From: Leifsonia xyli
GTDB taxonomy: Bacteria > Actinomycetota > Actinomycetes > Actinomycetales > Microbacteriaceae
Reading direction: 5' to 3'
Assembly: GCA_001647635.1 (NCBI GenBank)
Contig: CP014761.1
Location: 2,046,001-2,110,000, forward strand
DNA length: 64,000 bases
Made by a program: the position numbers and the translations under genes. Under the pieces are notes generated by a model that was not told the DNA's origin, ran no database searches, and was given only the letters and a program-made list of their open reading frames with translations. This document shows positions 1 to 64,000 of this stretch, piece after piece. Each line of letters begins with the position of its first letter. Position 1 is the stretch's first letter.

Positions 1-1
1 G

Positions 2-577
2 GCGACGACAAGGGCGCCCACCGGATCCGCGGGCCCCAACAGTTCGAGCGCGCCTACCCGATCTGCAGCCCCCGACAGTTCGAGCGCGGACGTCTCGGCG
101 ATGCCTGCAACCGTGGATAAGCTGCCGACCAGCTGCGAAGCGCTCTACTCAGGTTTGAACGAGTTCATGTCCGACGGCGGTTCGCTGGTCCTCAACCCGG
201 CGTGGAGGTCCGGGTCGGGCGCGCCAAGAACCGACTATGGCACCTACGACGCAGATCTCGCAGGCATGTTGGCGAAGAATCCCGAACTCATCTGCGACTG
301 GGCACCGGCGACAGGCCCGAGCGACACGTTCCTCACCACGCAAATGCGCCACGTCAATGTGGCGACTGGGCAGGCGGCGACTGCCAGGATGAGAGCTAAG
401 GGCTGGTTCTGCGGCCAGGCGTACAACGGCCAATGGTGCGTGACCAACGACTCCAGCACCGGCCGGTCGATCGGCGAATCACACTGGGTCGGCCAGGGCT
501 ACTGGATCGCCTCCAATTGGAACAACGCCGGTCCGCAGACATACACACCCGAACTCCTGAAGAGGCTGTTCGGATGA
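2..577 (+). CDS. Secreted or lipoprotein-like hypothetical protein (5' truncated by window)
   Basis: The frame is open from base 2, so the start lies before the window. The ATG at 101 is probably internal. The visible N-terminal part is a Ala/Ser/Pro/Thr-rich linker with two similar segments (a 14-nt direct repeat at 40-53 and 77-90), typical of the stretch between an export signal and a folded extracellular domain. The following 150 residues are rich in Trp, Asn and Gly and carry four cysteines, which suits a secreted actinobacterial protein. I do not recognise a family. It may be ICE surface cargo, but nothing in the sequence fixes its role. Confidence 0.6.
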   Translation, partial: ATTRAPTGSAGPNSSSAPTRSAAPDSSSADVSAMPATVDKLPTSCEALYSGLNEFMSDGGSLVLNPAWRSGSGAPRTDYGTYDADLAGMLAKNPELICDWAPATGPSDTFLTTQMRHVNVATGQAATARMRAKGWFCGQAYNGQWCVTNDSSTGRSIGESHWVGQGYWIASNWNNAGPQTYTPELLKRLFG

Positions 578-951
578 CTGGGGCAGCGCCGACCCATCGC
601 AGTCGGGGAACACTGACCCAACCACGCCGACCAGTCCGCCCTACAACTTCTGACCTAGGACCGCCTGAGTCCGGTGCTCAGCCGATGGTTGGCGCCCGCG
701 GCTCGCTGCGTTGCGTCCCGCGCCGCGCCTGCGGTCGATCGCACGTCAGTGGCAGATCTTGATAGAGGCCGGTTCCATCATGCGGGTGATGTGCGCAAGA
801 CTCCCGTTCCAGCCGATCGTCGTTCCCCGAGCGCCAGCCAACTAACTCCGCCGGCGGAAGCATCGGCGGTGCATCATTCCGTCGTGGCTGAGCCGGTTGC
901 TTGATCAAACGCTGCGTCGAGTCGGCCGGCCTGCTGGTAGTCGACCAACGA
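578..951. other. No recognisable gene
   Basis: Overlapping short frames exist on both strands but none has a good start, a ribosome site or a recognisable motif. I see no clear terminator after the preceding gene. Confidence 0.4.
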
Positions 952-1089
952 TTACTGCGGCATTCTGACCTCGCCGCGGTACAGCACGGTTCGTAATGTT
1001 CCCCGGTCAATCGCCGCGTGGATTTCCAGCTCGGAAACGCCCAGCCGTAGCGCGGCAGCCGCAGGCAGGGAATAATCCGGGTCGTTCAT
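952..1089 (-). CDS. Small putative helix-turn-helix protein
   Basis: A 45-residue frame with ATG at 1089 reads as one short helix-turn-helix unit: an Ala-rich first helix, then LGVSELEIHAAIDRGTLRTV, resembling the MerR/excisionase (HTH_17) fold in spacing. It ends soon after the expected wing. It could be a small excisionase or the remnant of a larger DNA-binding protein. No strong Shine-Dalgarno is visible. Its position in the ICE fits an accessory regulator, but this is inference from one motif. Confidence 0.35.
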   Translation of the reverse strand: MNDPDYSLPAAAALRLGVSELEIHAAIDRGTLRTVLYRGEVRMPQ

Positions 1090-1588
1090 GCCCGCAACCT
1101 ATCAGTTCAACCTGCGACGACTGATCCCAAATTCGGTTGCTCAACCGGCTCGCAGCCCGCTACAAGGCTGCTCCATGGGTCAATTCTCCGAGTGGCGCGC
1201 TTGTCGGGCGCCGCCAACTCGTTGTGATGACCGGAGATGCCGTCGCCCGTCGCCGCCGGCTCTATCGCGGCCCTGCCAACCACTCAACGCCGGCCCATAA
1301 GCCCAGCAACGCTCCATGCATCATCGCCATCGAGGTCGCGCGGGTCGGCGGTGCGGACCGCGTTCTCCGTCGACGATCAACTGCACAGCCATCGAACTAG
1401 CAACGAGCTTCGCGCGCGGAGCCGACTACGTCGGCACCGTCTTGTGTGTTCTCCCCGCTCCGGCCTGCGATCGTAACGGCCTCCGGCTGCTCCGTTCCCG
1501 ACCCTCGCTAATTGCAGACTCCGTCGCTGCGCTCCTCCGCTTAGCAACCGCTCCTCCCGGTCGCTGCTCTGCCTCCACCCGTTCTTGA
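1090..1588. other. No recognisable gene
   Basis: About 500 bases without a convincing coding frame. The short frames give low-complexity Arg/Pro/Ala-rich translations typical of out-of-frame GC-rich DNA. The segment leads into the disrupted ArdC-like gene and may be decayed sequence. Confidence 0.35.
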
Positions 1589-2501
1589 TCTTCGTGCCGG
1601 AACGGCGAGAAAGACGAGTGGACAAAGGAGCAAGCAGATCTGGCCAACAGGACCATCACCCGAACCAAGGCGGACCGACAGGCGGAAGCGGAGGCACTGC
1701 ACGCGTCGATCCTGAAGCAAGTCCAGCAGCTCACCGACAGCGGCCAGTGGCGGGCATTCCTGGAGTTCGCCCGCTCCTTCCACACCTACAGCCTGAACAA
1801 CCTTCTGTTGATCCTCGCCCAGAAACCGGAAGCGACCATGGTCGCCGGTTTCCGGCAATGGCAGGCCAAGGGGACGACAGGTCCGCAAAGGCGAAAAGTC
1901 CATCAAGATCTTCGGATACCGCGAGAAGAAAACCGAGACCGCTGCCGACGATGACACCCCATCCGACGGAGGGCGTCTGGTTCGGTACTTTCCGACCCTG
2001 TCCGTGTTCGACATCGCGCAGACCGACCCGATCGAAGGAGCCGACCGGCTCCCAAGCGATCCCACGCAGCAACTCACCGGCGGCAACGACCACGGCGTCA
2101 TCGCTCCACTGACCCATCACCTGCAGTCCCGCGGATGGACGATCGGCCGCGAACCGCTCAACCATGCCAGCGGATACACCGACCCCGAAACGCGACGCGT
2201 GATCCTCGCGGAAAGCATCAGCGTCGAGCAATCCGCGAAAACCCTGATCCACGAAACGGCGCACATCGAGCTCCACCACATCGACAGCCTCGAGGAGTAC
2301 CGGCAGCACCGCGGACGCATGGAAGTCGAAGCGGAATCGGTCGCCTACGTTGTCGCTGGCCTGCCCGGCTTCGACACCAGCGCATACAGCATCGGCTACA
2401 TCATCGGATGGAGCTACGAAGACGTCACCATCATTCGCGACTCGGCCTCACGCGTCCTCGCGGCAGTACACAGCATCGCCGAGATAGTCGGCCAGAAGTA
2501 A
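1589..2501 (+). pseudogene. ArdC-like antirestriction protein, frameshifted
   Basis: The N-terminal part (about 1640-1870) encodes the ArdC-like ssDNA-binding domain, with the family signature around YSLNNLLLILAQKPEATMVAG followed by FRQWQAKG. The expected continuation RQVRKGEKSIKIFGYREKK appears only in the next frame. Removing one G from the G4 run at 1870-1873 restores a single frame to the stop at 2499-2501. The C-terminal half carries the zinc-peptidase motif HETAH. ArdC-type proteins protect incoming conjugative DNA from restriction. There is also no good start codon: the frame opens at 1589, an AAAGGAG lies at 1624-1630, and only a rare CTG at 1640 follows at suitable spacing. Inactivation, recoding or a sequencing error could all explain this. 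Confidence 0.75.
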
Positions 2502-2512
2502 CGAACGAACTG

Positions 2513-2551
2513 AAAGAACCCCGGCCCATCTTAAGTGGGTCGGGGTTCTTT
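2513..2551 (+). terminator. Rho-independent terminator after the ArdC-like gene
   Basis: The arms 2513-2528 and 2536-2551 form a long stem (AAAGAACCCCG pairing with CGGGGTTCTTT, plus CCCA with TGGG). It ends in a T-rich stretch and starts 11 bases after the stop codon. Confidence 0.8.
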
Positions 2552-2826
2552 CATGCTCGGTGGCGGCCAGAAGGAGGGCGGAAGCAAGAGACGACAAATG
2601 CTCGGTCGCAGGCGACAAGTGCTCGCTCGGAGAGCTGGCCGTGACAAGAAGGGACAATCGCAAAAACCAGCGGCAACGAAGTAGCCCACAAAAGAAGACC
2701 AACAAGACAAACAAGCCCAGACGAAAGGAGACAACACGGAAGAACCACGAGAGAAACACAAGAGCGAATGCACGTAGGCACTCTTCGAGGTGTGCGCGCC
2801 AAATGCGCGCCGAGATGCACGTGCCG
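2552..2826 (+). other. Leader of the relaxase gene with repeats and a T-free tract; oriT candidate
   Basis: The segment holds imperfect direct repeats CGACAAATGCTCGGTCG (2592-2608) and CGACAAGTGCTCGCTCG (2613-2629), with a partial third copy near 2553. Then 2683-2768 has no T on the plus strand (86 bases). Two GCGCGCC copies follow at 2794-2800 and 2805-2811. The frame is open here, but its composition is unlike the downstream gene and the preferred relaxase start is at 2842, so I treat it as non-coding. Repeats and a strand-asymmetric tract beside a relaxase gene fit an origin of transfer. This is inference. Confidence 0.4.
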
Positions 2827-2842
2827 CCGGAAGTTCTAAGTG
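2827..2842 (+). promoter_or_regulatory. Shared transfer-gene 5' motif, copy 1 (relaxase)
   Basis: CCGGAAGTTCTAAGTG recurs at the 5' ends of the SSB gene (10065-10080, minus) and of the secretion operon (18002-18017, minus). Here its last G is the first base of the relaxase GTG codon. The GGAAG could also serve as the ribosome site. Confidence 0.55.
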
Positions 2843-5574
2843 TGAGAGGTGGAGTAGCGCGTTGGAAACGTGGGCAGGCGGCCCAGGGGGTCAAGCAGGC
2901 GGTTCGATACGCGTTCGGCGGCGTCTGCGACGCGACCCTCACGGCCAAAACCGCTGACGGCGCTCTGGCCGCTGCCGGGTACGCGGACGCGGTGATGACC
3001 CGGTACATCGTCGAGAACGGCACGATCCGTGACGACCTCCTCACCCGATCCCAGCTGAAGCAATGGGTCGACGGCGTGGACCCGCTCACCGGCGAGCGAC
3101 GGGGTCGGGATCTGGAGTCGCCGGTCGCTGATCTGATTTTGGATGCGACGATCAACGCGCCGAAGTCGTTCTCGATCGCGGCGATGCTGGACCCCGAGCT
3201 ACGGGCCGCGTATGAGGACCTGCAGGATCGGTTGCGGGATCGGATCATGAAGCTGTGGCAGGCCGAGCTCAACGCCCGCCGCGGGAAGCAGGGTTCTATC
3301 CGGGAGGACCTCGCTCGTATCGAAGTCGTCGAGCTGAGGCACGAACGGTCGCGGTCCCTCGACCCGCACAAGCACCGTCATCTCTGGCTCAACGTCAAGG
3401 TCCAAGGGCTTGACGGGAAGTGGTCGAACGTCGATACCCGCGTCGCGCTGCGGTTCCAGAACGTCATCAATGCCGAAGGGGACCTCGCCTCCAAGACCGA
3501 CCCAACCTGGATCGCCGCTCTAGCTGCCAAAGGCTTCGACTTGAACTCGGACGGGGAGATAGCGCAGCTGCAGCATCTGGTGCGGCCGCTATCGAAGCGC
3601 TCCGCGCAGATCGAGTCGAACAAGGCGGCACACCTGCGGCAGTGGAAGGATCAGCACCCTGACGAGGAGCCTTCCCCCACAGTGCTGACTCAGATCGACC
3701 AGTGGGCTTGGTCGGCGGGTCGACCGAACAAGCCGGGCCAGATGAATGAGGAGGATTGGGCTTCGATAGTCATGGCCGAGCTTTTGCGTGCCGATCCGGA
3801 TGTCGGGCGCCCGCGGACGGCGGTCGGGACTTCTTCGGTCGGCGTCGAGAACCTGGATGTTGAGCTCCTCGCGGCAAAGGCGATCGTAGACGCCGACGCC
3901 CGGTCCATCGGCACGGGAGGCCGCTTTAGCGACATGGATGTTCTGGCCGGCGCGATTCGCGCTGTCGCAAATTCCGGCGTCGTCGCCGACCGGCAACACT
4001 TGGCTGAGGTCGTTAACGGAGTGGTCTCCGTCGCCATCCGCACCCACACGGTGACCCTGCTCAGTGAGGCGAATATGCCGGCGCACATCAAGCGACGAAT
4101 GGCGACATCGACCGCGACCTTGAAAGCTACCCTCACACAAAGGATCGAACGAATTTCGGTTCCGGGCGTAGCGCTGAACGCAGCTGAGGTGAAGGCCGTT
4201 GGACAGATCGTAGAGCCAGAACGTTCGCTAGACAGAGGCCAGCTCGCCGGAGCCGCGGCCATAGGCGGCTCCTCGAGAAGTGTCGCCGTGTCGGGCGCCG
4301 CAGGAACAGGCAAGACAACGATGCTGAAGGTCGCCGGTGCGGCGCTTCGTCGACGTGGCCGCAACATGATCATCGTTGCGCCGACGAAAAAGGCGTCGTC
4401 CGTGGCTGGTCGCGAGACGCAGAGTGCGTCTTCGTCGCTGCATCAACTTCTGCATGACTATGGGTGGCGTTGGACCACTAATAGGGCTGGGGGTACGGAC
4501 TGGCGCCGCCTCCAGATCGGAGAACGCGATCACAACACCGGGCGCGTGTACGACGGTCCTCACATTGCAATCCGTCCCGGCGATCGGATCGTCGTGGACG
4601 AGGCCGGGATGCTCGACCTCGAGGCAGCGAATGCGCTCGTCGAAGTGCTGGAACGAACCCAGGCGACGGTAGCCATGGTCGGCGACGAACGTCAGGCGCT
4701 GCCTGTCGGACACTCCGGTGCAATGGCTCTCTTCTGGGCTCACTCGGCGGACCAGGTTGAGCTAACGACCATCCACCGATTCAAGGATCCCGTCTGGGCA
4801 GACATGACGTTAAGCCTGCGTGATCCACATGGTCGCGAGGCGTCCGAGATCGTCGCCGGGGCACTCGTCGACACCGGACACGTGATTCTCGCAAGAAGCG
4901 ACGCCGAGGCTCGAACTGAGATGGTCGCAGCCTGGTTCGCCGCGAAGGAGCAGCGACGGTCTATCGCGCTGGTCGCTGCGACGCACGCTGAAGCATTAGC
5001 GATCAGCGAGGACATCCAGGGTATTAGAGTTCGAGCGGGCGAGATTGACACCACCCGATCCACCTCGGGTCAATCTGGACAGCCCATCTTCGTGGGCGAC
5101 ATCGTTCAGAGCCGACGAAACGACCGCGAGTCAGAGGTTCAGAATCGCCAGCATTGGGTAGTCAAAGGAATTACTCGAGAACATGTGATCCTTGCATCCT
5201 CCGCGGACTCGACCGATCTGAAGAGGGTGACTCACGAATATGCCCAAGCTCACATGCACCTGGGCTACGCATCGACGGTTTATGGAGTTCAGGGCGAGAC
5301 CACCGATCGTGCGCTCGTGGGACCCGGCGTAGATGCCGCGGGACTTTACGTCGGTCTTACGCGGGGCAAGCAAAAGAACGACATCGTTCTGGTTGCGCCG
5401 ACCCCAGCTTCGGCGAAGTCGCAACTCGTTGAAATGATGCAGCGCCAGGCCATCGAAGAGACCCTCGATGCTTCCCGGGCCGCAGCCCGAGAAGAGTTCG
5501 GTCGCGCGGCCCACAGTGAAACGGGACCATCGACCATGGCCGACCAAAGCGGAGGCGCTGTTCTCGGCAGATGA
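2842..5574 (+). CDS. MobF-type (TrwC/TraA) relaxase-helicase
   Basis: It nicks and unwinds the element's DNA for conjugative transfer. The N-terminal TrwC relaxase domain (about 1-300) has APKSFSIAAMLDP and the metal-binding histidine cluster DPHKHRH (about 174-180). Tyr47 and Tyr55 are nick-tyrosine candidates. A RecD-like helicase follows, with Walker A GAAGTGKT (about 487), Walker B VVDEAG (about 584) and a late YVGLTRGK motif (about 835). I chose GTG at 2842 because related proteins begin with an RGGV-type sequence and GGAAG lies nine bases upstream. The frame stays open back to 2560, but that part is compositionally different. At 910 residues it is of usual size. It sits alone on the plus strand, convergent with the cargo genes. 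Confidence 0.9.
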   Translation: MRGGVARWKRGQAAQGVKQAVRYAFGGVCDATLTAKTADGALAAAGYADAVMTRYIVENGTIRDDLLTRSQLKQWVDGVDPLTGERRGRDLESPVADLILDATINAPKSFSIAAMLDPELRAAYEDLQDRLRDRIMKLWQAELNARRGKQGSIREDLARIEVVELRHERSRSLDPHKHRHLWLNVKVQGLDGKWSNVDTRVALRFQNVINAEGDLASKTDPTWIAALAAKGFDLNSDGEIAQLQHLVRPLSKRSAQIESNKAAHLRQWKDQHPDEEPSPTVLTQIDQWAWSAGRPNKPGQMNEEDWASIVMAELLRADPDVGRPRTAVGTSSVGVENLDVELLAAKAIVDADARSIGTGGRFSDMDVLAGAIRAVANSGVVADRQHLAEVVNGVVSVAIRTHTVTLLSEANMPAHIKRRMATSTATLKATLTQRIERISVPGVALNAAEVKAVGQIVEPERSLDRGQLAGAAAIGGSSRSVAVSGAAGTGKTTMLKVAGAALRRRGRNMIIVAPTKKASSVAGRETQSASSSLHQLLHDYGWRWTTNRAGGTDWRRLQIGERDHNTGRVYDGPHIAIRPGDRIVVDEAGMLDLEAANALVEVLERTQATVAMVGDERQALPVGHSGAMALFWAHSADQVELTTIHRFKDPVWADMTLSLRDPHGREASEIVAGALVDTGHVILARSDAEARTEMVAAWFAAKEQRRSIALVAATHAEALAISEDIQGIRVRAGEIDTTRSTSGQSGQPIFVGDIVQSRRNDRESEVQNRQHWVVKGITREHVILASSADSTDLKRVTHEYAQAHMHLGYASTVYGVQGETTDRALVGPGVDAAGLYVGLTRGKQKNDIVLVAPTPASAKSQLVEMMQRQAIEETLDASRAAAREEFGRAAHSETGPSTMADQSGGAVLGR

Positions 5575-5581
5575 CGTGAGG

Positions 5582-5998
5582 CTAGCGCTTAGCCAGACCG
5601 GCACTTCGAGCCTGCCGACCTAAGCCGTTGACGCCATCTAGCGCCCCGTCGCGCGCCCGAAAACGAAAGAGCGCAACACCTAGAGCATCGGCTCGGTCGC
5701 GGGCATCCGGAAACACACCTCCGGGCACGAAGAGCAGGGGGGATCGCCCGTCCCCGGCCGAGGCGGCGGCGGCGCGCTCTACAAGTTCGACATCGAGGTT
5801 ACCCCGTCGGTTTTCGACCCATGCCAGAAACCCGCGACTATAAAGGTCGCATACCTGCCGATCCGCTGAGGTCGTCGCGCGAGTGTCTCCTGCGCCGAGA
5901 TGGATCATCCATTCGCGGCACAGTTCTACAGCTTCCTCGTCCGAAACGCCCAGAGGGCGAGGGCCCGGCGCGCTTGCAGTCACGCGATCAGTCTGCAC
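5582..5998 (-). CDS. Mrr-like restriction endonuclease-fold protein with altered active site
   Basis: The 138 residues follow the Mrr/REase pattern: an N-terminal helix (DEEAVELCREWMIHLGAGD), a strand with the acidic residue (Asp51 in VCDL), the strand normally bearing QxK (here WVENRR, 60-65), then LLFVPGG, the helix ARDRADALG and the strand VALFRF, with a closing DGVNGLG. The QxK lysine is not evident (Glu62-Asn63-Arg64), so catalysis is doubtful or changed. The start is GTG at 5998. It lies 44 bases after the HEPN gene on the same strand, as the third gene of the cargo trio, and ends 7 bases from the convergent relaxase stop. It may be an effector subunit or DNA-binding partner. Confidence 0.65.
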   Translation of the reverse strand: MQTDRVTASAPGPRPLGVSDEEAVELCREWMIHLGAGDTRATTSADRQVCDLYSRGFLAWVENRRGNLDVELVERAAAASAGDGRSPLLFVPGGVFPDARDRADALGVALFRFRARDGALDGVNGLGRQARSAGLAKR

Positions 5999-6042
5999 CG
6001 ACCCACCGAGGTTGTCACTGGAGGCCTTCCCGCGCAGAAGCG

Positions 6043-7659
6043 CTATTCCTGAACCGGAAGCGGTATTTCGATCCGCTTTTCGCTGTCGCTTGAAACTGCC
6101 CGCTGCCCTTCGGCTATGAGGTCAAGCAGATAAAGATAAGCGGAACGGATTACCTGTAATGTCTGGACGCATCCATCAACCAATTCGAAGAGGCCAATGG
6201 TGTTTTGCGAGTCATCGGACACGCCCCCCGGCTCAATGAGGTTGACTCTGACTAGACGGTGCGTACCCGCGTTGCGAAGCGCCAGTGCCTCCGCGTAAAG
6301 GCCTTCGCGGTCGACATCAAACGATAGTTCGGCGAGTGCAATTGCGGCGCCCACCGGTAGTGGAGCATGGGAACGCGGCAGCTTAGGACGCAGAACACCT
6401 GATCCCTTGTCAAACCAATAGCTTCGGAACCAAATGTCGGACGGCGGCATTCGCGTCTCGAAGTGAAGATCTGCAGTTACTGCGATCTTGTCGAGCACAT
6501 CCAGCGCTGCGCGTTGTGCAAGTATCAGTTGCGCTGCCGGCTGACCGTAGATCGAGTAATCGAGCGTATTCGTGTATGTTCCTGTGTCGTCAGGATCCTG
6601 CTTGAAAATGTGGCGCAGCAGCTTCTCCTGCCCCTCGAATGCAAGAGCTCGGGCGGCGAGGAACTCTGCCTTGAGTACGTTTAGTGCCGCGAACACCGTC
6701 GGAACTGATTGTCCATCGATCATCCGGATTGCCGGGGGGCTAGCGTCGTCCCATCGAGGATTGTCAGACCCGAGACCTTCGATGGCCTCCGACAGGGCGA
6801 GTCGATTGGCTCGGATCCACTTTTGATACGGGTCGGAAGTGTCACCCGGATGCTCGTCGTGCCCATGCGTGTCGATTGGCTGAAGAGCGTCCCATCGCTG
6901 CGCTGTCAGTTCTCCCGCGATCTGGACTGTGTGCGGTCGAAGGCGCTTTGCGAGATCAACATACTTGTTGAATACGGCAGCATAGTGTCCGCCCGGTCCA
7001 CGTCCGGTCGCGAGGCGACGCTTGATCAGCTCCGCTATGTTTCCAGCCGCATTTCCATTGTTCGGGTACTCCTCGAGCGCGTCGGCGTACGCTTCGTACG
7101 CTTCAACCCATCGGCCGGACTCATCGAGGATATTGGCCAGATTGCAGAGAGCTAGAGAGCGACGGAAGCCGTCCAAGTCTTCAGAATGGCCGGCCTCTGC
7201 GAGCAACAAACGGCAGCGTCTCAGCAACTCCCGATTCTCAAGTTCGAACGGGGCTCGCCTAAGGCTCGCCTTTGTTGCTGGGCGACGGCGCCAGTCGGCC
7301 AATTGGAGTTGATAACCCTCCATAAGTCCATTCGCCAGGAAGTAGCTTGCGAGGGAACGCTGACTAGGGACTGCAGACTCCGCTGCGAGTACATCTTCGG
7401 CCCACTGCACCCCGGTCGCGAGAGCCTCCTGGCTCGCTCGTCGACCCCCCGCGTCAATCTGCAAACCAGCGAGATCTAGCAGTAGGCCGAAGAAGTCCTC
7501 ACCCGCTAAATCATCTGGGACCGTCAAGTCCCTAAGTTCCCTCTCAAGTCGTTCTGTCGATTTCAGCGCTAGGCCGGGGGCGGAGTCGACGAGCGCGCTA
7601 GTTTGTTGTATCTCGCGGCGAATCTTGAGTTTCGCCGCTCTACCTCTCCTGCTAACCAC
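6043..7659 (-). CDS. TPR protein with LA2681-like HEPN RNase domain
   Basis: Likely an RNA-cutting effector of an abortive-infection type. The N-terminal half is helical, with a tetratricopeptide-like repeat at about 165-200 (RSLALCNLANILDESGRWVE). The C-terminal region (about 278-475) matches the LA2681-like HEPN pattern: WIRANRLALSE, a helix with FLAARALAFEGQ, NTLDYSIYG, LDKIAV, SDIWFRSYWF and the catalytic RX4H motif RNAGTH (462-467). HEPN domains of this class are often metal-independent RNases in toxin and phage-defence systems. The start is GTG at 7659, five bases after the upstream stop, so it is probably translationally coupled to the DisA_N-like gene. No strong Shine-Dalgarno is visible. 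The function is inferred from the fold and context. Confidence 0.75.
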   Translation of the reverse strand: MVSRRGRAAKLKIRREIQQTSALVDSAPGLALKSTERLERELRDLTVPDDLAGEDFFGLLLDLAGLQIDAGGRRASQEALATGVQWAEDVLAAESAVPSQRSLASYFLANGLMEGYQLQLADWRRRPATKASLRRAPFELENRELLRRCRLLLAEAGHSEDLDGFRRSLALCNLANILDESGRWVEAYEAYADALEEYPNNGNAAGNIAELIKRRLATGRGPGGHYAAVFNKYVDLAKRLRPHTVQIAGELTAQRWDALQPIDTHGHDEHPGDTSDPYQKWIRANRLALSEAIEGLGSDNPRWDDASPPAIRMIDGQSVPTVFAALNVLKAEFLAARALAFEGQEKLLRHIFKQDPDDTGTYTNTLDYSIYGQPAAQLILAQRAALDVLDKIAVTADLHFETRMPPSDIWFRSYWFDKGSGVLRPKLPRSHAPLPVGAAIALAELSFDVDREGLYAEALALRNAGTHRLVRVNLIEPGGVSDDSQNTIGLFELVDGCVQTLQVIRSAYLYLLDLIAEGQRAVSSDSEKRIEIPLPVQE

Positions 7660-7664
7660 TCGGT

Positions 7665-9482
7665 TTACCGCCGCATGGCCGCTTCAAGGAAGTAGCTATC
7701 GTTCATTTCCGGATTGGGCGAAACCTTCGCAAACCCGACCCGAGTAATCGACGGGGCTTTGCTCGCAAGCGCAAGACGCTCACGTTCATCCTCGATACGA
7801 AGGCGAGCTTCGTTCACCCGTGCGCACTGTTCGTCGCTGAGGTAGAACGCAAGGGACTCAACATGCTTCGACTTCGACGATGCTCGCTTGAAGTCGAGCG
7901 GCCTAGCCGTCGAACTCTCAACGAGCGCAGTGACTGCACGTTCGACCTCGTCGCGCGCCACCCTTCGGCGGAGGTCCGGAATGAGGTTGATCATCCCGTC
8001 CTCGCTGACAATGACAATGAGACAGGCTCCCGACTCAGATCCCTGGTGGTAGCGCACCGCAGAGTTGTAGCGTGCTCCTCGCGCCTGGTCGCCTAGACCA
8101 GTGACGGCGACTCCATCAAGAATTACGCCTACGGCGTGACACTTGGCCGCCGGATCGACTAAGACTGCGCCGTCGATTGACGTAACCGCTTCGAGGCTCG
8201 AACTATCGAGGTATACAGGGTCGACGGCGAGAGCCTGAGGAGCCAGTCTCGCTGCCTCGCCACTCGCGTCGCGATGCACCACGACCATCGTGCCGTGTTG
8301 CTGGCGAGTCGCAGCAGTTGTCAGTTCCCACAGCATCTCCGAATCGCTCGAGGCACCGAAAATCCGATCCACAGTGTCTACGAATTTCGCCTTGTCGATC
8401 CTCGGACGCGGGAGCGAGGGGTTGCCGTTGTCTACCCGGACAAGCGCAGTCGCGCCGTGGTGCAGTTCCCAAGAGCCGCGACCGACCACGCGAATGGAAT
8501 ATATGGCTTCGAGCTGGAGATCGTAAGTGGAGCTCATTCTGCCCAAACCAAAGACGCTGGCTCCGTCCGTCAACAGAGCGAGGTTCGGGCCCGTCATTTC
8601 CAACGCCTTGCGGAAGGAGCGGGTTCGCTTCGGATCCACGCCGTTGACTAGTCCGATCTCCACCTCGATGTGAGGATCGTCGGGCTTACAAAGGAGGATG
8701 GTTCCAATGCCAGTTCGACCCTCGTAAGGCTGAGCCGCGAGGTCGTTGAGAGCATCGACGAGCTCCATTCCCTCCCAGTTGCCATGCACGAACACTAGAC
8801 GCCGGATGAAGTCCGACAGCGCTCGACGAAGCAGGTCCATGCCCTGCCGAATGATGAAGTCTCGGCCAGGTGGCTCCTGGTGAGACATTAGATCTGTGGT
8901 CACCGAGAGAATCTCATCTACGACGGCTGCCTGCACCGATAGCACCACCTCAATGTCACCGTCGGCCTGAGGATTGCTGAGCGCAGGATAGTTCTCCCAC
9001 CTGTTAGCTATGACGCCGAGGACGGGATAAACACGATAGCCCTCAACCTTCGCCGGTGCCCCTGCGACGAAACGCCGGTTCAACTCGGGCTCAAGCGCGT
9101 TGAGTCGCATCTCAAGAGTTTCGCGACGGCAGCGCTCCAGCAAACCACGAGAGAACCGTTCTGATGATGCGGCATCGCCAAAGAAGCGATTCCGGTCCGG
9201 ATGCTCGTCGCACGCCGCGGCAGCAGCGTCTTCGACGTCCGCGAACAGCGCGGGCTCGATGCCAGCCAATTCACCGGAGATTTCAACGCAGATCGGCAAG
9301 CTCATCGGACCATCCTCATGAAAGCCGACCAGGATCGCGACCGGGGCGACTTCAGCACCAAGCTCTGAGAGGCAACGCGCCGCAAGTCCGCGAACACTCG
9401 AGCAAAAGATGTCTTGATGTCCCCACATGAACTGTTCGATGATCCGTTCCACAGGTGCAACATTGTCAGACGGTGGCGACAT
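7665..9482 (-). CDS. DisA_N-like (diadenylate cyclase fold) protein with N-terminal sensor region
   Basis: A 605-residue protein whose part at about 390-500 matches the DisA_N/DAC nucleotide cyclase fold: HGTMVVV, the DGA motif (437-439), GLGDQARGARYNSAVRY (463-478) and IVIVSEDG (489-496). In known diadenylate cyclases the DGA and RHR motifs bind ATP and metal. Here RHR is replaced by Arg-Tyr-Asn (471-473), so product and activity are uncertain. The long N-terminal region, ending in LALLTDGASVFGLG (301-314), resembles the sensor regions fused to DAC domains. The ATG at 9482 has no good ribosome site and the GTG at codon 11 is an alternative. First gene of a trio with a HEPN protein and an Mrr-like protein, so it probably senses a threat or makes or binds a signal nucleotide. 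Confidence 0.75.
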   Translation of the reverse strand: MSPPSDNVAPVERIIEQFMWGHQDIFCSSVRGLAARCLSELGAEVAPVAILVGFHEDGPMSLPICVEISGELAGIEPALFADVEDAAAAACDEHPDRNRFFGDAASSERFSRGLLERCRRETLEMRLNALEPELNRRFVAGAPAKVEGYRVYPVLGVIANRWENYPALSNPQADGDIEVVLSVQAAVVDEILSVTTDLMSHQEPPGRDFIIRQGMDLLRRALSDFIRRLVFVHGNWEGMELVDALNDLAAQPYEGRTGIGTILLCKPDDPHIEVEIGLVNGVDPKRTRSFRKALEMTGPNLALLTDGASVFGLGRMSSTYDLQLEAIYSIRVVGRGSWELHHGATALVRVDNGNPSLPRPRIDKAKFVDTVDRIFGASSDSEMLWELTTAATRQQHGTMVVVHRDASGEAARLAPQALAVDPVYLDSSSLEAVTSIDGAVLVDPAAKCHAVGVILDGVAVTGLGDQARGARYNSAVRYHQGSESGACLIVIVSEDGMINLIPDLRRRVARDEVERAVTALVESSTARPLDFKRASSKSKHVESLAFYLSDEQCARVNEARLRIEDERERLALASKAPSITRVGFAKVSPNPEMNDSYFLEAAMRR

Positions 9483-9516
9483 TCGATCGCTAGGGGGACT
9501 CTAGCTTGTCCGATCA

Positions 9517-9553
9517 GACGAGGAGGACCCCACCTAGGTGTGAGGCCCTCGTC
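9517..9553 (-). terminator. Stem-loop between SSB and the cargo operon
   Basis: GACGAGG (9517-9523) and CCTCGTC (9547-9553) form the base of a hairpin with further pairing around an ACCTAGGT core. There is no T-run, so termination is only likely. Confidence 0.35.
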
Positions 9554-9577
9554 GTCCTACAGATCTTTTTGTGCACG

Positions 9578-10021
9578 CTATCGCTCAACGGCGGCTTGCA
9601 TCGGGGTCGCTGGCGATGGGGCAGGCCCAGTCGCGGATGCGTCCGGGCCGTCAACTTTTGGGGTGCGACGGCTAACCTCCGCGGTGGTGTAGCGGAGGGA
9701 GGGGCCGACACTGTCCCCCACGACCTCGGTGGCGGCTCGGGGTTCTCCGGTGGCCTGGTCGGTCCAGTGGCGGAACTCGAGGTTGCCGTTGACGATGACG
9801 GTGTCGCCTTTGGCCAGGCTGGCGCGGACGTTCTCGGCGGTGCGGCCGAAGACGGTGGTGCGGTGGTACTGAGTGTCGCCGTCGACCCACTTGCCATCGA
9901 CCTGCTTGCGGTCGGTGACCGCGACGGTGAACTTGGCGAACTTGGTGCCGTTCTGGGATTCGCCGAAGTCGGGGTCGGCAACCAGGTTGCCTTCGATGCT
10001 GATCGGGACTCGTGTGCTCAT
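9578..10021 (-). CDS. ssb: Single-stranded DNA-binding protein
   Basis: An OB-fold SSB of 147 residues: VPISIEGNLVADPDFGES at the N-terminus, FAKFTVAVTDRK, and FGRTAENVRASLAKGDTVIVNG, the standard dimerisation and ssDNA-binding strands. The C-terminal tail is short and lacks the acidic DDDIPF-type tip of the housekeeping SSB, as is common for element-borne copies. It probably coats transferred single-stranded DNA. ATG at 10021 follows GAAAGGAAGAG. The shared 16-nt motif lies 44 bases upstream, linking its expression to the relaxase and secretion genes. Confidence 0.92.
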   Translation of the reverse strand: MSTRVPISIEGNLVADPDFGESQNGTKFAKFTVAVTDRKQVDGKWVDGDTQYHRTTVFGRTAENVRASLAKGDTVIVNGNLEFRHWTDQATGEPRAATEVVGDSVGPSLRYTTAEVSRRTPKVDGPDASATGPAPSPATPMQAAVER

Positions 10022-10064
10022 CGTTCTCTTCCTTTCGATCTGCGCCCGCTGCTCGGGTCGCTTT

Positions 10065-10080
10065 CACTTAGAACTTTCGG
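10065..10080 (-). promoter_or_regulatory. Shared transfer-gene 5' motif, copy 2 (SSB)
   Basis: Minus-strand CCGAAAGTTCTAAGTG differs at one base from the other two copies. Conservation with copy 3 extends upstream (CGTCC-CGAA) and downstream (AA after the GTG). The terminal GTG opens a frame overlapping the SSB start, unlikely to be a real protein. Confidence 0.55.
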
Positions 10081-10127
10081 TTCGAGGACGGAAAATGCGC
10101 TCAAACGGCGCGCAACGCGGGGCTCGC

Positions 10128-10598
10128 TCAGGAGCCGGCGTTGCTCTGGCCGATCCAGTCCGCCCAGTCGGTAGGGACAGCGGCGTCGCCGGTTTGCGGG
10201 AGCTGCGTGTGGCCGTCGTGGCATTCGCCGTTGTACCAAGTCGCCAGGCGCGGGATAGCGACGGCGAGACGTTCGTGCCAGCCGATTGGGCCGTAGCCAG
10301 CGTCCAGACTGTCGTAGGACACGAGCCATGCGGTGTGGAGGGCGGAGAGCTCTTCCACAAGGGCGCCGTGTTTGTGCCAGCAGGGCGGGATCTTCCGGGT
10401 GGGGAGGTTGTACCGGTGGGTGAACCACACCACCCAGCCTCGCAAGTCGGTCCAGACCTCGGGAGCGTCAGCGTCGGCGAGGGTGCGCCAGTTGATGACG
10501 CGAATGCCCAGCATGCCGGGACTTTGCCGGGGCGCCTGTTCGTCCCATCGCTCGGCGAGGGAGGCGACGAGGTCGTCGAGCGGGGTGTCGTCGGTCAC
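10128..10598 (-). CDS. Conserved-looking Trp-rich ICE protein of unknown function
   Basis: GTG at 10598 overlaps the preceding stop by four bases (GTGA), which decides this start over the longer upstream frame. The 156 residues have no signal or membrane segment. They are rich in Trp and charged residues, with blocks such as WVVWFTHRYNLPTRKIPPCW, ALVEELSALHTAWLVSYD and IPRLATWYNGECHDGH. The HxxC/H spacing could bind metal but is not diagnostic. It is the last gene of the secretion operon run, so it is probably a cytoplasmic accessory factor of transfer. I do not recognise the family. Confidence 0.65.
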   Translation of the reverse strand: MTDDTPLDDLVASLAERWDEQAPRQSPGMLGIRVINWRTLADADAPEVWTDLRGWVVWFTHRYNLPTRKIPPCWHKHGALVEELSALHTAWLVSYDSLDAGYGPIGWHERLAVAIPRLATWYNGECHDGHTQLPQTGDAAVPTDWADWIGQSNAGS

Positions 10599-10999
10599 TG
10601 CTGGTCCAGCGACGCTTCGATGTAGTGGGCAATCTTGGCTTGAAGCCGGGCGATGGCCTGGAGGGAGGCGGTGCGGCGGGAGACGAAGCCGGAGAACACC
10701 CGGTCGCGGTCGATGAGCTGGTGGACGTATTCGTGGCAGCGCGGGTGCAGCGCGATCAGATCCTGGTGTTGTTCGTGAGCGGTCCAGCCGTGCGGGGTTT
10801 GGGTGACGCCGCGGTAGTCGAGGTGGTGCAGCTCGAGGGGGCGGGAGTCGCCAGCGCCGAGACAGAGCGCACATCGCGCATCCCCGTTGCGGAGCTGCTC
10901 GTCCGTGAACCACCGGTCGCGGCGGGCGAACCAGGCGACGGAGTGCAGGTAGGAGGTGCGGTAGCTGTTGTCTCGGGCGGGGCGTCGACGGTTGGACAT
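10595..10999 (-). CDS. Small HNH-like protein
   Basis: 134 residues starting at ATG 10999, overlapping the coupling-protein stop by ATGA. It has CALCLGAG (43-50), LELHHLDYRGV (55-65) and DLIALHPRCHEYVH (80-93), the CxxC...HH...H...C-H layout of an HNH endonuclease or zinc-finger fold, though the catalytic Asn is not obvious. A basic N-terminus supports nucleic-acid binding. Being fused into the secretion operon between the coupling protein and a Trp-rich protein suggests a DNA-processing accessory. Nuclease activity is not certain. Confidence 0.65.
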   Translation of the reverse strand: MSNRRRPARDNSYRTSYLHSVAWFARRDRWFTDEQLRNGDARCALCLGAGDSRPLELHHLDYRGVTQTPHGWTAHEQHQDLIALHPRCHEYVHQLIDRDRVFSGFVSRRTASLQAIARLQAKIAHYIEASLDQQ

Positions 11000-12804
11000 C
11001 AGCTTCCCTTTCCCGCTGAGGTGCGTCGATCGAGAGCGGCTTGGTACTGCTCTGCGAACACGACCTGCTGGTCGAGCTCGGTGAGGTTCTTCCCGGCGCT
11101 CACCTGGTGGGCGTCGTCGCGGTCGGTCCAGCCGCGGAGGTCGAGGAGAATGCCGCGACGGTTGCGGTAGGCGAGGAGGCCGATGGTTTCGGGCATGCGG
11201 CGGATCTCGTCGATCGTCATCACCGGAACCTTTTCGTTCTGCACGTTGGTGGAGGATCCGGTGTCGTTGTACGAGTGCCCGGTGTTGCGGATGCGGCGCA
11301 GCCCGAGGAGGGATTCGATGTCGCGCAGGTGGTCGACGTCGGACGCGCCGCCGAGGAGGAGCTTCGCGGTGGCCGCGGACCAGATCGTGTCGGCCTCCGA
11401 CCGTGACCACGCGGTCTCGGCCTGCGAGAGCGCCTGGAGCACGACCACGGTGGAAATGCCGATGCCGCCACCGTCGGCCATGATCCGAGGGAGAGCTGGC
11501 CAGGAGAACATGTTGGCGATCTCGTCCAGGATTAGCGCGAGTGGGAGGTCGAGGCGGGAGCCGGGTGAGGCGAGGGCTTTGCGGCGGGCGGTCTCGACGA
11601 TGTCGTCGAGGATCGCGCCAAGGAACCCGCCGACGGAACCGGCACCAGCGCCGGTGCCGACGAGGTAGAGGCTGTTGGATCCGGCGAGGAAAGCGTCGAG
11701 GTCGAACTGCTCCCCCGGACCTGGCGTCATCGCCTTTCGAATCGCTGGGATGGACAGTGGGCGGAGCGCGCCGAAGACGCCGAACCAGGAGTTGGCGAGG
11801 AGTTTCTCGTCGCCGTTGATGATCGCATCCAAGTCCTCGGACCAGCCCGGCGTGCCCTGGTTGGCAAGTACACCGACCGCTTCCAGAGCGAGCCGCGGGT
11901 TCGATCCCCATCGGGCGAGCGCGTCGATTCCTCGGCCGGACACGGCAGCCGCATGGAGTAGGCGGGACAGCACGGAGGAAGAGACCTGCGCCCATTCCTG
12001 GTTGGTCTTCGACGTACCGAGTGCGGTGCCGGCGACGATGGCTTGCCCTCGCTGATCCGCGATGAGCGGGTCCTCGCATCCGGTGACCGGTGAGATCCGC
12101 AAAGCCGAGCGGACGCCGGTGAGCTCCTGCGGGTCGAACACTGTCACGTCGCCGATCCGGGCACGTTCGCGCATGGTGGCGGAGAGGTTGTCGTTGCGGG
12201 TGGAGGTGGTGATCAGAGGGCCGTCCCAGTCGAGGATGGCGTTGATAATGAAGCGATATCCCTTCCCGGAGCGGGGTGCCCCTTCGACGACGATCGAGTC
12301 CTCGATCGAGACGTACACATCTTGGCCATGGGCGCTGCCGACCTTCCACCCGGCCGCGGAGGGCTCCGGGTGGGCCACCGACGGTCGCAAGGTCTTGGCG
12401 CGGCGCAGAGCGGTTCGGGCTGAGGTGTGCCTGCGGACTTCGCTGGGCTTGGCGAGTCCGTCGCGGCCGCGGAGCTCGTGGATGAAGTGCCGGTCCGATT
12501 GCCGGTACCGAAGCCACCAGACCGCGCTTGCCGCGACGGCGCCGAGAAGGAGAAGCACGGCGATGATGTCCAGTACCCGGATCAGGGCGACCGGCGCGGT
12601 GCATTCGGGCTGCAGAGCGAAACCACTCTGGTCGCCACTCATGGCGAGCTGGAGGCCAGCGAACACGCTGTCAGGCTGACCACCACCTCCACAGGCCACG
12701 GTGACGATGGCGCTGGCGATCCCGGTCGTCAGCGCCCCGGCGACGACGACCGCGAAGAGACAGTAGAGAGCGAGGTGGGTCCAGGAGGAGTGGTCGTTTC
12801 TCAT
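10999..12804 (-). CDS. VirD4/TraG-type type IV coupling protein
   Basis: An inner-membrane ATPase that hands the relaxase-DNA complex to the secretion channel. Two N-terminal membrane segments (about 10-34 and 75-97) are followed by a cytoplasmic ATPase with Walker A EGAPRSGKGY and Walker B LPLALILDEIAN. Downstream MADGGGIGISTVVVLQALSQ is typical of TraG/VirD4. The 601-residue length is usual. ATG at 12804 overlaps the VirB4 stop at 12801 by four bases, and its own stop overlaps the HNH-like start, so translation is tightly coupled along the run. Confidence 0.9.
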   Translation of the reverse strand: MRNDHSSWTHLALYCLFAVVVAGALTTGIASAIVTVACGGGGQPDSVFAGLQLAMSGDQSGFALQPECTAPVALIRVLDIIAVLLLLGAVAASAVWWLRYRQSDRHFIHELRGRDGLAKPSEVRRHTSARTALRRAKTLRPSVAHPEPSAAGWKVGSAHGQDVYVSIEDSIVVEGAPRSGKGYRFIINAILDWDGPLITTSTRNDNLSATMRERARIGDVTVFDPQELTGVRSALRISPVTGCEDPLIADQRGQAIVAGTALGTSKTNQEWAQVSSSVLSRLLHAAAVSGRGIDALARWGSNPRLALEAVGVLANQGTPGWSEDLDAIINGDEKLLANSWFGVFGALRPLSIPAIRKAMTPGPGEQFDLDAFLAGSNSLYLVGTGAGAGSVGGFLGAILDDIVETARRKALASPGSRLDLPLALILDEIANMFSWPALPRIMADGGGIGISTVVVLQALSQAETAWSRSEADTIWSAATAKLLLGGASDVDHLRDIESLLGLRRIRNTGHSYNDTGSSTNVQNEKVPVMTIDEIRRMPETIGLLAYRNRRGILLDLRGWTDRDDAHQVSAGKNLTELDQQVVFAEQYQAALDRRTSAGKGS

Positions 12805-14249
12805 GCTCGCTCACCGCCCATGGTGTCGGTGCGGAAGACGCCGAGCTCATAGTCGGTACAGATGTTGCGGACCTTCGCGACCCGGTCTTGGCCGATCTGC
12901 CACAGCCCCTCGCCTTTGTGCAGTTTGCGGACGAGGTCGGCCTGGGTGTCGTTCCAACCCAGAATCTCCCGAGACCGGGCGATCTCTCCCGAATGCTGCG
13001 CATAGGAGATGCGGGTCTCGCAGTCGGCGAGAAGTCCGAGTGCGCGAGAGTGAAGGGCGCTGTTGCGGTCGCCGAGCGCGTCGAGGTCCGCGACCCGGTG
13101 CAGGAGGTACCAATTGGAGGTGCCCAGGTGCCGGGCGACCTTCTCGTCCTCGACACGTTCGGCGAGTCCGTCACCGCCGGAAACATCATTGAGGAGCTCG
13201 ACGGCGGCCTCTTCATGGATAATGACGCGGGCCTGCCGGTTCGCGCCGAGGCTGGCGCGCCGGATCCAGTTCGCCGTCGCCAGCCGGGCCAAAGCCTGCG
13301 CTTCGGGCGATGCACCCTTCAGCGCGGAGGTGTCGACGACCATCATCGGGGCGTCCGCATCAAAACGGACCGTGGAAGGCCCGTCGAAGAATCCGGTGAG
13401 GTCGCCTGACACCATGCGGCGAAGTGAATGCGCGAGCCGGTGGCCGGCGTCGGCCACTTCCACCGCCAGACCTTCGTTTGAGTCAACGAGCCGGTCGTAG
13501 ACGTGGGTGATTGTTACAGTCGACTGGCCGCGCAGCGCATCGAGGGCCACATCGAGCGCGGTGTGCTCGACCGGCTCCAGGTTCCCACCCTCGCGGAGCC
13601 GACGGATGATCGTCTTCACTGTCGCACGCCGGTACTGGAGCACATTCTGGTTCCAGTCCTCATCCGAGAAGGAAGCGTCGCGCGGTCCTTCATCCAGGAG
13701 ATTGATGCGGGCGGCTTTGCCGGGGCCCACGGAGATAAAGGTGCCGCCAACGTAGGCAGCCACGCGCACCCACTCTCCATTCGGGTCGTGCGGGACCGCG
13801 ATCTTCCTGCCGAGCCGCGCCAGCCGGGACGACCAGGACTTGGCGAGCATGGACTTGCCGGTGCCTTTCACCCCGAGGATCGCCACCGAGTGCGAGCGGA
13901 CAGCTTCGGCGGAATACGCATCCCACGGATCGAAACAGAACGGCGCCCGAGACAGCAGATTCTCCCCGATGTACGCCCCAGTGAGGATGTCACCGGTTTC
14001 GGCCAGGAATGGGTACGCGCCGCCGAGCACCTTCGAGCTGCAGCGGTGTGCGGGTGGGGTGGCGCGCAGCGGGCCACGCAGGTTATGCGGCTGCTTCCAC
14101 CCCCACGCCGGCATCTTCGACGCCGGCAGTTCCGCGGACGGGATCTTCCACGACGAGTTCTTGTCCACGTCGCTGCTCCGGCGATGGCGGTCGTTGGCCC
14201 CTGGCTTCTCGTTCGCGGGGATGCGGCCGATGACCGTGTTCGGCTTCAT
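12801..14249 (-). CDS. VirB4/TraC-like secretion ATPase
   Basis: A 482-residue ATPase that powers the type IV channel. Walker A is GVKGTGKS (126-133). Later MMVVDTSALKG and ARVIIHEEAA supply the Walker B-like segment. The C-terminal ISYAQHSGEIARSREILGW and GLWQIGQDR are typical of VirB4/TraC folds. I place the start at ATG 14249 because AAGGGGAG lies eight bases upstream. The GTG at 14258 overlaps the preceding stop but sits directly on that site. The frame stays open far upstream, but that is antisense-style low-complexity sequence overlapping the SCO6880-type gene. Confidence 0.88.
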   Translation of the reverse strand: MKPNTVIGRIPANEKPGANDRHRRSSDVDKNSSWKIPSAELPASKMPAWGWKQPHNLRGPLRATPPAHRCSSKVLGGAYPFLAETGDILTGAYIGENLLSRAPFCFDPWDAYSAEAVRSHSVAILGVKGTGKSMLAKSWSSRLARLGRKIAVPHDPNGEWVRVAAYVGGTFISVGPGKAARINLLDEGPRDASFSDEDWNQNVLQYRRATVKTIIRRLREGGNLEPVEHTALDVALDALRGQSTVTITHVYDRLVDSNEGLAVEVADAGHRLAHSLRRMVSGDLTGFFDGPSTVRFDADAPMMVVDTSALKGASPEAQALARLATANWIRRASLGANRQARVIIHEEAAVELLNDVSGGDGLAERVEDEKVARHLGTSNWYLLHRVADLDALGDRNSALHSRALGLLADCETRISYAQHSGEIARSREILGWNDTQADLVRKLHKGEGLWQIGQDRVAKVRNICTDYELGVFRTDTMGGERA

Positions 14250-14254
14250 CGGAG

Positions 14255-15790
14255 TCACTCCCCTTCCAGCGGCACCGGCAGAGCGCCGGTGACAAACCCG
14301 GCGGCTTGCTGCCCCGACATGGACGCCAGCACGAGCCGTGCTGGGTGGGAAGCCTGCTCGATGTCCGTCCGCGCCTTCGCTAGTGCGTCTTTCGATTCGG
14401 CGGAGATGGTGACAAACCCGCGGTATTGCACGTCGCCGAAGCCGTCGACGAGGTCGCGCTCGCGGACCGCGAGGTCCTCCTCCTCGCGCAGGTGGGTCAG
14501 CGGGACCCGGGAAGACAGCTTCATCCGGATTGTCGCGGCGGTTTCCATGTCGGACTGGGCACGGTTCAGCTGGGCCAGCGCCTTGTGTGTGGCCACCGGC
14601 CGGATCTGAAGGGTGATCACCCGGGTCGCGTCTCCGGCGTAGAGGAGGGGTTCGAGGAACCCGGTGCGGACGTCCGTGCGGGGCCACTCGGCGACCCAGA
14701 AGGTCTGGTGCCAGGACTCATCCACGCACATCACGTCCCAGCCCTCGTCGATACCCATCACGGGAGGCGCGGGCTGCGGCACGAGCGTGGCGTCCTGCTC
14801 GCGCCGGGTCGCGGCCGAGACGGGGTCCGCGGAAAGCGCGAGCAGCTTGTCGAGATCGTCGGAGGTCAGCCACCCGGCCGGTGTGAGGCGGGCGTGCTCC
14901 ATCGAGGTCTCGATGCCAGCGACGCGCTCCTTGAGCACGGCGGCAAGTCCGGTGAGTCCTTTGCCTGCGTCGCGGATCGCCCCGTTGAGGGCACCGGTGT
15001 CGAAAGTGAGGGTGACGTAGTTGGTGAATCCCATCGACCGCTTTGAGGCGGCCTGGGTCAGGTCCCAGTACTGCTGTCGAAGTTCGGGGCTGACCTGTGG
15101 GGCGTGTTCGCCTTCGCGGGCGATGAGGTAGTCGCGGAGCTCGTTGGAGGAGGCTCTGTCCACTCGAATGCGAATGGTGGTCTCTCGCACGCCCGGCAGG
15201 TTTTCCAGTGAGCTGAGCCATTCGACGAAACCGTCGTAGGCCGCTTCCTGTGTGCCTTTGTCACGGAGCGCCCACGCACGGGATCCGACCCGCACCGTGA
15301 TGCAAGCGAGCCGGCCGTGAGCGTTGTAAATGAACGCGCCAGCGCCTGGGATTTGAACGACCTGTACATCACCTAATGCGCCTGGGAGCAGGAACTTCGA
15401 GGTCACGGTCGGAGTGATCGCGGCAGCCTGTGCGTGGCCGACGTTCAGCGACGCGGTGGCGACTCGAAGCCAGACGTCTCGGCGGAACACGGTTTGACCG
15501 GCGATGCTGCGGTACACGTACCGGGCCGCCTGGGCAGCGATCACCAGCACCGGCTCGCGCCGGTACGTGGCGAGTGCGAAGAACACGATCAACGAGATCA
15601 GCGGAAGCATTACCCAGAACGCGTTCGGGTTGATGAACAGCGTCGCAAGCAGAGCGGCGACGGCGCCGCCGATGACGACAAGCTGGAGGAAGGTGAGGCC
15701 GAGGAAGATCCCGCGGCGCTCGCGGGCGGCGAACCGGACGCGTGGCGCGCCCTCATCCGTGATGATCTGGTCGGCGGTGAAGGTGGTCAT
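14255..15790 (-). CDS. SCO6880-type conjugation membrane protein
   Basis: A 511-residue protein with two adjacent N-terminal membrane segments (about 29-50 and 57-75), then a long cytoplasmic part without a P-loop. Its architecture and place between VirB6 and VirB4 match the SCO6880 family of actinobacterial conjugation systems (PrgI/VirB3-like membrane part plus a degenerate VirB4-like domain). It probably anchors the ATPase to the channel. ATG at 15790 lies three bases after the VirB6 stop. No catalytic motif is expected. Confidence 0.82.
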   Translation of the reverse strand: MTTFTADQIITDEGAPRVRFAARERRGIFLGLTFLQLVVIGGAVAALLATLFINPNAFWVMLPLISLIVFFALATYRREPVLVIAAQAARYVYRSIAGQTVFRRDVWLRVATASLNVGHAQAAAITPTVTSKFLLPGALGDVQVVQIPGAGAFIYNAHGRLACITVRVGSRAWALRDKGTQEAAYDGFVEWLSSLENLPGVRETTIRIRVDRASSNELRDYLIAREGEHAPQVSPELRQQYWDLTQAASKRSMGFTNYVTLTFDTGALNGAIRDAGKGLTGLAAVLKERVAGIETSMEHARLTPAGWLTSDDLDKLLALSADPVSAATRREQDATLVPQPAPPVMGIDEGWDVMCVDESWHQTFWVAEWPRTDVRTGFLEPLLYAGDATRVITLQIRPVATHKALAQLNRAQSDMETAATIRMKLSSRVPLTHLREEEDLAVRERDLVDGFGDVQYRGFVTISAESKDALAKARTDIEQASHPARLVLASMSGQQAAGFVTGALPVPLEGE

Positions 15791-15793
15791 GAG

Positions 15794-16840
15794 TTATCTC
15801 CCAACCTTGATGACGCGCGCCGCGGAGCGAACAGGTGCGGCGGCGGTGTTGACGCGCGAGAACTGGTCGCGCACGGAGAAGCGGTGATGTAGAGCGGTGC
15901 CCACTTCCGCGCCCGCAAAGGACACGAGCTTCGTGGCCCACAGCGGGGAAAACGAGGCGGCGATCACGGCGCCTGCGGCGACCAGGATGACTCCGATGCT
16001 GAGGCTGGATTTGGTGAGTTCGACGGCGAGGAGGACGACGCCGGCAGCGAGGGGTTTGGCGATGAGCAGTCCGATGGTGAGGTTCATCCAACGCTGTGCC
16101 CAGGCGGTGAGCTTGGGTTGGCCGATCATCATCAGTCCGACGGGGGCCATCGCTGCGAGGGCGAGGAGCCCGAACTCGCGGATGGCCATGGCGATGAACA
16201 AGAAGAGCGAGGCGATCATCATCAGCCCGACCACGAGCAGAGCGAGCACGTACTCCCCAACGGCGCCGGGTCCTTGCGCGCCCTGAGCGGCGATAGTGAA
16301 GACGGCGCCTCCTTGGGTGAATTGGGAGTAGTGCATTACCGCGTTGGGCGCTTGCTTGGTGATGTCGAGGATGCCGACGACGCGCAGCAGGCCTTGGCTG
16401 AGGCCTCCGCCTTGCACCGTTGAGGTGAGGCTGCTGGTGACTGCGTCGGTGACGCCAGAAGCTTTTTGCATGCCCCAGACGCAGATGGCGGCGAACGGGA
16501 TGGCCAGGGCGGCGCCGGCGGCAGTTCGGCCGATGCGTGCCCAGTCCCGCAGGATCATCGCGATGCCAATCTGGATGAGGGCGACGATGAGGATCACCGG
16601 TGCGGTAACGGCGACCCAGAACAGGAACTGGGAGTGTGCGATCTCCCAACTGCTCTGGTCGATGTTGGTGTTGAAGGAGCCGGCGATCATGGTGGCTATG
16701 AAGTCGCCGAGGTTGCGGATGGTGGATCCCATGAATTCGGCGAGGGTTTGGGAGGCCTGGCAGTCGAAGTCCGAGATGAAGCAGCCGTAGTTCGGTGAGA
16801 ACGGGTCCGGCGGAGCAGCGAGTACCTGCATGGTGATCAC
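15794..16840 (-). CDS. VirB6/TrbL-type polytopic channel protein
   Basis: A 348-residue protein with about six membrane segments (around 75-97, 105-125, 195-220, 225-245, 255-275 and 280-300) after a short extracytoplasmic N-terminus with two cysteines. This is the layout of VirB6/TrbL, which forms the inner-membrane part of the translocation channel. GTG at 16840 overlaps the upstream stop by four bases. ATG at 16831 is an alternative. The C-terminal tail is basic and probably cytoplasmic. Confidence 0.82.
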   Translation of the reverse strand: MITMQVLAAPPDPFSPNYGCFISDFDCQASQTLAEFMGSTIRNLGDFIATMIAGSFNTNIDQSSWEIAHSQFLFWVAVTAPVILIVALIQIGIAMILRDWARIGRTAAGAALAIPFAAICVWGMQKASGVTDAVTSSLTSTVQGGGLSQGLLRVVGILDITKQAPNAVMHYSQFTQGGAVFTIAAQGAQGPGAVGEYVLALLVVGLMMIASLFLFIAMAIREFGLLALAAMAPVGLMMIGQPKLTAWAQRWMNLTIGLLIAKPLAAGVVLLAVELTKSSLSIGVILVAAGAVIAASFSPLWATKLVSFAGAEVGTALHHRFSVRDQFSRVNTAAAPVRSAARVIKVGR

Positions 16841-17160
16841 GCCACGTGAAGGGACTGGCCCCAGTTGATCAGTCCGGCGATTCCGGCGGCGACGGCGACA
16901 CCTGCGACGCAGCTGACGACGCCGACGATGCCCATCTTCTGCACGCGTCCGTTGCTGGAGATGTGGCCGACGACGATGAACCCGGCGGCGATCAGACCGC
17001 CGATCACACCGAGGGTGAGGACGATGGCGAACACGACGTTCGCAATCGACTGAAGGGCGCCGACGCCGGGTCCGGAGAAGTCCGGCGACGGGTTGTTCAC
17101 GGTCAGCACGGGTATCGTGCGGGAGTGCACGATCACGAGTGCTTCGTTGAGAGCGTTCAT
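16837..17160 (-). CDS. Small two-span membrane protein, VirB2/pilin-like
   Basis: 107 residues with two membrane segments (about 40-66 and 76-98) joined by a short basic loop (SSNGRVQKMG). Such proteins at the head of actinobacterial secretion operons resemble VirB2-type pilins. ATG at 17160 is preceded by GGAAGGAAAACCAC, a good ribosome site. It ends in an overlap with the VirB6-type gene. The pilin role is inferred from topology and position only. Confidence 0.7.
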   Translation of the reverse strand: MNALNEALVIVHSRTIPVLTVNNPSPDFSGPGVGALQSIANVVFAIVLTLGVIGGLIAAGFIVVGHISSNGRVQKMGIVGVVSCVAGVAVAAGIAGLINWGQSLHVA

Positions 17161-17183
17161 GATGTGGTTTTCCTTCCAGTGGG

Positions 17184-17312
17184 TTATGTTCTCGACTCGG
17201 GTTCGTTCGTCTCGGCCATCCGCTTCGCGGTCAGGAGCCCGGATCCGATGATGCCGAGCAAGGTGACTGTGACGAGTCCCAGGACGCCGAGGAGAGTTAG
17301 CACGAGGTTCAT
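17184..17312 (-). CDS. Small single-span membrane protein
   Basis: A 42-residue frame starts at ATG 17312, four bases after the stop of the lipoprotein gene, and ends 23 bases before the pilin-like gene. Residues 2-25 form one hydrophobic helix (NLVLTLLGVLGLVTVTLLGI) followed by a charged tail. Position, coupling and composition suggest a genuine small secretion-operon component. Confidence 0.6.
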   Translation of the reverse strand: MNLVLTLLGVLGLVTVTLLGIIGSGLLTAKRMAETNEPESRT

Positions 17313-17316
17313 GAGG

Positions 17317-17970
17317 TCACTCACCGCCAGCGTTCGCGGAATTGGTTGCGGAGGCAGGCAGCGGGACGGTCAGTCTCAGCGGTTGTCCCTCGGAGGGGAC
17401 GTCCATGGTGAGCAGGAGGCGATCGACTCCTGCTGGCAGATACCAGGCGGCGGCGAAGGAGCGTTCTTTGTCGTTCGGGAGGGTCCAGGTGGACTGGCCG
17501 CGGAAGAGCCCGCTCGGCATCCAGGGCAGGCCGTTGGTCTTGGCGACGGTGGGCCCATCGGCGGTGTCCAAGACCGCGGGCTCCGGTCGACCATCGAACT
17601 GTGTGCCCTTGAGGGTGGTGCCGGTGACGTCCTGATAGGTCTGGTTGCCTTGCGAGGGCTTCCACTCGCCGGTCATGGTGAACTTCATGAAGATGACCGG
17701 TGTGCCAGCGGGAAAGAGTTCCTGCGTCGCATCGGGGAGTGTGCAGCGGCAGCCGTGCTTGGCCTTGAACGTCTTCCCTGGGAAGACCTGTACGTAGACC
17801 GTATCGACGATGCCGTCTGCGGCCGGCGTCGCAGCTTCAGCCGGGGTCGGGGTTGGCTTGGCCGGCGCGACGGTGGTGAATGACGGGTTCTTGGCTGGGG
17901 CTGTCGTGGCGCAGCTGGTCAGGGCTAGGCATGAGAGGAGCGCCGCGACTGCGATCAGCTTCTTGGTCAT
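17317..17970 (-). CDS. Secretion-operon lipoprotein
   Basis: 217 residues with a lipoprotein signal: MTKK, a hydrophobic stretch, and the lipobox LTSC with acylated Cys20. A Pro/Thr/Ala-rich linker (about 23-52) leads to a folded extracytoplasmic domain with two nearby cysteines (GCRC). As first gene of the secretion operon run it is probably a surface lipoprotein stabilising the channel or contact. The shared 16-nt motif and a ten-codon leader frame lie directly upstream. The ribosome site is GAGGTGAAG. I do not recognise the folded domain. Confidence 0.8.
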   Translation of the reverse strand: MTKKLIAVAALLSCLALTSCATTAPAKNPSFTTVAPAKPTPTPAEAATPAADGIVDTVYVQVFPGKTFKAKHGCRCTLPDATQELFPAGTPVIFMKFTMTGEWKPSQGNQTYQDVTGTTLKGTQFDGRPEPAVLDTADGPTVAKTNGLPWMPSGLFRGQSTWTLPNDKERSFAAAWYLPAGVDRLLLTMDVPSEGQPLRLTVPLPASATNSANAGGE

Positions 17971-17971
17971 T

Positions 17972-18004
17972 TCACTTCACCTCGGTTTCGTGTGCGCCCT
18001 TCAC
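17972..18004 (-). CDS. Possible leader peptide ahead of the secretion operon
   Basis: GTG at 18004, inside the shared motif, opens a ten-codon frame (MKGAHETEVK) whose TGA ends one base before the lipoprotein ATG. GGAAG sits six bases before the GTG. If translated it would couple ribosomes into the operon. It may be chance. Confidence 0.3.
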   Translation of the reverse strand: MKGAHETEVK

Positions 18005-18017
18005 TTAGAACTTCCGG
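18002..18017 (-). promoter_or_regulatory. Shared transfer-gene 5' motif, copy 3 (secretion operon)
   Basis: Minus-strand CCGGAAGTTCTAAGTG, identical to the relaxase copy. A GCGCGCC lies exactly 15 bases upstream, as at the relaxase. The motif lies 32 bases upstream of the lipoprotein start. Confidence 0.55.
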
Positions 18018-18048
18018 TTCGGGACGTTTTTTGGCGCGCATCTCGAAC

Positions 18049-19152
18049 TCAGGGCACCTGGATGTGTTGGTGGTTGCAGGTGTCGGGGAAGGCAGTGGTG
18101 ATGTTCAACAGCGTGCCCAGGACCACGTGGGCGCGAGCTCGGCAGTCGCTTTGACCGATCGACGAGTCGTGCGGGGCGTAGGGGTCCAGGGCGTGGATCA
18201 GCTGGAGCGAGAGGGCGTCCGCTCCGGTCAGCGACTGCCGATTGATCGCGTAGAAGTCGACCGCCTTGCCCTTCCAGTGCGCGGACGCGGTGCCGGCGCC
18301 GGGCGTCGACCCGGTGCACTTGCGGTTCAGGTCGCTGATACCGACCTGCTGGAACGCTTGGACAGCCACGACGATCAGTTGGAGGATGTGCGCGTCGATG
18401 ATGCAGTCGGATCTGGCTGTGCCGTCTGCCATGTTGAGAACCTGCTGCCGATAGCGCGTCTCAAGGAAGTTGAGCTTGTTCGCTTGGATCGCCGCAGCCA
18501 GGACCGCTGCCGCTGCACGAGCGTCTGCAGGGACCTGACATTCCGTGGCACTGGCCCCGGTCAGGGCCGTGAGGACCCGTTCGGCGGGCGTCCAGAACGG
18601 GGCGTAGTGGTTCGGGTCTGCGTTGATCTGCACCGCGTGCGCGACAAGGGTGGGAGCCATGGTCTGCCAGTCAGGGACGCGCAGCATCCGCGTGTAGAAA
18701 GCGGCGGCCGCGGTGGCCGGGTCCATCCGTTGCGCCGGAGTGCCGTAGCTGGCGCCCTGCTGGAAAACACCAATCGTGGTGTTGTCCACCGCATCACCGT
18801 GGTCAAGATTGCGGAGTCCGGACTCGCCAATCGCGACCATCAGCGCCAGCGTCAGCCCGTGCGGAGGAACACCCATCTGCTGCCCGACGGTGATGATCGT
18901 CGCAGCGATCTTCAACTGCTCAGGCCCGTAACCATCGACCGCCCGGCCTGCCTCCAGGGCGGGAGCGGAACCGCCGCACGCTCCCCCGCCACCGCCGAAC
19001 CCGTTGGCTCCCATCGCGAGCACCAGGGTGACCGGCACCGCGACCAGGGCCAGCGGGACGACGAGGACGATGACAGCGGCCACGATCAGCAGGTTCCGGA
19101 TCGTCTTCGGATGCGTCACCGCGTGAGCTGCCGCTGCGCTGGCGCTGATCAT
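18049..19152 (-). CDS. Bifunctional peptidoglycan hydrolase: lytic transglycosylase-like plus M15-like DD-peptidase
   Basis: It probably opens the cell wall for the conjugation channel. One membrane segment (about 20-47) anchors the 367-residue protein. The first domain has a lysozyme-like core with MVAIGESGLRNLDHGD (catalytic Glu110) and TTIGVFQQG. The C-terminal part has SAHWKGKAVDF (290-300), the SxHxxGxAxD zinc motif of M15 DD-carboxypeptidases, and a closing NHQHIQV (360-366) with the third ligand. ATG at 19152 overlaps the stop of the sigma-like gene (ATGA). An upstream in-frame extension is antisense sequence. The two activities in one chain are read from motifs only. Confidence 0.8.
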   Translation of the reverse strand: MISASAAAAHAVTHPKTIRNLLIVAAVIVLVVPLALVAVPVTLVLAMGANGFGGGGGACGGSAPALEAGRAVDGYGPEQLKIAATIITVGQQMGVPPHGLTLALMVAIGESGLRNLDHGDAVDNTTIGVFQQGASYGTPAQRMDPATAAAAFYTRMLRVPDWQTMAPTLVAHAVQINADPNHYAPFWTPAERVLTALTGASATECQVPADARAAAAVLAAAIQANKLNFLETRYRQQVLNMADGTARSDCIIDAHILQLIVVAVQAFQQVGISDLNRKCTGSTPGAGTASAHWKGKAVDFYAINRQSLTGADALSLQLIHALDPYAPHDSSIGQSDCRARAHVVLGTLLNITTAFPDTCNHQHIQVP

Positions 19153-19892
19153 GCGGCAGCTTCCTGCTCGAGTACAACACGGGCGATCATCAGCAACCGC
19201 TTCGCGGTCGCGATCCGCGCCCGCGCGGACCCCGGGTGGATGTGGAGCGTATCGGCGATGGTGGTCGCGTCCTCGCCAATCATCTCCGCGACCTCCCGAA
19301 AGCCACCAACGTCGGGAACGCAGGACACGATCACCGACCCCGTAATTGGTAGTCCGGCGTCTGCGGCTGCGAGGGCGGCCAGCACCGTTCGCGCGGTCTG
19401 ACACACCCGGTCATGCACCGAGCGCAGCCCGCGTTTGGAGATCTGATGGGTGTCTGCCACACGGTCGGCGTCGCCGTTGGCCAGGCTGAGGTCGCTGATG
19501 ATCTGCCAGTCGGACGGACCCACGAAGTCGGCGACCAACACCATCCACCGGTGCGCGTCGAACCTGCGGATCAGCGCATCCAGGGGGTCGATGTCCGTAT
19601 CGGACTCCACGTCGCTCGGAACGTCGTCCATGACGACGTGCTTCCGTTCGACTTCTCGGAGTACGACATGGCGGGTGATGCCGAACACGAACGCATGCGG
19701 TGAGCCGCGTTCCGGGTCGTACCGAGAGCTTCGATGCCAGACCGTCTCGCGAGCCAGCTGTAGTACCGCGTCGACCTCGTTCGGCCAGCCGCGCAGCTGG
19801 AACCGGACATACGGCAGCAACGTGTCGACTTCGCGGAGCAGCTCCGTCAGTCGAGCATCCGCGCGCGTGCGGAGTTGGATTCCTTCAGCCAC
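19149..19892 (-). CDS. Sigma-70-like (ECF-type) factor of the element
   Basis: 247 residues with a region-2-like segment: VDAVLQLARETVWHRSSRYDPERGSP, followed by HAFVFGITRHVVLREVERK, the pattern of ECF sigma region 2. The C-terminal part (about 195-240) has a region-4-like helix-turn-helix (FREVAEMIGEDATTIADTLHIHPGSARARI). GTG at 19892 follows AAGGAAGG at suitable spacing. It is coupled to the peptidoglycan-hydrolase gene by a 4-bp overlap. It may direct transcription of the transfer genes, possibly through the shared 16-nt motif. That link is inference. Confidence 0.7.
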   Translation of the reverse strand: MAEGIQLRTRADARLTELLREVDTLLPYVRFQLRGWPNEVDAVLQLARETVWHRSSRYDPERGSPHAFVFGITRHVVLREVERKHVVMDDVPSDVESDTDIDPLDALIRRFDAHRWMVLVADFVGPSDWQIISDLSLANGDADRVADTHQISKRGLRSVHDRVCQTARTVLAALAAADAGLPITGSVIVSCVPDVGGFREVAEMIGEDATTIADTLHIHPGSARARIATAKRLLMIARVVLEQEAAA

Positions 19893-20253
19893 GAGATCAC
19901 TACCTTCCTTGTACGGAGGTGGCTTGTGTGAAGGATCGGGTTCGGGCCTGAGGACCCGTTAGTGCGGTGCGCCGGCACGCCTTGGCGCGCGCCAGCACAG
20001 AATGAGTGAGGACGGTGAACCGGGAGTACGCCGGGGATTCAGGTGGGCGGCGTGCCCGGATCGAGAGATGGAGTAGCGAGGCGGGCTCTGCGGTTCGGGA
20101 GCGTCAGCCACGATGCGTCACCGCCGCCCGGACTCGGTCTGTGAGTCGTGCGCCACGGTGAAGAGGGTAAAGATCGGCCGCTCCATTTGGTGCCGGACGC
20201 TACCCCCATACGGGGGTTGGCCTGGCGCGCCACGCCGGGGTGGACGGCGGGTT
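19893..20253. other. Intergenic region, no gene recognised
   Basis: The 360 bases contain a short hairpin (CCCCC ATAC GGGGG) near 20209-20222, and probably the promoter of the sigma-like operon, which I cannot locate. No convincing reading frame is present. Confidence 0.35.
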
Positions 20254-20403
20254 CTACTGACAGCCGTCGCACTGCAGCGCATCCATCGGGTCGACCGGCA
20301 CGAGATAGCCGTCGACGAAGTCCTGGATGACGCCAACCGGCGTCGGCGCCGATTGCCCTACGCGTATGTCGTCGTCGCGGTCTGCGCGCTCGCTTCCAGC
20401 CAT
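20254..20403 (-). CDS. Small protein overlapping the excisionase gene
   Basis: A 49-residue frame starts at ATG 20403 inside the excisionase-like gene, in another frame, and overlaps its last 46 bases. A perfect AGGAGG lies seven bases before the ATG. The product begins with acidic and basic residues and ends GYLVPVDPMDALQCDGCQ, with a CxxC pair that could bind metal. The ribosome site also encodes Arg-Glu-Glu of the host gene, so it could be coincidence, but the frame runs well past the host stop. Translational coupling to the excisionase is likely. Function unknown. Confidence 0.55.
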   Translation of the reverse strand: MAGSERADRDDDIRVGQSAPTPVGVIQDFVDGYLVPVDPMDALQCDGCQ

Positions 20404-20555
20404 GCGATCACCTCCTCCCGCTTGTACAGCACCGTCCGCGGCGTCGGCTTGTAGAACCGTGGCCCCTGCCCGCGATGGCGCAGCTGAGCGAGCGCCGCAA
20501 TGGAGAGGCCAGTGAGCTCAGTCACTTCCGCCGGCTGGATGAAGTCCCCCGTCAT
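20358..20555 (-). CDS. xis: Excisionase-like helix-turn-helix protein
   Basis: 65 residues of the HTH_17/AlpA-type fold: FIQPAEVTELTGLSIAALAQLRHRGQGPRFYK, then a wing and KREEVIAWLEA. In actinobacterial elements such proteins beside an integrase assist excision. ATG at 20555 follows GGAGG at eight bases. A well-formed promoter (TTGTCA-N17-TATTGT) lies upstream and overlaps a palindrome, so it is probably controlled by the divergent XRE regulator. Role inferred from fold and location. Confidence 0.82.
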   Translation of the reverse strand: MTGDFIQPAEVTELTGLSIAALAQLRHRGQGPRFYKPTPRTVLYKREEVIAWLEASAQTATTTYA

Positions 20556-20594
20556 TTCGATCGCCTCCGATTCGACAACTGAAGGATCAGTTGC

Positions 20595-20634
20595 TTGTCA
20601 GGGTGACAATAGCGTGAGTCTGTTGCTTTGACAA
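20595..20634 (-). promoter_or_regulatory. Promoter of the excisionase with overlapping operator
   Basis: On the minus strand -35 TTGTCA (20634-20629) and -10 TATTGT (20611-20606) are separated by 17 bases. The perfect palindrome TTGTCA-GGG-TGACAA (20595-20609) overlaps the -10 and the expected start site. The -35 provides a further TGACAA half-site. Confidence 0.65.
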
Positions 20635-20652
20635 GACTGGCGGGTTTAGTCT
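20623..20652 (+). promoter_or_regulatory. Putative promoter of the XRE regulator
   Basis: TTGCTT (20623-20628) and TAGTCT (20647-20652) with 18-base spacing end six bases before the ATG at 20659, so the transcript could be leaderless. Confidence 0.4.
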
Positions 20653-20658
20653 GTCGAA

Positions 20659-21255
20659 ATGACGGACTTTCGATCGGAAACCAGCGTCGGCGCTCGCATC
20701 AAACTCGCCCGGCGACAGCGAGGCTTCCGCACCACCCGTGACCTGGCCGAAGCGATCCCCGGCGGCAACGTAACGGCCGCGATCCTGGAGAACATCGAGT
20801 CCGGACGAAAAGCCGACATCAGCGTCAGCCAGCTACTGAACATCGCACGCGCCCTCGGCGTACCGCCGACCATGCTCCTCGCGCCGATCGGCCGACCCAA
20901 CAACGAACTAGACCTACCCAACCTGAGCAACGACTTCGACGGCATGACAGCCGCCGAGTTCGACTGCTGGCTCTCCGCGACACCCGCCAGCTCTTACGTC
21001 CCCGGCATCGCCGCCGAACGGTTCGACATCGACATCCTGGCGTCATTGCGGGAACTCGGCACACTGCGCCGGGAAGTTGACCGACTCCGCATCGTCCGCG
21101 ACGTACACCTGACATCCGGCGACCCGGACCTCTCGGCCTCGAGCGCCGAAATCGACGACCGGATCGACCGCGTCACCCGGGAGGCCGCCCGCGTAAGCGG
21201 CCTCCTGGCAAGCGCAGGACTGACCGGCATCACGAGCGAGCCCGCAGGGGTCTAG
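20659..21255 (+). CDS. XRE-family transcriptional regulator
   Basis: 198 residues with an N-terminal Cro/C1-type helix-turn-helix (about 8-75): ARIKLARRQRGFRTTRDLAEAI, then NVTAAILENIESGRKADISV and LLNIARALGVPPTMLL. The C-terminal part is helical (about 130-190) and may dimerise or sense a signal. It is divergent from the excisionase gene with a palindrome between them, and 15 bases upstream of the integrase, so it probably controls excision and transfer. No Shine-Dalgarno is visible, consistent with leaderless translation. Confidence 0.85.
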   Translation: MTDFRSETSVGARIKLARRQRGFRTTRDLAEAIPGGNVTAAILENIESGRKADISVSQLLNIARALGVPPTMLLAPIGRPNNELDLPNLSNDFDGMTAAEFDCWLSATPASSYVPGIAAERFDIDILASLRELGTLRREVDRLRIVRDVHLTSGDPDLSASSAEIDDRIDRVTREAARVSGLLASAGLTGITSEPAGV

Positions 21256-21270
21256 TAGGCGGCGTGAGTG

Positions 21271-22497
21271 ATGGGGAGCATCGAGAGCTACCAGACAGCG
21301 GGCGGCCGGCGTTACCGGGTCCGCTATCGCGACCCGGATCACCGTTCCCGGGAGAAGGCCGGATTCTCGCGGAAGATCGACGCCGAACAGTTCCTCGCCT
21401 CGACTACCGTCACGACATCGCGAGGTGAATGGGTCGACCCATCGTCGGCCAAGGCTGAAGTCGGCGCACTCGCTGAGGAGTGGCTTGCGTCGCGTAGCAA
21501 CCTGAAGCCCTCATCACTGAAACCGCTGAAGGGCTCCTGGCGTAAGCACGTCGCTCCCAAGTGGGCGCACCGTCGCGTCGGCGAGATCCGGCACAGCGAG
21601 GTGCAGACCTGGGTCGCGTCGATGTCGAAAGCCAGCTCGCCGACCGTCGTGATCCGAGCCCACGGGGTCCTGGCCGGGATCCTTGACATCGCGGTGCGCG
21701 ACCGGCGGATCACACGAAACCCTGCCCGCGAGATCAAGCTGCCTCGAAAGGTTCCCAAGGAGCACGTCTACCTCACCCACCAGCAAGTCCACGATCTGGC
21801 CACAGCATCTGGTGAGCGCGGGCCGATCATCCTCCTGCTCTGCTACACCGGCCTGCGCTGGGCCGAGATGGTCGCGCTGCGCGTGAAGGACATCGACTTC
21901 CAACGGCGGCGCATCCGCGTCTCCGAGAACGCCGTCGAGGTCGACGGGATGATCGAGGTCGGCACCCCGAAATCGCACAAGCGCCGCACGGTTCCGTTCC
22001 CCCACCTGCTCGACCCGGCGCTGCGTCCGCTGGTCGAGGGCAAGGGCCCGGACGACCTCGTCTTCGCCGACAAGCACGGCAAGTATCTGCGCCGCACCCG
22101 GGTGAGCACGGCATCGCGATCCTGGTTCGTGACCGCGCGCCTTACCGCCGGCATCCCACAGATGACCCTTCACGATCTCCGACACACGGCCGCGAGTCTC
22201 GCGGTGTCGGCCGGCGCCAACGTCAAAGCCATCCAGCGGATGCTCGGTCACGCCTCCGCGGCGATGACTCTGGATATCTACGCGGACCTCTTCGACGATG
22301 ACCTGGACGACGTTTCGGCACGCCTCGATGACGCCGCCAGGAAATCAGTTGTGGGGTTTTTGTGGGGGATGGGCACATCTGGGCAGAAAAAACCCCCGGA
22401 ATCAGCGGGATTCCGGGGGTTTTGGGCGGCGGAGACGGAGGGATTTGAACCCTCGGTCCCCTTACGGGGACTCCACCTTAGCAGGGTGGTGCACTAG
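21271..22497 (+). CDS. int: Tyrosine recombinase (integrase) of the ICE
   Basis: It integrates and excises the element at tRNA-Ser. The 408-residue protein (408 from ATG 21271; a GTG at 21268 is in frame) has an Arm-type N-terminus, a core-binding domain (about 60-150) and the catalytic domain with Arg196 (TGLRWAE), His301 and Arg304 (HDLRH), His327 (LGHAS) and Tyr337 (DIYADL). The last 45 or so residues are odd: they are read through a terminator hairpin and then into the tRNA gene on the other strand, giving EGFEPSVPLRG. This tail would change on excision. The gene lies 15 bases downstream of the XRE regulator and is probably co-transcribed with it. Confidence 0.93.
   Translation: MGSIESYQTAGGRRYRVRYRDPDHRSREKAGFSRKIDAEQFLASTTVTTSRGEWVDPSSAKAEVGALAEEWLASRSNLKPSSLKPLKGSWRKHVAPKWAHRRVGEIRHSEVQTWVASMSKASSPTVVIRAHGVLAGILDIAVRDRRITRNPAREIKLPRKVPKEHVYLTHQQVHDLATASGERGPIILLLCYTGLRWAEMVALRVKDIDFQRRRIRVSENAVEVDGMIEVGTPKSHKRRTVPFPHLLDPALRPLVEGKGPDDLVFADKHGKYLRRTRVSTASRSWFVTARLTAGIPQMTLHDLRHTAASLAVSAGANVKAIQRMLGHASAAMTLDIYADLFDDDLDDVSARLDDAARKSVVGFLWGMGTSGQKKPPESAGFRGFWAAETEGFEPSVPLRGLHLSRVVH
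22387..22424 (-). terminator. Terminator of tRNA-Ser(GCT), inside the integrase frame
   Basis: ACCCCCGGAAT and ATTCCGGGGGT form an 11-bp perfect stem with a short loop, followed on the minus strand by six Ts. It lies just after the tRNA 3' end on the element side, so the element may carry the terminator that serves the restored tRNA. Confidence 0.8.
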
Positions 22498-22518
22498 GCC
22501 TGACTATGCGACGTCTCC
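22430..22518 (-). tRNA. tRNA-Ser(GCT), integration site
   Basis: Minus strand: acceptor GGAGACG at 22518-22512 pairs with CGTCTCC ending at 22431, and the discriminator is G. The anticodon stem CCACC/GGTGG holds the loop CTGCTAA, anticodon GCT. A long variable arm (GTCCCCGTAAGGGGAC) and the T arm GGGTTCAAATCCC follow. The 3' end abuts the integrase side, so the att core probably lies in the 3' half. CCA is not encoded. Confidence 0.93.
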
Positions 22519-22588
22519 AGCGCGACCGCGAGCGGACGCACGACAGCCATCATAACGGACGCGGCGGGGGCGTCCGGACACCGGACTC

Positions 22589-23229
22589 TCAGGCTCCGTA
22601 CGGCACCTGGTGGGAGACGGTTCCCAGGATCTGCGACACGAGCACGATCGTCCACACCATGGCGACCACGAACGCCACGACCTGCACCGCGATCGCCACC
22701 CACAGCGGGGCGAGGCCGCGGCCGCCGGCGACGCCGCGCACGATGACGCTGCGACCGATCGGGTAGACGATGCCCAGGAACGACCAGGCCCAGTGGAACG
22801 GGCGCTCGACGCCGCGGCGGACCAGCTCGCGGTAGTCCAGCCACGAGAACACGATCACGGCCGCCGTCACCAGCCACCCGAGACCCGCCACGAGGAAGTA
22901 GCCCGCGCCGCCGATCAGGGCGAACGGATCGACGCTCAGCGTCGACCGGCCGCCGACGGAGACCTCGCGGAACATCACCTGCGGCTGCACCAGGAACTGC
23001 AGGAGAACGGGGATGATCGGCAGCGCGACGACCAGCCAGATCCACACCGTGTAGACGGGCGTCCCGTCCGGCAGCGGGGACGGCGCGGCGGCGTGTAGGG
23101 CGACGCGCCGGTCGAGGCGTGCTCTGTCCAGCGGACGCCGTCCCACCAGCGGAGTCCGCCGGTGCCGGTCGGGTCCGGGTACCAGCCCGGGACCGGCGAG
23201 CCGGGAACCGGCGCGGCGGGGGTGCTCAC
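22589..23229 (-). pseudogene. DUF2510 membrane protein with a frameshift
   Basis: GTG at 23229 opens a DUF2510 domain (VPGWYPDPTGTGGLRWWDGVRWTEHAST), then a Pro-rich stretch. The four-span membrane region (VWIWLVVALPIIPVLLQFLV onward) lies one frame away. A single missing base near 23090 in a C/G run explains both. DUF2510 proteins of this form are common actinobacterial membrane proteins of unknown role. The GTG overlaps the preceding stop by four bases. Because the membrane frame is intact, this may be a sequencing error, not a true loss. Confidence 0.6.
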
Positions 23230-23549
23230 GAGTCGCGGCCGACGGCGGGCTCGCCGACGAACTGGTGCGACTCGGAGGCGAGCTCGGGCCAGTCCTCGGC
23301 GTCGGCGATGCGCACCCAGGCGCCCTTCGCCTCGCTGCGCCCGGCCGGGACCGCCTCGGCCACCCCGCGAGAGACGAGGTCCTCCGCGCGCTCGGCCGGA
23401 AGGTCGAGCGCGAGCTCGGTGCCGTCGAGGTAGGCGAACAGCCTGCCGTGCACGTGCAGCCCGGTGGCGGTTACCGAGACGTCGAGGTCCGGGTCCTCCA
23501 GCAGCTGCGCGGCGAGCAGTTCGAACGAGGGTACGGGGCTGTCGGTCAT
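23226..23549 (-). CDS. TfoX/Sxy-like small protein
   Basis: 107 residues resembling the TfoX N-terminal or MmcQ/YjbR-like fold: VTATGLHVHGRLFAYLDGTELALDLP, AERAEDLVSRGVAEAVPAG and WVRIADAEDWPELASESHQFVG. ATG at 23549 follows GAGAGG at seven bases and is preferred over TTG at 23567. Role unknown. It overlaps the DUF2510 start by four bases, so the two are co-transcribed. Confidence 0.6.
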   Translation of the reverse strand: MTDSPVPSFELLAAQLLEDPDLDVSVTATGLHVHGRLFAYLDGTELALDLPAERAEDLVSRGVAEAVPAGRSEAKGAWVRIADAEDWPELASESHQFVGEPAVGRDS

Positions 23550-23618
23550 GCGGATCCTCTCGATCAACGGTCGGGATGGCGGCGATGCGCCCGCTTGAGA
23601 CCCTACTCGCGTGGCCGC

Positions 23619-24878
23619 TCAGGGCGTCCAGTCGCGCGAGACCTGATCCTCGAGCTGCTTGAGATGATCGCCGAGGGTGCCGCCGACCGGTGGATACGTG
23701 GTCACGGGATCCGAGACGCTGTGGTCGGCCGTCGACAGGGTGACGACGGCGAGGACGATCGCGATGAGGGCTACGACGGCGTCCACGGCCAGGACGAGAT
23801 CGAGGATGCGACGCCGACTCGGACGCCTGGCCGGCGGTTCGGCGACCGGTGCGTCGGCGACCGGACCCTCGACGGCGACCGGGGACAGCGGGACCGTGGC
23901 GGACGCGTCCTCTCGTTCGGACGCCGGCAGCAGCAGGGTCGAGCCAGTGGCGGTGACCGCCGGCTCCGGCGACGGGTCCATCCGGGCGGTGGGGACGTCC
24001 GCCGGATCCACGGGGTCGGCGATCCAGGCGTCCTGATCGAGGAGGGGCCGGAGCTCCGCGACGACGGTCTCCGCCGAAGGACGCTGTTCCGGCTCCCGCG
24101 CCGTCATCGCGGCCAGGAGCGCGCTCCACCGCGGGTCGAGCGCAGGCGGCATCGCGGGGTCGCGCGTGAGCCGAGCCGCTGCGGACTCCGCCAGCGTCCC
24201 GCTGAACTCCCGACGGCCGGTCAGGCACTCCAGCAGCACGAGCCCCAGCGAGTACACGTCGCTGCGGCCGGTCAGCGGACGACCCAGCGCCTGCTCCGGA
24301 CTCATGTAGCTCGCGGTGCCCATCACCGAGCCGGTCGCGGTGATCTTCGTGTCATCGACCAGTCGGGCGATGCCCAGGTCGGTGAGCTTGGCGGCGACGC
24401 CGGTGGACAGCGACTCCGGCAGGAGGATGTTCGCCGGCGAGATGTCGCGGTGCACCACCCCCTGACCGTGGATGTAGGCCAGCGCGTTCGCAATGTCCAG
24501 CCCGATCGCGGCGACGACCGGGCCGGGAAGAGGTCCGTCCTTGATGCGGTCGCGCGCATCGCTGCCCTTGACGTACTCGAGGACCAGAACGCCGCGCCCG
24601 GCGTCGTCGGAGGTGGCGTCGAACAGGGTGACCAACGAGGGATGCGACAGGCTCGCGAGCAGCCGCACCTCGACCTCCTGGCGGCGCAGGTCCTCCGCGG
24701 AGGCGAGCTCGCGGCGGAAGATCTTCAGCGCGACGTCACGGCCGAGCTCCTGGTCCTGCGCGCGGAACACCTCGGCCATGCCGCCGTGGCCGACGCGCTC
24801 GACGAGGCGATAGCGGTCGGCGATGACCCGGCCGGACTCGTCGACGGGAGGGGTGGGGAGCTCATCGGTGGTCGACAC
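23619..24878 (-). CDS. Serine/threonine protein kinase (PknB type)
   Basis: A 419-residue receptor-type kinase. The kinase domain spans about 20-280: glycine loop VGHGGMAEVF, ATP lysine in VALKIF, catalytic HRDISPANIL (Lys of HRDxK replaced by Ser), DLG in place of DFG, activation segment GTASYMSPEQ and DVYSLGLVLLE. A long Pro/Ala/Thr juxtamembrane linker leads to one membrane segment (about 365-385) and a short external tail without PASTA repeats. HRDIS and DLG occur in some bacterial kinases, so activity is plausible. It is followed on the operon by a membrane-related frameshifted gene. Confidence 0.88.
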   Translation of the reverse strand: MSTTDELPTPPVDESGRVIADRYRLVERVGHGGMAEVFRAQDQELGRDVALKIFRRELASAEDLRRQEVEVRLLASLSHPSLVTLFDATSDDAGRGVLVLEYVKGSDARDRIKDGPLPGPVVAAIGLDIANALAYIHGQGVVHRDISPANILLPESLSTGVAAKLTDLGIARLVDDTKITATGSVMGTASYMSPEQALGRPLTGRSDVYSLGLVLLECLTGRREFSGTLAESAAARLTRDPAMPPALDPRWSALLAAMTAREPEQRPSAETVVAELRPLLDQDAWIADPVDPADVPTARMDPSPEPAVTATGSTLLLPASEREDASATVPLSPVAVEGPVADAPVAEPPARRPSRRRILDLVLAVDAVVALIAIVLAVVTLSTADHSVSDPVTTYPPVGGTLGDHLKQLEDQVSRDWTP

Positions 24879-24880
24879 AG

Positions 24881-25309
24881 TCAGTCACCCCCGCCCTTCT
24901 TGCCTTTGCCGCCCTTGTCGTCCTTCTTGTCGGGGCCCTTCGGCTGCTCCTGCTGTTGTTGCTGCTGCTGCTGGAGTTGTTGGATCTGCTGCTGCAGCTG
25001 AGCCTTCTCCGCCGCGTCCTGCAGGCGGCCGAGGTCGGCCCGGATCGCCGTGATGGATGCGGCGATCGCGTCGTGACGGGCCGCGCTGATCGATCCCTTC
25101 TTCACCGCCGCGTCGTTCAGCTGCTCCAGCGCGGTCAGCTTCGCCAGCGCCCCGGCGTAGTCGTCACCGGCGGAGGAGGTTGCGACATCCAGCACCGCGT
25201 GCTGAAGCTGGGACGCCGTCTGCGTGGAGTAGGACTCGCCGCCGGCGCAGCCGGTGAGGCCCAGAGCGAGCACGAGCGCGGCCGCGAGCAGGGGAGCGCG
25301 TCCGGTCAT
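24881..25309 (-). CDS. Lipoprotein with Gln-rich C-terminus
   Basis: 142 residues starting at ATG 25309; the longer frame upstream runs through the tRNA region and is not real. The signal (LLAAALVLALGLTGC) ends at lipobox Cys22. A helical domain follows, then a Gln-only stretch (about 112-122) and a Lys/Gly/Asp tail. It ends two bases before the kinase start and may present a signal to it or modulate it. The family is not recognised. Confidence 0.72.
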   Translation of the reverse strand: MTGRAPLLAAALVLALGLTGCAGGESYSTQTASQLQHAVLDVATSSAGDDYAGALAKLTALEQLNDAAVKKGSISAARHDAIAASITAIRADLGRLQDAAEKAQLQQQIQQLQQQQQQQQEQPKGPDKKDDKGGKGKKGGGD

Positions 25310-25418
25310 CTCGGCACTCCACTTCTTCTCGGGCACGCCGAACGGCGGGCGATCTACGGTTCGCTGACACGGTAACCGCGCCGCACGACCTTGTCGACCC
25401 GGCAGGCTCGGACGGAAG

Positions 25419-25503
25419 CGGAGGGCGTGGGATTCGAACCCACGAGACATTTCTGCCCACCAGTTTTCAAGACTGGCTCCATCGGCCGCTCGGACAGCCC
25501 TCC
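25419..25503 (-). tRNA. tRNA-Ser(TGA)
   Basis: Minus strand, 85 bases: acceptor GGAGGGC at 25503-25497 pairs with GCCCTCC ending at 25420, discriminator G at 25419. The anticodon loop CTTGAAA gives anticodon TGA. The variable arm is long, as in all serine tRNAs, and the T arm is GGGTTCGAATCCC. Confidence 0.93.
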
Positions 25504-25630
25504 TGAGCGCCGGGACGGAACCCGGCGCCTCGAGTCTAACCGGAGCCGCTTCGCCGTGGCCGCGTCACGATCCTGCCGGGGCCGTCGTCGTAATAGGTGA
25601 CCGAGTGTCCAACACATGCAAAGGAAATCC

Positions 25631-26044
25631 ATGTCTTTCAAGAAGGCCGTCGTCGTTCCGGCGATCCTGCTCGCCGCTCTGACCACCGGGTCGCTCGCCG
25701 GCTGCGTCTCGACCACCGAATCCGACATCAAGACCACCAGCACTGCCGAGGCGGAGACAGGCGGTCTCGGTGTCACCTGGGGCCACGACGACAAGATCGA
25801 GGGCCTGCCGGAGGAGATCCCCTACCTCGACGACTACTCGAGCGCGAAGGCGACCGGTGACGAGGCGAAGGGCGAGTACGAGCTCACCATCGAGACCAGC
25901 AGCAAGGACGCCAAGGCGGACGCCGCGAAGAAGCTGACGGATGCCGGCTTCACGGCGAGTGGCAGCACCTACACCACCTCGAAGTGGAAGGTCACGCTGG
26001 TCGGCAAGGACGGCAAGGTCGTATACACGATCGAGAAGGCGTAG
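25631..26044 (+). CDS. Small lipoprotein
   Basis: 137 residues. The ATG at 25631 follows AAAGGAAA, which decides against the in-frame ATG at 25616. The signal (FKKAVVVPAILLAALTTG) ends in lipobox LAGC. The mature part is acidic and contains a beta-rich unit (GEYELTIETSSKDAKADAAKKLTDAGFTASGSTY) with a repeat-like helix, similar in shape to PepSY-like or DUF-type lipoproteins. A strong bidirectional terminator follows. Function unknown. Confidence 0.8.
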   Translation: MSFKKAVVVPAILLAALTTGSLAGCVSTTESDIKTTSTAEAETGGLGVTWGHDDKIEGLPEEIPYLDDYSSAKATGDEAKGEYELTIETSSKDAKADAAKKLTDAGFTASGSTYTTSKWKVTLVGKDGKVVYTIEKA

Positions 26045-26057
26045 TCCCCACACGAGA

Positions 26058-26091
26058 AAGCGCCCCCGTCGACATCACGACGGGGGCGCTT
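26058..26091. terminator. Bidirectional terminator
   Basis: A perfect 14-bp stem (AAGCGCCCCCGTCG, loop ACATCA) lies between the convergent lipoprotein and LCP genes, flanked by A/T on both sides. Confidence 0.9.
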
Positions 26092-26105
26092 CTTCGTATG
26101 CGGAC

Positions 26106-27407
26106 TCAGTCCTGGAACGGCTTCGAGCAGGTGTACTGCGCCGCGGTCTGGCCGTGGACGTCGGACGGCAGCTGGACTCCGGAGCCGTCGCCCGCGGCCT
26201 GCGTGGAGCCGTCGGTCGGCGCCTGCGTAGCGGGCGCCTGAGTCGCGGGGGCTGCCGGCGCCTGGGTCGCGGGCGCCTGCGTCGCCGGAGTCTGCGCACC
26301 GGGCGCGTTCGGGTCGGACTCCGAGCCGACGCCGGTGTCGCCGGTCAGGGTGACGGGCTGGTCGTTCTGCAGGGCGCCCATGAGCTGGGCCGCGGCATCC
26401 TTCGTCGGGGAGACGCCGTCGCCGTCGTAGTGGTTCGGGTACTGCACGAACACGACTTTGCTGATGTCGATGTTCTTCAGCGCCATCGCCATCGACACGA
26501 TGGTGGTCGGGTTGTTGAGACTGTCGGAGAGGGTGATGTTGCTCGTGGCGGCTTTCGCGATGCCGTACAGCTTCACGGGGTTGTTGAGCACATCCGCGCT
26601 CTTGATCGTGCGGACGAGCGACGACAGGAACACCTGCTGATTGCTGATGCGGCCGAGGTCCGACCCGTCGCCGACCCCGTGACGGGTGCGAAGGAAGGCG
26701 AGAGCCTGCTGACCCTGGAGGGTGTTCTGGCCGGCCTTCACATCCAGACCGGTGTACGGGTCCGTGATGTCGCCCGCGACGCAGACGGGCACGCCACCCA
26801 CCGCGTTCGACATCTCGATGACGCCGTCGAACTGGATGACGCCCGCGTAGGGGATCTCGAGCCCGGTCAGCTTCTCGACCGTCAGCACGGTGCAGGCGAG
26901 ACCGCCGTAGCTGAGGGAGTTGTTGATCTTCTGGCGGCTCATCGCGTCGAAGCTGCCGCCCTTGGGGTCGGGGCAGGACGGGATGGACACGTACATGTCG
27001 CGCGGGAAGCTCACGACCGTCGCGTTCTTGTGGTCGGCGGAGACGTGCAGCAGCATCGTGACGTCGTTGAGGTTCTCCTCGCGGTCACCGTAGGCCGCGT
27101 TGCCGCCGCCGGAGTCGCTGCCGGCGAGCAGGACGTTGAACGCGCCGTTCATCGCGCCGACGCTCGGAGTGACCTCGTTGCCCTTGGCGTCGACGAGCTT
27201 GACCGACTTCTTGACGCTGGCCACCACATCCACCGCCGCGTAGGCCGCGAGGGAGACGCCGGTGACGCCGAAGACGGCGACGACTGCGACGAAGATCTTG
27301 AGGAGTGCCTTGAGCGGGTGGTGGTGCTTCAGTCGACCGTGCCGGACCGCCGGCCCGGCCGTCTTCTCCTGCGCTCGCGCTTGCGCGCGGGTGGGCATCT
27401 CGCTCAT
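26106..27407 (-). CDS. LytR-CpsA-Psr (LCP) family cell-wall ligase
   Basis: A 433-residue membrane-anchored enzyme that attaches glycopolymers to peptidoglycan. A basic cytoplasmic N-terminus leads to one membrane segment (about 33-58). The LCP domain follows: FNVLLAGSDSG, NDVTMLLHVSADHKNATVVSFPRDMYV, GVIQFDGVIEMSNAVGGVPVCV, QQALAFLRTRHG and SDLGRISNQQ. The Asp and Arg residues of these motifs hold the lipid pyrophosphate and Mg. The C-terminus carries a repeated ATQAP array, a flexible wall-spanning tail, encoded by a repeated GCGTCGC-type DNA run. Convergent with the small lipoprotein. Confidence 0.92.
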   Translation of the reverse strand: MSEMPTRAQARAQEKTAGPAVRHGRLKHHHPLKALLKIFVAVVAVFGVTGVSLAAYAAVDVVASVKKSVKLVDAKGNEVTPSVGAMNGAFNVLLAGSDSGGGNAAYGDREENLNDVTMLLHVSADHKNATVVSFPRDMYVSIPSCPDPKGGSFDAMSRQKINNSLSYGGLACTVLTVEKLTGLEIPYAGVIQFDGVIEMSNAVGGVPVCVAGDITDPYTGLDVKAGQNTLQGQQALAFLRTRHGVGDGSDLGRISNQQVFLSSLVRTIKSADVLNNPVKLYGIAKAATSNITLSDSLNNPTTIVSMAMALKNIDISKVVFVQYPNHYDGDGVSPTKDAAAQLMGALQNDQPVTLTGDTGVGSESDPNAPGAQTPATQAPATQAPAAPATQAPATQAPTDGSTQAAGDGSGVQLPSDVHGQTAAQYTCSKPFQD

Positions 27408-27505
27408 TCACTTCCTTCCGGACGGGCTGTGCGCACGTTCACAAGCGTGCACCCGGGATGGGCACACGCCGTCTCACAGCATGCCACGCCAGCCTGGAAA
27501 GGGTC

Positions 27506-28309
27506 TCAGAGCGCGTCGAGGACCTGCGCGAGTCCGTCCTCGACGACGGAACCGGTCGACCGGGTGGCGACCGCCTTCACCTCGTCGGGCGCCTGTCCCA
27601 TCGCCACGCTCAGCCCCTCGGCACCCGCCCAGGTGAGCAGTTCCAGGTCGTTGCGGCCATCGCCGACGGCGACGACGCGCGACCGCGGGATGTCGAGCGC
27701 GTGCCGCACCCGCTCCATCGCCGTGGCCTTGTTGACGCCGTCGGGCGAGATGTCGAGCCATGCCGTCCAGCCGATCGAGTAGCTGACCCGCTGGAGGCCC
27801 ATCCGGTCGACGATCGACAGGAACTCCTCGGTGTCGTGCTCGGGCGAGACCACGACGACGCGGGTCGCGGGATGCTGCAGCAGCTCCTCGAACGGCACCT
27901 GCTCGGCGTTCACGAGCTCCCAGTCCGTCATGCCCTCGGTGTAGCGGCGGAAGCCGGTCGGCCCCTCCACCATGAAGCTGCCGCTCGGCAGGTGGGGTCG
28001 CATGGTGAGCAGCACGTCCGTCGGGTCGAAGACCTCGATGAACTCGCGCCGATAGCCGCCCTCGACCGAGCGGTCGCGCTTCATCGTGAGCGCTCCGTTC
28101 GCGCAGACGACGAACTCGCTGTCGAGCCCGAAAGCCTCGTGGATGGGGCGCGCGGTCTCCCAGCTGCGGCCGGTGGCCAGCATGACCTCGTGTCCGGCGT
28201 CGCGCACGCGCGCAACCGCGGCGCGGACGGCGTCGCCGATCGTCTCGTCCTCGTGGATGAGCGTGCCGTCGACGTCGAGCGCGATCAGCAAGCGGTCGTC
28301 GGAGCTCAC
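27506..28309 (-). CDS. HAD-superfamily (Cof-type) phosphatase
   Basis: 267 residues with HAD motif I DVDGTL (about 12-17), motif II LATGRSW, a Cof-like cap, the Lys motif in [10 protein letters not shown], and [10 protein letters not shown] (motif IV). It probably dephosphorylates sugar phosphates or similar. GTG at 28309 overlaps the serS stop by GTGA. An upstream extension in the frame is serS antisense sequence. Confidence 0.88.
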
Positions 28310-29571
28310 CGGGCGATCGGCTCCAGCAGCTCCAGGCCGCCCAGCCAGGGACGCAGCGCCTCGGGCACGCGCACCGAGCCGTCCTCCTGCTGGTGCGTCT
28401 CGAGGATGGCGACGAGCCAGCGGGTCGTCGCCAGCGTCCCGTTGAGGGTTGCGACGGGCGCGGTCTTGCCGCTCTCGGTGCGGTAGCGGATGTCGAGGCG
28501 GCGGGCCTGGAACGTCGTGCAGTTCGAGGTGGAGGTGAGTTCGCGGTAGCGGCCCTGGGTCGGGATCCACGCCTCCACGTCGTACTTGCGGGCTGCGCTC
28601 GAGCCCAGGTCGCCGGCAGCGGTGTCGATGACGCGGTAGCTGAGGCCCAGCGCCTGCATCATCTCCTCCTGCCAGCCGAGCAGCCGCTCGTGCTCGGCCT
28701 CCGCGTCCTCGGGACGGGTGTAGACGAACATCTCGAGCTTGTCGAACTGGTGCACGCGGATGATGCCGCGGGTGTCTTTGCCCGCCGAGCCGGCCTCGCG
28801 GCGGTAGCAGGTCGACCATCCGGCGTAGCGGAGCGGTGCGTCCACGTCGATGATCTCGTCGGCGTGGTAGCCGGCGAGCGCGACCTCGCTCGTCCCGGTC
28901 AGATAGAGGTCGTCGTTCTCGAGGTGGTAGACCTCGTCGGCGTGCGCGCCCAGGAAGCCGGTGCCCTGCATGATCTCGGGCTTCACCAGCGTCGGGGTGA
29001 TCATCGGGATGAAGCCGTTCTGCACGGCCTTGTCGAGCGCCATGTTCATGAGCGCGAGCTCGAGGCGCGCACCGATGCCGCGGAGGTACGAGAAGCGGGC
29101 GCCCGCGACCTTGGCGCCGCGGGCCATGTCGATCGCACCGAGGAGCTCGCCGAGCTCCAGGTGGTCGCGGGCCTCGAACTCGAACTGCGGGATGTCGCCG
29201 ACCGTCTTGAGCACGACGAAGTCGTCCTCACCGCCCGCCGGAACGCCGTCGATGATCGGATTGCCGATGCTGCGGATGAGCTGCTCGAACCGCGCGTCCG
29301 CCTCGTTCGCGGCCTGCTGCGCCTCCTTGACGCGCCCGGCCAGCTGCTGGGCCTGCGCGACGAGCTCCTTCTTCTGCTCCTTCGGCGCCTTGGCGACGGT
29401 CTTGCCGAACGCGTTCTGCTCGGCGCGGAGCTCCTCGAAGGCCGTGATGGCCGCACGACGCTCGATGTCGGCCTGGATCGCCTCATCGACGAGCTGCACG
29501 GAGTCGCCGCGCGCCTCCTGCGAGCGGCGGACGACATCGGGGTTCTCGCGGAGGAGCACGGGATCGATCAC
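28306..29571 (-). CDS. serS: Seryl-tRNA synthetase
   Basis: It charges tRNA-Ser with serine. The 421-residue class II synthetase has an N-terminal coiled-coil arm (about 30-110, [20 protein letters not shown]) that contacts the long variable arm. Then motif 2 ([25 protein letters not shown]), LEMFVYT, and motif 3 ([17 protein letters not shown]). The length is normal. ATG at 29571. It shares this window with two tRNA-Ser genes. Confidence 0.97.
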
Positions 29572-29606
29572 CTGACCAGCTTATCGAGCGATGCCGAACA
29601 GGTAGC

Positions 29607-30602
29607 GTGAGCACCGTGAACGCTGGGGGTGGGGACGCGGGGATGGTCGTCGCGGTCGTCTACAACCCCGTGCGCGTCGACGTCCCGCGGGTGCGCGCGG
29701 CGGTGGAGGCCGCGGCGGCCCAGGGCGACGGCGTCGAGCTGCTCTGGCTGCCGACCACGGTGGAGGAGGGCGGCCAGGCGCAGGCCCGCGAGGCGCTCGA
29801 CCGCGGCGCCACGCTGGTCCTCGCCGCGGGAGGGGACGGGACCGTGCGCGCTGTCGCCGAGGCGCTGCGCGGGCAGGACGCGACGCTCGCCGTCATCCCG
29901 GGCGGCACCGGCAACCTCCTGGCCCGCAATCTCGGCATCCCGTTCGGGAGCGTGGAGGCGGCGTGCGCCGTCGCGTTCGGCGGCGAGACACGCCGGATCG
30001 ACGCCGGGGTCGCCGCGGCGCGCTACCCGGACGGCTCTCGATCGGAGCACGCGTTCCTGGTCATGGCGGGGATCGGGATCGACGCGGCGATGATCGCCGG
30101 CGCACGGCCCGAGCTCAAGCGACGGTTCGGCTGGCTGGCGTACGTGGATGCGGCGTTCCGAACGTGGCCGTCGGCGACCGAGGTGCGAGTGCGGTTCCGC
30201 CTCGACCGCGGGCACGAGCGGTCGGCGCACGTGAGCACGATCCTGATCGCCAACTGCGGCGCGCTGCCGGGGAACATCGAGCTGATCCCTGACACCGCGA
30301 TCGACGACGGTCTCCTCGACGTGGCCATCCTGCAGCCCGCGACCGTGTTCGGCTGGCTGGCGATCTGGCGCAAGGTGACCTGGGAGAACCGGGTGCTGCG
30401 CAGATCCGCTCTCGGCCGGCGCATCATCCGCTTCACCGATCGGGCCGTGCGTACCCGGCTCAGCTACCTGCGCGGGGCGTCGGTGCAGGTGGAGGTGGAT
30501 GCGCCCGAGCCGTTCGAGCTGGACGGCGACGCGTTCGGCGACGTGGTCGGGCTCGACTTCAGCGTGGACGAGTTGGCGCTGCGGGTGAAGGTGCCCGCCT
30601 AG
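29607..30602 (+). CDS. Diacylglycerol kinase-type lipid kinase
   Basis: 331 residues of the DAGK/YegS/LCB5 family. The nucleotide-binding signature AAGGDGTVRAVAEAL (about 72-86) is followed by IPGGTGNLLARNLGIP. The C-terminal beta-sandwich has IELIPDTAIDDGLLDVAI and the substrate Asp in DGDAFG. It phosphorylates diacylglycerol or another lipid at the membrane. The start is GTG 29607; MVVAVVYNP at 29643 is an alternative. The stop overlaps the convergent membrane gene by four bases. Confidence 0.9.
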   Translation: MSTVNAGGGDAGMVVAVVYNPVRVDVPRVRAAVEAAAAQGDGVELLWLPTTVEEGGQAQAREALDRGATLVLAAGGDGTVRAVAEALRGQDATLAVIPGGTGNLLARNLGIPFGSVEAACAVAFGGETRRIDAGVAAARYPDGSRSEHAFLVMAGIGIDAAMIAGARPELKRRFGWLAYVDAAFRTWPSATEVRVRFRLDRGHERSAHVSTILIANCGALPGNIELIPDTAIDDGLLDVAILQPATVFGWLAIWRKVTWENRVLRRSALGRRIIRFTDRAVRTRLSYLRGASVQVEVDAPEPFELDGDAFGDVVGLDFSVDELALRVKVPA

Positions 30603-31186
30603 AGCTCATCGTCGGGCGGCGTCTCGACGGGTGCGCGACGGCCGGCGATCACGTTGAGGAACAACAGCCCGACGAGGGTGAGGAGGCCGACGGTGATCAA
30701 GGGACCGGCGAGCATCCACCCCAGCTGTGCGAACACGAGCGAGCCGACGTCGCTGCTCGGCGTCGGGCCGCTGTACGACGACGTGACCGAGATGCAGTAG
30801 AGCACGATGCCGAGCAGGACGAAGCCACCGCCGACGATCCAGAGAGCCAGGATGAGCGGGTTGCGGCGGGGGCTGACGTCGAGCCGGGCGAGCGCCCCCT
30901 GACCGACGACGTATGCGGACGCCGTCGTTGCGGGTTCGATCGCGGCCTCGGGCTCGCGGACCAACGCGGCACGCGCCTCCACCGGCGGGAGGTCGTCATC
31001 GTCCGTCTCGGCGGGGCGCTGCAGCAGCGACGACGGCCTGCGGTAGGCGGAGTCGGGCGCTTCGGCACGGACGCGGGTCTGCGCGCGCTCCCCCGGCTGC
31101 GGCTGGTAGCCGCGCTGGAAGGACGGGTCGTAGCGCGGGTCGAAGGCGTCGCCGCGACCGCTGCCGTCCTGCTCCTCGGCCACCAT
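30599..31186 (-). CDS. Hypothetical membrane protein
   Basis: 195 residues. A long charged, disordered cytoplasmic N-terminus (about 1-105, rich in Arg, Pro and Asp) precedes two membrane segments (about 110-133 and 155-180). No catalytic motif is visible. Convergent with the lipid kinase, with a 4-bp overlap of stops. I do not recognise a family. Confidence 0.75.
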   Translation of the reverse strand: MVAEEQDGSGRGDAFDPRYDPSFQRGYQPQPGERAQTRVRAEAPDSAYRRPSSLLQRPAETDDDDLPPVEARAALVREPEAAIEPATTASAYVVGQGALARLDVSPRRNPLILALWIVGGGFVLLGIVLYCISVTSSYSGPTPSSDVGSLVFAQLGWMLAGPLITVGLLTLVGLLFLNVIAGRRAPVETPPDDEL

Positions 31187-31219
31187 GCCGACCTCCTCGC
31201 TGTGTGGCGTGTTCGCAGC

Positions 31220-32212
31220 CTACGCCGGAGAGGGGCGGTCGTGACCCGTCTCATCGGTCAGCGACGCCAGCCACGCGCGGGCCTCGGTGAAGACGTCGTC
31301 GCGGTAGCGCTGGTCGAACTCTACCGGCACCCGGTCGGCCCGCGGATACGAGCCGAGGAACATGACCGACGGGCTGAACCGGCGGAGGCCGAGCAGGGCG
31401 TCCGCCACCCGCTCGTCGCGAATGTGGCCGTCGGCGTCGATGACGAACCGGTAGCGGCCGAGGGCGTCGCCGATGGGCCGCGACTCGATGAGGCTGAGGT
31501 TGACCCCGCGGGTGGAGAACTGCTCCAGGAGGTCGAGCAGGCTTCCCGGGCGGTCGTCGGGCAGCTCGGCGATGAGGCTGGTCTTGTCCGCGCCGGTCGG
31601 CTCGGGGACCGTGCGGGAGGTGCTCACCAGCACGAACCGGGTGACGGCGTTGGCGTTGTCGCCGATGTTCTCGGCGAGCACCACCACGTCGTGGTGGTCG
31701 ACGATTCCGGGCGGCGCGATGGCCGCATCCGCCCTGCTGCCCTCGAACAGCGACGCGGCGGCCGCGACGTTGCTGGAGGCCGGGAGGTGCCCGTGGTCCG
31801 GGAGATTGCGGTCGAGCCACTGGTGGCACTGCGCGTACGCGACGGGATGCGCGTTGATCGTCTTCACATCGGCGAGCGCCGTACCCGGCCGCGCGACCAG
31901 GACAAAGGTCACCGGGACCAGGTACTCCCCCACGATCCGCAGCCCCGGGATGGTGGCCAGCGCATCCTGAGCCACCGAGACGCCGCCCTCGATCGAGTTC
32001 TCGATCGCGATCATGGCGGCCACGCTGCGGCCCTCGACAACATCGGCGAGCGCTTCGCCGAGGTTGTTGACCGCCCGCCACTGCTTGCCGCGCGCCTCGG
32101 GAACCTGCTTGAGCGCGGCCTCGGTGAACGTGCCCGAGGGACCCAGGAAGCTGTAGACGTCGTCCACGGAGGCGGGGAGCTCGGCGCGCGCGTCGGCGGG
32201 GTCGGAGGACAT
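31220..32212 (-). CDS. pheA: Prephenate dehydratase
   Basis: It converts prephenate to phenylpyruvate in phenylalanine synthesis. The 330-residue enzyme has YSFLGPSGTFTEAAL at the N-terminus, AMIAIENSIEGGVSVAQD, the dehydratase TRF in NAVTRFVLVS, and a C-terminal ACT domain (about 225-305) with ESRP (LSLIESRPIG) for feedback by phenylalanine. ATG at 32212 is the start. The long upstream in-frame extension is antisense to pgm and not coding. Confidence 0.95.
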   Translation of the reverse strand: MSSDPADARAELPASVDDVYSFLGPSGTFTEAALKQVPEARGKQWRAVNNLGEALADVVEGRSVAAMIAIENSIEGGVSVAQDALATIPGLRIVGEYLVPVTFVLVARPGTALADVKTINAHPVAYAQCHQWLDRNLPDHGHLPASSNVAAAASLFEGSRADAAIAPPGIVDHHDVVVLAENIGDNANAVTRFVLVSTSRTVPEPTGADKTSLIAELPDDRPGSLLDLLEQFSTRGVNLSLIESRPIGDALGRYRFVIDADGHIRDERVADALLGLRRFSPSVMFLGSYPRADRVPVEFDQRYRDDVFTEARAWLASLTDETGHDRPSPA

Positions 32213-32269
32213 GCCGCTCAGCTTACCGAGGCCGTTGGCGCAGGCCGCCCGCCGTGGAAGAGTAGGGGC

Positions 32270-33889
32270 ATGGACGAACGAGCCGGAACCCCCGCCCAGC
32301 CCTCCGACCTGATCGACGTCGACGCCCTGCGGCGCGCGTACTACGAGCTGAAGCCGGATGTGAGCATCCCGGAGCAGCGCGTGGTGTTCGGCACGTCGGG
32401 CCACCGCGGGTCGTCGCTCGACACCGCGTTCAACGAGGACCACATCGCGGCGACCACGCAGGCGATCGTCGAGTACCGGAACAGCCAGGGCATCACCGGT
32501 CCACTGTTCATCGGCGCCGACACGCACCTGCTCAGCGAGTTCGCGACGACGACCGCGCTCGCCGTGCTCGTCGGCAACGAGGTGCGCGTGCTCGTGGACG
32601 AGTTCGACGACTGGGTGCCGACGCCCGCCGTCTCGCACGCCATCATCCGGTACAACCGCCAGGGGCATGACGACCAGGCGGACGGTATCGTCGTCACGCC
32701 GAGCCACAACCCGCCGCGCGACGGCGGCTTCAAGTACAACCCGCCGCACGGCGGCCCGGCCGACACGGATGCCACCAGCTGGATCGCGAAGCGCGCCAAC
32801 GAGATCATCGCGAACGGGATGACCGAGGTGCGGATGGCCGAGCCGTCCGGCGTCGAGACCTACGACTTCCGCGGGCACTACGTCGACGACCTCGAGAACA
32901 TCATCGACGTCAAGGCGATCAAGGACTCCGGCATCCGGATCGGCGCCGACCCCCTCGGTGGCGCGAGCGTCCACTACTGGGAGGCGATCGCCGAGCGCTA
33001 CGGGCTCGATCTGACCGTCGTGAACCCCGACGTCGACCCGACCTGGTCGTTCATGACGCTCGACTGGGACGGCAAGATCCGGATGGACCCGTCCAGCCCT
33101 TCGGCGATGGCCTCGGTCGTCGCGCGCCGGGCGGACTTCGACATCCTGACCGGCAACGACGCGGACGCCGACCGTCACGGCATCGTCACGCCGGACGGCG
33201 GCCTGATGAACCCGAACCACTATCTCGCGGTCGCGATCGACTACCTGTTCCGCACCCGCACGGAGTGGAAGTCGGACGCCGCCGTCGGCAAGACGCTGGT
33301 GTCGTCGTCGATCATCGACCGCGTCGCCGACTCTCTCGGGCGACGGCTGTGGGAGGTGCCGGTCGGCTTCAAGTGGTTCGTGCCGGGCCTCATCGACGGA
33401 ACCGTCGGCTTCGGCGGCGAGGAGAGCGCCGGCGCGTCGTTCCTCCGGTTCGACGGGACCGCGTGGACGACCGACAAGGACGGAATCCTCCTCGCCCTGC
33501 TCGCCAGCGAGATCCGCGCGGTGACCGGCAAGTCGCCGTCGGAGGTCTACCGCGAGCTGACCGAGCGCTTCGGCGACCCGGTGTACCAGCGGGTGGATGC
33601 GCCGGCCAGCCCCGAGCAGAAGGCGGCGCTGTCGAAGCTCGACGGCGACGCGATCAGCGCCACCGAGCTGGCGGGCGAGCCGATCACGGCGAAGCTGAGC
33701 CGCGCGCCCGGCAACGACGCACCGCTCGGCGGCGTCAAGGTGCAGACCGACACGGCCTGGTTCGCGGCGCGTCCCTCCGGCACGGAGAACGTCTACAAGA
33801 TCTACGCCGAGTCGTTCGTCGGCGAGGACGACCTGCGCGAGGTGCAGGAGGAGGCCAGGCGGATCGTCGGCGACGCGCTCGGCGGCTGA
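32270..33889 (+). CDS. pgm: Phosphoglucomutase (alpha-D-glucose type)
   Basis: It interconverts glucose 1-phosphate and glucose 6-phosphate. 539 residues: FGTSGHRG (about 40-47), active phosphoserine loop TPSHNPPRDGG, metal loop GNDADADRHG, substrate loop GGEESAGA, and phosphate loop RPSGTEN. ATG at 32270 follows a purine-rich stretch with AGTAGGGGC. Divergent from pheA. The same frame is open far upstream, but that part is antisense to pheA. Confidence 0.96.
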   Translation: MDERAGTPAQPSDLIDVDALRRAYYELKPDVSIPEQRVVFGTSGHRGSSLDTAFNEDHIAATTQAIVEYRNSQGITGPLFIGADTHLLSEFATTTALAVLVGNEVRVLVDEFDDWVPTPAVSHAIIRYNRQGHDDQADGIVVTPSHNPPRDGGFKYNPPHGGPADTDATSWIAKRANEIIANGMTEVRMAEPSGVETYDFRGHYVDDLENIIDVKAIKDSGIRIGADPLGGASVHYWEAIAERYGLDLTVVNPDVDPTWSFMTLDWDGKIRMDPSSPSAMASVVARRADFDILTGNDADADRHGIVTPDGGLMNPNHYLAVAIDYLFRTRTEWKSDAAVGKTLVSSSIIDRVADSLGRRLWEVPVGFKWFVPGLIDGTVGFGGEESAGASFLRFDGTAWTTDKDGILLALLASEIRAVTGKSPSEVYRELTERFGDPVYQRVDAPASPEQKAALSKLDGDAISATELAGEPITAKLSRAPGNDAPLGGVKVQTDTAWFAARPSGTENVYKIYAESFVGEDDLREVQEEARRIVGDALGG

Positions 33890-33934
33890 CGCCACGTCCG
33901 AATCTCCGACGATGAGCGCGGGCCGTCGCCCGGT

Positions 33935-35125
33935 TCAGTAGGCGGCGGCCTCGCGGCGCAGGACGATCGCGAGCGCGTCGCCCGACGACGCGCCGTGGGC
34001 AGCGGCCACGATGCGGGAGACGGCGCCCGCGGGCGTGACCGACCCGCGCAGGATCGACTGGATGCGCAGCAGCCCCTTCTCGCCGCCCAGCGCGTCGAAT
34101 ACGCCGTCGCTCAGGCACAGGAACTGGTCGCCGTCCTCGAGGATCAGCTGCCGGGCCGGGCGTGACTCGCGGTCGAGGCCCAGCGGGAGCGTCGCAGTCT
34201 CCAGCCGCTCCAGCTCGCCCGTGCGCTCGCGCAGCACGAAGGCGAGACCGTGGCCCGCGTCCACGAACTGCATGCGCCCGTCGGGCTCGATGCGCGCATG
34301 GAAGACCGTGGTGTACGCGGCCAGCAGATGGAGCTCGTCGTCCACGACGTGCGCCGCCGTCTCCACCGCCCGCGCCGGGTCGCTGAACGGAGCGGCCGCG
34401 CGCAGTGCGGCTCGCACGGACGCGGCGACGATCGCGACCGGCACACCGGTCCCGACCACGTCGCCCACGGTCAGGCAGAAGCCCTCGCCGCAGTCGTACC
34501 AGTCGTAGAAGTCGCCGGCGATCCGCTCACCGGGCTCGGAGGCGGCGGCGATCGAGAAGCCCTTCGCGGCCGGCTTCCGGCGGGGCAGGAGGGCGCGCTG
34601 GACGAGCTGCGCGCGGTCCAGCTCCTCCTCGCGGGTCAGCTCGGCCTGCACCCAGTCGGCGAGGTCGCGGAGCAGGATGCGCTGGGCGTCGGTCAGCTCG
34701 TGCGGCTCGGTGTCGAGCACGCACAGCGTCCCGACCGCCTGGCCGCCCGGGGCGTGCAGCGGCTCCCCTGCGTAGAAGCGCAGGTGCGGGTCGCCCACGA
34801 CGAACGGATTCGTGGCGAACCGCTCGTCCTCGGCGGCGTCGCGCACGATGAGCGGCGCATCCTGACGCACGGTCAGGTCGCAGAACGCGCCCTCCCGCGG
34901 CGCCTCCTCGACCAGGCCGACCTGCGACTTGCGCCACTGACGGTCGCCGTCGAGCAGGGTGACGCTCACCATCGGCACCCCGAACAGCTGCTGGGCCATG
35001 CGCGTCACCCGGTCGAACCTGTCCTCCGCGACGGTGTCCAGGATCCCGAGGGCCTCGACGGCCTCCTGGCGTGCGTCCTCCTCTGCGAGCGCAGTCGCAC
35101 TCTGCGTGTGCCCATCCACGACCAT
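33935..35125 (-). CDS. GAF-domain SpoIIE-type (PP2C) phosphatase
   Basis: 396 residues. The N-terminal GAF domain (about 20-165) contains DRFDRVTRMAQQLFGVPMVSV and EAPREGAFCDLTV. The SpoIIE/PP2C domain (about 185-395) has the metal Asp residues in GERIAGDFYDW, LTVGDVVGTGVPVA and the late LCLSDGVFD. Such proteins regulate alternative sigma factors through anti-sigma antagonists. No such partner is visible here. Single gene, divergent neighbours. Confidence 0.9.
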   Translation of the reverse strand: MVVDGHTQSATALAEEDARQEAVEALGILDTVAEDRFDRVTRMAQQLFGVPMVSVTLLDGDRQWRKSQVGLVEEAPREGAFCDLTVRQDAPLIVRDAAEDERFATNPFVVGDPHLRFYAGEPLHAPGGQAVGTLCVLDTEPHELTDAQRILLRDLADWVQAELTREEELDRAQLVQRALLPRRKPAAKGFSIAAASEPGERIAGDFYDWYDCGEGFCLTVGDVVGTGVPVAIVAASVRAALRAAAPFSDPARAVETAAHVVDDELHLLAAYTTVFHARIEPDGRMQFVDAGHGLAFVLRERTGELERLETATLPLGLDRESRPARQLILEDGDQFLCLSDGVFDALGGEKGLLRIQSILRGSVTPAGAVSRIVAAAHGASSGDALAIVLRREAAAY

Positions 35126-35147
35126 GGCACAAGCATATTGAAGGATG

Positions 35148-35993
35148 TCAGCCGGTATAGCTTTCGCCGCCCGGGCAGCCGAAGAACTCCTCCAGGGTCG
35201 TCACCCCGGTGGTGTGCAGCTCGGTCGCGAGCGGGACGCCGATGTACCGGAAGTGCCAGGGCTCGTAGGTGAAGCCGGTCACCGCGACCTTGTCCGCCGG
35301 GTAGCGGAGCAGGAAACCGAAGCGCCACGCGTTCGCGGCGAGCCAGCGGCCCTGCGGCGTCTGACCGAAGCACGCGTCGAGCGAGCACTGCGCCGGCAGG
35401 GCGCTGATGTCGACGGCCAGGCCGGTCTGGTGCTCGCTGTGGCCGGGGCGGGCGGTGTCGGTGTCCGCGTACGCCTGGCCGTTGCGGGCGACGTCGTCGT
35501 CGTACACCCGCGTCTGCGAGTCGAAGGACCGGTAGGCGCTCTGCACGGCGAAGTCGAGCCCCGCCTCCCGCTTGCCCGCCTGGAACATCGCGACCAGGGC
35601 GGCCGCGGTCTGCTGCCGCATGGGCTGGCGGTTGACGTAGGCGACGTCGGGATAGACGAGGTCGTCGGGCGCGAAGGTCGTGGGATGCAGCTCTCGCGGC
35701 TTGTTGACGACGACCCACGGGCTCGCCGGGTCGTCATGCGAGAGCGCGGCCTTATCGAAGCCCACGACGGTCGGGGTCGGCGGGATGGACGGGGTCGCCG
35801 TGGGGCGCGGCGGCCGCGGTGTCGGCGCGGTGCGATGCGGCGTCGATCGGTGGCTCGTCGGGGCCGCAGACACGGCTCCGGAGGCGCACCCGGTCAGCAC
35901 CAGCACGACCGCCAGCACGCCGGCGACGCGGGCAGCGCGCGACCGACGATCCCGCCTCGCGCGGGCACCCCCCAGACTCACGGGGCCGAGCAT
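35148..35993 (-). CDS. VanY-type D,D-carboxypeptidase lipoprotein
   Basis: 281 residues with a lipoprotein signal (AGVLAVVLVLTGC), a Pro/Thr-rich linker (about 45-75) and an M15B peptidase domain: SAYRSFDSQTRVY, the zinc motif SEHQTGLAVDIS and the closing EPWHFRYIG. It trims the D-Ala end of peptidoglycan stem peptides outside the membrane. The length is usual. It lies just downstream (23 bases) of the phosphatase gene on the same strand. Confidence 0.92.
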   Translation of the reverse strand: MLGPVSLGGARARRDRRSRAARVAGVLAVVLVLTGCASGAVSAAPTSHRSTPHRTAPTPRPPRPTATPSIPPTPTVVGFDKAALSHDDPASPWVVVNKPRELHPTTFAPDDLVYPDVAYVNRQPMRQQTAAALVAMFQAGKREAGLDFAVQSAYRSFDSQTRVYDDDVARNGQAYADTDTARPGHSEHQTGLAVDISALPAQCSLDACFGQTPQGRWLAANAWRFGFLLRYPADKVAVTGFTYEPWHFRYIGVPLATELHTTGVTTLEEFFGCPGGESYTG

Positions 35994-36038
35994 AGCTCAT
36001 GCCCGTGACGCCTCCCTGCAGGGTGGCCGTAACCGGAT

Positions 36039-36947
36039 CTACTTGGACAGGCTCCAGAAGTGGCCGATGCCTCCGGGGTGGTCGACGGTGATCGCCTCGT
36101 CGAGGTCGCGGTAGTCGCTGTCCTCGTTGTGGCCTACCATCTTGATCTTGATCTGGCCGTTCACGTTCTGCACGGCTGACACGATCTGGACGTGGTCGAG
36201 CGAGTCGTTGTCGTTCCAGTCGAACATCACGATGTCGCCGACCTTGATCTTGTCGCGCTGGTCGAACGAGTACTCGGTGAGCCCGAGCTTCGCGGCGTTC
36301 TCACGGAAGTAATTGTCCATCGCGGGCACGTAGCCCCAAGCCGGGCTCCAGCTGGAGGCGGCGTCGTGGTTGTACCACTCGTCGTTCATCTGCCAGCCTC
36401 GGGCGATCAGCGTCTGGCTGACGAAGTTGGCGCAGTCCCCGCCGACGGGGTTGAGGTCGCCGTACTGGGCGGTGTTGTAGTTCTTCCAGTACGTGAGCGC
36501 GTAGGCGAGCTGCTTGTCCACAGGCGTCTGCACCTGGTAGTCGTACGTGCTGGTCGAGGTGGTGACCGGCTTGCCGCTCTTGTCGGTGACCGTGACCGGA
36601 ACGCTTCCCGCCTGGAAGTTGGCCGCTGCCGGGACGTTCACGACGACCTTGTCGGCGGTGGCCTGCGCGACGGTGGCGGCCTGGCCGCCGATCTGGACGG
36701 CGCCCACCTTTTGCAGGTTCGTGCCCTCGAGGGTGATGGTGCCCCCGGAGACGCTGCCCGCGGCAGGCTGGATGGACGACACGACCGACGAGGTCGGCGA
36801 CGGCGACGGCGCGGCTGCCTGGGCGACGGCCTTGGTGACCGGAGACGGCTCGCCGGCGCACGCGGTGAAGGCGAGCGCGGTCGAGGCGGCGACGGCCGTC
36901 AGGGCGAGCGCACGATGGAGACGACGGGAGCGGGCGGGAGGAGTCAT
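36039..36947 (-). CDS. Secreted IPT/TIG plus amidase-domain protein
   Basis: 302 residues. A lipoprotein-like signal (LALTAVAASTALAFTAC) precedes an IPT/TIG beta domain (about 60-145: SSIQPAAGSVSGGTITLEGTN). The C-terminal part is the putative amidase domain (Amidase_6): YWKNYNTAQYGDLNPVGGDCANFVSQTLIARGW (Cys as nucleophile), WSPAWGYVPAMDNYF, KVGDIVMFDW and DHVQIVSAV (His). It probably acts on the cell wall. ATG at 36947; a longer frame reaches 37109 but lacks a signal. Divergent from the drug transporter. Confidence 0.88.
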   Translation of the reverse strand: MTPPARSRRLHRALALTAVAASTALAFTACAGEPSPVTKAVAQAAAPSPSPTSSVVSSIQPAAGSVSGGTITLEGTNLQKVGAVQIGGQAATVAQATADKVVVNVPAAANFQAGSVPVTVTDKSGKPVTTSTSTYDYQVQTPVDKQLAYALTYWKNYNTAQYGDLNPVGGDCANFVSQTLIARGWQMNDEWYNHDAASSWSPAWGYVPAMDNYFRENAAKLGLTEYSFDQRDKIKVGDIVMFDWNDNDSLDHVQIVSAVQNVNGQIKIKMVGHNEDSDYRDLDEAITVDHPGGIGHFWSLSK

Positions 36948-37140
36948 CGCCTTGCACCATACGCTCAGAACTTTTGCGTCACCTGAAGAGGGGACAGCGA
37001 CGTTCGCTGTGCGACCGTACAGCTTTCGCTGGGAGCGAACCCCCTGCGTTGTGAGCCGAGTGGCAGGGGGTGTAACTTTGCAGTCTCCGCAAAATTCTTT
37101 TACACGCATTTTCGCACCCGCACTCTCGACCCGGAGACAG

Positions 37141-39195
37141 ATGTCCAGTCAAACCACCGCGGCAGGCGCCGCCCCCAAGCCGATCATGTCGCATCGCGAG
37201 ATCCTCTTCGTGATCTTCGGCCTCATGGCCGGCATGTTCCTGTCGGCGCTCGACCAGACGGTCGTCGGCACGGCGATCCGCACGATCGGCGACGACCTCC
37301 ACGGCCTCAGCGAGCAGGCCTGGGTCACCACCGGCTACCTGATCCTCTCGACGATCTCGACTCCCATCTACGGCAAGCTGTCCGATATCTTCGGCCGCCG
37401 TCCGTTGTTCATCATCGCGATCCTCATCTTCATCGCCGGATCGATCCTGGCGACCTTCTCGACCTCGATGCTCGAGCTCGCGGCGTTCCGCGCCATCCAG
37501 GGCCTCGGCGCCGGTGGCCTGATGTCGATGCCGCTGGCGATCATGGGCGACATGCTCGCCCCGCGCGAGCGCGCCAAGTACCAGGGCTACTTCCTCGCCG
37601 TCTTCGGCATCTCGAGCCTGGTCGGCCCGCTGGTCGGCGGCCTGTTCGCCGGTGCGGACCAGATCCTGTGGATCGACGGCTGGCGCTGGGTGTTCCTCAT
37701 CAACGTCCCGATCGGCCTCATCGCCCTCGCGATGGTCCTGCGGTTCCTGCACCTGCCCAAGCGGTCGCGCGGCTCGGCACGCATCGACTGGTGGGGCGCG
37801 GCCGGCGTGATCGTCGCGCTCGTCCCGCTGCTGCTGGTGGCCGAGCAGGGCCGCGACTGGGGTTGGGGCAGCGCCGCGGCGATCGCCTGCTACGTGATCG
37901 GCGGCGTCGGCATCATCGCGTTCATCTTCATCGAGATCGCGATGAAGGACGACGCGCTCATCCCGATCAAGCTGTTCCGTTCGAGCACCTTCTCGATGGC
38001 CACCATCATCGGCGTGCTCGTCGGCTTCGGGATGTTCGGCGCCATGCTGACCCTCCCGCTGTACCTGCAGATCGTCCTCGGCTCCACGCCGACGGAGTCG
38101 GGCCTGCAGCTGCTCCCGATGATCCTCGGCCTGATGGTGTCGTCGATCGTCTCGGGCCAGATCATCGCGCGGACCGGCCACTACCGGCAGTTCCCGATCA
38201 TCGGAACGGCCATGCTCGCCGGCGGCTTCTTCTACCTGACGTTCATCAAGTACGACGACTCGTACTGGTTCATCGCCGGCGCGATGCTGCTCATCGGACT
38301 CGGCCTCGGCCAGCTGATGCAGACGCTGACCATCGCCAGCCAGAACTCGGTCGGGCTGCGCGACATGGGTGTGGCGACCAGCGCATCCACGTTCTTCCGC
38401 CAGATCGGTGGAACGCTGGGCACCGCGGTGCTGCTGTCGCTGCTGTTCACGGTGTTCCCGACGAACATCAAGACGTCGCTGACCGACACCCCGACGCTGA
38501 CCTCGGCGCTGGATGCGGCGCTCACCCCCGCGGTGGCGAACGCGCCCGAGAACAAGCAGATCATGAACCAGATCTACGACCCGATCGTCGGCAAGCTCGT
38601 CCCGCAGGTGCAGGCGCAGGCCCATCAGGCGGGCGTCCAGGCGCTGGTCGCGAAGGGCATCCCCCAGGATGTGGCGGAGCAGCAGGTCCCGGCCGAGCCG
38701 ATCGACTTCTCGAACGCCGACCAGCGCCAGCAGGTCGTCTCGAAGGCGGTCCCCGCCCTCCAGACGCAGCTGGAGAAGTCGAACGCCGGGACGAGCAGCT
38801 CGGACATCAACGACACGTCGTTCCTGAACTCCGCCGACCCGCGGCTCTCGAAGCCGTTCCTCGTGGCGTTCAACGCCTCGGCGGTGCAGGTCTACTGGGT
38901 GGCGATGATCGTCGTCCTGGTCGCGTTCGTCCTGTCGCTGTTCTTCCGGACCCCGCCGCTGCGCGCGAAGTCCGCGCTGCAGGAGGCGGCCGATGACGCC
39001 GCCGCCGCGGACGCCGCGAAGAACGCCGAGCGCGAGCCGGTCGGCGCCTACGCGTCGCTCTCGGAGGACGACGACGAGGAGTACGACACCGGCATCATCG
39101 CCACGCGCGCCGCGAACGAGTTCGGCGCGCTGGTCGAGCCCGGCGTCGACACGGCGTCGACGCGCGCCCAGCGGCCGCGTCCCGCGACCGACTGA
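37141..39195 (+). CDS. DHA2-family multidrug MFS transporter
   Basis: A 684-residue proton-driven exporter with 14 predicted membrane segments. Motif A is GKLSDIFGRRPLF and the opening LSALDQTVVGTAIRTI is typical of DHA2. One unusually long external loop (about 440-560, rich in Gln and Ala) precedes the last segment, and an acidic cytoplasmic tail follows. ATG at 37141 follows CCGGAG. The large in-frame extension upstream is antisense to the amidase gene. Substrate unknown. Confidence 0.92.
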   Translation: MSSQTTAAGAAPKPIMSHREILFVIFGLMAGMFLSALDQTVVGTAIRTIGDDLHGLSEQAWVTTGYLILSTISTPIYGKLSDIFGRRPLFIIAILIFIAGSILATFSTSMLELAAFRAIQGLGAGGLMSMPLAIMGDMLAPRERAKYQGYFLAVFGISSLVGPLVGGLFAGADQILWIDGWRWVFLINVPIGLIALAMVLRFLHLPKRSRGSARIDWWGAAGVIVALVPLLLVAEQGRDWGWGSAAAIACYVIGGVGIIAFIFIEIAMKDDALIPIKLFRSSTFSMATIIGVLVGFGMFGAMLTLPLYLQIVLGSTPTESGLQLLPMILGLMVSSIVSGQIIARTGHYRQFPIIGTAMLAGGFFYLTFIKYDDSYWFIAGAMLLIGLGLGQLMQTLTIASQNSVGLRDMGVATSASTFFRQIGGTLGTAVLLSLLFTVFPTNIKTSLTDTPTLTSALDAALTPAVANAPENKQIMNQIYDPIVGKLVPQVQAQAHQAGVQALVAKGIPQDVAEQQVPAEPIDFSNADQRQQVVSKAVPALQTQLEKSNAGTSSSDINDTSFLNSADPRLSKPFLVAFNASAVQVYWVAMIVVLVAFVLSLFFRTPPLRAKSALQEAADDAAAADAAKNAEREPVGAYASLSEDDDEEYDTGIIATRAANEFGALVEPGVDTASTRAQRPRPATD

Positions 39196-39211
39196 GCGCG
39201 CGTCACTCGGC

Positions 39212-39253
39212 GCAGAACGGCCGCCGCCTCCTCGAAGGTAGCGGCCGTTCTGC
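39212..39253 (+). terminator. Stem-loop after the MFS gene
   Basis: A 13-bp perfect stem (GCAGAACGGCCGC, 39212-39224, with 39241-39253) begins 16 bases after the stop. The T-run is weak, so it may act with another factor. Confidence 0.6.
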
Positions 39254-39351
39254 ATTCCGCGGACAGATGCGGACTCGTGCACTTCATCGCCTGCTCGGGA
39301 AGCCATGACAAGAGCCTCAGTCCGCGGCATTCTGGGTCGCTGTGGAGCGGA

Positions 39352-39462
39352 TCAGCGTCCGATGCCACTACTCGCGAGAACCGTCACGACGACGACACCC
39401 CCCGCGACTGTGGCGAGGAAGCACAGCATGACAATTAAGCGCCGAGCAACGTTCGTGATCAC
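39352..39462 (-). CDS. Possible small single-span membrane peptide
   Basis: A 36-residue frame from GTG 39462: a basic start (MITNVARR), then one hydrophobic helix (LIVMLCFLATVAGGVVVV) and a short tail. It is the only protein-like frame between the MFS gene and the sugar operon. There is no strong ribosome site, so evidence is weak. Confidence 0.35.
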   Translation of the reverse strand: MITNVARRLIVMLCFLATVAGGVVVVTVLASSGIGR

Positions 39463-39588
39463 CGGCTCACTATAGAGCGACGGCGAAACCGTCGGCCCCT
39501 GATGGCCGCAATGCCTCGGAAATAGGCGGACACTGTCGGCGCCGCGTACCGTGATCGCAGCATCCTACGCTTCCCGGAAACACAGCGA

Positions 39589-39692
39589 TGAGAGCGCGAC
39601 CACGAAAGACTTGACAAGTCCGTCCGGACCGTTTTACAGTCTCTCCAAACGCATGAGAGCGCTCTCACGTCTGTCGCATGAGAGCGCTCTCA
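39589..39692 (+). promoter_or_regulatory. Promoter and LacI/CebR-type operators of the sugar operon
   Basis: TTGACA (39611-39616) and TACAGT (39635-39640) with 18-base spacing form the promoter. Two identical palindromes TGAGAGCGCTCTCA at 39654-39667 and 39679-39692 lie downstream, 25 bases centre to centre. A half-site TGAGAGCGC at 39589-39597 lies upstream of the -35. The sequence is close to the known CebR site TGGGAGCGCTCCCA, so the LacI protein at 44564 is the likely repressor. Confidence 0.85.
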
Positions 39693-39737
39693 AAGCGCAC
39701 CAGGCGCACACCAGACACACGCACAAAGGAGTGACCC

Positions 39738-41060
39738 GTGAAGCTTTCACGACGCACCAGGATCGCTGCGGCCGTCGCCGGCGCAGCATCCTTCGCCCTC
39801 ATCGCAGCCGGATGCTCATCGAGCGGAGGCAGCGGTTCCAGCTCGGACCCGATCACGCTGACCGTCACCACGTTCGGCACGATGGGCTTCGACAAGCTCT
39901 ACTCGCAGTACGAGAAGGAGCACCCGAACATCAAGATCAAGGCCACCAACATCGACACCGGTGACAACGCGCTCACCGACTGGCAGACGAAGCAGGCGGC
40001 GGGCAGCGGCCTCCCCGACGTCCAGGCGGTCGAAGAAGGCTGGCTCAGCAAGGTCATGCAGGTCTCCGACCAGTTCAACGACCTGAAGGACTACGGCGCG
40101 AACGACATCAAGAGCCGCTGGGTCGACTGGAAGCTGAAGCAGGCCACCGACAAGAACGGCCGCATCATCGGCTACGGCACCGACATCGGCCCGGAGGGCC
40201 TCTGCTACAACGGCAAGCTGTTCGCCGCTGCCGGCCTCCCGAGCGACCGCGAGTCCGTCGCGAAGCTGTTCGGCGGCGACAACGCCACCTGGGACGACTT
40301 CTTCAAGGTCGGCGAGCAGTATCACGCGGCCACCGGCAAGGCCTGGTACGACCAGTCCGGCTTCATCTGGAACGCCATGGTGAACCAGCAGGAGGAGGGC
40401 TACTACACCAAGGACGGCAAGCTCAACATCAAGGACAACAGCGACCTCAAGACGCTGTGGTCGAAGCTGGCGGCCGGCGCCGCGGCGGGCCTGTCCTCCA
40501 ACCAGACCCAGTGGGACTGGGGCAAGGGCAAGGCGTTCACCGACGGCTCCTTCGCCACGTTCGTCTGCCCGGGCTGGATGCTCGGCGTCGTGCAGGGGCA
40601 GGTCAAGGCGGGCGGCGGCGACGCCACCACCGGCTGGGACTTCGCCAACGTGTTCCCGGGCGGCGCGGCCAACTGGGGCGGATCGTTCCTGACGGTCCCG
40701 AAGCAGTCGAAGCACCCGAAGGAGGCCGCGGCCCTCGCCGCGTGGCTGACCACCGCGAAGTCGCAGGTCCAGACCTTCCAGGCCGCGGGCACGTTCCCGT
40801 CGGTGACCGAGGCGCAGACCGACCCGGGCGTGACCGGTGAGAGCGACCTCACGAAGTTCTTCAACAACGCCCCCGTCGGCCAGATCCTCGGCGAGCGCGC
40901 GAAGGGCGTCGTCGCCCAGTACAAGGGCCCGGACGACTCGGTCATCCAGTCCCAGGTGTTCGGCCCGTCGGTGCAGCAGCTCGACTCGGGCAAGGCCAAC
41001 GGTCAGCAGGCATGGGACAACGCCATGAAGCTGCTCGACCAGCTGGTCGTCAACAAGTAA
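39738..41060 (+). CDS. cebE: ABC sugar transporter substrate-binding lipoprotein (CebE-like)
   Basis: 440 residues. The lipoprotein signal ends at AAGCSSSGG. The mature protein is a periplasmic-binding type 1 extracellular solute-binding protein: ITLTVTTFGTMGFDKLYSQYEKEHPNIKIK, GYGTDIGPEGLCYNGKLFAAAGLP, and a closing AALAAWLTTAKSQ. It captures the oligosaccharide outside the cell and delivers it to the permeases encoded next. With a GH1 beta-glucosidase and a CebR-type operator the substrate is probably cellobiose or another beta-glucoside. GTG at 39738 follows AAAGGAG. Confidence 0.85.
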   Translation: MKLSRRTRIAAAVAGAASFALIAAGCSSSGGSGSSSDPITLTVTTFGTMGFDKLYSQYEKEHPNIKIKATNIDTGDNALTDWQTKQAAGSGLPDVQAVEEGWLSKVMQVSDQFNDLKDYGANDIKSRWVDWKLKQATDKNGRIIGYGTDIGPEGLCYNGKLFAAAGLPSDRESVAKLFGGDNATWDDFFKVGEQYHAATGKAWYDQSGFIWNAMVNQQEEGYYTKDGKLNIKDNSDLKTLWSKLAAGAAAGLSSNQTQWDWGKGKAFTDGSFATFVCPGWMLGVVQGQVKAGGGDATTGWDFANVFPGGAANWGGSFLTVPKQSKHPKEAAALAAWLTTAKSQVQTFQAAGTFPSVTEAQTDPGVTGESDLTKFFNNAPVGQILGERAKGVVAQYKGPDDSVIQSQVFGPSVQQLDSGKANGQQAWDNAMKLLDQLVVNK

Positions 41061-41074
41061 CCCGAAACCGCAAC

Positions 41075-41109
41075 CGGGCCCCCGCTGCAACCCGAGCGGC
41101 GGGGGCCCG
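41075..41109 (+). terminator. Stem-loop between binding-protein and permease genes
   Basis: An 11-bp perfect GC stem (CGGGCCCCCGC, 41075-41085, with 41099-41109) sits 15 bases after the stop with no T-run. It probably stabilises or partly terminates the message so the binding protein outnumbers the permeases. Confidence 0.55.
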
Positions 41110-41127
41110 ACCCACGGGAGAACCGTC

Positions 41128-42192
41128 ATGACCACCACCGCCACCAGGGAATCCGCGCCCTCGGCTCCCGCTTCGTCCCGCAAGCGCGACGACCGCGGAG
41201 GCCTCACCTTCAAGCAGCGGCTCAGCCGCTTCGACGTCAAGGCGTCGCCCTACTTCTACGTGGCGCCGTTCTTCATCCTCTTCGGGCTCGTCGGCCTGTT
41301 CCCGCTCATCTACACGTTCGTCGTCTCGCTCAACAACTGGAACCTGCTGACCGGTCCCGGCGAGTGGGTCGGCTTCAAGAACTACGCGACCGAACTGACC
41401 GATCCGTTCTTCTGGAATTCGCTGTTCAACACGATCAGCATCTTCCTGCTCTCCGCCATCCCGCAGCTGATCGCCGCCGTCTTCATCGCCGCGATCCTCG
41501 ACCAGAACCTGCGCGCCAAGACCTTCTGGCGGATGAGCGTGCTCCTCCCGTACGTCGTCACCCCGGTCGCCGTGACGCTGATCTTCTCAAGCGCGTTCGA
41601 CGAGAAGTACGGACTGATCAACAACCTCCTGCAGGCGGTCGGCCTGCACCCGGTGATGTGGAAGACCGAGACGTTCCCCTCGCACGTCGCCATCGCGACG
41701 ATGGTCAACTGGCGGTGGACGGGCTACAACGCGCTCATCCTGCTGGCGGCCATGCAGGCGGTCCCGCGCGACATCCACGAGTCCGCCGCCCTGGACGGCG
41801 CCGGCTCGTTCCGCCGGTTCTTCTCGATCACGCTGCCGAGCATCCGTCCGACCATGATCTTCGTCATCATCACGGCCACGATCGGCGGCCTGCAGATCTT
41901 CACCGAGCCGAAGCTGTTCAACCCGTCGAGCGCCGTGCCCGGCGGCCCGCAGCGGCAGTACCAGACCACCGTGCTCTACCTGTGGGACATGGCCTTCAAC
42001 CGGCAGAACTTCGGCAAGGCCTCTGCCATCGCCTGGCTGCTGTTCCTGCTCATCGTGATCTTCGGCGTGCTCAACTTCCTGATCTCGCGCCGGATCGCCT
42101 CCACCGAGACCCGCCTGCACCGCAGACGCACCGCGAGGCGCCTGCAGGCGTCGCGCATCCTGGCCGCTGCGAGCGAGGAGAAGAACCTGTGA
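41128..42192 (+). CDS. cebF: ABC sugar transporter permease (CebF-like)
   Basis: 354 residues with six membrane segments (about 43-65, 105-128, 140-162, 195-215, 245-265 and 300-320) and a charged N-terminus. The cytoplasmic EAA loop reads ALILLAAMQAVPRDIHESAALDGAG, contacting the ATPase, which is not encoded here. In actinobacteria this is often the shared MsiK-type ATPase. The stop overlaps the next GTG. ATG at 41128 follows GGGAG. Confidence 0.88.
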   Translation: MTTTATRESAPSAPASSRKRDDRGGLTFKQRLSRFDVKASPYFYVAPFFILFGLVGLFPLIYTFVVSLNNWNLLTGPGEWVGFKNYATELTDPFFWNSLFNTISIFLLSAIPQLIAAVFIAAILDQNLRAKTFWRMSVLLPYVVTPVAVTLIFSSAFDEKYGLINNLLQAVGLHPVMWKTETFPSHVAIATMVNWRWTGYNALILLAAMQAVPRDIHESAALDGAGSFRRFFSITLPSIRPTMIFVIITATIGGLQIFTEPKLFNPSSAVPGGPQRQYQTTVLYLWDMAFNRQNFGKASAIAWLLFLLIVIFGVLNFLISRRIASTETRLHRRRTARRLQASRILAAASEEKNL

Positions 42193-43082
42193 CCGCCACC
42201 GCCACCCGTCCGACTCGGGCGCCCCGCGACGCGCAGCCCCGCGCGCCGAAGCGCAAGGCGCTCGGGATCGACCGCCGCCCCGGCTTCCTGACCTACGGCA
42301 TCCTGCTCGCGGTCTTCCTCGGCGGCGCCTACCCGCTGTGGTGGTCGTTCGTCGCCGGCTCCAGCGACAGCACGGTGCTGACGTCGACCTGGCCGCCGTT
42401 CCTGCCGGGCGGCCAGTTCTGGACGAACATCGGCCAGGTGCTCGACACCGTCCCGTTCTGGCTGGCGCTCGGCAACTCGATCATCGTCGCGTCGGTGATA
42501 ACCCTCTCGGTCGTCGCCTTCTCGACGCTCGCCGGCTACGCCTTCGCCAAGCTGCGCTTCCGCGGTCGTGAGGGTCTGATGGTGTTCGTCGTCGCGACGC
42601 TCGCCGTCCCGACGCAGCTCGGCATCATCCCGCTGTTCATGGTGATGAAGCAGTTCGGCTGGACCGGGACGCTCGGCGCGGTCATCGTCCCGACGCTGGT
42701 GACGGCGTTCGGCGTGTTCTTCATGCGCCAGTACCTGGTCGACGTGATCCCCGAGGAGCTGATCGAGGCCGCCCGCGTGGACGGTGCGAACATGATCCGC
42801 ACGTTCTGGCACGTCGGCGTCCCCGCCGCGCGCCCGGCCATGGCGATCCTCGGACTGTTCACCTTCATGACCGCGTGGACGGACTACCTCTGGCCCCTGC
42901 TCGTCGCCCCGCAGAACCCGACCCTGCAGGTCGCGCTGAGCCAGCTGCAGTCGGCCAAGTACGTCGACTACTCGATCGTGCTCGCCGGAGCCGTGCTCGC
43001 CACCATCCCCCTGCTGATCCTCTTCGTGCTCGCCGGCCGGCAGTTGGTCTCCGGCATCATGGCCGGCGCGGTGAAAGGCTGA
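42189..43082 (+). CDS. cebG: ABC sugar transporter permease (CebG-like)
   Basis: 297 residues with about six membrane segments and the EAA loop IPEELIEAARVDGANMIRTFW. GTG at 42189 overlaps the previous stop by GTGA, which decides the start; the longer in-frame extension is antisense-like. It pairs with the preceding permease to form the membrane pore. Two bases separate it from the beta-glucosidase. Confidence 0.88.
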   Translation: MTATATRPTRAPRDAQPRAPKRKALGIDRRPGFLTYGILLAVFLGGAYPLWWSFVAGSSDSTVLTSTWPPFLPGGQFWTNIGQVLDTVPFWLALGNSIIVASVITLSVVAFSTLAGYAFAKLRFRGREGLMVFVVATLAVPTQLGIIPLFMVMKQFGWTGTLGAVIVPTLVTAFGVFFMRQYLVDVIPEELIEAARVDGANMIRTFWHVGVPAARPAMAILGLFTFMTAWTDYLWPLLVAPQNPTLQVALSQLQSAKYVDYSIVLAGAVLATIPLLILFVLAGRQLVSGIMAGAVKG

Positions 43083-43084
43083 GA

Positions 43085-44536
43085 ATGAACCGCACCTGGC
43101 CCGCCGGCTTCCTCTGGGGATCGGCCACCGCCGCCGCGCAGATCGAGGGCGCCGCCCACGAGGACGGCAAGGAGGACTCGATCTGGGACGCGTTCGCGCG
43201 CGTCCCCGGCGCGATCGCCGGCGGGGACACCCCCGAGGTCGCGGTCGACCACTACCACCGCATGCCGCAGGACGTGGCGCTCATGGCCTCCCTCGGCCTC
43301 CAGTCGTACCGGTTCTCGACGTCGTGGGCGCGGGTGAAGCCCGGAGACCGCTTCGTGAACGCGGAGGGACTGTCCTTCTACGACCGACTGGTGGACGAGC
43401 TGCTCGGCGCGGGCATCCTGCCGTGGCTGACGCTCTACCACTGGGACCTGCCGCAGGCGCTCGAGGAGAAAGGCGGATGGGCGAACCGCGACACCGCCTA
43501 CCGCTTCCGCGACTACGCGGTCGCCGTCTACGACGCGCTCGGCGACCGGGTCGACTACTGGACGACGTTCAACGAGCCGCTGTGCTCGTCGCTGATCGGC
43601 TACGCGGGCGGCGAGCACGCCCCCGGGCGGCAGGAGCCGCGTGCCGGGCTCGCGGCGCTGCATCACCAGCACCTGGCGCACGGTCTGGCGGCCTCCGAGC
43701 TGCGCTCGATGGCCGCGGCGACGGGCCGTGCCGAGTCGCTGCGCGTCGGCATCACGCTCAACCTGACCACGGCCGTCCCGAACGACCCGGCGGATCCCGT
43801 CGACCGAGAGGCGGCGCGACGCATCGACGGGCTCTGGAACCGGATGTACCTCGAGCCCCTGCTGCTCGGCGCGTACCCGGCCGATGTGCTGGAGGATGTG
43901 CGCGAGCACCGCTTCGAGGAGCTGGTGCGAGAGGGCGACCTCGCGACCATCGCGCAGCCGCTCGACTTCCTCGGCGTGAACCACTACCACGACGACAACG
44001 TGAGCGGGCATCCGGCGCCGGCGGACGACCCGGCGCCCGTCGTCCCCACCGCGCGTCCGACCTCATCGCCGTTCGTGGGGAGCGAGTACGTGAGCTTCCC
44101 GTCGCGGCACCTGCCGACAACGGCGATGGGGTGGGAGGTCAACCCCGATGGGCTGCGCGCGCTGCTGGTGCGGCTCTCCCGCGACTACCTGACCCTGCCG
44201 CCGCTGTACATCACCGAGAACGGCGCCTCGTACGACGACGTCGTGACGGCGGACGGCGCGGTGCACGACGTCGAGCGCGAGGCGTACATCCTCGCCCACA
44301 TCGACGCGGTCGGCCGGGCGATCGACGAGGGCGCGGACGTGCGCGGCTACTTCGTGTGGTCGCTGCTCGACAACTTCGAGTGGGCGTGGGGATACGCGAA
44401 GCGGTTCGGGATCGTCCGGGTCGACTACGAGACCCAGGAGCGAACCGTCAAGGACTCCGGAGTCGCGTTCGCGAGGGTCATCGCGGCGGCTCGCGCGGGC
44501 GAAGCCGTGGCGGAGACGGCGCCTTCCCGCGTCTAG
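43085..44536 (+). CDS. bglC: GH1 beta-glucosidase
   Basis: A 483-residue family 1 glycoside hydrolase that splits imported beta-glucosides into glucose inside the cell (no signal peptide). The acid/base glutamate is in TFNEP (Glu164) and the nucleophile in ITENG (Glu378). FLWGSATAAAQIEG and YRFSTSWARV are the family N-terminal signature. ATG at 43085 lies two bases after the permease stop. Transport and hydrolysis are thus one operon. Confidence 0.94.
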   Translation: MNRTWPAGFLWGSATAAAQIEGAAHEDGKEDSIWDAFARVPGAIAGGDTPEVAVDHYHRMPQDVALMASLGLQSYRFSTSWARVKPGDRFVNAEGLSFYDRLVDELLGAGILPWLTLYHWDLPQALEEKGGWANRDTAYRFRDYAVAVYDALGDRVDYWTTFNEPLCSSLIGYAGGEHAPGRQEPRAGLAALHHQHLAHGLAASELRSMAAATGRAESLRVGITLNLTTAVPNDPADPVDREAARRIDGLWNRMYLEPLLLGAYPADVLEDVREHRFEELVREGDLATIAQPLDFLGVNHYHDDNVSGHPAPADDPAPVVPTARPTSSPFVGSEYVSFPSRHLPTTAMGWEVNPDGLRALLVRLSRDYLTLPPLYITENGASYDDVVTADGAVHDVEREAYILAHIDAVGRAIDEGADVRGYFVWSLLDNFEWAWGYAKRFGIVRVDYETQERTVKDSGVAFARVIAAARAGEAVAETAPSRV

Positions 44537-44563
44537 CATGGACGCGAGCGACGAGGAGACCCG

Positions 44564-45586
44564 ATGACGACGGAGCAGCTGGCAGGGCGCGGCGTGCCCA
44601 CCCTGGAGGCCGTCGCCGCGCGCGCCGGCGTCTCGCGCGCGACCGTCTCGCGGGTCGTCAACGGGTCGCCGAAGGTGACGGCCGAGGTCGTCGCCGCGGT
44701 CGAGCGGGCCATCGCCGACCTCAACTACGTCCCTAACCGTGCGGCACGCTCCCTCGCCTCGCGCAAGACGCAGGTGATCGCGCTGGTGGTCCCGGAGTCG
44801 ACGGCCAAGGTCTTCGCGGACCCGTTCTTCGCATCCATCGTCCAGGGCGTCGCGCTGAGCCTCGCCGACACCGAGTACACGCTCAACATGGTCATCTCGT
44901 CCGAGACGAACCCCGACAAGACGCGGCGCTACCTCATGGGCGGTAACGTCGACGGCGCGCTGGTGGTCTCGCACCACTCGGGCGACCACTCCTACGCGCA
45001 GCTCGGCGCCTCCCTGCCGCTGGTGTTCGGCGGACGACCGGTCAGCGAGAGCGAGCACGCGTCCTACTACGTGGATGTGGACAACGAGGCGGGCGCGCAG
45101 GTCGCCACCCAGCACCTCATCGACCGGGGCCGCCGCAATATCGCCCTGATCACCGGGCCGCAGGACATGCCCGCCGGCCTCGACCGCTACACAGGCTGGC
45201 GCCGGGCGATGGATGCGGCCGGGCTCGATGCGTCGATGGTCGCGTACGGCGACTTCTCGCCCGCGTCCGGGCTGGAGGCGATGCGCCGGCTGCTTGCGGA
45301 GGGGCGCCCGATCGACGGGCTGTTCGCCGCGAACGACCAGATGGCCGCGGGCGCGTACTCGGCGATCCATGAAGCGGGGCTGGACATCCCGGGCGACATC
45401 GCGGTGGTCGGCTACGACGACGACAGCTTCGGGCTGATGTCGACCCCGCCGCTGACGACGGTGCACCAGCCGTCGATCGGCCTCGGCGAGGCGATGGCGC
45501 GCGTGCTCGTGCGCCGCCTCGCGGGCGAGCCCGTCGAGCGCGTGACCCTCCTCCCCACCGAGCTCGTCGTCCGCCAGTCCTCCTGA
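44564..45586 (+). CDS. cebR: LacI-family repressor (CebR-like)
   Basis: 340 residues. The N-terminal helix-turn-helix reads VAARAGVSRATVSRVVNG (about 17-35), followed by the hinge NYVPNRAARSLASRK, and a ligand-binding periplasmic-type core. It lies 27 bases after the beta-glucosidase, with GAGGAGACC ahead of the ATG. It is the only regulator in the operon, so it probably binds the paired TGAGAGCGCTCTCA operators and is released by cellobiose-like sugar. Confidence 0.9.
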   Translation: MTTEQLAGRGVPTLEAVAARAGVSRATVSRVVNGSPKVTAEVVAAVERAIADLNYVPNRAARSLASRKTQVIALVVPESTAKVFADPFFASIVQGVALSLADTEYTLNMVISSETNPDKTRRYLMGGNVDGALVVSHHSGDHSYAQLGASLPLVFGGRPVSESEHASYYVDVDNEAGAQVATQHLIDRGRRNIALITGPQDMPAGLDRYTGWRRAMDAAGLDASMVAYGDFSPASGLEAMRRLLAEGRPIDGLFAANDQMAAGAYSAIHEAGLDIPGDIAVVGYDDDSFGLMSTPPLTTVHQPSIGLGEAMARVLVRRLAGEPVERVTLLPTELVVRQSS

Positions 45587-45728
45587 CCCCGCTCGCCCCC
45601 GCCTTCCCGAAGTGCAGGTACTTGCGCACCCGTGCGGCGTGTCGACCGCAACTAGCTGCCCTTCGGCGACGGGGGTCGCTGCGGCAGCCGACGCTTGCGC
45701 TCGCGCAGGGCCGGGGTACCGTCGCGGC

Positions 45729-46121
45729 ATGCCAACATATACCGCACACCGGCCGCTCGATGGCGACGCCGACGAGTACTTCGACTACGTCTCCGACCCG
45801 GAGAACCTGCCCGCCTACTTCCCGCGCGTGACCGAGGCGCATGAGCTGCCCGACGGCAAGGTCGAGACGACCGCGCACGTCGACGCCGATCAGGACGGGA
45901 GCGACGAGACCGTCACCTCCGAGGCCGCGTTCGACGTCGACCGCGCGGCGCGCGAGATCACCTGGTCGGCGCCCGGCCCGCACGACTACCACGGCTCGCT
46001 GCGGATCACCGACGACGGCGTCGAGCTGACCATCCACACGACGCAGGAGTTCGACGGGATGCAGCAGTCGCTCGACGGGTCGCTGGCGAAGATCGCGGAG
46101 AACCTGCGCGCGAAGGCCTGA
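45729..46121 (+). CDS. SRPBCC-family protein
   Basis: 130 residues of the START/SRPBCC fold (polyketide cyclase/dehydrase type): HRPLDGDADEYFDYVSDPENLPAYFPRVTEAHEL at the N-terminus, then beta strands and a long C-terminal helix (MQQSLDGSLAKIAENLRAKA). Such proteins bind hydrophobic ligands. ATG at 45729; an upstream frame is low-complexity and rejected. Function unknown. Confidence 0.78.
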   Translation: MPTYTAHRPLDGDADEYFDYVSDPENLPAYFPRVTEAHELPDGKVETTAHVDADQDGSDETVTSEAAFDVDRAAREITWSAPGPHDYHGSLRITDDGVELTIHTTQEFDGMQQSLDGSLAKIAENLRAKA

Positions 46122-46130
46122 GCCCGGGCG

Positions 46131-46379
46131 GTGTTCGACGGCTTCCGGACGACCGACGTCGACGTCGGCGAGGCGCGCATCCACGTTCGCCACGGAGGCG
46201 ACGGACCGCCGGTCGTGCTGCTCCACGGCCACCCGCGGACCGGCGCGACCTGGCACCGCGTTGCGCCGCTGCTCGTCGCGGACGGCTTCACCGTCGTGAT
46301 CCCCGACCTGCGCGGCTACGGCCGGTCGACGGCGCCCGCGCCGCGGCCCGACCACGCGCAGGCGTCGAAGCGGGCCCTG
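46131..46379 (+). pseudogene. Truncated alpha/beta hydrolase
   Basis: 83 residues match the N-terminus of a haloacetate-dehalogenase or epoxide-hydrolase type protein: VVLLHGHPRTGATWHRVAPLL (oxyanion HGHP), VIPDLRGYGRS and ASKRAL. The catalytic nucleophile region that should follow is missing. Homology stops at 46379, exactly where the stop codon of the convergent PAP2 gene begins, which marks a deletion junction. The GTG at 46131 lies ten bases after the SRPBCC stop. Confidence 0.7.
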
Positions 46380-46380
46380 G

Positions 46381-47205
46381 TCAGGCCAGGCGCCGGTACA
46401 GCCTGTTTCCGGCCGCCGCGATCACGAGGCCGGTGGCGACGATCGCCGCGACCCCGCCGGCGTAGGCGATGAAGAGGTGCTCAGTCCCGGACTGGGCCGA
46501 GAAATAGGTCACCGCCAGCGCGATGATCGAGCCCAGGCCGCACAGCGTACCGACCCAGACGAGCGGCCAGAGCTTGCTGCGCACGGGCGGTTCGGCGCCC
46601 GGCATCCGCAGACCCGAGAGCACGATGCCCGCCAGGCTGCCCCAGAAGGCGACCACCAGCATGCCGGCCACGACGTCGCTCGGCCGATGCCACTGCTCGA
46701 CCAGCGTGGACGCGCCCGCCGCGATCGTGAAGAGCGACCCGACCACTGCGGCGAGCGGGCGGAACCGCGGCGACGACAGCAGGAAGACGACGAGCGCCGC
46801 GGACGCGGCGACGGCGGTGTGACCGGACGGGAGGGAGTTCGAGAGTCCCACATCCACGCCCTTCTCGGGCCGGGAGAGGACGGTGTACTTCAGAACCTGC
46901 GTGCTCACGTTCGCGGCGATCGCCGCGCCGACCGCGACCGCGAACACCAGCCAATTGCGACGCACCAGGACGATGACGATCGCGACGACCGCGCCGATGA
47001 TGACGGAGGCGACCGGGAGGGCGTCGAGGAAGGCATGAGCGAATTCGATGACGCCGCCCTTCCACGCGTCGGCCCCGGCGAAGGCGCGCTCGTCGATCAC
47101 CTGGCCGATGTAGCTCTGCACGAACACCAGGTACACGGCGACGAACAGCATCGCGGACACGAGCGCACCCCAGACGAAGGGCAGGGCGCGGAGGCTCGAT
47201 CGCAT
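46381..47205 (-). CDS. PAP2-family phosphatase
   Basis: 274 residues with about six membrane segments and the PAP2 motifs: KYTVLSRPEKG (C1), LPSGHTA (C2, catalytic His) and WHRPSDVVAG (C3). It probably dephosphorylates undecaprenyl pyrophosphate or a phosphatidate. ATG at 47205 follows GGAGG. The upstream in-frame part is antisense sequence. Confidence 0.9.
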   Translation of the reverse strand: MRSSLRALPFVWGALVSAMLFVAVYLVFVQSYIGQVIDERAFAGADAWKGGVIEFAHAFLDALPVASVIIGAVVAIVIVLVRRNWLVFAVAVGAAIAANVSTQVLKYTVLSRPEKGVDVGLSNSLPSGHTAVAASAALVVFLLSSPRFRPLAAVVGSLFTIAAGASTLVEQWHRPSDVVAGMLVVAFWGSLAGIVLSGLRMPGAEPPVRSKLWPLVWVGTLCGLGSIIALAVTYFSAQSGTEHLFIAYAGGVAAIVATGLVIAAAGNRLYRRLA

Positions 47206-47311
47206 AGTGCCTCCAACCCTTCCACAACCGACCCTGAGATTCCCGGACGAACCCTCAACGGGGGCAGAACTACGCTCGCCCATCGCCTGTGAAGGCGAGT
47301 AGACCGGTCGC

Positions 47312-47734
47312 ATGAGACGCATCGAGAACACCATCGAGATCGACGCGCCGCCGCACGATGTGTACCTGGCGATCCGCGCGCTCGACGCGTACCCGGGGTG
47401 GCTACGGCGCTCGATCGTGTACCGCGGCACCCGCGTCGGGACCCCGGACGGCTATGTGGACACGACGACGATCGGCCGCATGAGGGGGCGGCTGCTCGAG
47501 GAGGAGCCCGACCGGATGCTGCACTTCCACCAGTCCGTGCGCTCCGGCGGGGTGGACGCGGACATCCGCTACGCGGTCGACGGCACCGCCGCGTCCACCC
47601 GCGTCACCCGCGTCGGGGAGCTGACCACCCACGGCGCCTTCCGCGCGATGCAGCCCGTGCTCGCGCGAATGGCCGCGGCCGAGAGCAGGAGGACGATGCG
47701 CGCGCTCAAGGCGCACGTCGAGCACCGCGGGTGA
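47312..47734 (+). CDS. SRPBCC-family protein
   Basis: 140 residues with the same START-like fold: RRIENTIEIDAPPHDVYLAIRALDAYPGWLRRSI, beta strands DRMLHFHQSVRSGG, and the closing helix FRAMQPVLARMAAAESRRTMRALKAHVE. It probably binds a hydrophobic ligand. Divergent from the PAP2 gene; stop six bases from the convergent methyltransferase end. Confidence 0.78.
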   Translation: MRRIENTIEIDAPPHDVYLAIRALDAYPGWLRRSIVYRGTRVGTPDGYVDTTTIGRMRGRLLEEEPDRMLHFHQSVRSGGVDADIRYAVDGTAASTRVTRVGELTTHGAFRAMQPVLARMAAAESRRTMRALKAHVEHRG

Positions 47735-47740
47735 GACGCG

Positions 47741-48616
47741 TCAGACGAACCGCACGTCGTCGCCGAGCCGCTCGCGCATGACGTCGATCGCCGCCGGATT
47801 GCTGTCCACCAGGAGGAACCGCCGCCCGAGCCCCGCTGCCACGGCCCCGGTGGTGCCGCTGCCGGCGAAGAAGTCGAGCACCCAGTCCCCTTCGCGGCTC
47901 GACGCCTGCACGATGCGCCGCAGCACGCCCTCCGGCTTCTGAGTCGGGTATCCGGTCTTCTCGCGCCCGGTCGGCGACACGATCGTGTGCCACCACACGT
48001 CCGTGGGCAGCTTGCCGAGCTGCGCCTTCTCTGGAGTGACCAGCCCGGGCGCCATGTAGGGCTCGCGCTCGACCGCGGCCGAGTCGAAGTGGTAGGCGGA
48101 CGGGTCCTTCACATAGACGAGGATCGTGTCGTGCTTAGCCGGCCAGCGGTTCTTCGGCTTCGCGCCGTAGTCGTACGCCCAGATGATCTCGTTGAGGAAC
48201 GACTCCCGGCCGAACAGCGCATCCAGCAGCACCTTCGCGTAGTGCGACTCGCGGTAGTCGAGGTGGAGGTACAGCGTCCCGTCGTCGGCGAGCACCCGCC
48301 AGGCCTCGATGAGCCGGGGCTCCAGGAAGCCCCAGTAGTCCTCGAACCGGTCGTCGTAGCGCATCAGGTCGCCCTTGATCCGCTCGTAGCTGCGGCCCTT
48401 GAAGCCGACCACGCTGCCCGCGCCGCCCTCCGACCGGACCGAGGTGAGCGTCCGCCGCGCCTGCGGTCGGCCCGTGTTGAAGGGCGGGTCGAGATAGATC
48501 AGCCGGAACGCGCCGTCGGGCAGCCCGGCGAGCACCGACAGGTTGTCGGCCTCGACCACGGTGCTCGGCGCCTCGGGGTGCCACAGCGGGGAGGCTGCGG
48601 GCTCGGGCTGCGACAT
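47741..48616 (-). CDS. Orphan beta-class DNA methyltransferase (N4/N6)
   Basis: 291 residues. The catalytic motif is YLDPPFNTG (DPPF 43-46). The AdoMet-binding motif FFAGSGTTG is C-terminal (about 255), the beta-class order. TQKPEGVLRRIV and WWHTIVSP are typical of the family. It methylates adenine-N6 or cytosine-N4. There is no restriction enzyme next to it, so it is probably a solitary methyltransferase. ATG at 48616; a long frame upstream is antisense to the phosphatase-like gene. Confidence 0.88.
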   Translation of the reverse strand: MSQPEPAASPLWHPEAPSTVVEADNLSVLAGLPDGAFRLIYLDPPFNTGRPQARRTLTSVRSEGGAGSVVGFKGRSYERIKGDLMRYDDRFEDYWGFLEPRLIEAWRVLADDGTLYLHLDYRESHYAKVLLDALFGRESFLNEIIWAYDYGAKPKNRWPAKHDTILVYVKDPSAYHFDSAAVEREPYMAPGLVTPEKAQLGKLPTDVWWHTIVSPTGREKTGYPTQKPEGVLRRIVQASSREGDWVLDFFAGSGTTGAVAAGLGRRFLLVDSNPAAIDVMRERLGDDVRFV

Positions 48617-48647
48617 GCGTCCATTGTCGCAGCGAGAGAATGGGACC

Positions 48648-49535
48648 GTGCACAATCTCGGCCTCCTCTTCGACGTCGACGGACCCCTCGCGAGCCCCGT
48701 CACCCGCACCATCGCCATCCGCAGCATCGTCACCGACCTGGTGTCGATGGCCGCGGCCGGCGTCCCGATCGCGTTCATCACCGGGCGGTCGGGCGACTTC
48801 ATCCGCAACCAGGTGGTCGCCCCGCTGTGCGACGCCGGGCTCGGCGAGGCGCTGGACCAGCACGGCGCGCGCATGTTCGGCGTGTTCGAGAAGGGCGGCG
48901 CGTGGGCGCCGATCACCGGCGGCGGGATGGGCGAGGTCACGGTCGACGAGTCGGTCGCGTTCGCGCCAGAGGCGGTGGATGCGGTGCGCCGGCTGGTGCG
49001 CGAGCGCTTCGCCGACACCATGTTCTTCGACGAGACCAAGCGCGCGATGATCTCCGTGGAGCAGCGCACCGACGTGGACGCGGACACCTACGCCGAGGCG
49101 CAGGGCCGGTTCGAGGATGCGGCGTTCGACGTGCTCACCGGGCTCGGCGTGGGGCTGCGGTACCGGGATCGCGTGTCGCCGGACGCGTCCGGCGCCGTGC
49201 CGTTCCGCATCGACCCGACCATCATCTCCACGGACATCGAGTCGGTGCTGCTCGACAAGGACCGCGGCGCCCAGCGCGCGTTCGACTACTTCGCGGCGCG
49301 CGGGCCGCTCCCCCGCCGCTGGCGGTCCGTCGGCGACTCCCGCAGCGATTACAAGATGGCCGACTTCGTCCACGACGCCGGCTACGAGGTCGCCCACGTG
49401 GATGTGCGCCCCGCCGACGGCGTGCTCGAGCGGCCCTACGAGGTGATCACGATCGGCGACGCGATCCACGACGACGCCGGCGCGGAGTTCCTGGCGCACT
49501 GGCGCCGCGAGCTCGGGCTGGAGCCGACCGGCTGA
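48648..49535 (+). CDS. HAD-like phosphatase (trehalose-/sucrose-phosphatase type fold)
   Basis: 295 residues. HAD motif I is LLFDVDGPL, with Pro where Thr usually stands; motif II is AFITGRSGD; motif IV is GDSRSDYKM. The probable start is GTG 48648 because an upstream ATG would lie inside the divergent methyltransferase. Substrate not clear. It ends one base before the RimB-like gene. Confidence 0.82.
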   Translation: MHNLGLLFDVDGPLASPVTRTIAIRSIVTDLVSMAAAGVPIAFITGRSGDFIRNQVVAPLCDAGLGEALDQHGARMFGVFEKGGAWAPITGGGMGEVTVDESVAFAPEAVDAVRRLVRERFADTMFFDETKRAMISVEQRTDVDADTYAEAQGRFEDAAFDVLTGLGVGLRYRDRVSPDASGAVPFRIDPTIISTDIESVLLDKDRGAQRAFDYFAARGPLPRRWRSVGDSRSDYKMADFVHDAGYEVAHVDVRPADGVLERPYEVITIGDAIHDDAGAEFLAHWRRELGLEPTG

Positions 49536-49536
49536 C

Positions 49537-50028
49537 TCAGCCCAGCTCGCGCCCGCGGTTGCGGCGGCGGACCTCTCGCGGCGCCCGGCCGCCCAGGAAC
49601 GACCGCGCCGGGTCCACCACGAACCCCTGACGCAGCGCCTCGCGGCCCACCAGCATCCGGAAGCCCATCTGGTCGCGGTTGGTCAGCGTCGTCTCGGCGC
49701 GCACGGTCCGGCCGCCGAGCACGAGGTCGAGGAGCACGACGACCCGCTCCTCGGTGTGCCCGGACGAGCTGCGGACCACGCGCCGGTCGTGCACCGCGCA
49801 CTCGGCGGTCACCGCGTCCCGGTCGGAGTCCTGCCAGGGATGCACCTGGAAGCGCACCCGATCCCCGGGCAGCTCTTCGATCTCGAACGCGTGCAGGGAG
49901 GAGCTGCGCGCGCCCGTGTCGACCTTCACCTTGATCCACTCGACCGGGACGCCCGGGAGGCTCACCCATTCGCGCCAGCCGACCGTGCGCGTGCCGGCGT
50001 CGTCGGTGTTTAGATGGGTGTCGGCCAT
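49537..50028 (-). CDS. RimB-like ATP-dependent zinc protease (retropepsin-like fold)
   Basis: 163 residues of the family often coupled to RimK ligases. The active-site signature is VKVDTGARSSSLHA (about 34-47), with Asp36 as the retropepsin-like aspartate. Later MGFRMLVGREAL is typical. It would remove or cut the poly-glutamate tails made by the divergent RimK at 50055, from which its start is 26 bases away. The divergent pairing supports the role. Confidence 0.88.
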   Translation of the reverse strand: MADTHLNTDDAGTRTVGWREWVSLPGVPVEWIKVKVDTGARSSSLHAFEIEELPGDRVRFQVHPWQDSDRDAVTAECAVHDRRVVRSSSGHTEERVVVLLDLVLGGRTVRAETTLTNRDQMGFRMLVGREALRQGFVVDPARSFLGGRAPREVRRRNRGRELG

Positions 50029-50054
50029 TCCCCCATCTTCGCAGGAGCTCCCCC

Positions 50055-51254
50055 GTGAAACTCGCCATCCTGTCGCGCGCCCCGCACGCGTACTCCACCC
50101 AGCGCCTGCGCTCGGCGGCGGAGAGCCGCGGCCACACCGTGAAGGTGCTCAACACGCTGCGGTTCGCGATCGACCTCTCCGGCGAGGAGCCCGACCTGCA
50201 GTACCGCGGGCGACTGCTGTCCGACTACGACGCCATCCTGCCCCGCATCGGCAACTCGATCACGTACTACGGAACGGCCGTCGTGCGGCAGTTCGAGCAG
50301 ATGGACGTCTACACCCCGAACACGGCGAACGGCATCACCAACTCGCGCGACAAGCTGCGGGCGACGCAGATCCTGTCGCGCCACAACATCGGGATGCCGC
50401 GCACGGCGTTCGTGAACAGCCGCGCCGACGTGCGGATGGCGATCGAGCGCGTCGGCGGGGCGCCGGTCGTCATCAAGCTGCTGGAGGGCACTCAGGGTAT
50501 CGGCGTCATCCTCGCGCCGGAGGCGAAGATCGCGGAGTCGATCATCGAGACGCTGCACTCGACGAAGCAGAACGTCCTCATCCAGAGCTTCATCGCGGAG
50601 AGCCGCGGCCGCGACATCCGCGCGCTCGTCGTCGGGGACCGCGTCGTCGCGGCGATGCGGCGCGTGGCGAGCGGCGACGAGTTCCGCTCGAACGTTCACC
50701 GCGGCGGCACCGTCGAGAAGGTCGCGCTGACGCCCGAGTTCGAGGAGGCGGCGGTGCGGTCGGCGCAGATCATGGGTCTGCGCGTGGCCGGTGTCGACAT
50801 GCTCGAAGGCAAAGACGGCCCGCTGGTGATGGAGGTCAACTCGTCGCCCGGGCTCGAGGGCATCGAGCGCGCGACCGGCCTGGATGTGGCCGGGGCGATC
50901 ATCGACTTCATCGACAACCAGGTGGCCTTTCCGGAGATCGACGTGCGCCAGCGGCTCAGCGTCTCGACCGGCTACGGCGTCGCCGAACTGCTCGTGCACA
51001 CCAACGCCGACCTGGTCGGCAAGATGCTCCGCGACTCCGGACTCGCCGACCGCGACATCTCGGTGCTGACGTTGCACCGCGGCACATCGGTCATCCCGAA
51101 CCCGCGCAGCGGCGTGGTGCTCGAGTCCGGCGACCGCCTGCTGTGTTTCGGCCGCCTGGAGGAGATGCGGTCGATGATCCCGGACCGGCGCAAGCGGCGC
51201 ACGAAGGTGCGCAAGCTGCCGAAGGAGGCCCAGGAGGCGCTCACCGAGGAGTGA
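50055..51254 (+). CDS. rimK: RimK-type ATP-grasp ligase with C-terminal RCK_C domain
   Basis: 399 residues. The ATP-grasp part (about 1-290) matches RimK: ILSRAPHAYSTQRL, DAILPRIGNSITYYGTAVVRQFE, VVIKLLEGTQGIGVIL, IAESRGRDIRALVVGDRVVAAM and MEVNSSPGLEGIE. It adds glutamates to a protein C-terminus, ribosomal protein S6 in E. coli. The extra C-terminal part (about 305-380: GYGVAELLV to RLLCFGRLEEM) looks like a TrkA-C/RCK_C ligand-binding domain, which standard RimK lacks. GTG at 50055 follows GGAG. Confidence 0.85.
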   Translation: MKLAILSRAPHAYSTQRLRSAAESRGHTVKVLNTLRFAIDLSGEEPDLQYRGRLLSDYDAILPRIGNSITYYGTAVVRQFEQMDVYTPNTANGITNSRDKLRATQILSRHNIGMPRTAFVNSRADVRMAIERVGGAPVVIKLLEGTQGIGVILAPEAKIAESIIETLHSTKQNVLIQSFIAESRGRDIRALVVGDRVVAAMRRVASGDEFRSNVHRGGTVEKVALTPEFEEAAVRSAQIMGLRVAGVDMLEGKDGPLVMEVNSSPGLEGIERATGLDVAGAIIDFIDNQVAFPEIDVRQRLSVSTGYGVAELLVHTNADLVGKMLRDSGLADRDISVLTLHRGTSVIPNPRSGVVLESGDRLLCFGRLEEMRSMIPDRRKRRTKVRKLPKEAQEALTEE

Positions 51255-51260
51255 GGTCGG

Positions 51261-52199
51261 TCAGACGATCGGCCGCTCCGCCGTCCGTCGCTGCTCTGCC
51301 CGGCGGTAGTGCCGCAGGATCAGCCACAGCGTGAGCAGGCCGCCCGCAGCGACCACGATCAGCACCACGATGTAGAGGATGCCTGCGAGAGCCGTCACCG
51401 CATCCGCCGTCTGCGCCGTGAGACCTCCGGCTGTCGTGAGCTCCTCGAGCGCGCGGCCGTTGGCGATGAGCGCGATCACGGCGGCCAGGTCGCTCGCCGA
51501 GTCCCAGAGACCGTGCAGGACCGCGACGCCCAGGTACGTCACGACGATCCAGATCGAGAAGCGGAACCGGGTGCGCCCGCGAGCGGCTCCGAACAAGACC
51601 GCGCCGAGCACGGCCGTCCATAGGACGTGACCCACCGGCGCGAGGATGGCGCGCAGCACCTCCGTCTGCAGCAGCGACACGAGGTCGATTCCGCGGGAGG
51701 TGATCGCCGCGTTGAACGCGTACCCGGCCGACTCGAAGGCGGCGAAGCCGGCGCCGACGGTCGCGCCGAGCAGCGCGCCCTGCGTCGCGGTCTTCGGCAC
51801 GACGCGCCAGCCGATGATGATGAGCAGCACCGCCTTCACGAACTCCTCGATGAGGCCGACGAGCAGGTAGAGCCCCCAGCTCTGGTGCAGGTTCACCTCG
51901 AGCAGGGAGGCGCCGAGCACGCCGAAGATGCCGCCGATGAAGAACGCGAGGACGAGCTGCAGGGAGCTGATGCTGCCGGTGACGCGTTCGATCGCGAACA
52001 GCACGACGCAGAACGGCACCAGGAAGCTGCCGAGCAGGATCAGCGTCGGGATCAGGTTCGTGTTGCCGGTGACCGCGGTGACGATGATTGTCAGGATCCA
52101 CAGGGCGAGCCCGGTGAGCAGCGTCTTCCACCACCAGCCGTGATGGTGGTGGGGGTGCGGGGCGACGGTGGCGACCGGCTCATCCATGGGGGTCATCAT
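51261..52199 (-). CDS. PrsW-family intramembrane metalloprotease
   Basis: 312 residues with about eight membrane segments. The PrsW signature is present: GLIEEFVKAVLL (EExxK), AGFAAFESAGY (FxxxE), APVGHVLW and VLHGLWD for zinc. It may cut anti-sigma factors. The N-terminus is rich in His (HPHHHHGWWW), possibly metal binding. ATG at 52199; an alternative ATG lies three bases downstream. Confidence 0.85.
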   Translation of the reverse strand: MMTPMDEPVATVAPHPHHHHGWWWKTLLTGLALWILTIIVTAVTGNTNLIPTLILLGSFLVPFCVVLFAIERVTGSISSLQLVLAFFIGGIFGVLGASLLEVNLHQSWGLYLLVGLIEEFVKAVLLIIIGWRVVPKTATQGALLGATVGAGFAAFESAGYAFNAAITSRGIDLVSLLQTEVLRAILAPVGHVLWTAVLGAVLFGAARGRTRFRFSIWIVVTYLGVAVLHGLWDSASDLAAVIALIANGRALEELTTAGGLTAQTADAVTALAGILYIVVLIVVAAGGLLTLWLILRHYRRAEQRRTAERPIV

Positions 52200-52230
52200 C
52201 CCACCGGGCGGGTGTGGGGCGGGGCTTTTC

Positions 52231-52794
52231 TCACGCGAGCGTGCGGAAGGCGGCCACCCGCTCCCGCACGAGCTCCCGCAGATCCAGAACCTCGTGCGCC
52301 GTCACCCACCGCTCGAAGGCGAGGCGGAACGCGGCCATCGCGGCCTCCGCGGCGACGGCCGCCTCGATGACAGGCACCCCGCGACCCGCCAGCGCGCGCG
52401 CCGACTCGGTCGCCACTGTCGCGAGCTTCAGCAGCTCGCGCTCCTGGAGGCTCCGGTTGGCCGCGATCGCCGCGGCACGGCGGCGCGGGAACTCGCGATC
52501 GGGCCGGCTCTGCAGGAACGCGGCCGCCGCCTCCATGCCCGCCGACGCCGCCTCCAGCGGTGACAGCCCGGCCGGGGCCGCCTCTATCGCGGTGAGCACC
52601 GTGGCCTGGAACTCGTCGGACCCGGCGAACAGCACCTCGCGCTTGTCTGCGAAGTGGCGGAAGAAGGTGCGCTCGGTCACGCCTGCGCGCGCGGCGATGT
52701 CCGCGACGGTCGTCTCCTCGAATCCAGGGTCGGCGAAGAGGTCGAGCGCCGCCTCCACGAGGCGTTCGCGTGCTCCCGGCTCCCAACGTCCCAC
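52231..52794 (-). CDS. TetR-family repressor
   Basis: 187 residues: N-terminal helix-turn-helix (TTVADIAARAGVTERTFFRHFADKREVLF, about 27-57) and a helical ligand-binding C-terminus. Divergent from the SDR gene at 52890 with a large inverted repeat between, so it probably represses that gene and itself. Confidence 0.92.
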   Translation of the reverse strand: MGRWEPGARERLVEAALDLFADPGFEETTVADIAARAGVTERTFFRHFADKREVLFAGSDEFQATVLTAIEAAPAGLSPLEAASAGMEAAAAFLQSRPDREFPRRRAAAIAANRSLQERELLKLATVATESARALAGRGVPVIEAAVAAEAAMAAFRLAFERWVTAHEVLDLRELVRERVAAFRTLA

Positions 52795-52813
52795 AGCTCC
52801 AGTGTAGTGATGA

Positions 52814-52852
52814 CAGCGACTGACATCGGTGCTATCGTGATGTCAGTCGCTG
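52814..52852. promoter_or_regulatory. TetR operator between divergent genes
   Basis: A 14-bp perfect inverted repeat (CAGCGACTGACATC, 52814-52827, with 52839-52852), spaced 11 bases. A further palindrome TGACGTCA follows at 52851-52858. The location matches a shared repressor site. Confidence 0.8.
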
Positions 52853-52889
52853 ACGTCAGTCTCTGACATGACTACGAGAGGAGCGCACC

Positions 52890-53795
52890 ATGCGCGTATT
52901 CGTCACAGGAGCATCCGGATGGATCGGCTCGGCCACCGTTCCCGAGCTCGTCGCGGCCGGGCACGAGGTCGTCGGGATGGCCCGGTCCGAGCGATCGGCC
53001 GCGAAGGTCCGCGCCGCGGGCGCGACGCCCGCCGTGGGTGACCTCGACGCGTTGGACGCCCTCCGCGAGCAGGCCGGGGCCGCGGACGCGGTCATCCACC
53101 TCGGGTACAAGCACGACTTCTCGGACATGCCGGGCGCGGCGGCAACCGAGCGCGCGGTGATGGAGACGTTCACCTCCGCACTGGAGGGCACCGGCAAGCC
53201 TCTGCTGTTCGCCTCCGGCGTGGCCATGCTCACGCCCGGGCGCGTGGCTACCGAGGAGGACGCCGTCCCCTTCAGCGGACCGGAGGCTCCGCGCGGTGGG
53301 GCCGAGGCGCTTGCCTTCGCGGCGGCCGACCGCGGCATCCGCCCGGTCGCATTGCGCTTCGCGCCGACCGTGCACGGCCACGGCGACCACGGCTTCACGG
53401 CGGTCCTGACCGCGATCGCCCGCGAGAAGGGCGTCGCCGGCTACGTCGGCGACGGCTCCAACCGCTGGCCGGCGGTGCACCGCAGCGACGTCGCGCGTCT
53501 CATCCGCCGTGCGCTGGAGGACCCAGACGCAGCGCGCGTGGTGCACGCGGTGGCCGAGGAGGGCGTCCCGGCCCGGGCGATCGCGGAGGCAATCGGCGCG
53601 GCGGTCGGCGTGCCGGCCGCGTCCATCGATCCTGCCGACGCGCAGTCGCAGTTCGGCTGGATCGGCATGTTCTTCGGGGCCGACATCCCCGCCTCCAGCG
53701 CCCTCACCCGCGCACGCCTCGGCTGGGAGCCCGTCGGCCCGACCCTGCTCGAGGATCTCGCGGACGGCGCTTACACCACCCCTGCGGCCGCCTGA
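52890..53795 (+). CDS. NAD-dependent epimerase/SDR-family oxidoreductase
   Basis: 301 residues of the extended or atypical SDR type: nucleotide-binding VFVTGASGWIGSATVPEL at the N-terminus and VGDLDALDAL for the acidic switch. The usual YxxxK catalytic pair is not evident, so it may be a reductase-like or binding protein. ATG at 52890 follows GAGAGGAG. Under TetR control by position. Confidence 0.88.
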   Translation: MRVFVTGASGWIGSATVPELVAAGHEVVGMARSERSAAKVRAAGATPAVGDLDALDALREQAGAADAVIHLGYKHDFSDMPGAAATERAVMETFTSALEGTGKPLLFASGVAMLTPGRVATEEDAVPFSGPEAPRGGAEALAFAAADRGIRPVALRFAPTVHGHGDHGFTAVLTAIAREKGVAGYVGDGSNRWPAVHRSDVARLIRRALEDPDAARVVHAVAEEGVPARAIAEAIGAAVGVPAASIDPADAQSQFGWIGMFFGADIPASSALTRARLGWEPVGPTLLEDLADGAYTTPAAA

Positions 53796-53813
53796 CCCGA
53801 TCCGACGATCGAC

Positions 53814-53835
53814 CCGGGCGGCCGACCCCGCCCGG
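53814..53835. terminator. Stem-loop between convergent genes
   Basis: An 8-bp perfect stem (CCGGGCGG, loop CCGACC, CCGCCCGG) between the SDR and gadC ends. No strong T-run. Confidence 0.45.
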
Positions 53836-53855
53836 TTGTCGGGGGACGGGACGGG

Positions 53856-55499
53856 TTAGGCCGGCGCCGTCGGAGCGGGCGGCGCCGGTGGTGCGGCAGG
53901 CGGTGCCTTCGGCGCAGTGGTGCCGGGCGTAGTCTCCCCGGGGTTCACCAGCACGTCATCGAAGGTCGCCTTCTCCTCGGCGGTCCGCTGATCCCAGTGC
54001 GGCTTGCGCGCCGCGTAGAAGATCAGCGGAGGGACGCCCAGGATGACGACGACCACCGCCACGAGCAGCGGGTACGCCCATCCCGGAGCCCCTGCGGCGA
54101 ACCCGGCGGGCGGGATGAAGCCCAGCGCGAAGGCCGCGAAGCAGGCGATGAAGCCGATCGTCGCGATGAGGCCCATCGCGGGCGTGCGGTATGTCCGCTT
54201 CACTTCGGGGTGCGTCCTGCGCAGCCGCATGGCCGCGGCGAACATCAGCATGTACATGATCAGGTACAGCGCTGCCGCCATGTCGACGAGCAGGATGAAC
54301 GCCGTGTTGATGTTCGGCACGAAGATGAACAGCGCCGCGAGCAGCGTCACGACGATCCCCTGCACGTTCAGGATGCCGACCTGCACGCCCGCCTTGTTCC
54401 TCCGCTGCAGGAACGTTGGCAGGTAGCCCGAGCGGGCCGCCGCCAGCAGACCGCGGGACGGACCGGCGATCCACGTCACGACCGACGCGAACGCGCCGAG
54501 CGCGATGAGCAGCGAGATGATCGGGGTGGCCCAGCCGATCCCCCAGGCGTCGAAGTACGTCTGGAAGGCGAGGTTGATGCCGGTGGTCAGCCCGAGCTTG
54601 CTCGACGGCACCGCGACGGCGATCGCGATGGTCGGGAAGATGAAGATGCCGAGGATCAGGATCGACGAGATCAGCACCGTCTTCGGGTAGCCGCTGCCCG
54701 GGTTCTTCATGTCGTTCGCGTGCACGGCGTTCACCTCCATGCCCGCGTACGCGAGCACGTTGGAGACGATGAGCACGATCGACGCGATCCCGGTGAAGGG
54801 CGGGATGATGTCCGACGCCTGCAGCGGCGCCTGACTCGTGTTGCCGGATGCGAGCCAGATGATCCCGAACAGGATGAGCAGCACACCCGGGAAGATCGTG
54901 CCGGCGAGTCCCGACCACGACCCGACCTTCGCGAACAGGTTGCCGCCGCGCAGGGTGATGAAGGTCGAGAACCAGTAGATGACCAGGATCACGACGGCGG
55001 TGTAGAACCCGGAGTTCGCCAGGTTCGGGTCGAGGAACACGAACGCCAGCGAGGCTGCGATGAACGCGATCTGTGTCGGGTACCAGACCACGTTCTGCAC
55101 CCACTGCAGCCAGATCGCCTGGAAGCCCCAGCGCTCGCCGAACGCCTTCCGCACCCAGGTGAAGACGCCGCCCTTCCACCCCGTCGCGAGCTCGGCGGCG
55201 ACCAGCGCCACCGGGATCAGGAAGAAGATCGCCGGGATGATGAACAGCGTCACCGAGCCGAGACCGTAACCGGCCATGGCGGGCAGGCTGCGGAGGGAGG
55301 CCACCGCGACGACCGTCAGGATGGCGAGCTGCATCACGCTCATGAACTTCGTCGAGGTCGTGGCCGGCGCGCCGATCGCCGGCTTGTGCGACACGGTGCC
55401 GAACGGATGCGGCTTGACGTGCTCGACGGACGGCGCCGGGGTGCCGTCGGCGCGCTGCGGGGATCCTGCGTGCTTGTGCGGTTCGCTGGTTGCGGTCAT
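53856..55499 (-). CDS. gadC: APC-family glutamate:GABA antiporter (GadC-like)
   Basis: A 547-residue exchanger with about 12 membrane segments between a charged N-terminus and a Pro/Ala-rich C-terminal tail. The family core includes VASLRSLPAMAGYGLGSVTLFIIPAIFFLIPVALVAAELATG and WLQWVQNVVWYPTQIAF. It swaps external glutamate for internal GABA, removing protons together with the decarboxylase encoded 35 bases upstream. ATG at 55499. Confidence 0.88.
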   Translation of the reverse strand: MTATSEPHKHAGSPQRADGTPAPSVEHVKPHPFGTVSHKPAIGAPATTSTKFMSVMQLAILTVVAVASLRSLPAMAGYGLGSVTLFIIPAIFFLIPVALVAAELATGWKGGVFTWVRKAFGERWGFQAIWLQWVQNVVWYPTQIAFIAASLAFVFLDPNLANSGFYTAVVILVIYWFSTFITLRGGNLFAKVGSWSGLAGTIFPGVLLILFGIIWLASGNTSQAPLQASDIIPPFTGIASIVLIVSNVLAYAGMEVNAVHANDMKNPGSGYPKTVLISSILILGIFIFPTIAIAVAVPSSKLGLTTGINLAFQTYFDAWGIGWATPIISLLIALGAFASVVTWIAGPSRGLLAAARSGYLPTFLQRRNKAGVQVGILNVQGIVVTLLAALFIFVPNINTAFILLVDMAAALYLIMYMLMFAAAMRLRRTHPEVKRTYRTPAMGLIATIGFIACFAAFALGFIPPAGFAAGAPGWAYPLLVAVVVVILGVPPLIFYAARKPHWDQRTAEEKATFDDVLVNPGETTPGTTAPKAPPAAPPAPPAPTAPA

Positions 55500-55534
55500 G
55501 GTCTGCTCCGCTCTGTGCTGCGAGCGCGTCGCGC

Positions 55535-56962
55535 TCAGTGGGTGAAGGAGTGCGTCTGGCCTTCCGTGGGCATGGGCGCCTCGAGCGCGTCGAGGTAGTC
55601 GGCCGCCTCCCGGATGTCGATCACCAGCGACTCGGCGAGGTTGCGGCTGAGGCCGTTGCGCACGACGATGCGCTGCACCGTGAGGTCGCTCAGGTCGTCC
55701 GGCATCGGGTAGGCCGGGATGAGCCACCCCTTCAGCCGCAGCCGTTCGGACAGGTGGTAGAGGTTCCACTTGTCGGTGTGCCCCTTCTTGAGCTGCCAGG
55801 CGAAGACCGGGATGTCGGAGCCGTCGTTCCACAGCTCGAAGGCGGGCATTTTGGCGATCTCGCTCGACAGGTAGAGGGCCACATCCTGCGACGCCTTCTG
55901 GACGCGGTAGTAGCCGTCGAAGCCGAGGCGCAGGAACAGGTAGTACTGCAGCAGCACCTGCGCGCCCGGACGCGAGAAGTTCAGGGCGAACGTCGGCATG
56001 TGGCCGCCGAGATACGTGACGTCGAAGACGAGGTCGGAGGGCAGGTCGTCGACGGTCTTCCAGACCACCCAGCCGAGACCCGGGTACACCAAGCCGTACT
56101 TGTGGGCCGAGGTGCTGATCGACACGACGCGGTCGACGCGGAAGTCCCACACCAGGTTCGGCTGCAGGAACGGCGCGATCATGCCGCCGGACGCGCCGTC
56201 CACGTGGATCTTGATGTCGAGTCCGGTGTCCTCCTGGATGCGGTCGAGCGCCTTCGCGATCTCGTCGACTGGCTCGTACATCCCGGTGTAGGTCACGCCC
56301 ATGATCGCGACGACGCCGATCGTGTTCTCGTCGACGTACTTCTCGAGGTCGTGGCCGTCGAGCACCTTGTGGTCGTCGCTGATCGGCACGTAGCGCGGTT
56401 CGACATCCCAGTAGTTGCAGAACTTCTCCCAGCAGACCTGCACTGCGCTCGACATGATGAGGTTCGGCTTGTCGTACGGCTTACCAGCGGCCTTCCTGGC
56501 GAGCTGCCAGCGGCGCTTCAGGGCGAGGCCGCCGAGCATGCACGCCTCCGAGGAGCCGATCGTGGACGTGCCGATCGACTTCTCGGGGTCGGGTGAGTTC
56601 CACAACCCCGCGACGATCTTCCAGCAGCGGGTCTCGATCGCGGCCGTCTGCGGGTACTCGTCCTTGTCGATCATGTTCTTGTCGGCCGACTCGGAGTACA
56701 GCCGGGCGGCGTACTCGTCCATCCAGGTGCCGACGAATGTCGCCAGGTTGAGGCGGGCGTTCCCGTCGAGCATCGACTCGTCGTGCACGACCCAGTACGC
56801 GGTCTCCGGCAGCGACTCCGTGGGCGGGATGCGATCCAGCGGCAGCTCGGTCGCCTCGCCCGGCCGGGCGAAGATCGGGTTGAGCTGGGTGCGGTCGTTG
56901 AACCCGGTGTAGGCGGTGGTTGGCGATTTCGTGCTGGCTTTCTTGTCCTCGGCGTTTGCCAT
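55535..56962 (-). CDS. gadB: Glutamate decarboxylase
   Basis: 475 residues of the PLP group II decarboxylases. IHVDGASGG (about 252-260) holds the pyridine-ring aspartate. SISTSAHKYGL includes Lys288, the PLP lysine. TSTIGSSEACMLGGLALKRRW binds the phosphate. It turns glutamate to GABA, using one proton, for acid resistance. ATG at 56962 follows GAGGAG; an in-frame extension to 57007 lacks a ribosome site. Confidence 0.94.
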   Translation of the reverse strand: MANAEDKKASTKSPTTAYTGFNDRTQLNPIFARPGEATELPLDRIPPTESLPETAYWVVHDESMLDGNARLNLATFVGTWMDEYAARLYSESADKNMIDKDEYPQTAAIETRCWKIVAGLWNSPDPEKSIGTSTIGSSEACMLGGLALKRRWQLARKAAGKPYDKPNLIMSSAVQVCWEKFCNYWDVEPRYVPISDDHKVLDGHDLEKYVDENTIGVVAIMGVTYTGMYEPVDEIAKALDRIQEDTGLDIKIHVDGASGGMIAPFLQPNLVWDFRVDRVVSISTSAHKYGLVYPGLGWVVWKTVDDLPSDLVFDVTYLGGHMPTFALNFSRPGAQVLLQYYLFLRLGFDGYYRVQKASQDVALYLSSEIAKMPAFELWNDGSDIPVFAWQLKKGHTDKWNLYHLSERLRLKGWLIPAYPMPDDLSDLTVQRIVVRNGLSRNLAESLVIDIREAADYLDALEAPMPTEGQTHSFTH

Positions 56963-57072
56963 TTCTTCACTCCTCGACAGCTCGTGATCCGCATCCCGGT
57001 CGGGCATGGCCGGGCGTGGCGGGTCACACGTTAATCAGGCCGTCGTCGGAGTGGATAGTCAGTGCGCGCGAC

Positions 57073-57462
57073 TCAGGAGCCGGAACGCTTCAGGGTGCCG
57101 ATCGTGGCGCCGCCGTCGTCGAGGACGGTCATCGTGCTGCCCGAGACGTTGCCGGTCGCAGCCTTGCTCAGCCAGGTGTCGACGCCCTCGCACGCCTTCA
57201 TCGTGGAGGCGATGGATCCGAACGTGATCTCGTCGCCGTCGATCTGGCCCTGCCCGCTCAACTGGTTGCAGCCGTCGCTGCCCGAGAAGGTGCCGTCGTT
57301 CTGGATGTCCAGGTTCGGCTGGCCGGACGACGTCGAGCCCCAGCGGCCGACGACGGCGGCTCCGCTGGGCGTTCCTGCGCAGCCCGCGAGTGCGAGGGCC
57401 GCTGCGAGGACGATGGTGGCGCCGGCGGCCGCCACGCGGACGCGGTGGATGCGGACGTGCAT
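57073..57462 (-). CDS. META-domain (HslJ-like) lipoprotein
   Basis: 129 residues. The lipoprotein signal (AATIVLAAALALAGC type) ends at Cys28. The META domain follows: GRWGSTSSGQPNLDIQNDGTFSGSDGCNQLSGQGQIDGDEITFGSI with the conserved GxxGCN, and the closing LDDGGATIGTLKRS. It is an extracytoplasmic protein of unclear role. It ends 111 bases from the decarboxylase start. Confidence 0.85.
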   Translation of the reverse strand: MHVRIHRVRVAAAGATIVLAAALALAGCAGTPSGAAVVGRWGSTSSGQPNLDIQNDGTFSGSDGCNQLSGQGQIDGDEITFGSIASTMKACEGVDTWLSKAATGNVSGSTMTVLDDGGATIGTLKRSGS

Positions 57463-57525
57463 GATTCCTCCCGGAGGCCGTTCTGAGCGGCAGGGTAGCG
57501 CCGGGTCCCCGGACTGCGACAGAGG

Positions 57526-58212
57526 TCAGTCAGCGGCGGCCAGCACCTCGTCGACGACGGCTAGAAGTTCCGGCCGGGCGAGGATGCGGAAGTGGCCGCC
57601 GACGTCCAGCTCGATGTTGCGCGCGCCATCCAGCCGGCTGCCCCCGGGCACGTGCGGGTCGAACCAGCCCCACACGGACACGATCTGCGCGTTCACGGCC
57701 CGGCTGAGCGCCAGGCGCAGCAACCCCGGGGTGTTGGGCATGAGCGCCCGGACGCTCGGGAGCGGGATGAACCGCGCGAGCGACGAGCCGGCGAACGGCG
57801 TGCCGACCGTGACGGCGGTGCGGATGCGCGGACCGGAGTCGGGCATCCCCATCAGGTACTTGGCGACCAGGCCGCCCTTGCTGTGGGCGACGATCACCAC
57901 GTCGTGGAGGTCGTGCTGCTCCAGGTGGCGGGTGACCAGCGCAGCGGCCTCCGGCACCGACATCCGGTTGTCCCCGAGCCCGGTGACGACGTGCACCGGG
58001 TGGCCCCGCGCGTGGATGTGGCGGCTCAGCGGCCGCAGGAACCGCCACGTCTCGAAGATGCCCGGCAGCAGGACGACGGGAGCACGGTGTCCCGCGCCGG
58101 CGACCAGCGCGTCCGGTGTGCTGCGGTCGAGGAGCGCGCGGAGCTGGTAACGGCCGGCGTACAGGTAGTCGAGGGCGACCACGCCCGCCTTGCGGAGGAG
58201 CGTGCGCTTCAT
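57526..58212 (-). CDS. Alpha/beta-hydrolase (lipase-like)
   Basis: 228 residues: HRAPVVLLPGIFETWRF at the oxyanion strand and the nucleophile elbow VIVAHSKGGLVAKYL (Ser in HSKGG). A C-terminal His lies in LDVGGHFRIL. ATG at 58212 overlaps the preceding gene's stop by ATGA. Substrate unknown, probably an ester or lipid. Confidence 0.85.
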   Translation of the reverse strand: MKRTLLRKAGVVALDYLYAGRYQLRALLDRSTPDALVAGAGHRAPVVLLPGIFETWRFLRPLSRHIHARGHPVHVVTGLGDNRMSVPEAAALVTRHLEQHDLHDVVIVAHSKGGLVAKYLMGMPDSGPRIRTAVTVGTPFAGSSLARFIPLPSVRALMPNTPGLLRLALSRAVNAQIVSVWGWFDPHVPGGSRLDGARNIELDVGGHFRILARPELLAVVDEVLAAAD

Positions 58213-58964
58213 CTCGGAACCGTCGCCCCCTGCCGGATCAGGGCGGCGGTGCGCCACGGCGCGCCGTGCATGACGAGGTGGGCGACGCCGGGGACGGCGG
58301 TGCCGGTCCCTCCGCTGCTCGCCGCCAGTTGCTGCATCCACGGGTCGCGCGCGATCGGATCGCGGCCGCCGCGGATGACGACCACGGGCACCCGGCACCG
58401 CCCCAGCTCGCGCTCGGTCTCGAACCCGAGCATGGCGGGGAGCGTCGCGAGGTACCAGCGGACGCCGCAGCGCAGGTAGTCGCCGATCACGATGCGGTTC
58501 CCCCGCGCGTCCTCGCGGAAGATGTCGATGCCGAGGAGCAGCCCCGCCTTGAGGGCGTTGCGATCCTGCGGCGCCATGACCGGGCCGAGCAGCGCGAGGC
58601 CCTGGACGAGGTCGGGGCGGCGGTCGGCGAGCGCAATCGCCACCTGAGTCCCCATCGAGTGCCCGACGATGACGGCGTCCACGATCCCGAGGCCGTCGAG
58701 CGCGATCGCCACCGCGTCGGCGAAGTCCTCGATCGAGAACCCGCGCACCCGCCGGAGGTTCCGGGCCTTCCCGAAGCCGGGCAGGTCGACTGTGACGACG
58801 CGCCCCTCTTCGGCGAGCGCCGGCACGAGCCGCTCGAAGTACCGCGAGCTGACCCCGATGCCGTGCACGAGGACGAAGGTGGGCCCTCCCGCGGCTCCCG
58901 GGCCGCGAGTGTCCATCGTGACCACGGCGGACAGGGGCGGCGAGGGCTCACGATCGTCGGTCAC
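58209..58964 (-). CDS. Alpha/beta-hydrolase
   Basis: 251 residues: FVLVHGIGVSSRYFERLVPALAEEGRVV, VDLPGFGKA, nucleophile elbow VIVGHSMGTQ (Ser), acid in IRGGRDPIA, His in GVAHLVMHG. GTG at 58964 overlaps the TGA of an upstream dehydrogenase remnant (GTGA). Coupled to the next hydrolase. Confidence 0.86.
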   Translation of the reverse strand: MTDDREPSPPLSAVVTMDTRGPGAAGGPTFVLVHGIGVSSRYFERLVPALAEEGRVVTVDLPGFGKARNLRRVRGFSIEDFADAVAIALDGLGIVDAVIVGHSMGTQVAIALADRRPDLVQGLALLGPVMAPQDRNALKAGLLLGIDIFREDARGNRIVIGDYLRCGVRWYLATLPAMLGFETERELGRCRVPVVVIRGGRDPIARDPWMQQLAASSGGTGTAVPGVAHLVMHGAPWRTAALIRQGATVPR

Positions 58965-59098
58965 CCCACCACGGTATCCCTCCGCTCCAGCGCGTCCACC
59001 ACGCCGACCTCCTGGGTGATGAACGACGTCGGGTCGAACAGTCCGGCCGCGACGAGGTCGATCAGCGGCGGCGTGACCGCCCGGTGGTTGCTGTTGCG
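58961..59098 (-). pseudogene. Possible remnant of a zinc-dependent alcohol dehydrogenase C-terminus
   Basis: About 45 residues in frame (NSNHRAVTPPLIDLV, then AAGLFDPTSFITQEV) resemble the end of a medium-chain Zn-dehydrogenase. The catalytic and Rossmann parts are absent. Its TGA overlaps the hydrolase GTG, which suggests a formerly full gene in this operon. Short and weak evidence. Confidence 0.4.
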
Positions 59099-59216
59099 CC
59101 GACGGAGCCTGCGACCGAGGTAACGGAAGCCACGAGACCCGTTGAAGACTCGCGCGACGAGGGTAGCTGTGGAGAAGTACTAGCCCCACCGGCAGCGGAA
59201 GGAGTACCACAGGATC

Positions 59217-59618
59217 ATGCCCGCATCAGAGGAGCTCCCCTCCACCCTCGAGCGCTCCGAGAAGCACGCGCAGGCGCTCTGGTCGAAGGCGCACGACTCC
59301 GCGGTGAAGGAGTACGGCGAGGGCGAACGCGCCCACCGCACCGCCTTCTCCGCGCTGAAGCACGAGTACGAGAAGGTCGGCGATCACTGGGAGCGCAAGG
59401 CGCAGAACGGGCCCTCCGACCGCAAGGCCGCGGGCGGTCGCGGTACCAAGGCGAGCACGCAGGAGGGCGTCGACGCGAACGCGTCCAAGAGCCACCTGCT
59501 CGACGTCGCGAAGCGCCTGGACATTTCCGGTCGCACCCGGATGACGAAGGACCAGCTGGTCGAAGAGATCAAGAAGGCCAACCGCCGCGAGACTGCGGCC
59601 GCACGAAAGACGGAGTGA
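59217..59618 (+). CDS. ChaB-family protein with Rho_N-like C-terminus
   Basis: 133 residues. The ChaB domain (about 5-65) reads LPSTLERSEKHAQALWSKAHDSAVKEYGEGERAHRTAFSALKHEYEKVGDHWERK. A Gly/Lys linker then leads to a SAP/Rho_N-like helix pair (SHLLDVAKRLDISGRTRMTKDQLVEEIKKANRR). A small, basic and probably nucleic-acid-related protein. ATG follows GGAAGGAG at some distance. Forms a pair with the small membrane gene three bases downstream. Confidence 0.85.
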   Translation: MPASEELPSTLERSEKHAQALWSKAHDSAVKEYGEGERAHRTAFSALKHEYEKVGDHWERKAQNGPSDRKAAGGRGTKASTQEGVDANASKSHLLDVAKRLDISGRTRMTKDQLVEEIKKANRRETAAARKTE

Positions 59619-59621
59619 CCC

Positions 59622-59795
59622 ATGGGCGACGTGATCGCGTTCATCCTGTGCTTCCTGCTGTTCCTGGTGGGGATCTTCCTCCTGGGGCTCGCGGACACGC
59701 TGGCCGCCTTCCAGGGCCTGGTGTTCTTCGCCGGCATCCTGTGCATCGCTCTGTCGTTCGGGATCCCGGTGCACGTGCTGGGGCACGCGGACTGA
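59622..59795 (+). CDS. Small two-span membrane protein
   Basis: 57 residues from ATG 59622, three bases after the ChaB stop, with GGAG upstream. Two hydrophobic helices (about 4-24 and 30-52) span almost the whole length. It belongs to the same transcript as the ChaB gene. Function unknown. Confidence 0.7.
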   Translation: MGDVIAFILCFLLFLVGIFLLGLADTLAAFQGLVFFAGILCIALSFGIPVHVLGHAD

Positions 59796-59839
59796 GCCCC
59801 ATCCTGGTCACTGTCAGGGGTCCGGGATAGCGTTGGCGG

Positions 59840-60778
59840 ATGGCTGATATCACGCGCCTGCACAGCCACACCTCCGACCCGGAGGAGGCGGATGCGGCGA
59901 TGGCGGAGGCCGGCGGGCACTTCGCGTTCGCACGACTCCCGCAGAACGACTTCGCGTTCGAGGTCGACCAGGTGGTCGATCCGTCGTTCTCCGTCGCGCG
60001 CTACGCGATCGGCGGCGAGTGGGAGACGTCCGGCGACTTCGACGACGTCGTCATCGTCAACGTCAAGAGCGACATCTACCGCTGGGAGATCGACGGCGAG
60101 CACGGGTTCGGCTCGCGCGCGCCCTTCCTGATCCGGCCCGGGCACGACTTCACCTGCTACGCCCAGGACAGCGACGTGGTCAACATCTTCCTGTCGCCGG
60201 ATGTCCTGCGGGACGTGGCGGCCACGGCGTTCGGTCACGAGGGCCCGGTCGTCTTCAGCTCGGCCGAGACCGTCGACCCACGGCGTGCCGAGTACATGAT
60301 GACCGCCGCGACGGTGGCGTCCGAGTACATGGAATCGGGCACGTTCCGCCACCCGCTGGTGCGCGCAAGCTTGTTTCACACGCTCGCCATGGCCGCGCTG
60401 CAGTGCTTCCCGCTCAGCGCCGACCCGGCGGAGAGGCCGCTCTCACCTGCCGCGCTCCAGCAGAAGTACCGCCTCGCGGTGCGCTTCATCGAAGACCATG
60501 CGTCGCTGCCGATCACGGTCGGTGACATCGCGAACGCGGCCGGCACCACCATCAGCCAGTTGAATGCGGCGTTCCGCGAGCGCCACGGTGGCACCGCGCG
60601 CAGCTACCTCTGGACCGTGCGGCTTTCGGCCGCACGCACCGATCTGCTGGTGTCCGATCCCACCTCCACCGACCTCGCCGAGCTCGCCGGCCGGTGGGGC
60701 TTCGCCGACCTCGACCGCTTCACCCGCCGCTACCGCGCCCAATACGGCGAAAGTCCCCGGGTGGCCCTCAGCCACTGA
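59840..60778 (+). CDS. AraC-family transcriptional regulator
   Basis: 312 residues: an N-terminal beta-barrel sensing part (about 15-150) and the double helix-turn-helix at the C-terminus: LPITVGDIANAAGTTISQLNAAFRERHGGTARSYLWTVRLSAARTDLL, then DLAELAGRWGFADLDRFTRRYRAQYGESPRVAL. Target unknown; no clear operon partner. Confidence 0.92.
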   Translation: MADITRLHSHTSDPEEADAAMAEAGGHFAFARLPQNDFAFEVDQVVDPSFSVARYAIGGEWETSGDFDDVVIVNVKSDIYRWEIDGEHGFGSRAPFLIRPGHDFTCYAQDSDVVNIFLSPDVLRDVAATAFGHEGPVVFSSAETVDPRRAEYMMTAATVASEYMESGTFRHPLVRASLFHTLAMAALQCFPLSADPAERPLSPAALQQKYRLAVRFIEDHASLPITVGDIANAAGTTISQLNAAFRERHGGTARSYLWTVRLSAARTDLLVSDPTSTDLAELAGRWGFADLDRFTRRYRAQYGESPRVALSH

Positions 60779-60830
60779 GCTGTGATGCACAGCGTCGCAT
60801 GGTGCGAAACGTGCCGACCGCGGCCTGAGA

Positions 60831-61172
60831 TCAGCCGTAGTACCCCGTGCTAGCGGCGCTCGCGGCCGTGGCCAGTGCGACCACGAAGATGAAGCCGAAG
60901 ATGGCCGACAGCGCGAGGGAGGCGTAGCCGATGATCACCGCGGCCAGGGCGAGTCCACGGCCGTTCTCGCCCGTTCGCTTGATCTGCGAGAGGGCGATGT
61001 GGCCGCAGATGACGCCGACGAGGGCGACGAAGAAGGAGCAGACGAACGCGACGATCGCGAGCGTGTTCGTCGAGGGGTTCGCGTGCGGCGGCGCGGCCGG
61101 GTAGGCCGGAGCAGCGTATCCCGGCGCCGGTGGGGCGGTCGACTGCTCAGGTGCGGGGGGAACGGACGTCAT
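60831..61172 (-). CDS. DUF4190-type membrane protein
   Basis: 113 residues. A Pro/Ala-rich cytoplasmic start (about 1-33) precedes two membrane segments with the DUF4190 core (NTLAIVAFVCSFFVALVGVICGHIALSQIKRTGENGRGLALAAVIIGY). ATG at 61172 follows GGAGG. Function unknown. Confidence 0.82.
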   Translation of the reverse strand: MTSVPPAPEQSTAPPAPGYAAPAYPAAPPHANPSTNTLAIVAFVCSFFVALVGVICGHIALSQIKRTGENGRGLALAAVIIGYASLALSAIFGFIFVVALATAASAASTGYYG

Positions 61173-61256
61173 GATGCCTCCAAGTCGTGGATGAGAACAC
61201 TCACTTCCTCAGACGTGGTTCCGTCCGCATCGTGACGCTCGCAACCCGATCCGCTT

Positions 61257-61319
61257 CATCCATGGGTCGCAACACGCCGTCATGCGCGGGCGATAACGGC
61301 GTGTTGCGACCCATGGATG
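61257..61319. repeat. 24-bp perfect inverted repeat
   Basis: Arms at 61257-61280 and 61296-61319, beginning CATCCATGGGTCGC and ending with its complement, are separated by 15 bases. No T-run follows on either strand. It lies between the MFS stop and the DUF4190 start, both minus strand. It could be a dispersed palindrome, a terminator for the MFS gene, or a protein site. Confidence 0.75.
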
Positions 61320-61323
61320 TGCG

Positions 61324-62481
61324 TCAGGCGGCGGCCGGACGCGGGCGGAGGCCCGGGGCGAGCGGCAGCAGCGCGGCGACGACGGAGGCGATCGTCGCCG
61401 CGGCGAACGGACCGGCGGCCCCGAGCGCGTCGCCGAGGACGCCGGCGACGGCCGTTCCGGTCGCTGCGCCGATCAGGCCCGCGGTGTTAAGCCAGCCGAA
61501 CGCCTCCGGCGTCGATGACTCCGGCAGGGCGGCGGACACCATCGCGTAGAGCGCGGCGAGCGACGGCGCGAAGCCCAGGCCCGACAGGAACAGCACCGCG
61601 TAGAGCAGCGGGATGCCCGGCACCAGCCCGGCGGCCGCCGTCGCCACCGCGACCCCGCCGAGGATCGCCGCCAGCGTGCGCGGGCCGATCCGCCGGTGCC
61701 CGAACGCGATCCCGCCCAGGAGCGAGCCGAGGCTCGAGACCGCGATCGCGACCCCCGCGAGCACGCCGTCACCGTCGAACCGCGCGATCAGCGCCAGCTC
61801 CAGCGCCCCGAACGACGCGATCAGCGCGAAGCTCGCGGCGGCCGCGAGCCGCACCGCGCGCGTGAGCAGCACCGCGCCGGGACGGGACGTGCTCCGCGGC
61901 AGCCGCACGCCCGCGATATGGGGCGCGAGCAGGAACCACACCGTCCCGACCACCGTCACGGCCGCGGCCAGCACGAGCGGCGCCCGGGTCGAGACCGCGC
62001 CGCTCAGCAGCGTCGCCGCGACCGGCCCTGTGATCCAGATCAGCTCCTGCGCCGAGGTGTCGAGCGCGAACAGCGCCGGGACCGCGCGGCGGGGCACCAG
62101 CCGCGGGTACAGCGCGCGCACCACGGGCATCAGCGGAGGGACGGACGCCCCGATCACCGCACCGAGAACGAGCATCAGCACCGGCACGGGCGGGCCGAAG
62201 GCGAGCACGAGCATCCCTGTCGCATTCAGCACCGCCGCGGCCAGCACGGGCCCGCGGATGCCCAGCACGCCGACCGACCGGCTCACCAACGGCATGGCGA
62301 TCGCCTCGCCCACGCTCACACAGGCGACGACGAGTCCGGCCAGCGCGTACGACCCTGTCGCGTGCCGTACGTGCAGCAGCACGGCCAGCGACAGCATCCC
62401 GAGGGGGAAGCGCGCGACCAGCTGCGAGACGGTGACCCGCAGGACACCGGGCACGCGGACGAGTTCGAGGTACGCCCGCAC
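61324..62481 (-). CDS. MFS transporter
   Basis: A 385-residue protein with about 12 membrane segments (motif-A-like FGHRRIGPR between segments). Substrate not evident. ATG at 62481 lies four bases after the permease stop, so it may share that transcript. The 24-bp inverted repeat lies just after its stop. Confidence 0.82.
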   Translation of the reverse strand: MRAYLELVRVPGVLRVTVSQLVARFPLGMLSLAVLLHVRHATGSYALAGLVVACVSVGEAIAMPLVSRSVGVLGIRGPVLAAAVLNATGMLVLAFGPPVPVLMLVLGAVIGASVPPLMPVVRALYPRLVPRRAVPALFALDTSAQELIWITGPVAATLLSGAVSTRAPLVLAAAVTVVGTVWFLLAPHIAGVRLPRSTSRPGAVLLTRAVRLAAAASFALIASFGALELALIARFDGDGVLAGVAIAVSSLGSLLGGIAFGHRRIGPRTLAAILGGVAVATAAAGLVPGIPLLYAVLFLSGLGFAPSLAALYAMVSAALPESSTPEAFGWLNTAGLIGAATGTAVAGVLGDALGAAGPFAAATIASVVAALLPLAPGLRPRPAAA

Positions 62482-62485
62482 CCCG

Positions 62486-63322
62486 CTACTTGCCCACGCC
62501 GCCGGCGAGACCGCGCACGAAGTAGCGCTGGCACACGAAGAACAGGATCACCATCGGCAGCGCGGCCATCACCATCCCGGCGAAGACCACCGGATACTGC
62601 GTGCCGTTCTTCGACATCATGTCGGCGAGGCCGACGGGCAGCGTCTGCACGCCGGTGCCGCTGGTGAAGATCATCGCGAACAGGTACTCGTTCCAGTTCT
62701 GCAGCACGTTCAGCACGATGGTCGTCGCGATGATCGGCATGCTCATCGGCAGGATGATGCGCCAGAAGGTCGCGGCACGTGATGCTCCGTCGATCGAGGC
62801 GGCCTCATCCACTTCGCGCGGCAGGTCGAGCATGTACGCGCGGATGAGGAACACCGTGAACGGGATGCGGAACGCCGTGTAGAGGATCAGCAGCCCGAGG
62901 AACGTGTCGTACAGTCCCCACGCCTGGAACAGCTTGACCAGCGGGATCAGCGCGACGGTCGGCGCCAGCATCAGGCCGGCGAGCACGATGACGGTGAAGC
63001 TGCGGTTGAGCGGGATGTTCACCCGGGTCAGCCCGTACGCCGCCCACGCGCTGATCAGCTCGGTGATGAGGGTCGCCAGGACGGTCAGCGAGACGCTGGT
63101 GAAGACGAAGTCGCCGACGCCCTGGTTCCACGCCTTGCCGAAGTTCTGCCACAGCCACTCGGTCGGGAGCGCGAAGGGGTTGCCGAACAGCTCGGCGTTG
63201 GTCTTGAGGGCGTTGGTCACCATCCACAGCAGCGGGTAGAGGACGAGGACGGCGAGAGCGATCAGCAGCGCCCACATGAGGGCGGTGCGGACACCGCGGC
63301 CGAGACGGGCGAGGGCTACCAT
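62486..63322 (-). CDS. ABC sugar transporter permease (MalG type)
   Basis: 278 residues with six membrane segments and the EAA loop LPREVDEAASIDGASRAATFWRIILP. ATG at 63322 overlaps the first permease stop by seven bases (ATGGTAG), which decides the start. It follows a MalF-type permease of the same operon. No binding protein is within the window. Confidence 0.9.
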   Translation of the reverse strand: MVALARLGRGVRTALMWALLIALAVLVLYPLLWMVTNALKTNAELFGNPFALPTEWLWQNFGKAWNQGVGDFVFTSVSLTVLATLITELISAWAAYGLTRVNIPLNRSFTVIVLAGLMLAPTVALIPLVKLFQAWGLYDTFLGLLILYTAFRIPFTVFLIRAYMLDLPREVDEAASIDGASRAATFWRIILPMSMPIIATTIVLNVLQNWNEYLFAMIFTSGTGVQTLPVGLADMMSKNGTQYPVVFAGMVMAALPMVILFFVCQRYFVRGLAGGVGK

Positions 63323-64000
63323 TCCACTCTCCTCTTGCGCGAGTAGGCGAGCTGTGCCGCGGCCAGCAGCAGCGTGATGACGAAGATGGCGACGCCGATC
63401 GCGGCGGCCGAGCCGAAGTCGTTGGTGACGAAGCCGGCGTGGTACAGCCACGTGCCGAGCACCTGGCTGGAGTTGTTCGGGCCGCCGCTGGTCATCACCA
63501 TGACCTCGTTGAAGACCTGGAAGGCACCCGAGATCGTGACGATCATCATGAGGCCGGTCATCTCGCGCACGAGCGGCAGCGAGACCTGGAAGAACCGGCG
63601 CACCGGGCCGACGCCGTCGAGGTTCGCGGCCTCGTACAGCTCCTGCGGGATGCGCTGCAGCGCCACCGAGAACAGCAGCACGCTGTAGCCGAAGCCCTGC
63701 CACTGGCTCATCGCGATGATCGCGAAGATCGCCGTGCCCTCGTGCCCGAGCCACGCCTGGGAGAACTGGCCGAGGCCGAGGTTGTCGAGGAAGACGTTCA
63801 GGAGGCCGGTCTGCGGCTGGTAGATGAAGTAGAACAGGAGGCCGGCGACGGTCAGCGAGATCGCCGACGGGATGAAGTAGATCGCGCGGAACGCCTTGCG
63901 CCAGCGCTCGCTGCGCACGCTCTCGACGATGGCGGCGAGCACGAGGGCGCCGAAGACCTGGAAGACGATCGAGATCGCGGCGTACCAGGTGTTGTTGCCG
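63316..64000 (-). CDS. ABC sugar transporter permease (MalF type), truncated by the window
   Basis: The frame is open to the last complete codon; the true start lies beyond 64,000. Visible are IYFIPSAISLTVAGLLFYFIYQPQ, the EAA loop IPQELYEAANLDGVGPVRRFFQVSLP and the last membrane segment. It pairs with the downstream MalG-type permease. Confidence 0.9.
   Translation of the reverse strand, partial: GNNTWYAAISIVFQVFGALVLAAIVESVRSERWRKAFRAIYFIPSAISLTVAGLLFYFIYQPQTGLLNVFLDNLGLGQFSQAWLGHEGTAIFAIIAMSQWQGFGYSVLLFSVALQRIPQELYEAANLDGVGPVRRFFQVSLPLVREMTGLMMIVTISGAFQVFNEVMVMTSGGPNNSSQVLGTWLYHAGFVTNDFGSAAAIGVAIFVITLLLAAAQLAYSRKRRVEW

What the first reader, a model, noticed from the sequence alone, without database searches (positions are those of the whole stretch)
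5582..9482. Candidate DisA_N-like / TPR-HEPN / Mrr-like defence module in an ICE
Three same-strand genes with gaps of 5 and 44 bases encode a DAC-fold protein with an N-terminal sensor region, a TPR protein with an LA2681-like HEPN domain that keeps the RX4H RNase motif, and an Mrr-like endonuclease fold. Seen in sequence: gene order, motifs and close spacing. Known: DAC domains make or bind cyclic di-nucleotides, and HEPN RNases and Mrr nucleases act in phage defence. Inference: a nucleotide-signalled abortive-infection system carried as ICE cargo. I do not know of a characterised system with this composition.
Basis: partly seen in the sequence, partly recalled or inferred. Interest (0 to 1): 0.85.

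Follow-up and report, generated by a model that had tools for sequence, protein, structure and literature searches.

The report
Cyclase and RNase defence genes on ICE
A mobile element in an actinobacterium carries two neighbouring genes that look like anti-phage weapons, a likely cyclic-nucleotide-making enzyme and a likely RNA-cutting enzyme, in a slot where its sister elements carry other genes, several of them of defence type; the third gene in the original report belongs to the element itself.

Summary
The three ORFs, their gaps (5 and 44 bases) and two of three domain calls are right. Gene 1 (7665-9482) is a full-length DACNG-DACNH-DAC protein, homologous to the diadenylate cyclase of DS-2, an experimentally validated defence system (NF053872, 544 bits, below its 630 cut-off). 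Gene 2 (6043-7659) is a TPR protein with an LA2681 HEPN domain; its RX4H motif is invariant in the window protein and 28 aligned relatives. Gene 3 (5582-5998) shows no Mrr similarity and is not cargo: in 30 of 30 further copies examined it lies tail-to-tail with a TrwC relaxase. The element is a 53.5-kb tRNA-Ser ICE. Its ssb-gene 3 interval is a cargo slot: the 7 sister elements read there carry other genes, with PADLOC defence hits in 5 of the 6 scanned. The pair does not recur: 0 of 80 DAC loci have the HEPN, 0 of 11 HEPN loci a DAC. Both genes are modular: DACs lie beside CBASS, SIR2-HerA, PtuA or pAgo genes elsewhere, and one TPR-HEPN follows IetA-IetS. Best reading: two-gene anti-phage cargo, cyclase plus RNase effector; their coupling is plausible but unproven, and two stacked solo systems are almost as likely.

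The parts
7665..9482 (-). 605-aa DACNG-DACNH-DAC protein (diadenylate-cyclase-like; relative of the DS-2 DAC, NF053872); first gene of the pair
6043..7659 (-). 538-aa TPR protein with LA2681-type HEPN domain (RX4H); second gene, GTG start 5 bases after the DAC stop codon
5582..5998 (-). 138-aa protein of unknown fold; ICE backbone gene convergent with the relaxase, NOT part of the pair
2560..5574 (+). TrwC-type relaxase-helicase of the ICE
   Evidence: PF08751, PF13604
9578..10021 (-). ICE single-strand binding protein (ssb); right border of the cargo slot
   Evidence: PF00436
9516..9557 (-). strong hairpin between ssb and the DAC gene (no U tract)
   Evidence: z -3.4, 0 of 200 shuffles as stable
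10999..12804 (-). TraD/TraG-like conjugative coupling protein
   Evidence: PF12696
21268..22497 (+). tyrosine integrase of the ICE
   Evidence: PF00589
22427..22453 (.). right attachment repeat: 3' end of tRNA-Ser(gct); its 27-bp twin lies at genome C1:2014941-2014967, left of the window

Best explanation
A two-gene anti-phage module carried in the cargo slot of a tRNA-Ser ICE. Shown: homologies, motifs, operon-like spacing, element and slot. Inferred: on infection the DACNG/DACNH region relieves or triggers the DAC domain, which makes a cyclic dinucleotide (most likely c-di-AMP or a relative); this signal licenses the TPR-HEPN protein, a metal-independent RNase, to cleave RNA and abort the infection. 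Gene 3 takes no part. Because the host family appears to lack DisA, the signal would be foreign to the host.
Against: The pair does not recur: 0 of 80 DAC loci, 0 of 11 HEPN loci, 0 of the 30 sister-element stretches have either gene, and no shared contig length but the window's own among 119 DAC and 120 HEPN hits. No recognised cyclic-nucleotide-binding domain in the HEPN protein. Both genes often stand alone: 50 of 80 DAC loci and 5 of 7 HEPN loci have no same-strand ORF of 100 aa or more within 100 bases. The RHR motif of textbook DACs (recalled) is R-[YF]-N here. The 630-bit cut-off of NF053872 is not reached. The only promoter-like site found, at chance level, is inside the DAC gene (8017-7990), so the HEPN could have its own promoter; none was found before the DAC.
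Confidence: 0.4

Rival explanations
1. Two independent, self-sufficient defence genes stacked in the ICE's cargo slot. The close spacing only shares a transcript.
For: Both are often solo elsewhere (50 of 80 DAC loci, 5 of 7 HEPN loci) and never together in what I saw. Sister elements hold several unrelated genes in the same slot (L163, L175). Each also lies separately near an integrase related to this ICE's: a DAC in L003, about 5 kb away, and a TPR-HEPN in L127.
Against: The five-base gap suggests translational coupling. A DAC of this family is essential to a multigene system, DS-2, so such DACs can work with partners.
Confidence: 0.38
2. Guard or decoy logic, as in Panoptes: the DAC makes a nucleotide all the time that restrains the HEPN, and phage sponges or nucleases that remove it release the RNase.
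For: Decoy cyclic nucleotides are a published anti-phage logic (PMC12657218, title and start of abstract seen in the listings). The host family seems to lack DisA, so a foreign nucleotide would be a clean signal.
Against: No nucleotide-binding domain seen in the HEPN protein. The HEPN has no DAC beside it in 11 of 11 other loci, so it does not depend on a neighbouring DAC for restraint there.
Confidence: 0.08
3. The first reader's three-gene abortive-infection system including an Mrr-like nuclease.
For: Same strand and close spacing.
Against: Gene 3 is convergent with the relaxase in 30 of 30 further copies, with neither the DAC nor the HEPN in those stretches; no Mrr similarity.
Confidence: 0.02
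4. Not defence: cyclase and HEPN serve ICE regulation or host stress physiology.
For: The 25 Pfam families shown (of 70) for 68 DAC neighbours are mainly transporters, peptidases and GTPases. PADLOC knows none of the three proteins.
Against: Validated defence homologue, a slot with defence genes, and neither gene in any of 30 sister-element stretches, so the element does not need them.
Confidence: 0.1

Closest known systems
DS-2 (DefensePredictor; phospholipase + cGAS-like CD-NTase + DAC), PMC13092281
   Same: Homologous full-length DAC (NF053872, E 3e-163). A DS-2-like locus on Citrobacter plasmid NZ_CP029730 has a DAC 31% identical to the window's, with motifs DGT and RYN.
   Different: No CD-NTase or phospholipase beside it; the neighbour is a TPR-HEPN protein, and two CD-NTase queries find nothing in the element.
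LA2681-type TPR-HEPN family (PMC3710099; PF18733)
   Same: TPR fusion, RX4H motif.
   Different: The paper's table gives operons with TPR genes (passage), not with a DAC. Here it follows a DAC.
IetAS with a third TPR-HEPN gene (locus L128)
   Same: TPR-HEPN as the downstream member of a defence operon.
   Different: Partners are the AAA ATPase IetA (479 bits) and the S8 protease IetS (1056 bits), not a cyclase.
CBASS (recalled)
   Same: Nucleotide-signalled abortive infection with an effector.
   Different: Cyclase is DAC-fold, not CD-NTase; no recognised nucleotide sensor in the effector.
Panoptes (PMC12657218, listing only)
   Same: Possible use of a cyclic nucleotide to control an effector.
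   Different: Other synthase and effector families (recalled); no evidence of decoy logic here.

Membership tests
NF053872 DS2_3_antiphage (DS-2 DAC) | score over curated cut-off of 630 bits | tested here: not met
   544 bits, though 1-576 of 576 positions aligned
NF053872 DS2_3_antiphage (DS-2 DAC) | DACNG-DACNH-DAC architecture with DGA and GxR motifs | tested here: met
DS-2 system | adjacent CD-NTase and patatin phospholipase | tested here: not met
   neighbours are TPR-HEPN and ssb; no match to either CD-NTase query in the element
Diadenylate cyclase | DAC fold | tested here: met
Diadenylate cyclase | makes c-di-AMP | not testable with these tools
   biochemistry needed
LA2681 HEPN | PF18733 over cut-off with RX4H motif | tested here: met
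   101.6 bits against 27; R462 and H467 invariant in 29 of 29 aligned sequences, window included
Mrr-like restriction endonuclease (gene 3) | detectable sequence similarity to Mrr_cat or a solved nuclease | tested here: not met
   W-V-[DE]-N or similar at the place where I would expect the (E/Q)xK motif (motif recalled)
ICE | integrase, direct-repeat ends, relaxase, coupling protein | tested here: met
CBASS | CD-NTase | tested here: inconclusive
   two CD-NTase queries found nothing in the element and no neighbour is one; other clades and other places in the genome were not searched
Recurrent three-gene or two-gene module | same families together in unrelated loci | tested here: not met
   0 of 80, 0 of 11; metagenome contigs could not be read

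The most novel reading that the evidence does not exclude
The DACNG-DACNH-DAC family is a portable infection-triggered cyclase that is plugged into unrelated defence operons (CBASS, SIR2-HerA, Septu-like, pAgo, and here a TPR-HEPN RNase), and in this ICE its product directly gates a HEPN RNase in a host family without DisA: a CBASS-like pathway with a different cyclase and a signal foreign to the host.
Probability: 0.25. Interest if true: 0.75.

Novelty: new variant of a known kind. Interest (0 to 1): 0.48.

Why it matters
DACs were first validated in defence as part of DS-2, together with a CBASS (PMC13092281). This locus and several relatives put the same DAC family beside RNase, SIR2-HerA, PtuA and pAgo genes instead, so whether the DAC is a general defence signal or a CBASS accessory becomes directly testable with a two-gene construct. 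The ssb-gene 3 slot of this element family is also a ready place to look for new defence genes in the host's family.

Tried and rejected
Rejected: an Mrr nuclease in gene 3; a recurrent trio or pair; DS-2 membership of the whole locus.

Against my reading: DefensePredictor reports 15 of 30 DAC homologues beside a CBASS, but in the 80 loci nearest the window's DAC I found no match to two CD-NTase queries and one patatin match; other CD-NTase clades would be missed.

Caution on negatives: the whole-genome PF02457 search missed the window's own DAC, so it says little about other divergent DACs. DisA absence rests, CdaA absence. The NF010009 cut-off is reached in only 3 of 14 control genomes, so I rely on which part of the model is matched: every row listed starts at model position 287 or later of 357. 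Gene calling in fetched loci was a simple ORF and G+C-by-codon-position script of mine, so some neighbour ORFs may be wrong; one search's output was cut in the middle.
Full report
Observation. The three ORFs stand as described, on the minus strand in the order DAC (9482-7665), TPR-HEPN (7659-6043), gene 3 (5998-5582), with gaps of 5 and 44 bases. Gene 1 is a complete DACNG-DACNH-DAC protein and matches NCBIfam NF053872 DS2_3_antiphage along the whole model (544 bits, E 3e-163, but below the curated 630). Gene 2 carries PF18733 HEPN_LA2681 (101.6 bits) after a TPR region. Gene 3 has no match in Pfam, PADLOC or NCBIfam.

Host. One genome listed as 'same genus' (G178) has a contig of 4162015 bases, the length given for Leifsonia sp. 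EB41, and family members share contig lengths with Herbiconiux and Pseudoclavibacter records. I infer a Leifsonia relative, family Microbacteriaceae (family name recalled).

The HEPN protein. R462 and H467 of RNAGTH are invariant in 29 of 29 aligned sequences (window plus 28 homologues chosen of 120 listed, 250 passing). The HEPN survey of 2013 lists LA2681 as keeping Rx4-6H, fused to TPR and in operon with TPR, and predicts RNase activity for such domains (PMC3710099, passages). That paper is the only one in the held library that holds the term LA2681. The model is good (pLDDT 89.8, pTM 0.91), but the fold searches tested the TPR part only.

Gene 3 is element backbone. It was matched in 32 of 398 sampled genomes of the host's family, with up to 5 places in one genome and 3 in the window's own. 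I fetched 30 of the 52 listed places, the best-scoring ones after the window's own: all 30 have a TrwC-type relaxase convergent with it, one of them (L159) only as a remnant. The 21 weaker places were not looked at; many lie in longer frames. Its profile has no PDB match and no similarity to one Mrr_cat protein; five relatives have no Pfam family.

The element. A 27-bp direct repeat joins the 3' end of tRNA-Ser(gct), window 22427-22453, with genome C1:2014941-2014967, where no tRNA gene was found. Overlapping the tRNA end lies a tyrosine integrase ORF (21268-22497). The element so bounded is 53.5 kb and holds the relaxase, ssb and a TraD-like coupling protein. G+C is 0.594 for the DAC, 0.579 for the HEPN, 0.656 for the element and 0.697 for window 26-64 kb, so the pair looks like a recent arrival.

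The cargo slot. In 7 of the 30 stretches, ssb, TraD and VirB4-like matches lie within reach upstream of gene 3; an eighth (L180) has an ssb match only. None of the 30 has a DAC or HEPN match. In the 7, the intervals between ssb and gene 3 are 2.1-7.0 kb and hold 42 ORFs by my script; their contents differ, except that L152 and L162 share a ThiF/ubiquitin-like gene type. Eleven of the 42 ORFs were scanned with PADLOC and ten with Pfam. Found: QatA and QatC (L174, 181 and 184 bits); a PDC-M71A kinase (348 bits) with multiubiquitin and ThiF-type E1 genes (L152); ThiF-type E1 genes (L160, L162; best PADLOC E1-E2 scores 34-51 bits over L152, L160, L162); PDC-M09A and PDC-S32/AbiJ_NTD4 (L163, 88 and 306 bits); DUF4062 without a PADLOC match (L157); an IrrE-like protease (L175, not scanned with PADLOC). 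PADLOC hits thus occur in 5 of the 6 intervals scanned with it. The window's pair fills the same slot. Between ssb and the DAC there is a strong hairpin (z -3.4, 0 of 200 shuffles as stable) without a U tract; the consensus scan lists no terminator or promoter there, and its one promoter-like site, at chance level, lies inside the DAC gene.

Recurrence. None of the 80 DAC loci from GTDB genomes (best 80 of 112 confirmed) holds a TPR-HEPN match. None of 11 TPR-HEPN loci (8 genomes, 3 plasmids) holds a DAC match. Among 119 DAC and 120 HEPN hits the only shared longest-contig length is the window's own. The close metagenomic HEPN relatives could not be read, so recurrence in metagenomes stays open. 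50 of 80 DAC loci, and 5 of 7 HEPN loci, have no same-strand ORF of 100 aa or more within 100 bases of the gene (the eighth HEPN genome locus, L133, was left out because its HEPN is split in my ORF map).

Modularity. Around the first 42 DAC loci, 68 neighbour proteins were scanned: 67 of the 73 listed (two DAC pieces and four neighbours from Pedobacter loci with similar neighbours were dropped) plus one added. Single scans place hits in L004 (SIR2, then HerA, downstream), L013 (Mrr_cat upstream at 19 bases, PtuA downstream at 26), L014 (pAgo downstream, a PtuA-like gene on the other strand upstream) and L011 (TmtA upstream); one JAB hit was not placed. The 25 Pfam families shown of 70 are mainly ordinary ones. 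A tblastn search with two CD-NTases and two patatins found no CD-NTase and one patatin in the 80 loci, although DefensePredictor reports a CBASS beside 15 of 30 DAC homologues; so the CBASS link lies in other branches or other CD-NTase clades. The HEPN ORF in L128 follows IetA and IetS with overlapping ends, and that in L131 overlaps an unidentified 366-aa ORF. A DAC copy in L003 (broken by one stop) and a TPR-HEPN in L127 lie separately near integrases related to those of these elements. So the two genes seem to travel independently.

Host background. No DisA-type match beyond the C-terminal end of the model was found in the window's genome or in the rows listed for 120 family genomes, 108 of which have such a short match, and no CdaA in the window's genome. 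An ICE-borne DAC could therefore be the cell's only diadenylate cyclase; the PF02457 search cannot settle this because it missed the window's own DAC.

Mechanism. Most likely the pair is a defence module in which the DAC makes a cyclic dinucleotide on infection and the HEPN RNase kills or stalls the cell. Shown: families, motifs, order, spacing, element, slot. Inferred: cyclase activity, infection sensing, RNase activity, and above all the link between the two. The nearest rival, two stacked solo systems, is almost as likely.

Novelty. None of the paper searches made brought up a DAC/HEPN pair, but of their hits only listings and the passages named above were read. The DAC family is already a known defence component; the combination and the slot are new to me. 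I rate it a new variant of a known kind.

Noticed in passing
L152, L157, L160, L162, L163, L174, L175: The ssb-gene 3 interval of this element family is a slot of changing cargo, with Qat, ThiF/ubiquitin-like plus kinase, PDC-M09/PDC-S32 and DUF4062 genes.
   Followed up: partly
L128:4392-9675: A TPR-HEPN ORF is the third member of an IetA-IetS operon, overlapping the IetS end by four bases: a possible extended IetAS system.
   Followed up: partly
120 genomes of the host's family: No canonical DisA seen; listed matches cover only the C-terminal end of the model, which suggests an actinobacterial family without the usual c-di-AMP synthase.
   Followed up: partly
L013, L014, L004, L011: DACs of this family lie near Mrr_cat + PtuA, pAgo, SIR2-HerA and TmtA genes.
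   Followed up: partly
G000:C1:1957441-1957833 and C1:1278492-1278860: Two further relaxase + gene 3 loci in the same genome; the second (L144) has an integrase-like ORF, 50% identical to the ICE's, and a 1178-aa protein with a NACHT match below its cut-off.
   Followed up: partly
L003:8013-9797: A DAC copy in Leifsonia shinshuensis is broken by one in-frame stop and lies about 5 kb from an integrase.
   Followed up: no
P0127 and P0303: A TPR-HEPN relative and a gene 3 relative both list a longest contig of 3218 bases; possibly one contig with both, possibly coincidence, as their listed sources differ.
   Followed up: no
window 22347-22368 and genome C1:2015057-2015078: A 22-bp repeat just inside both ends of the ICE, perhaps integrase arm sites.
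   Followed up: no
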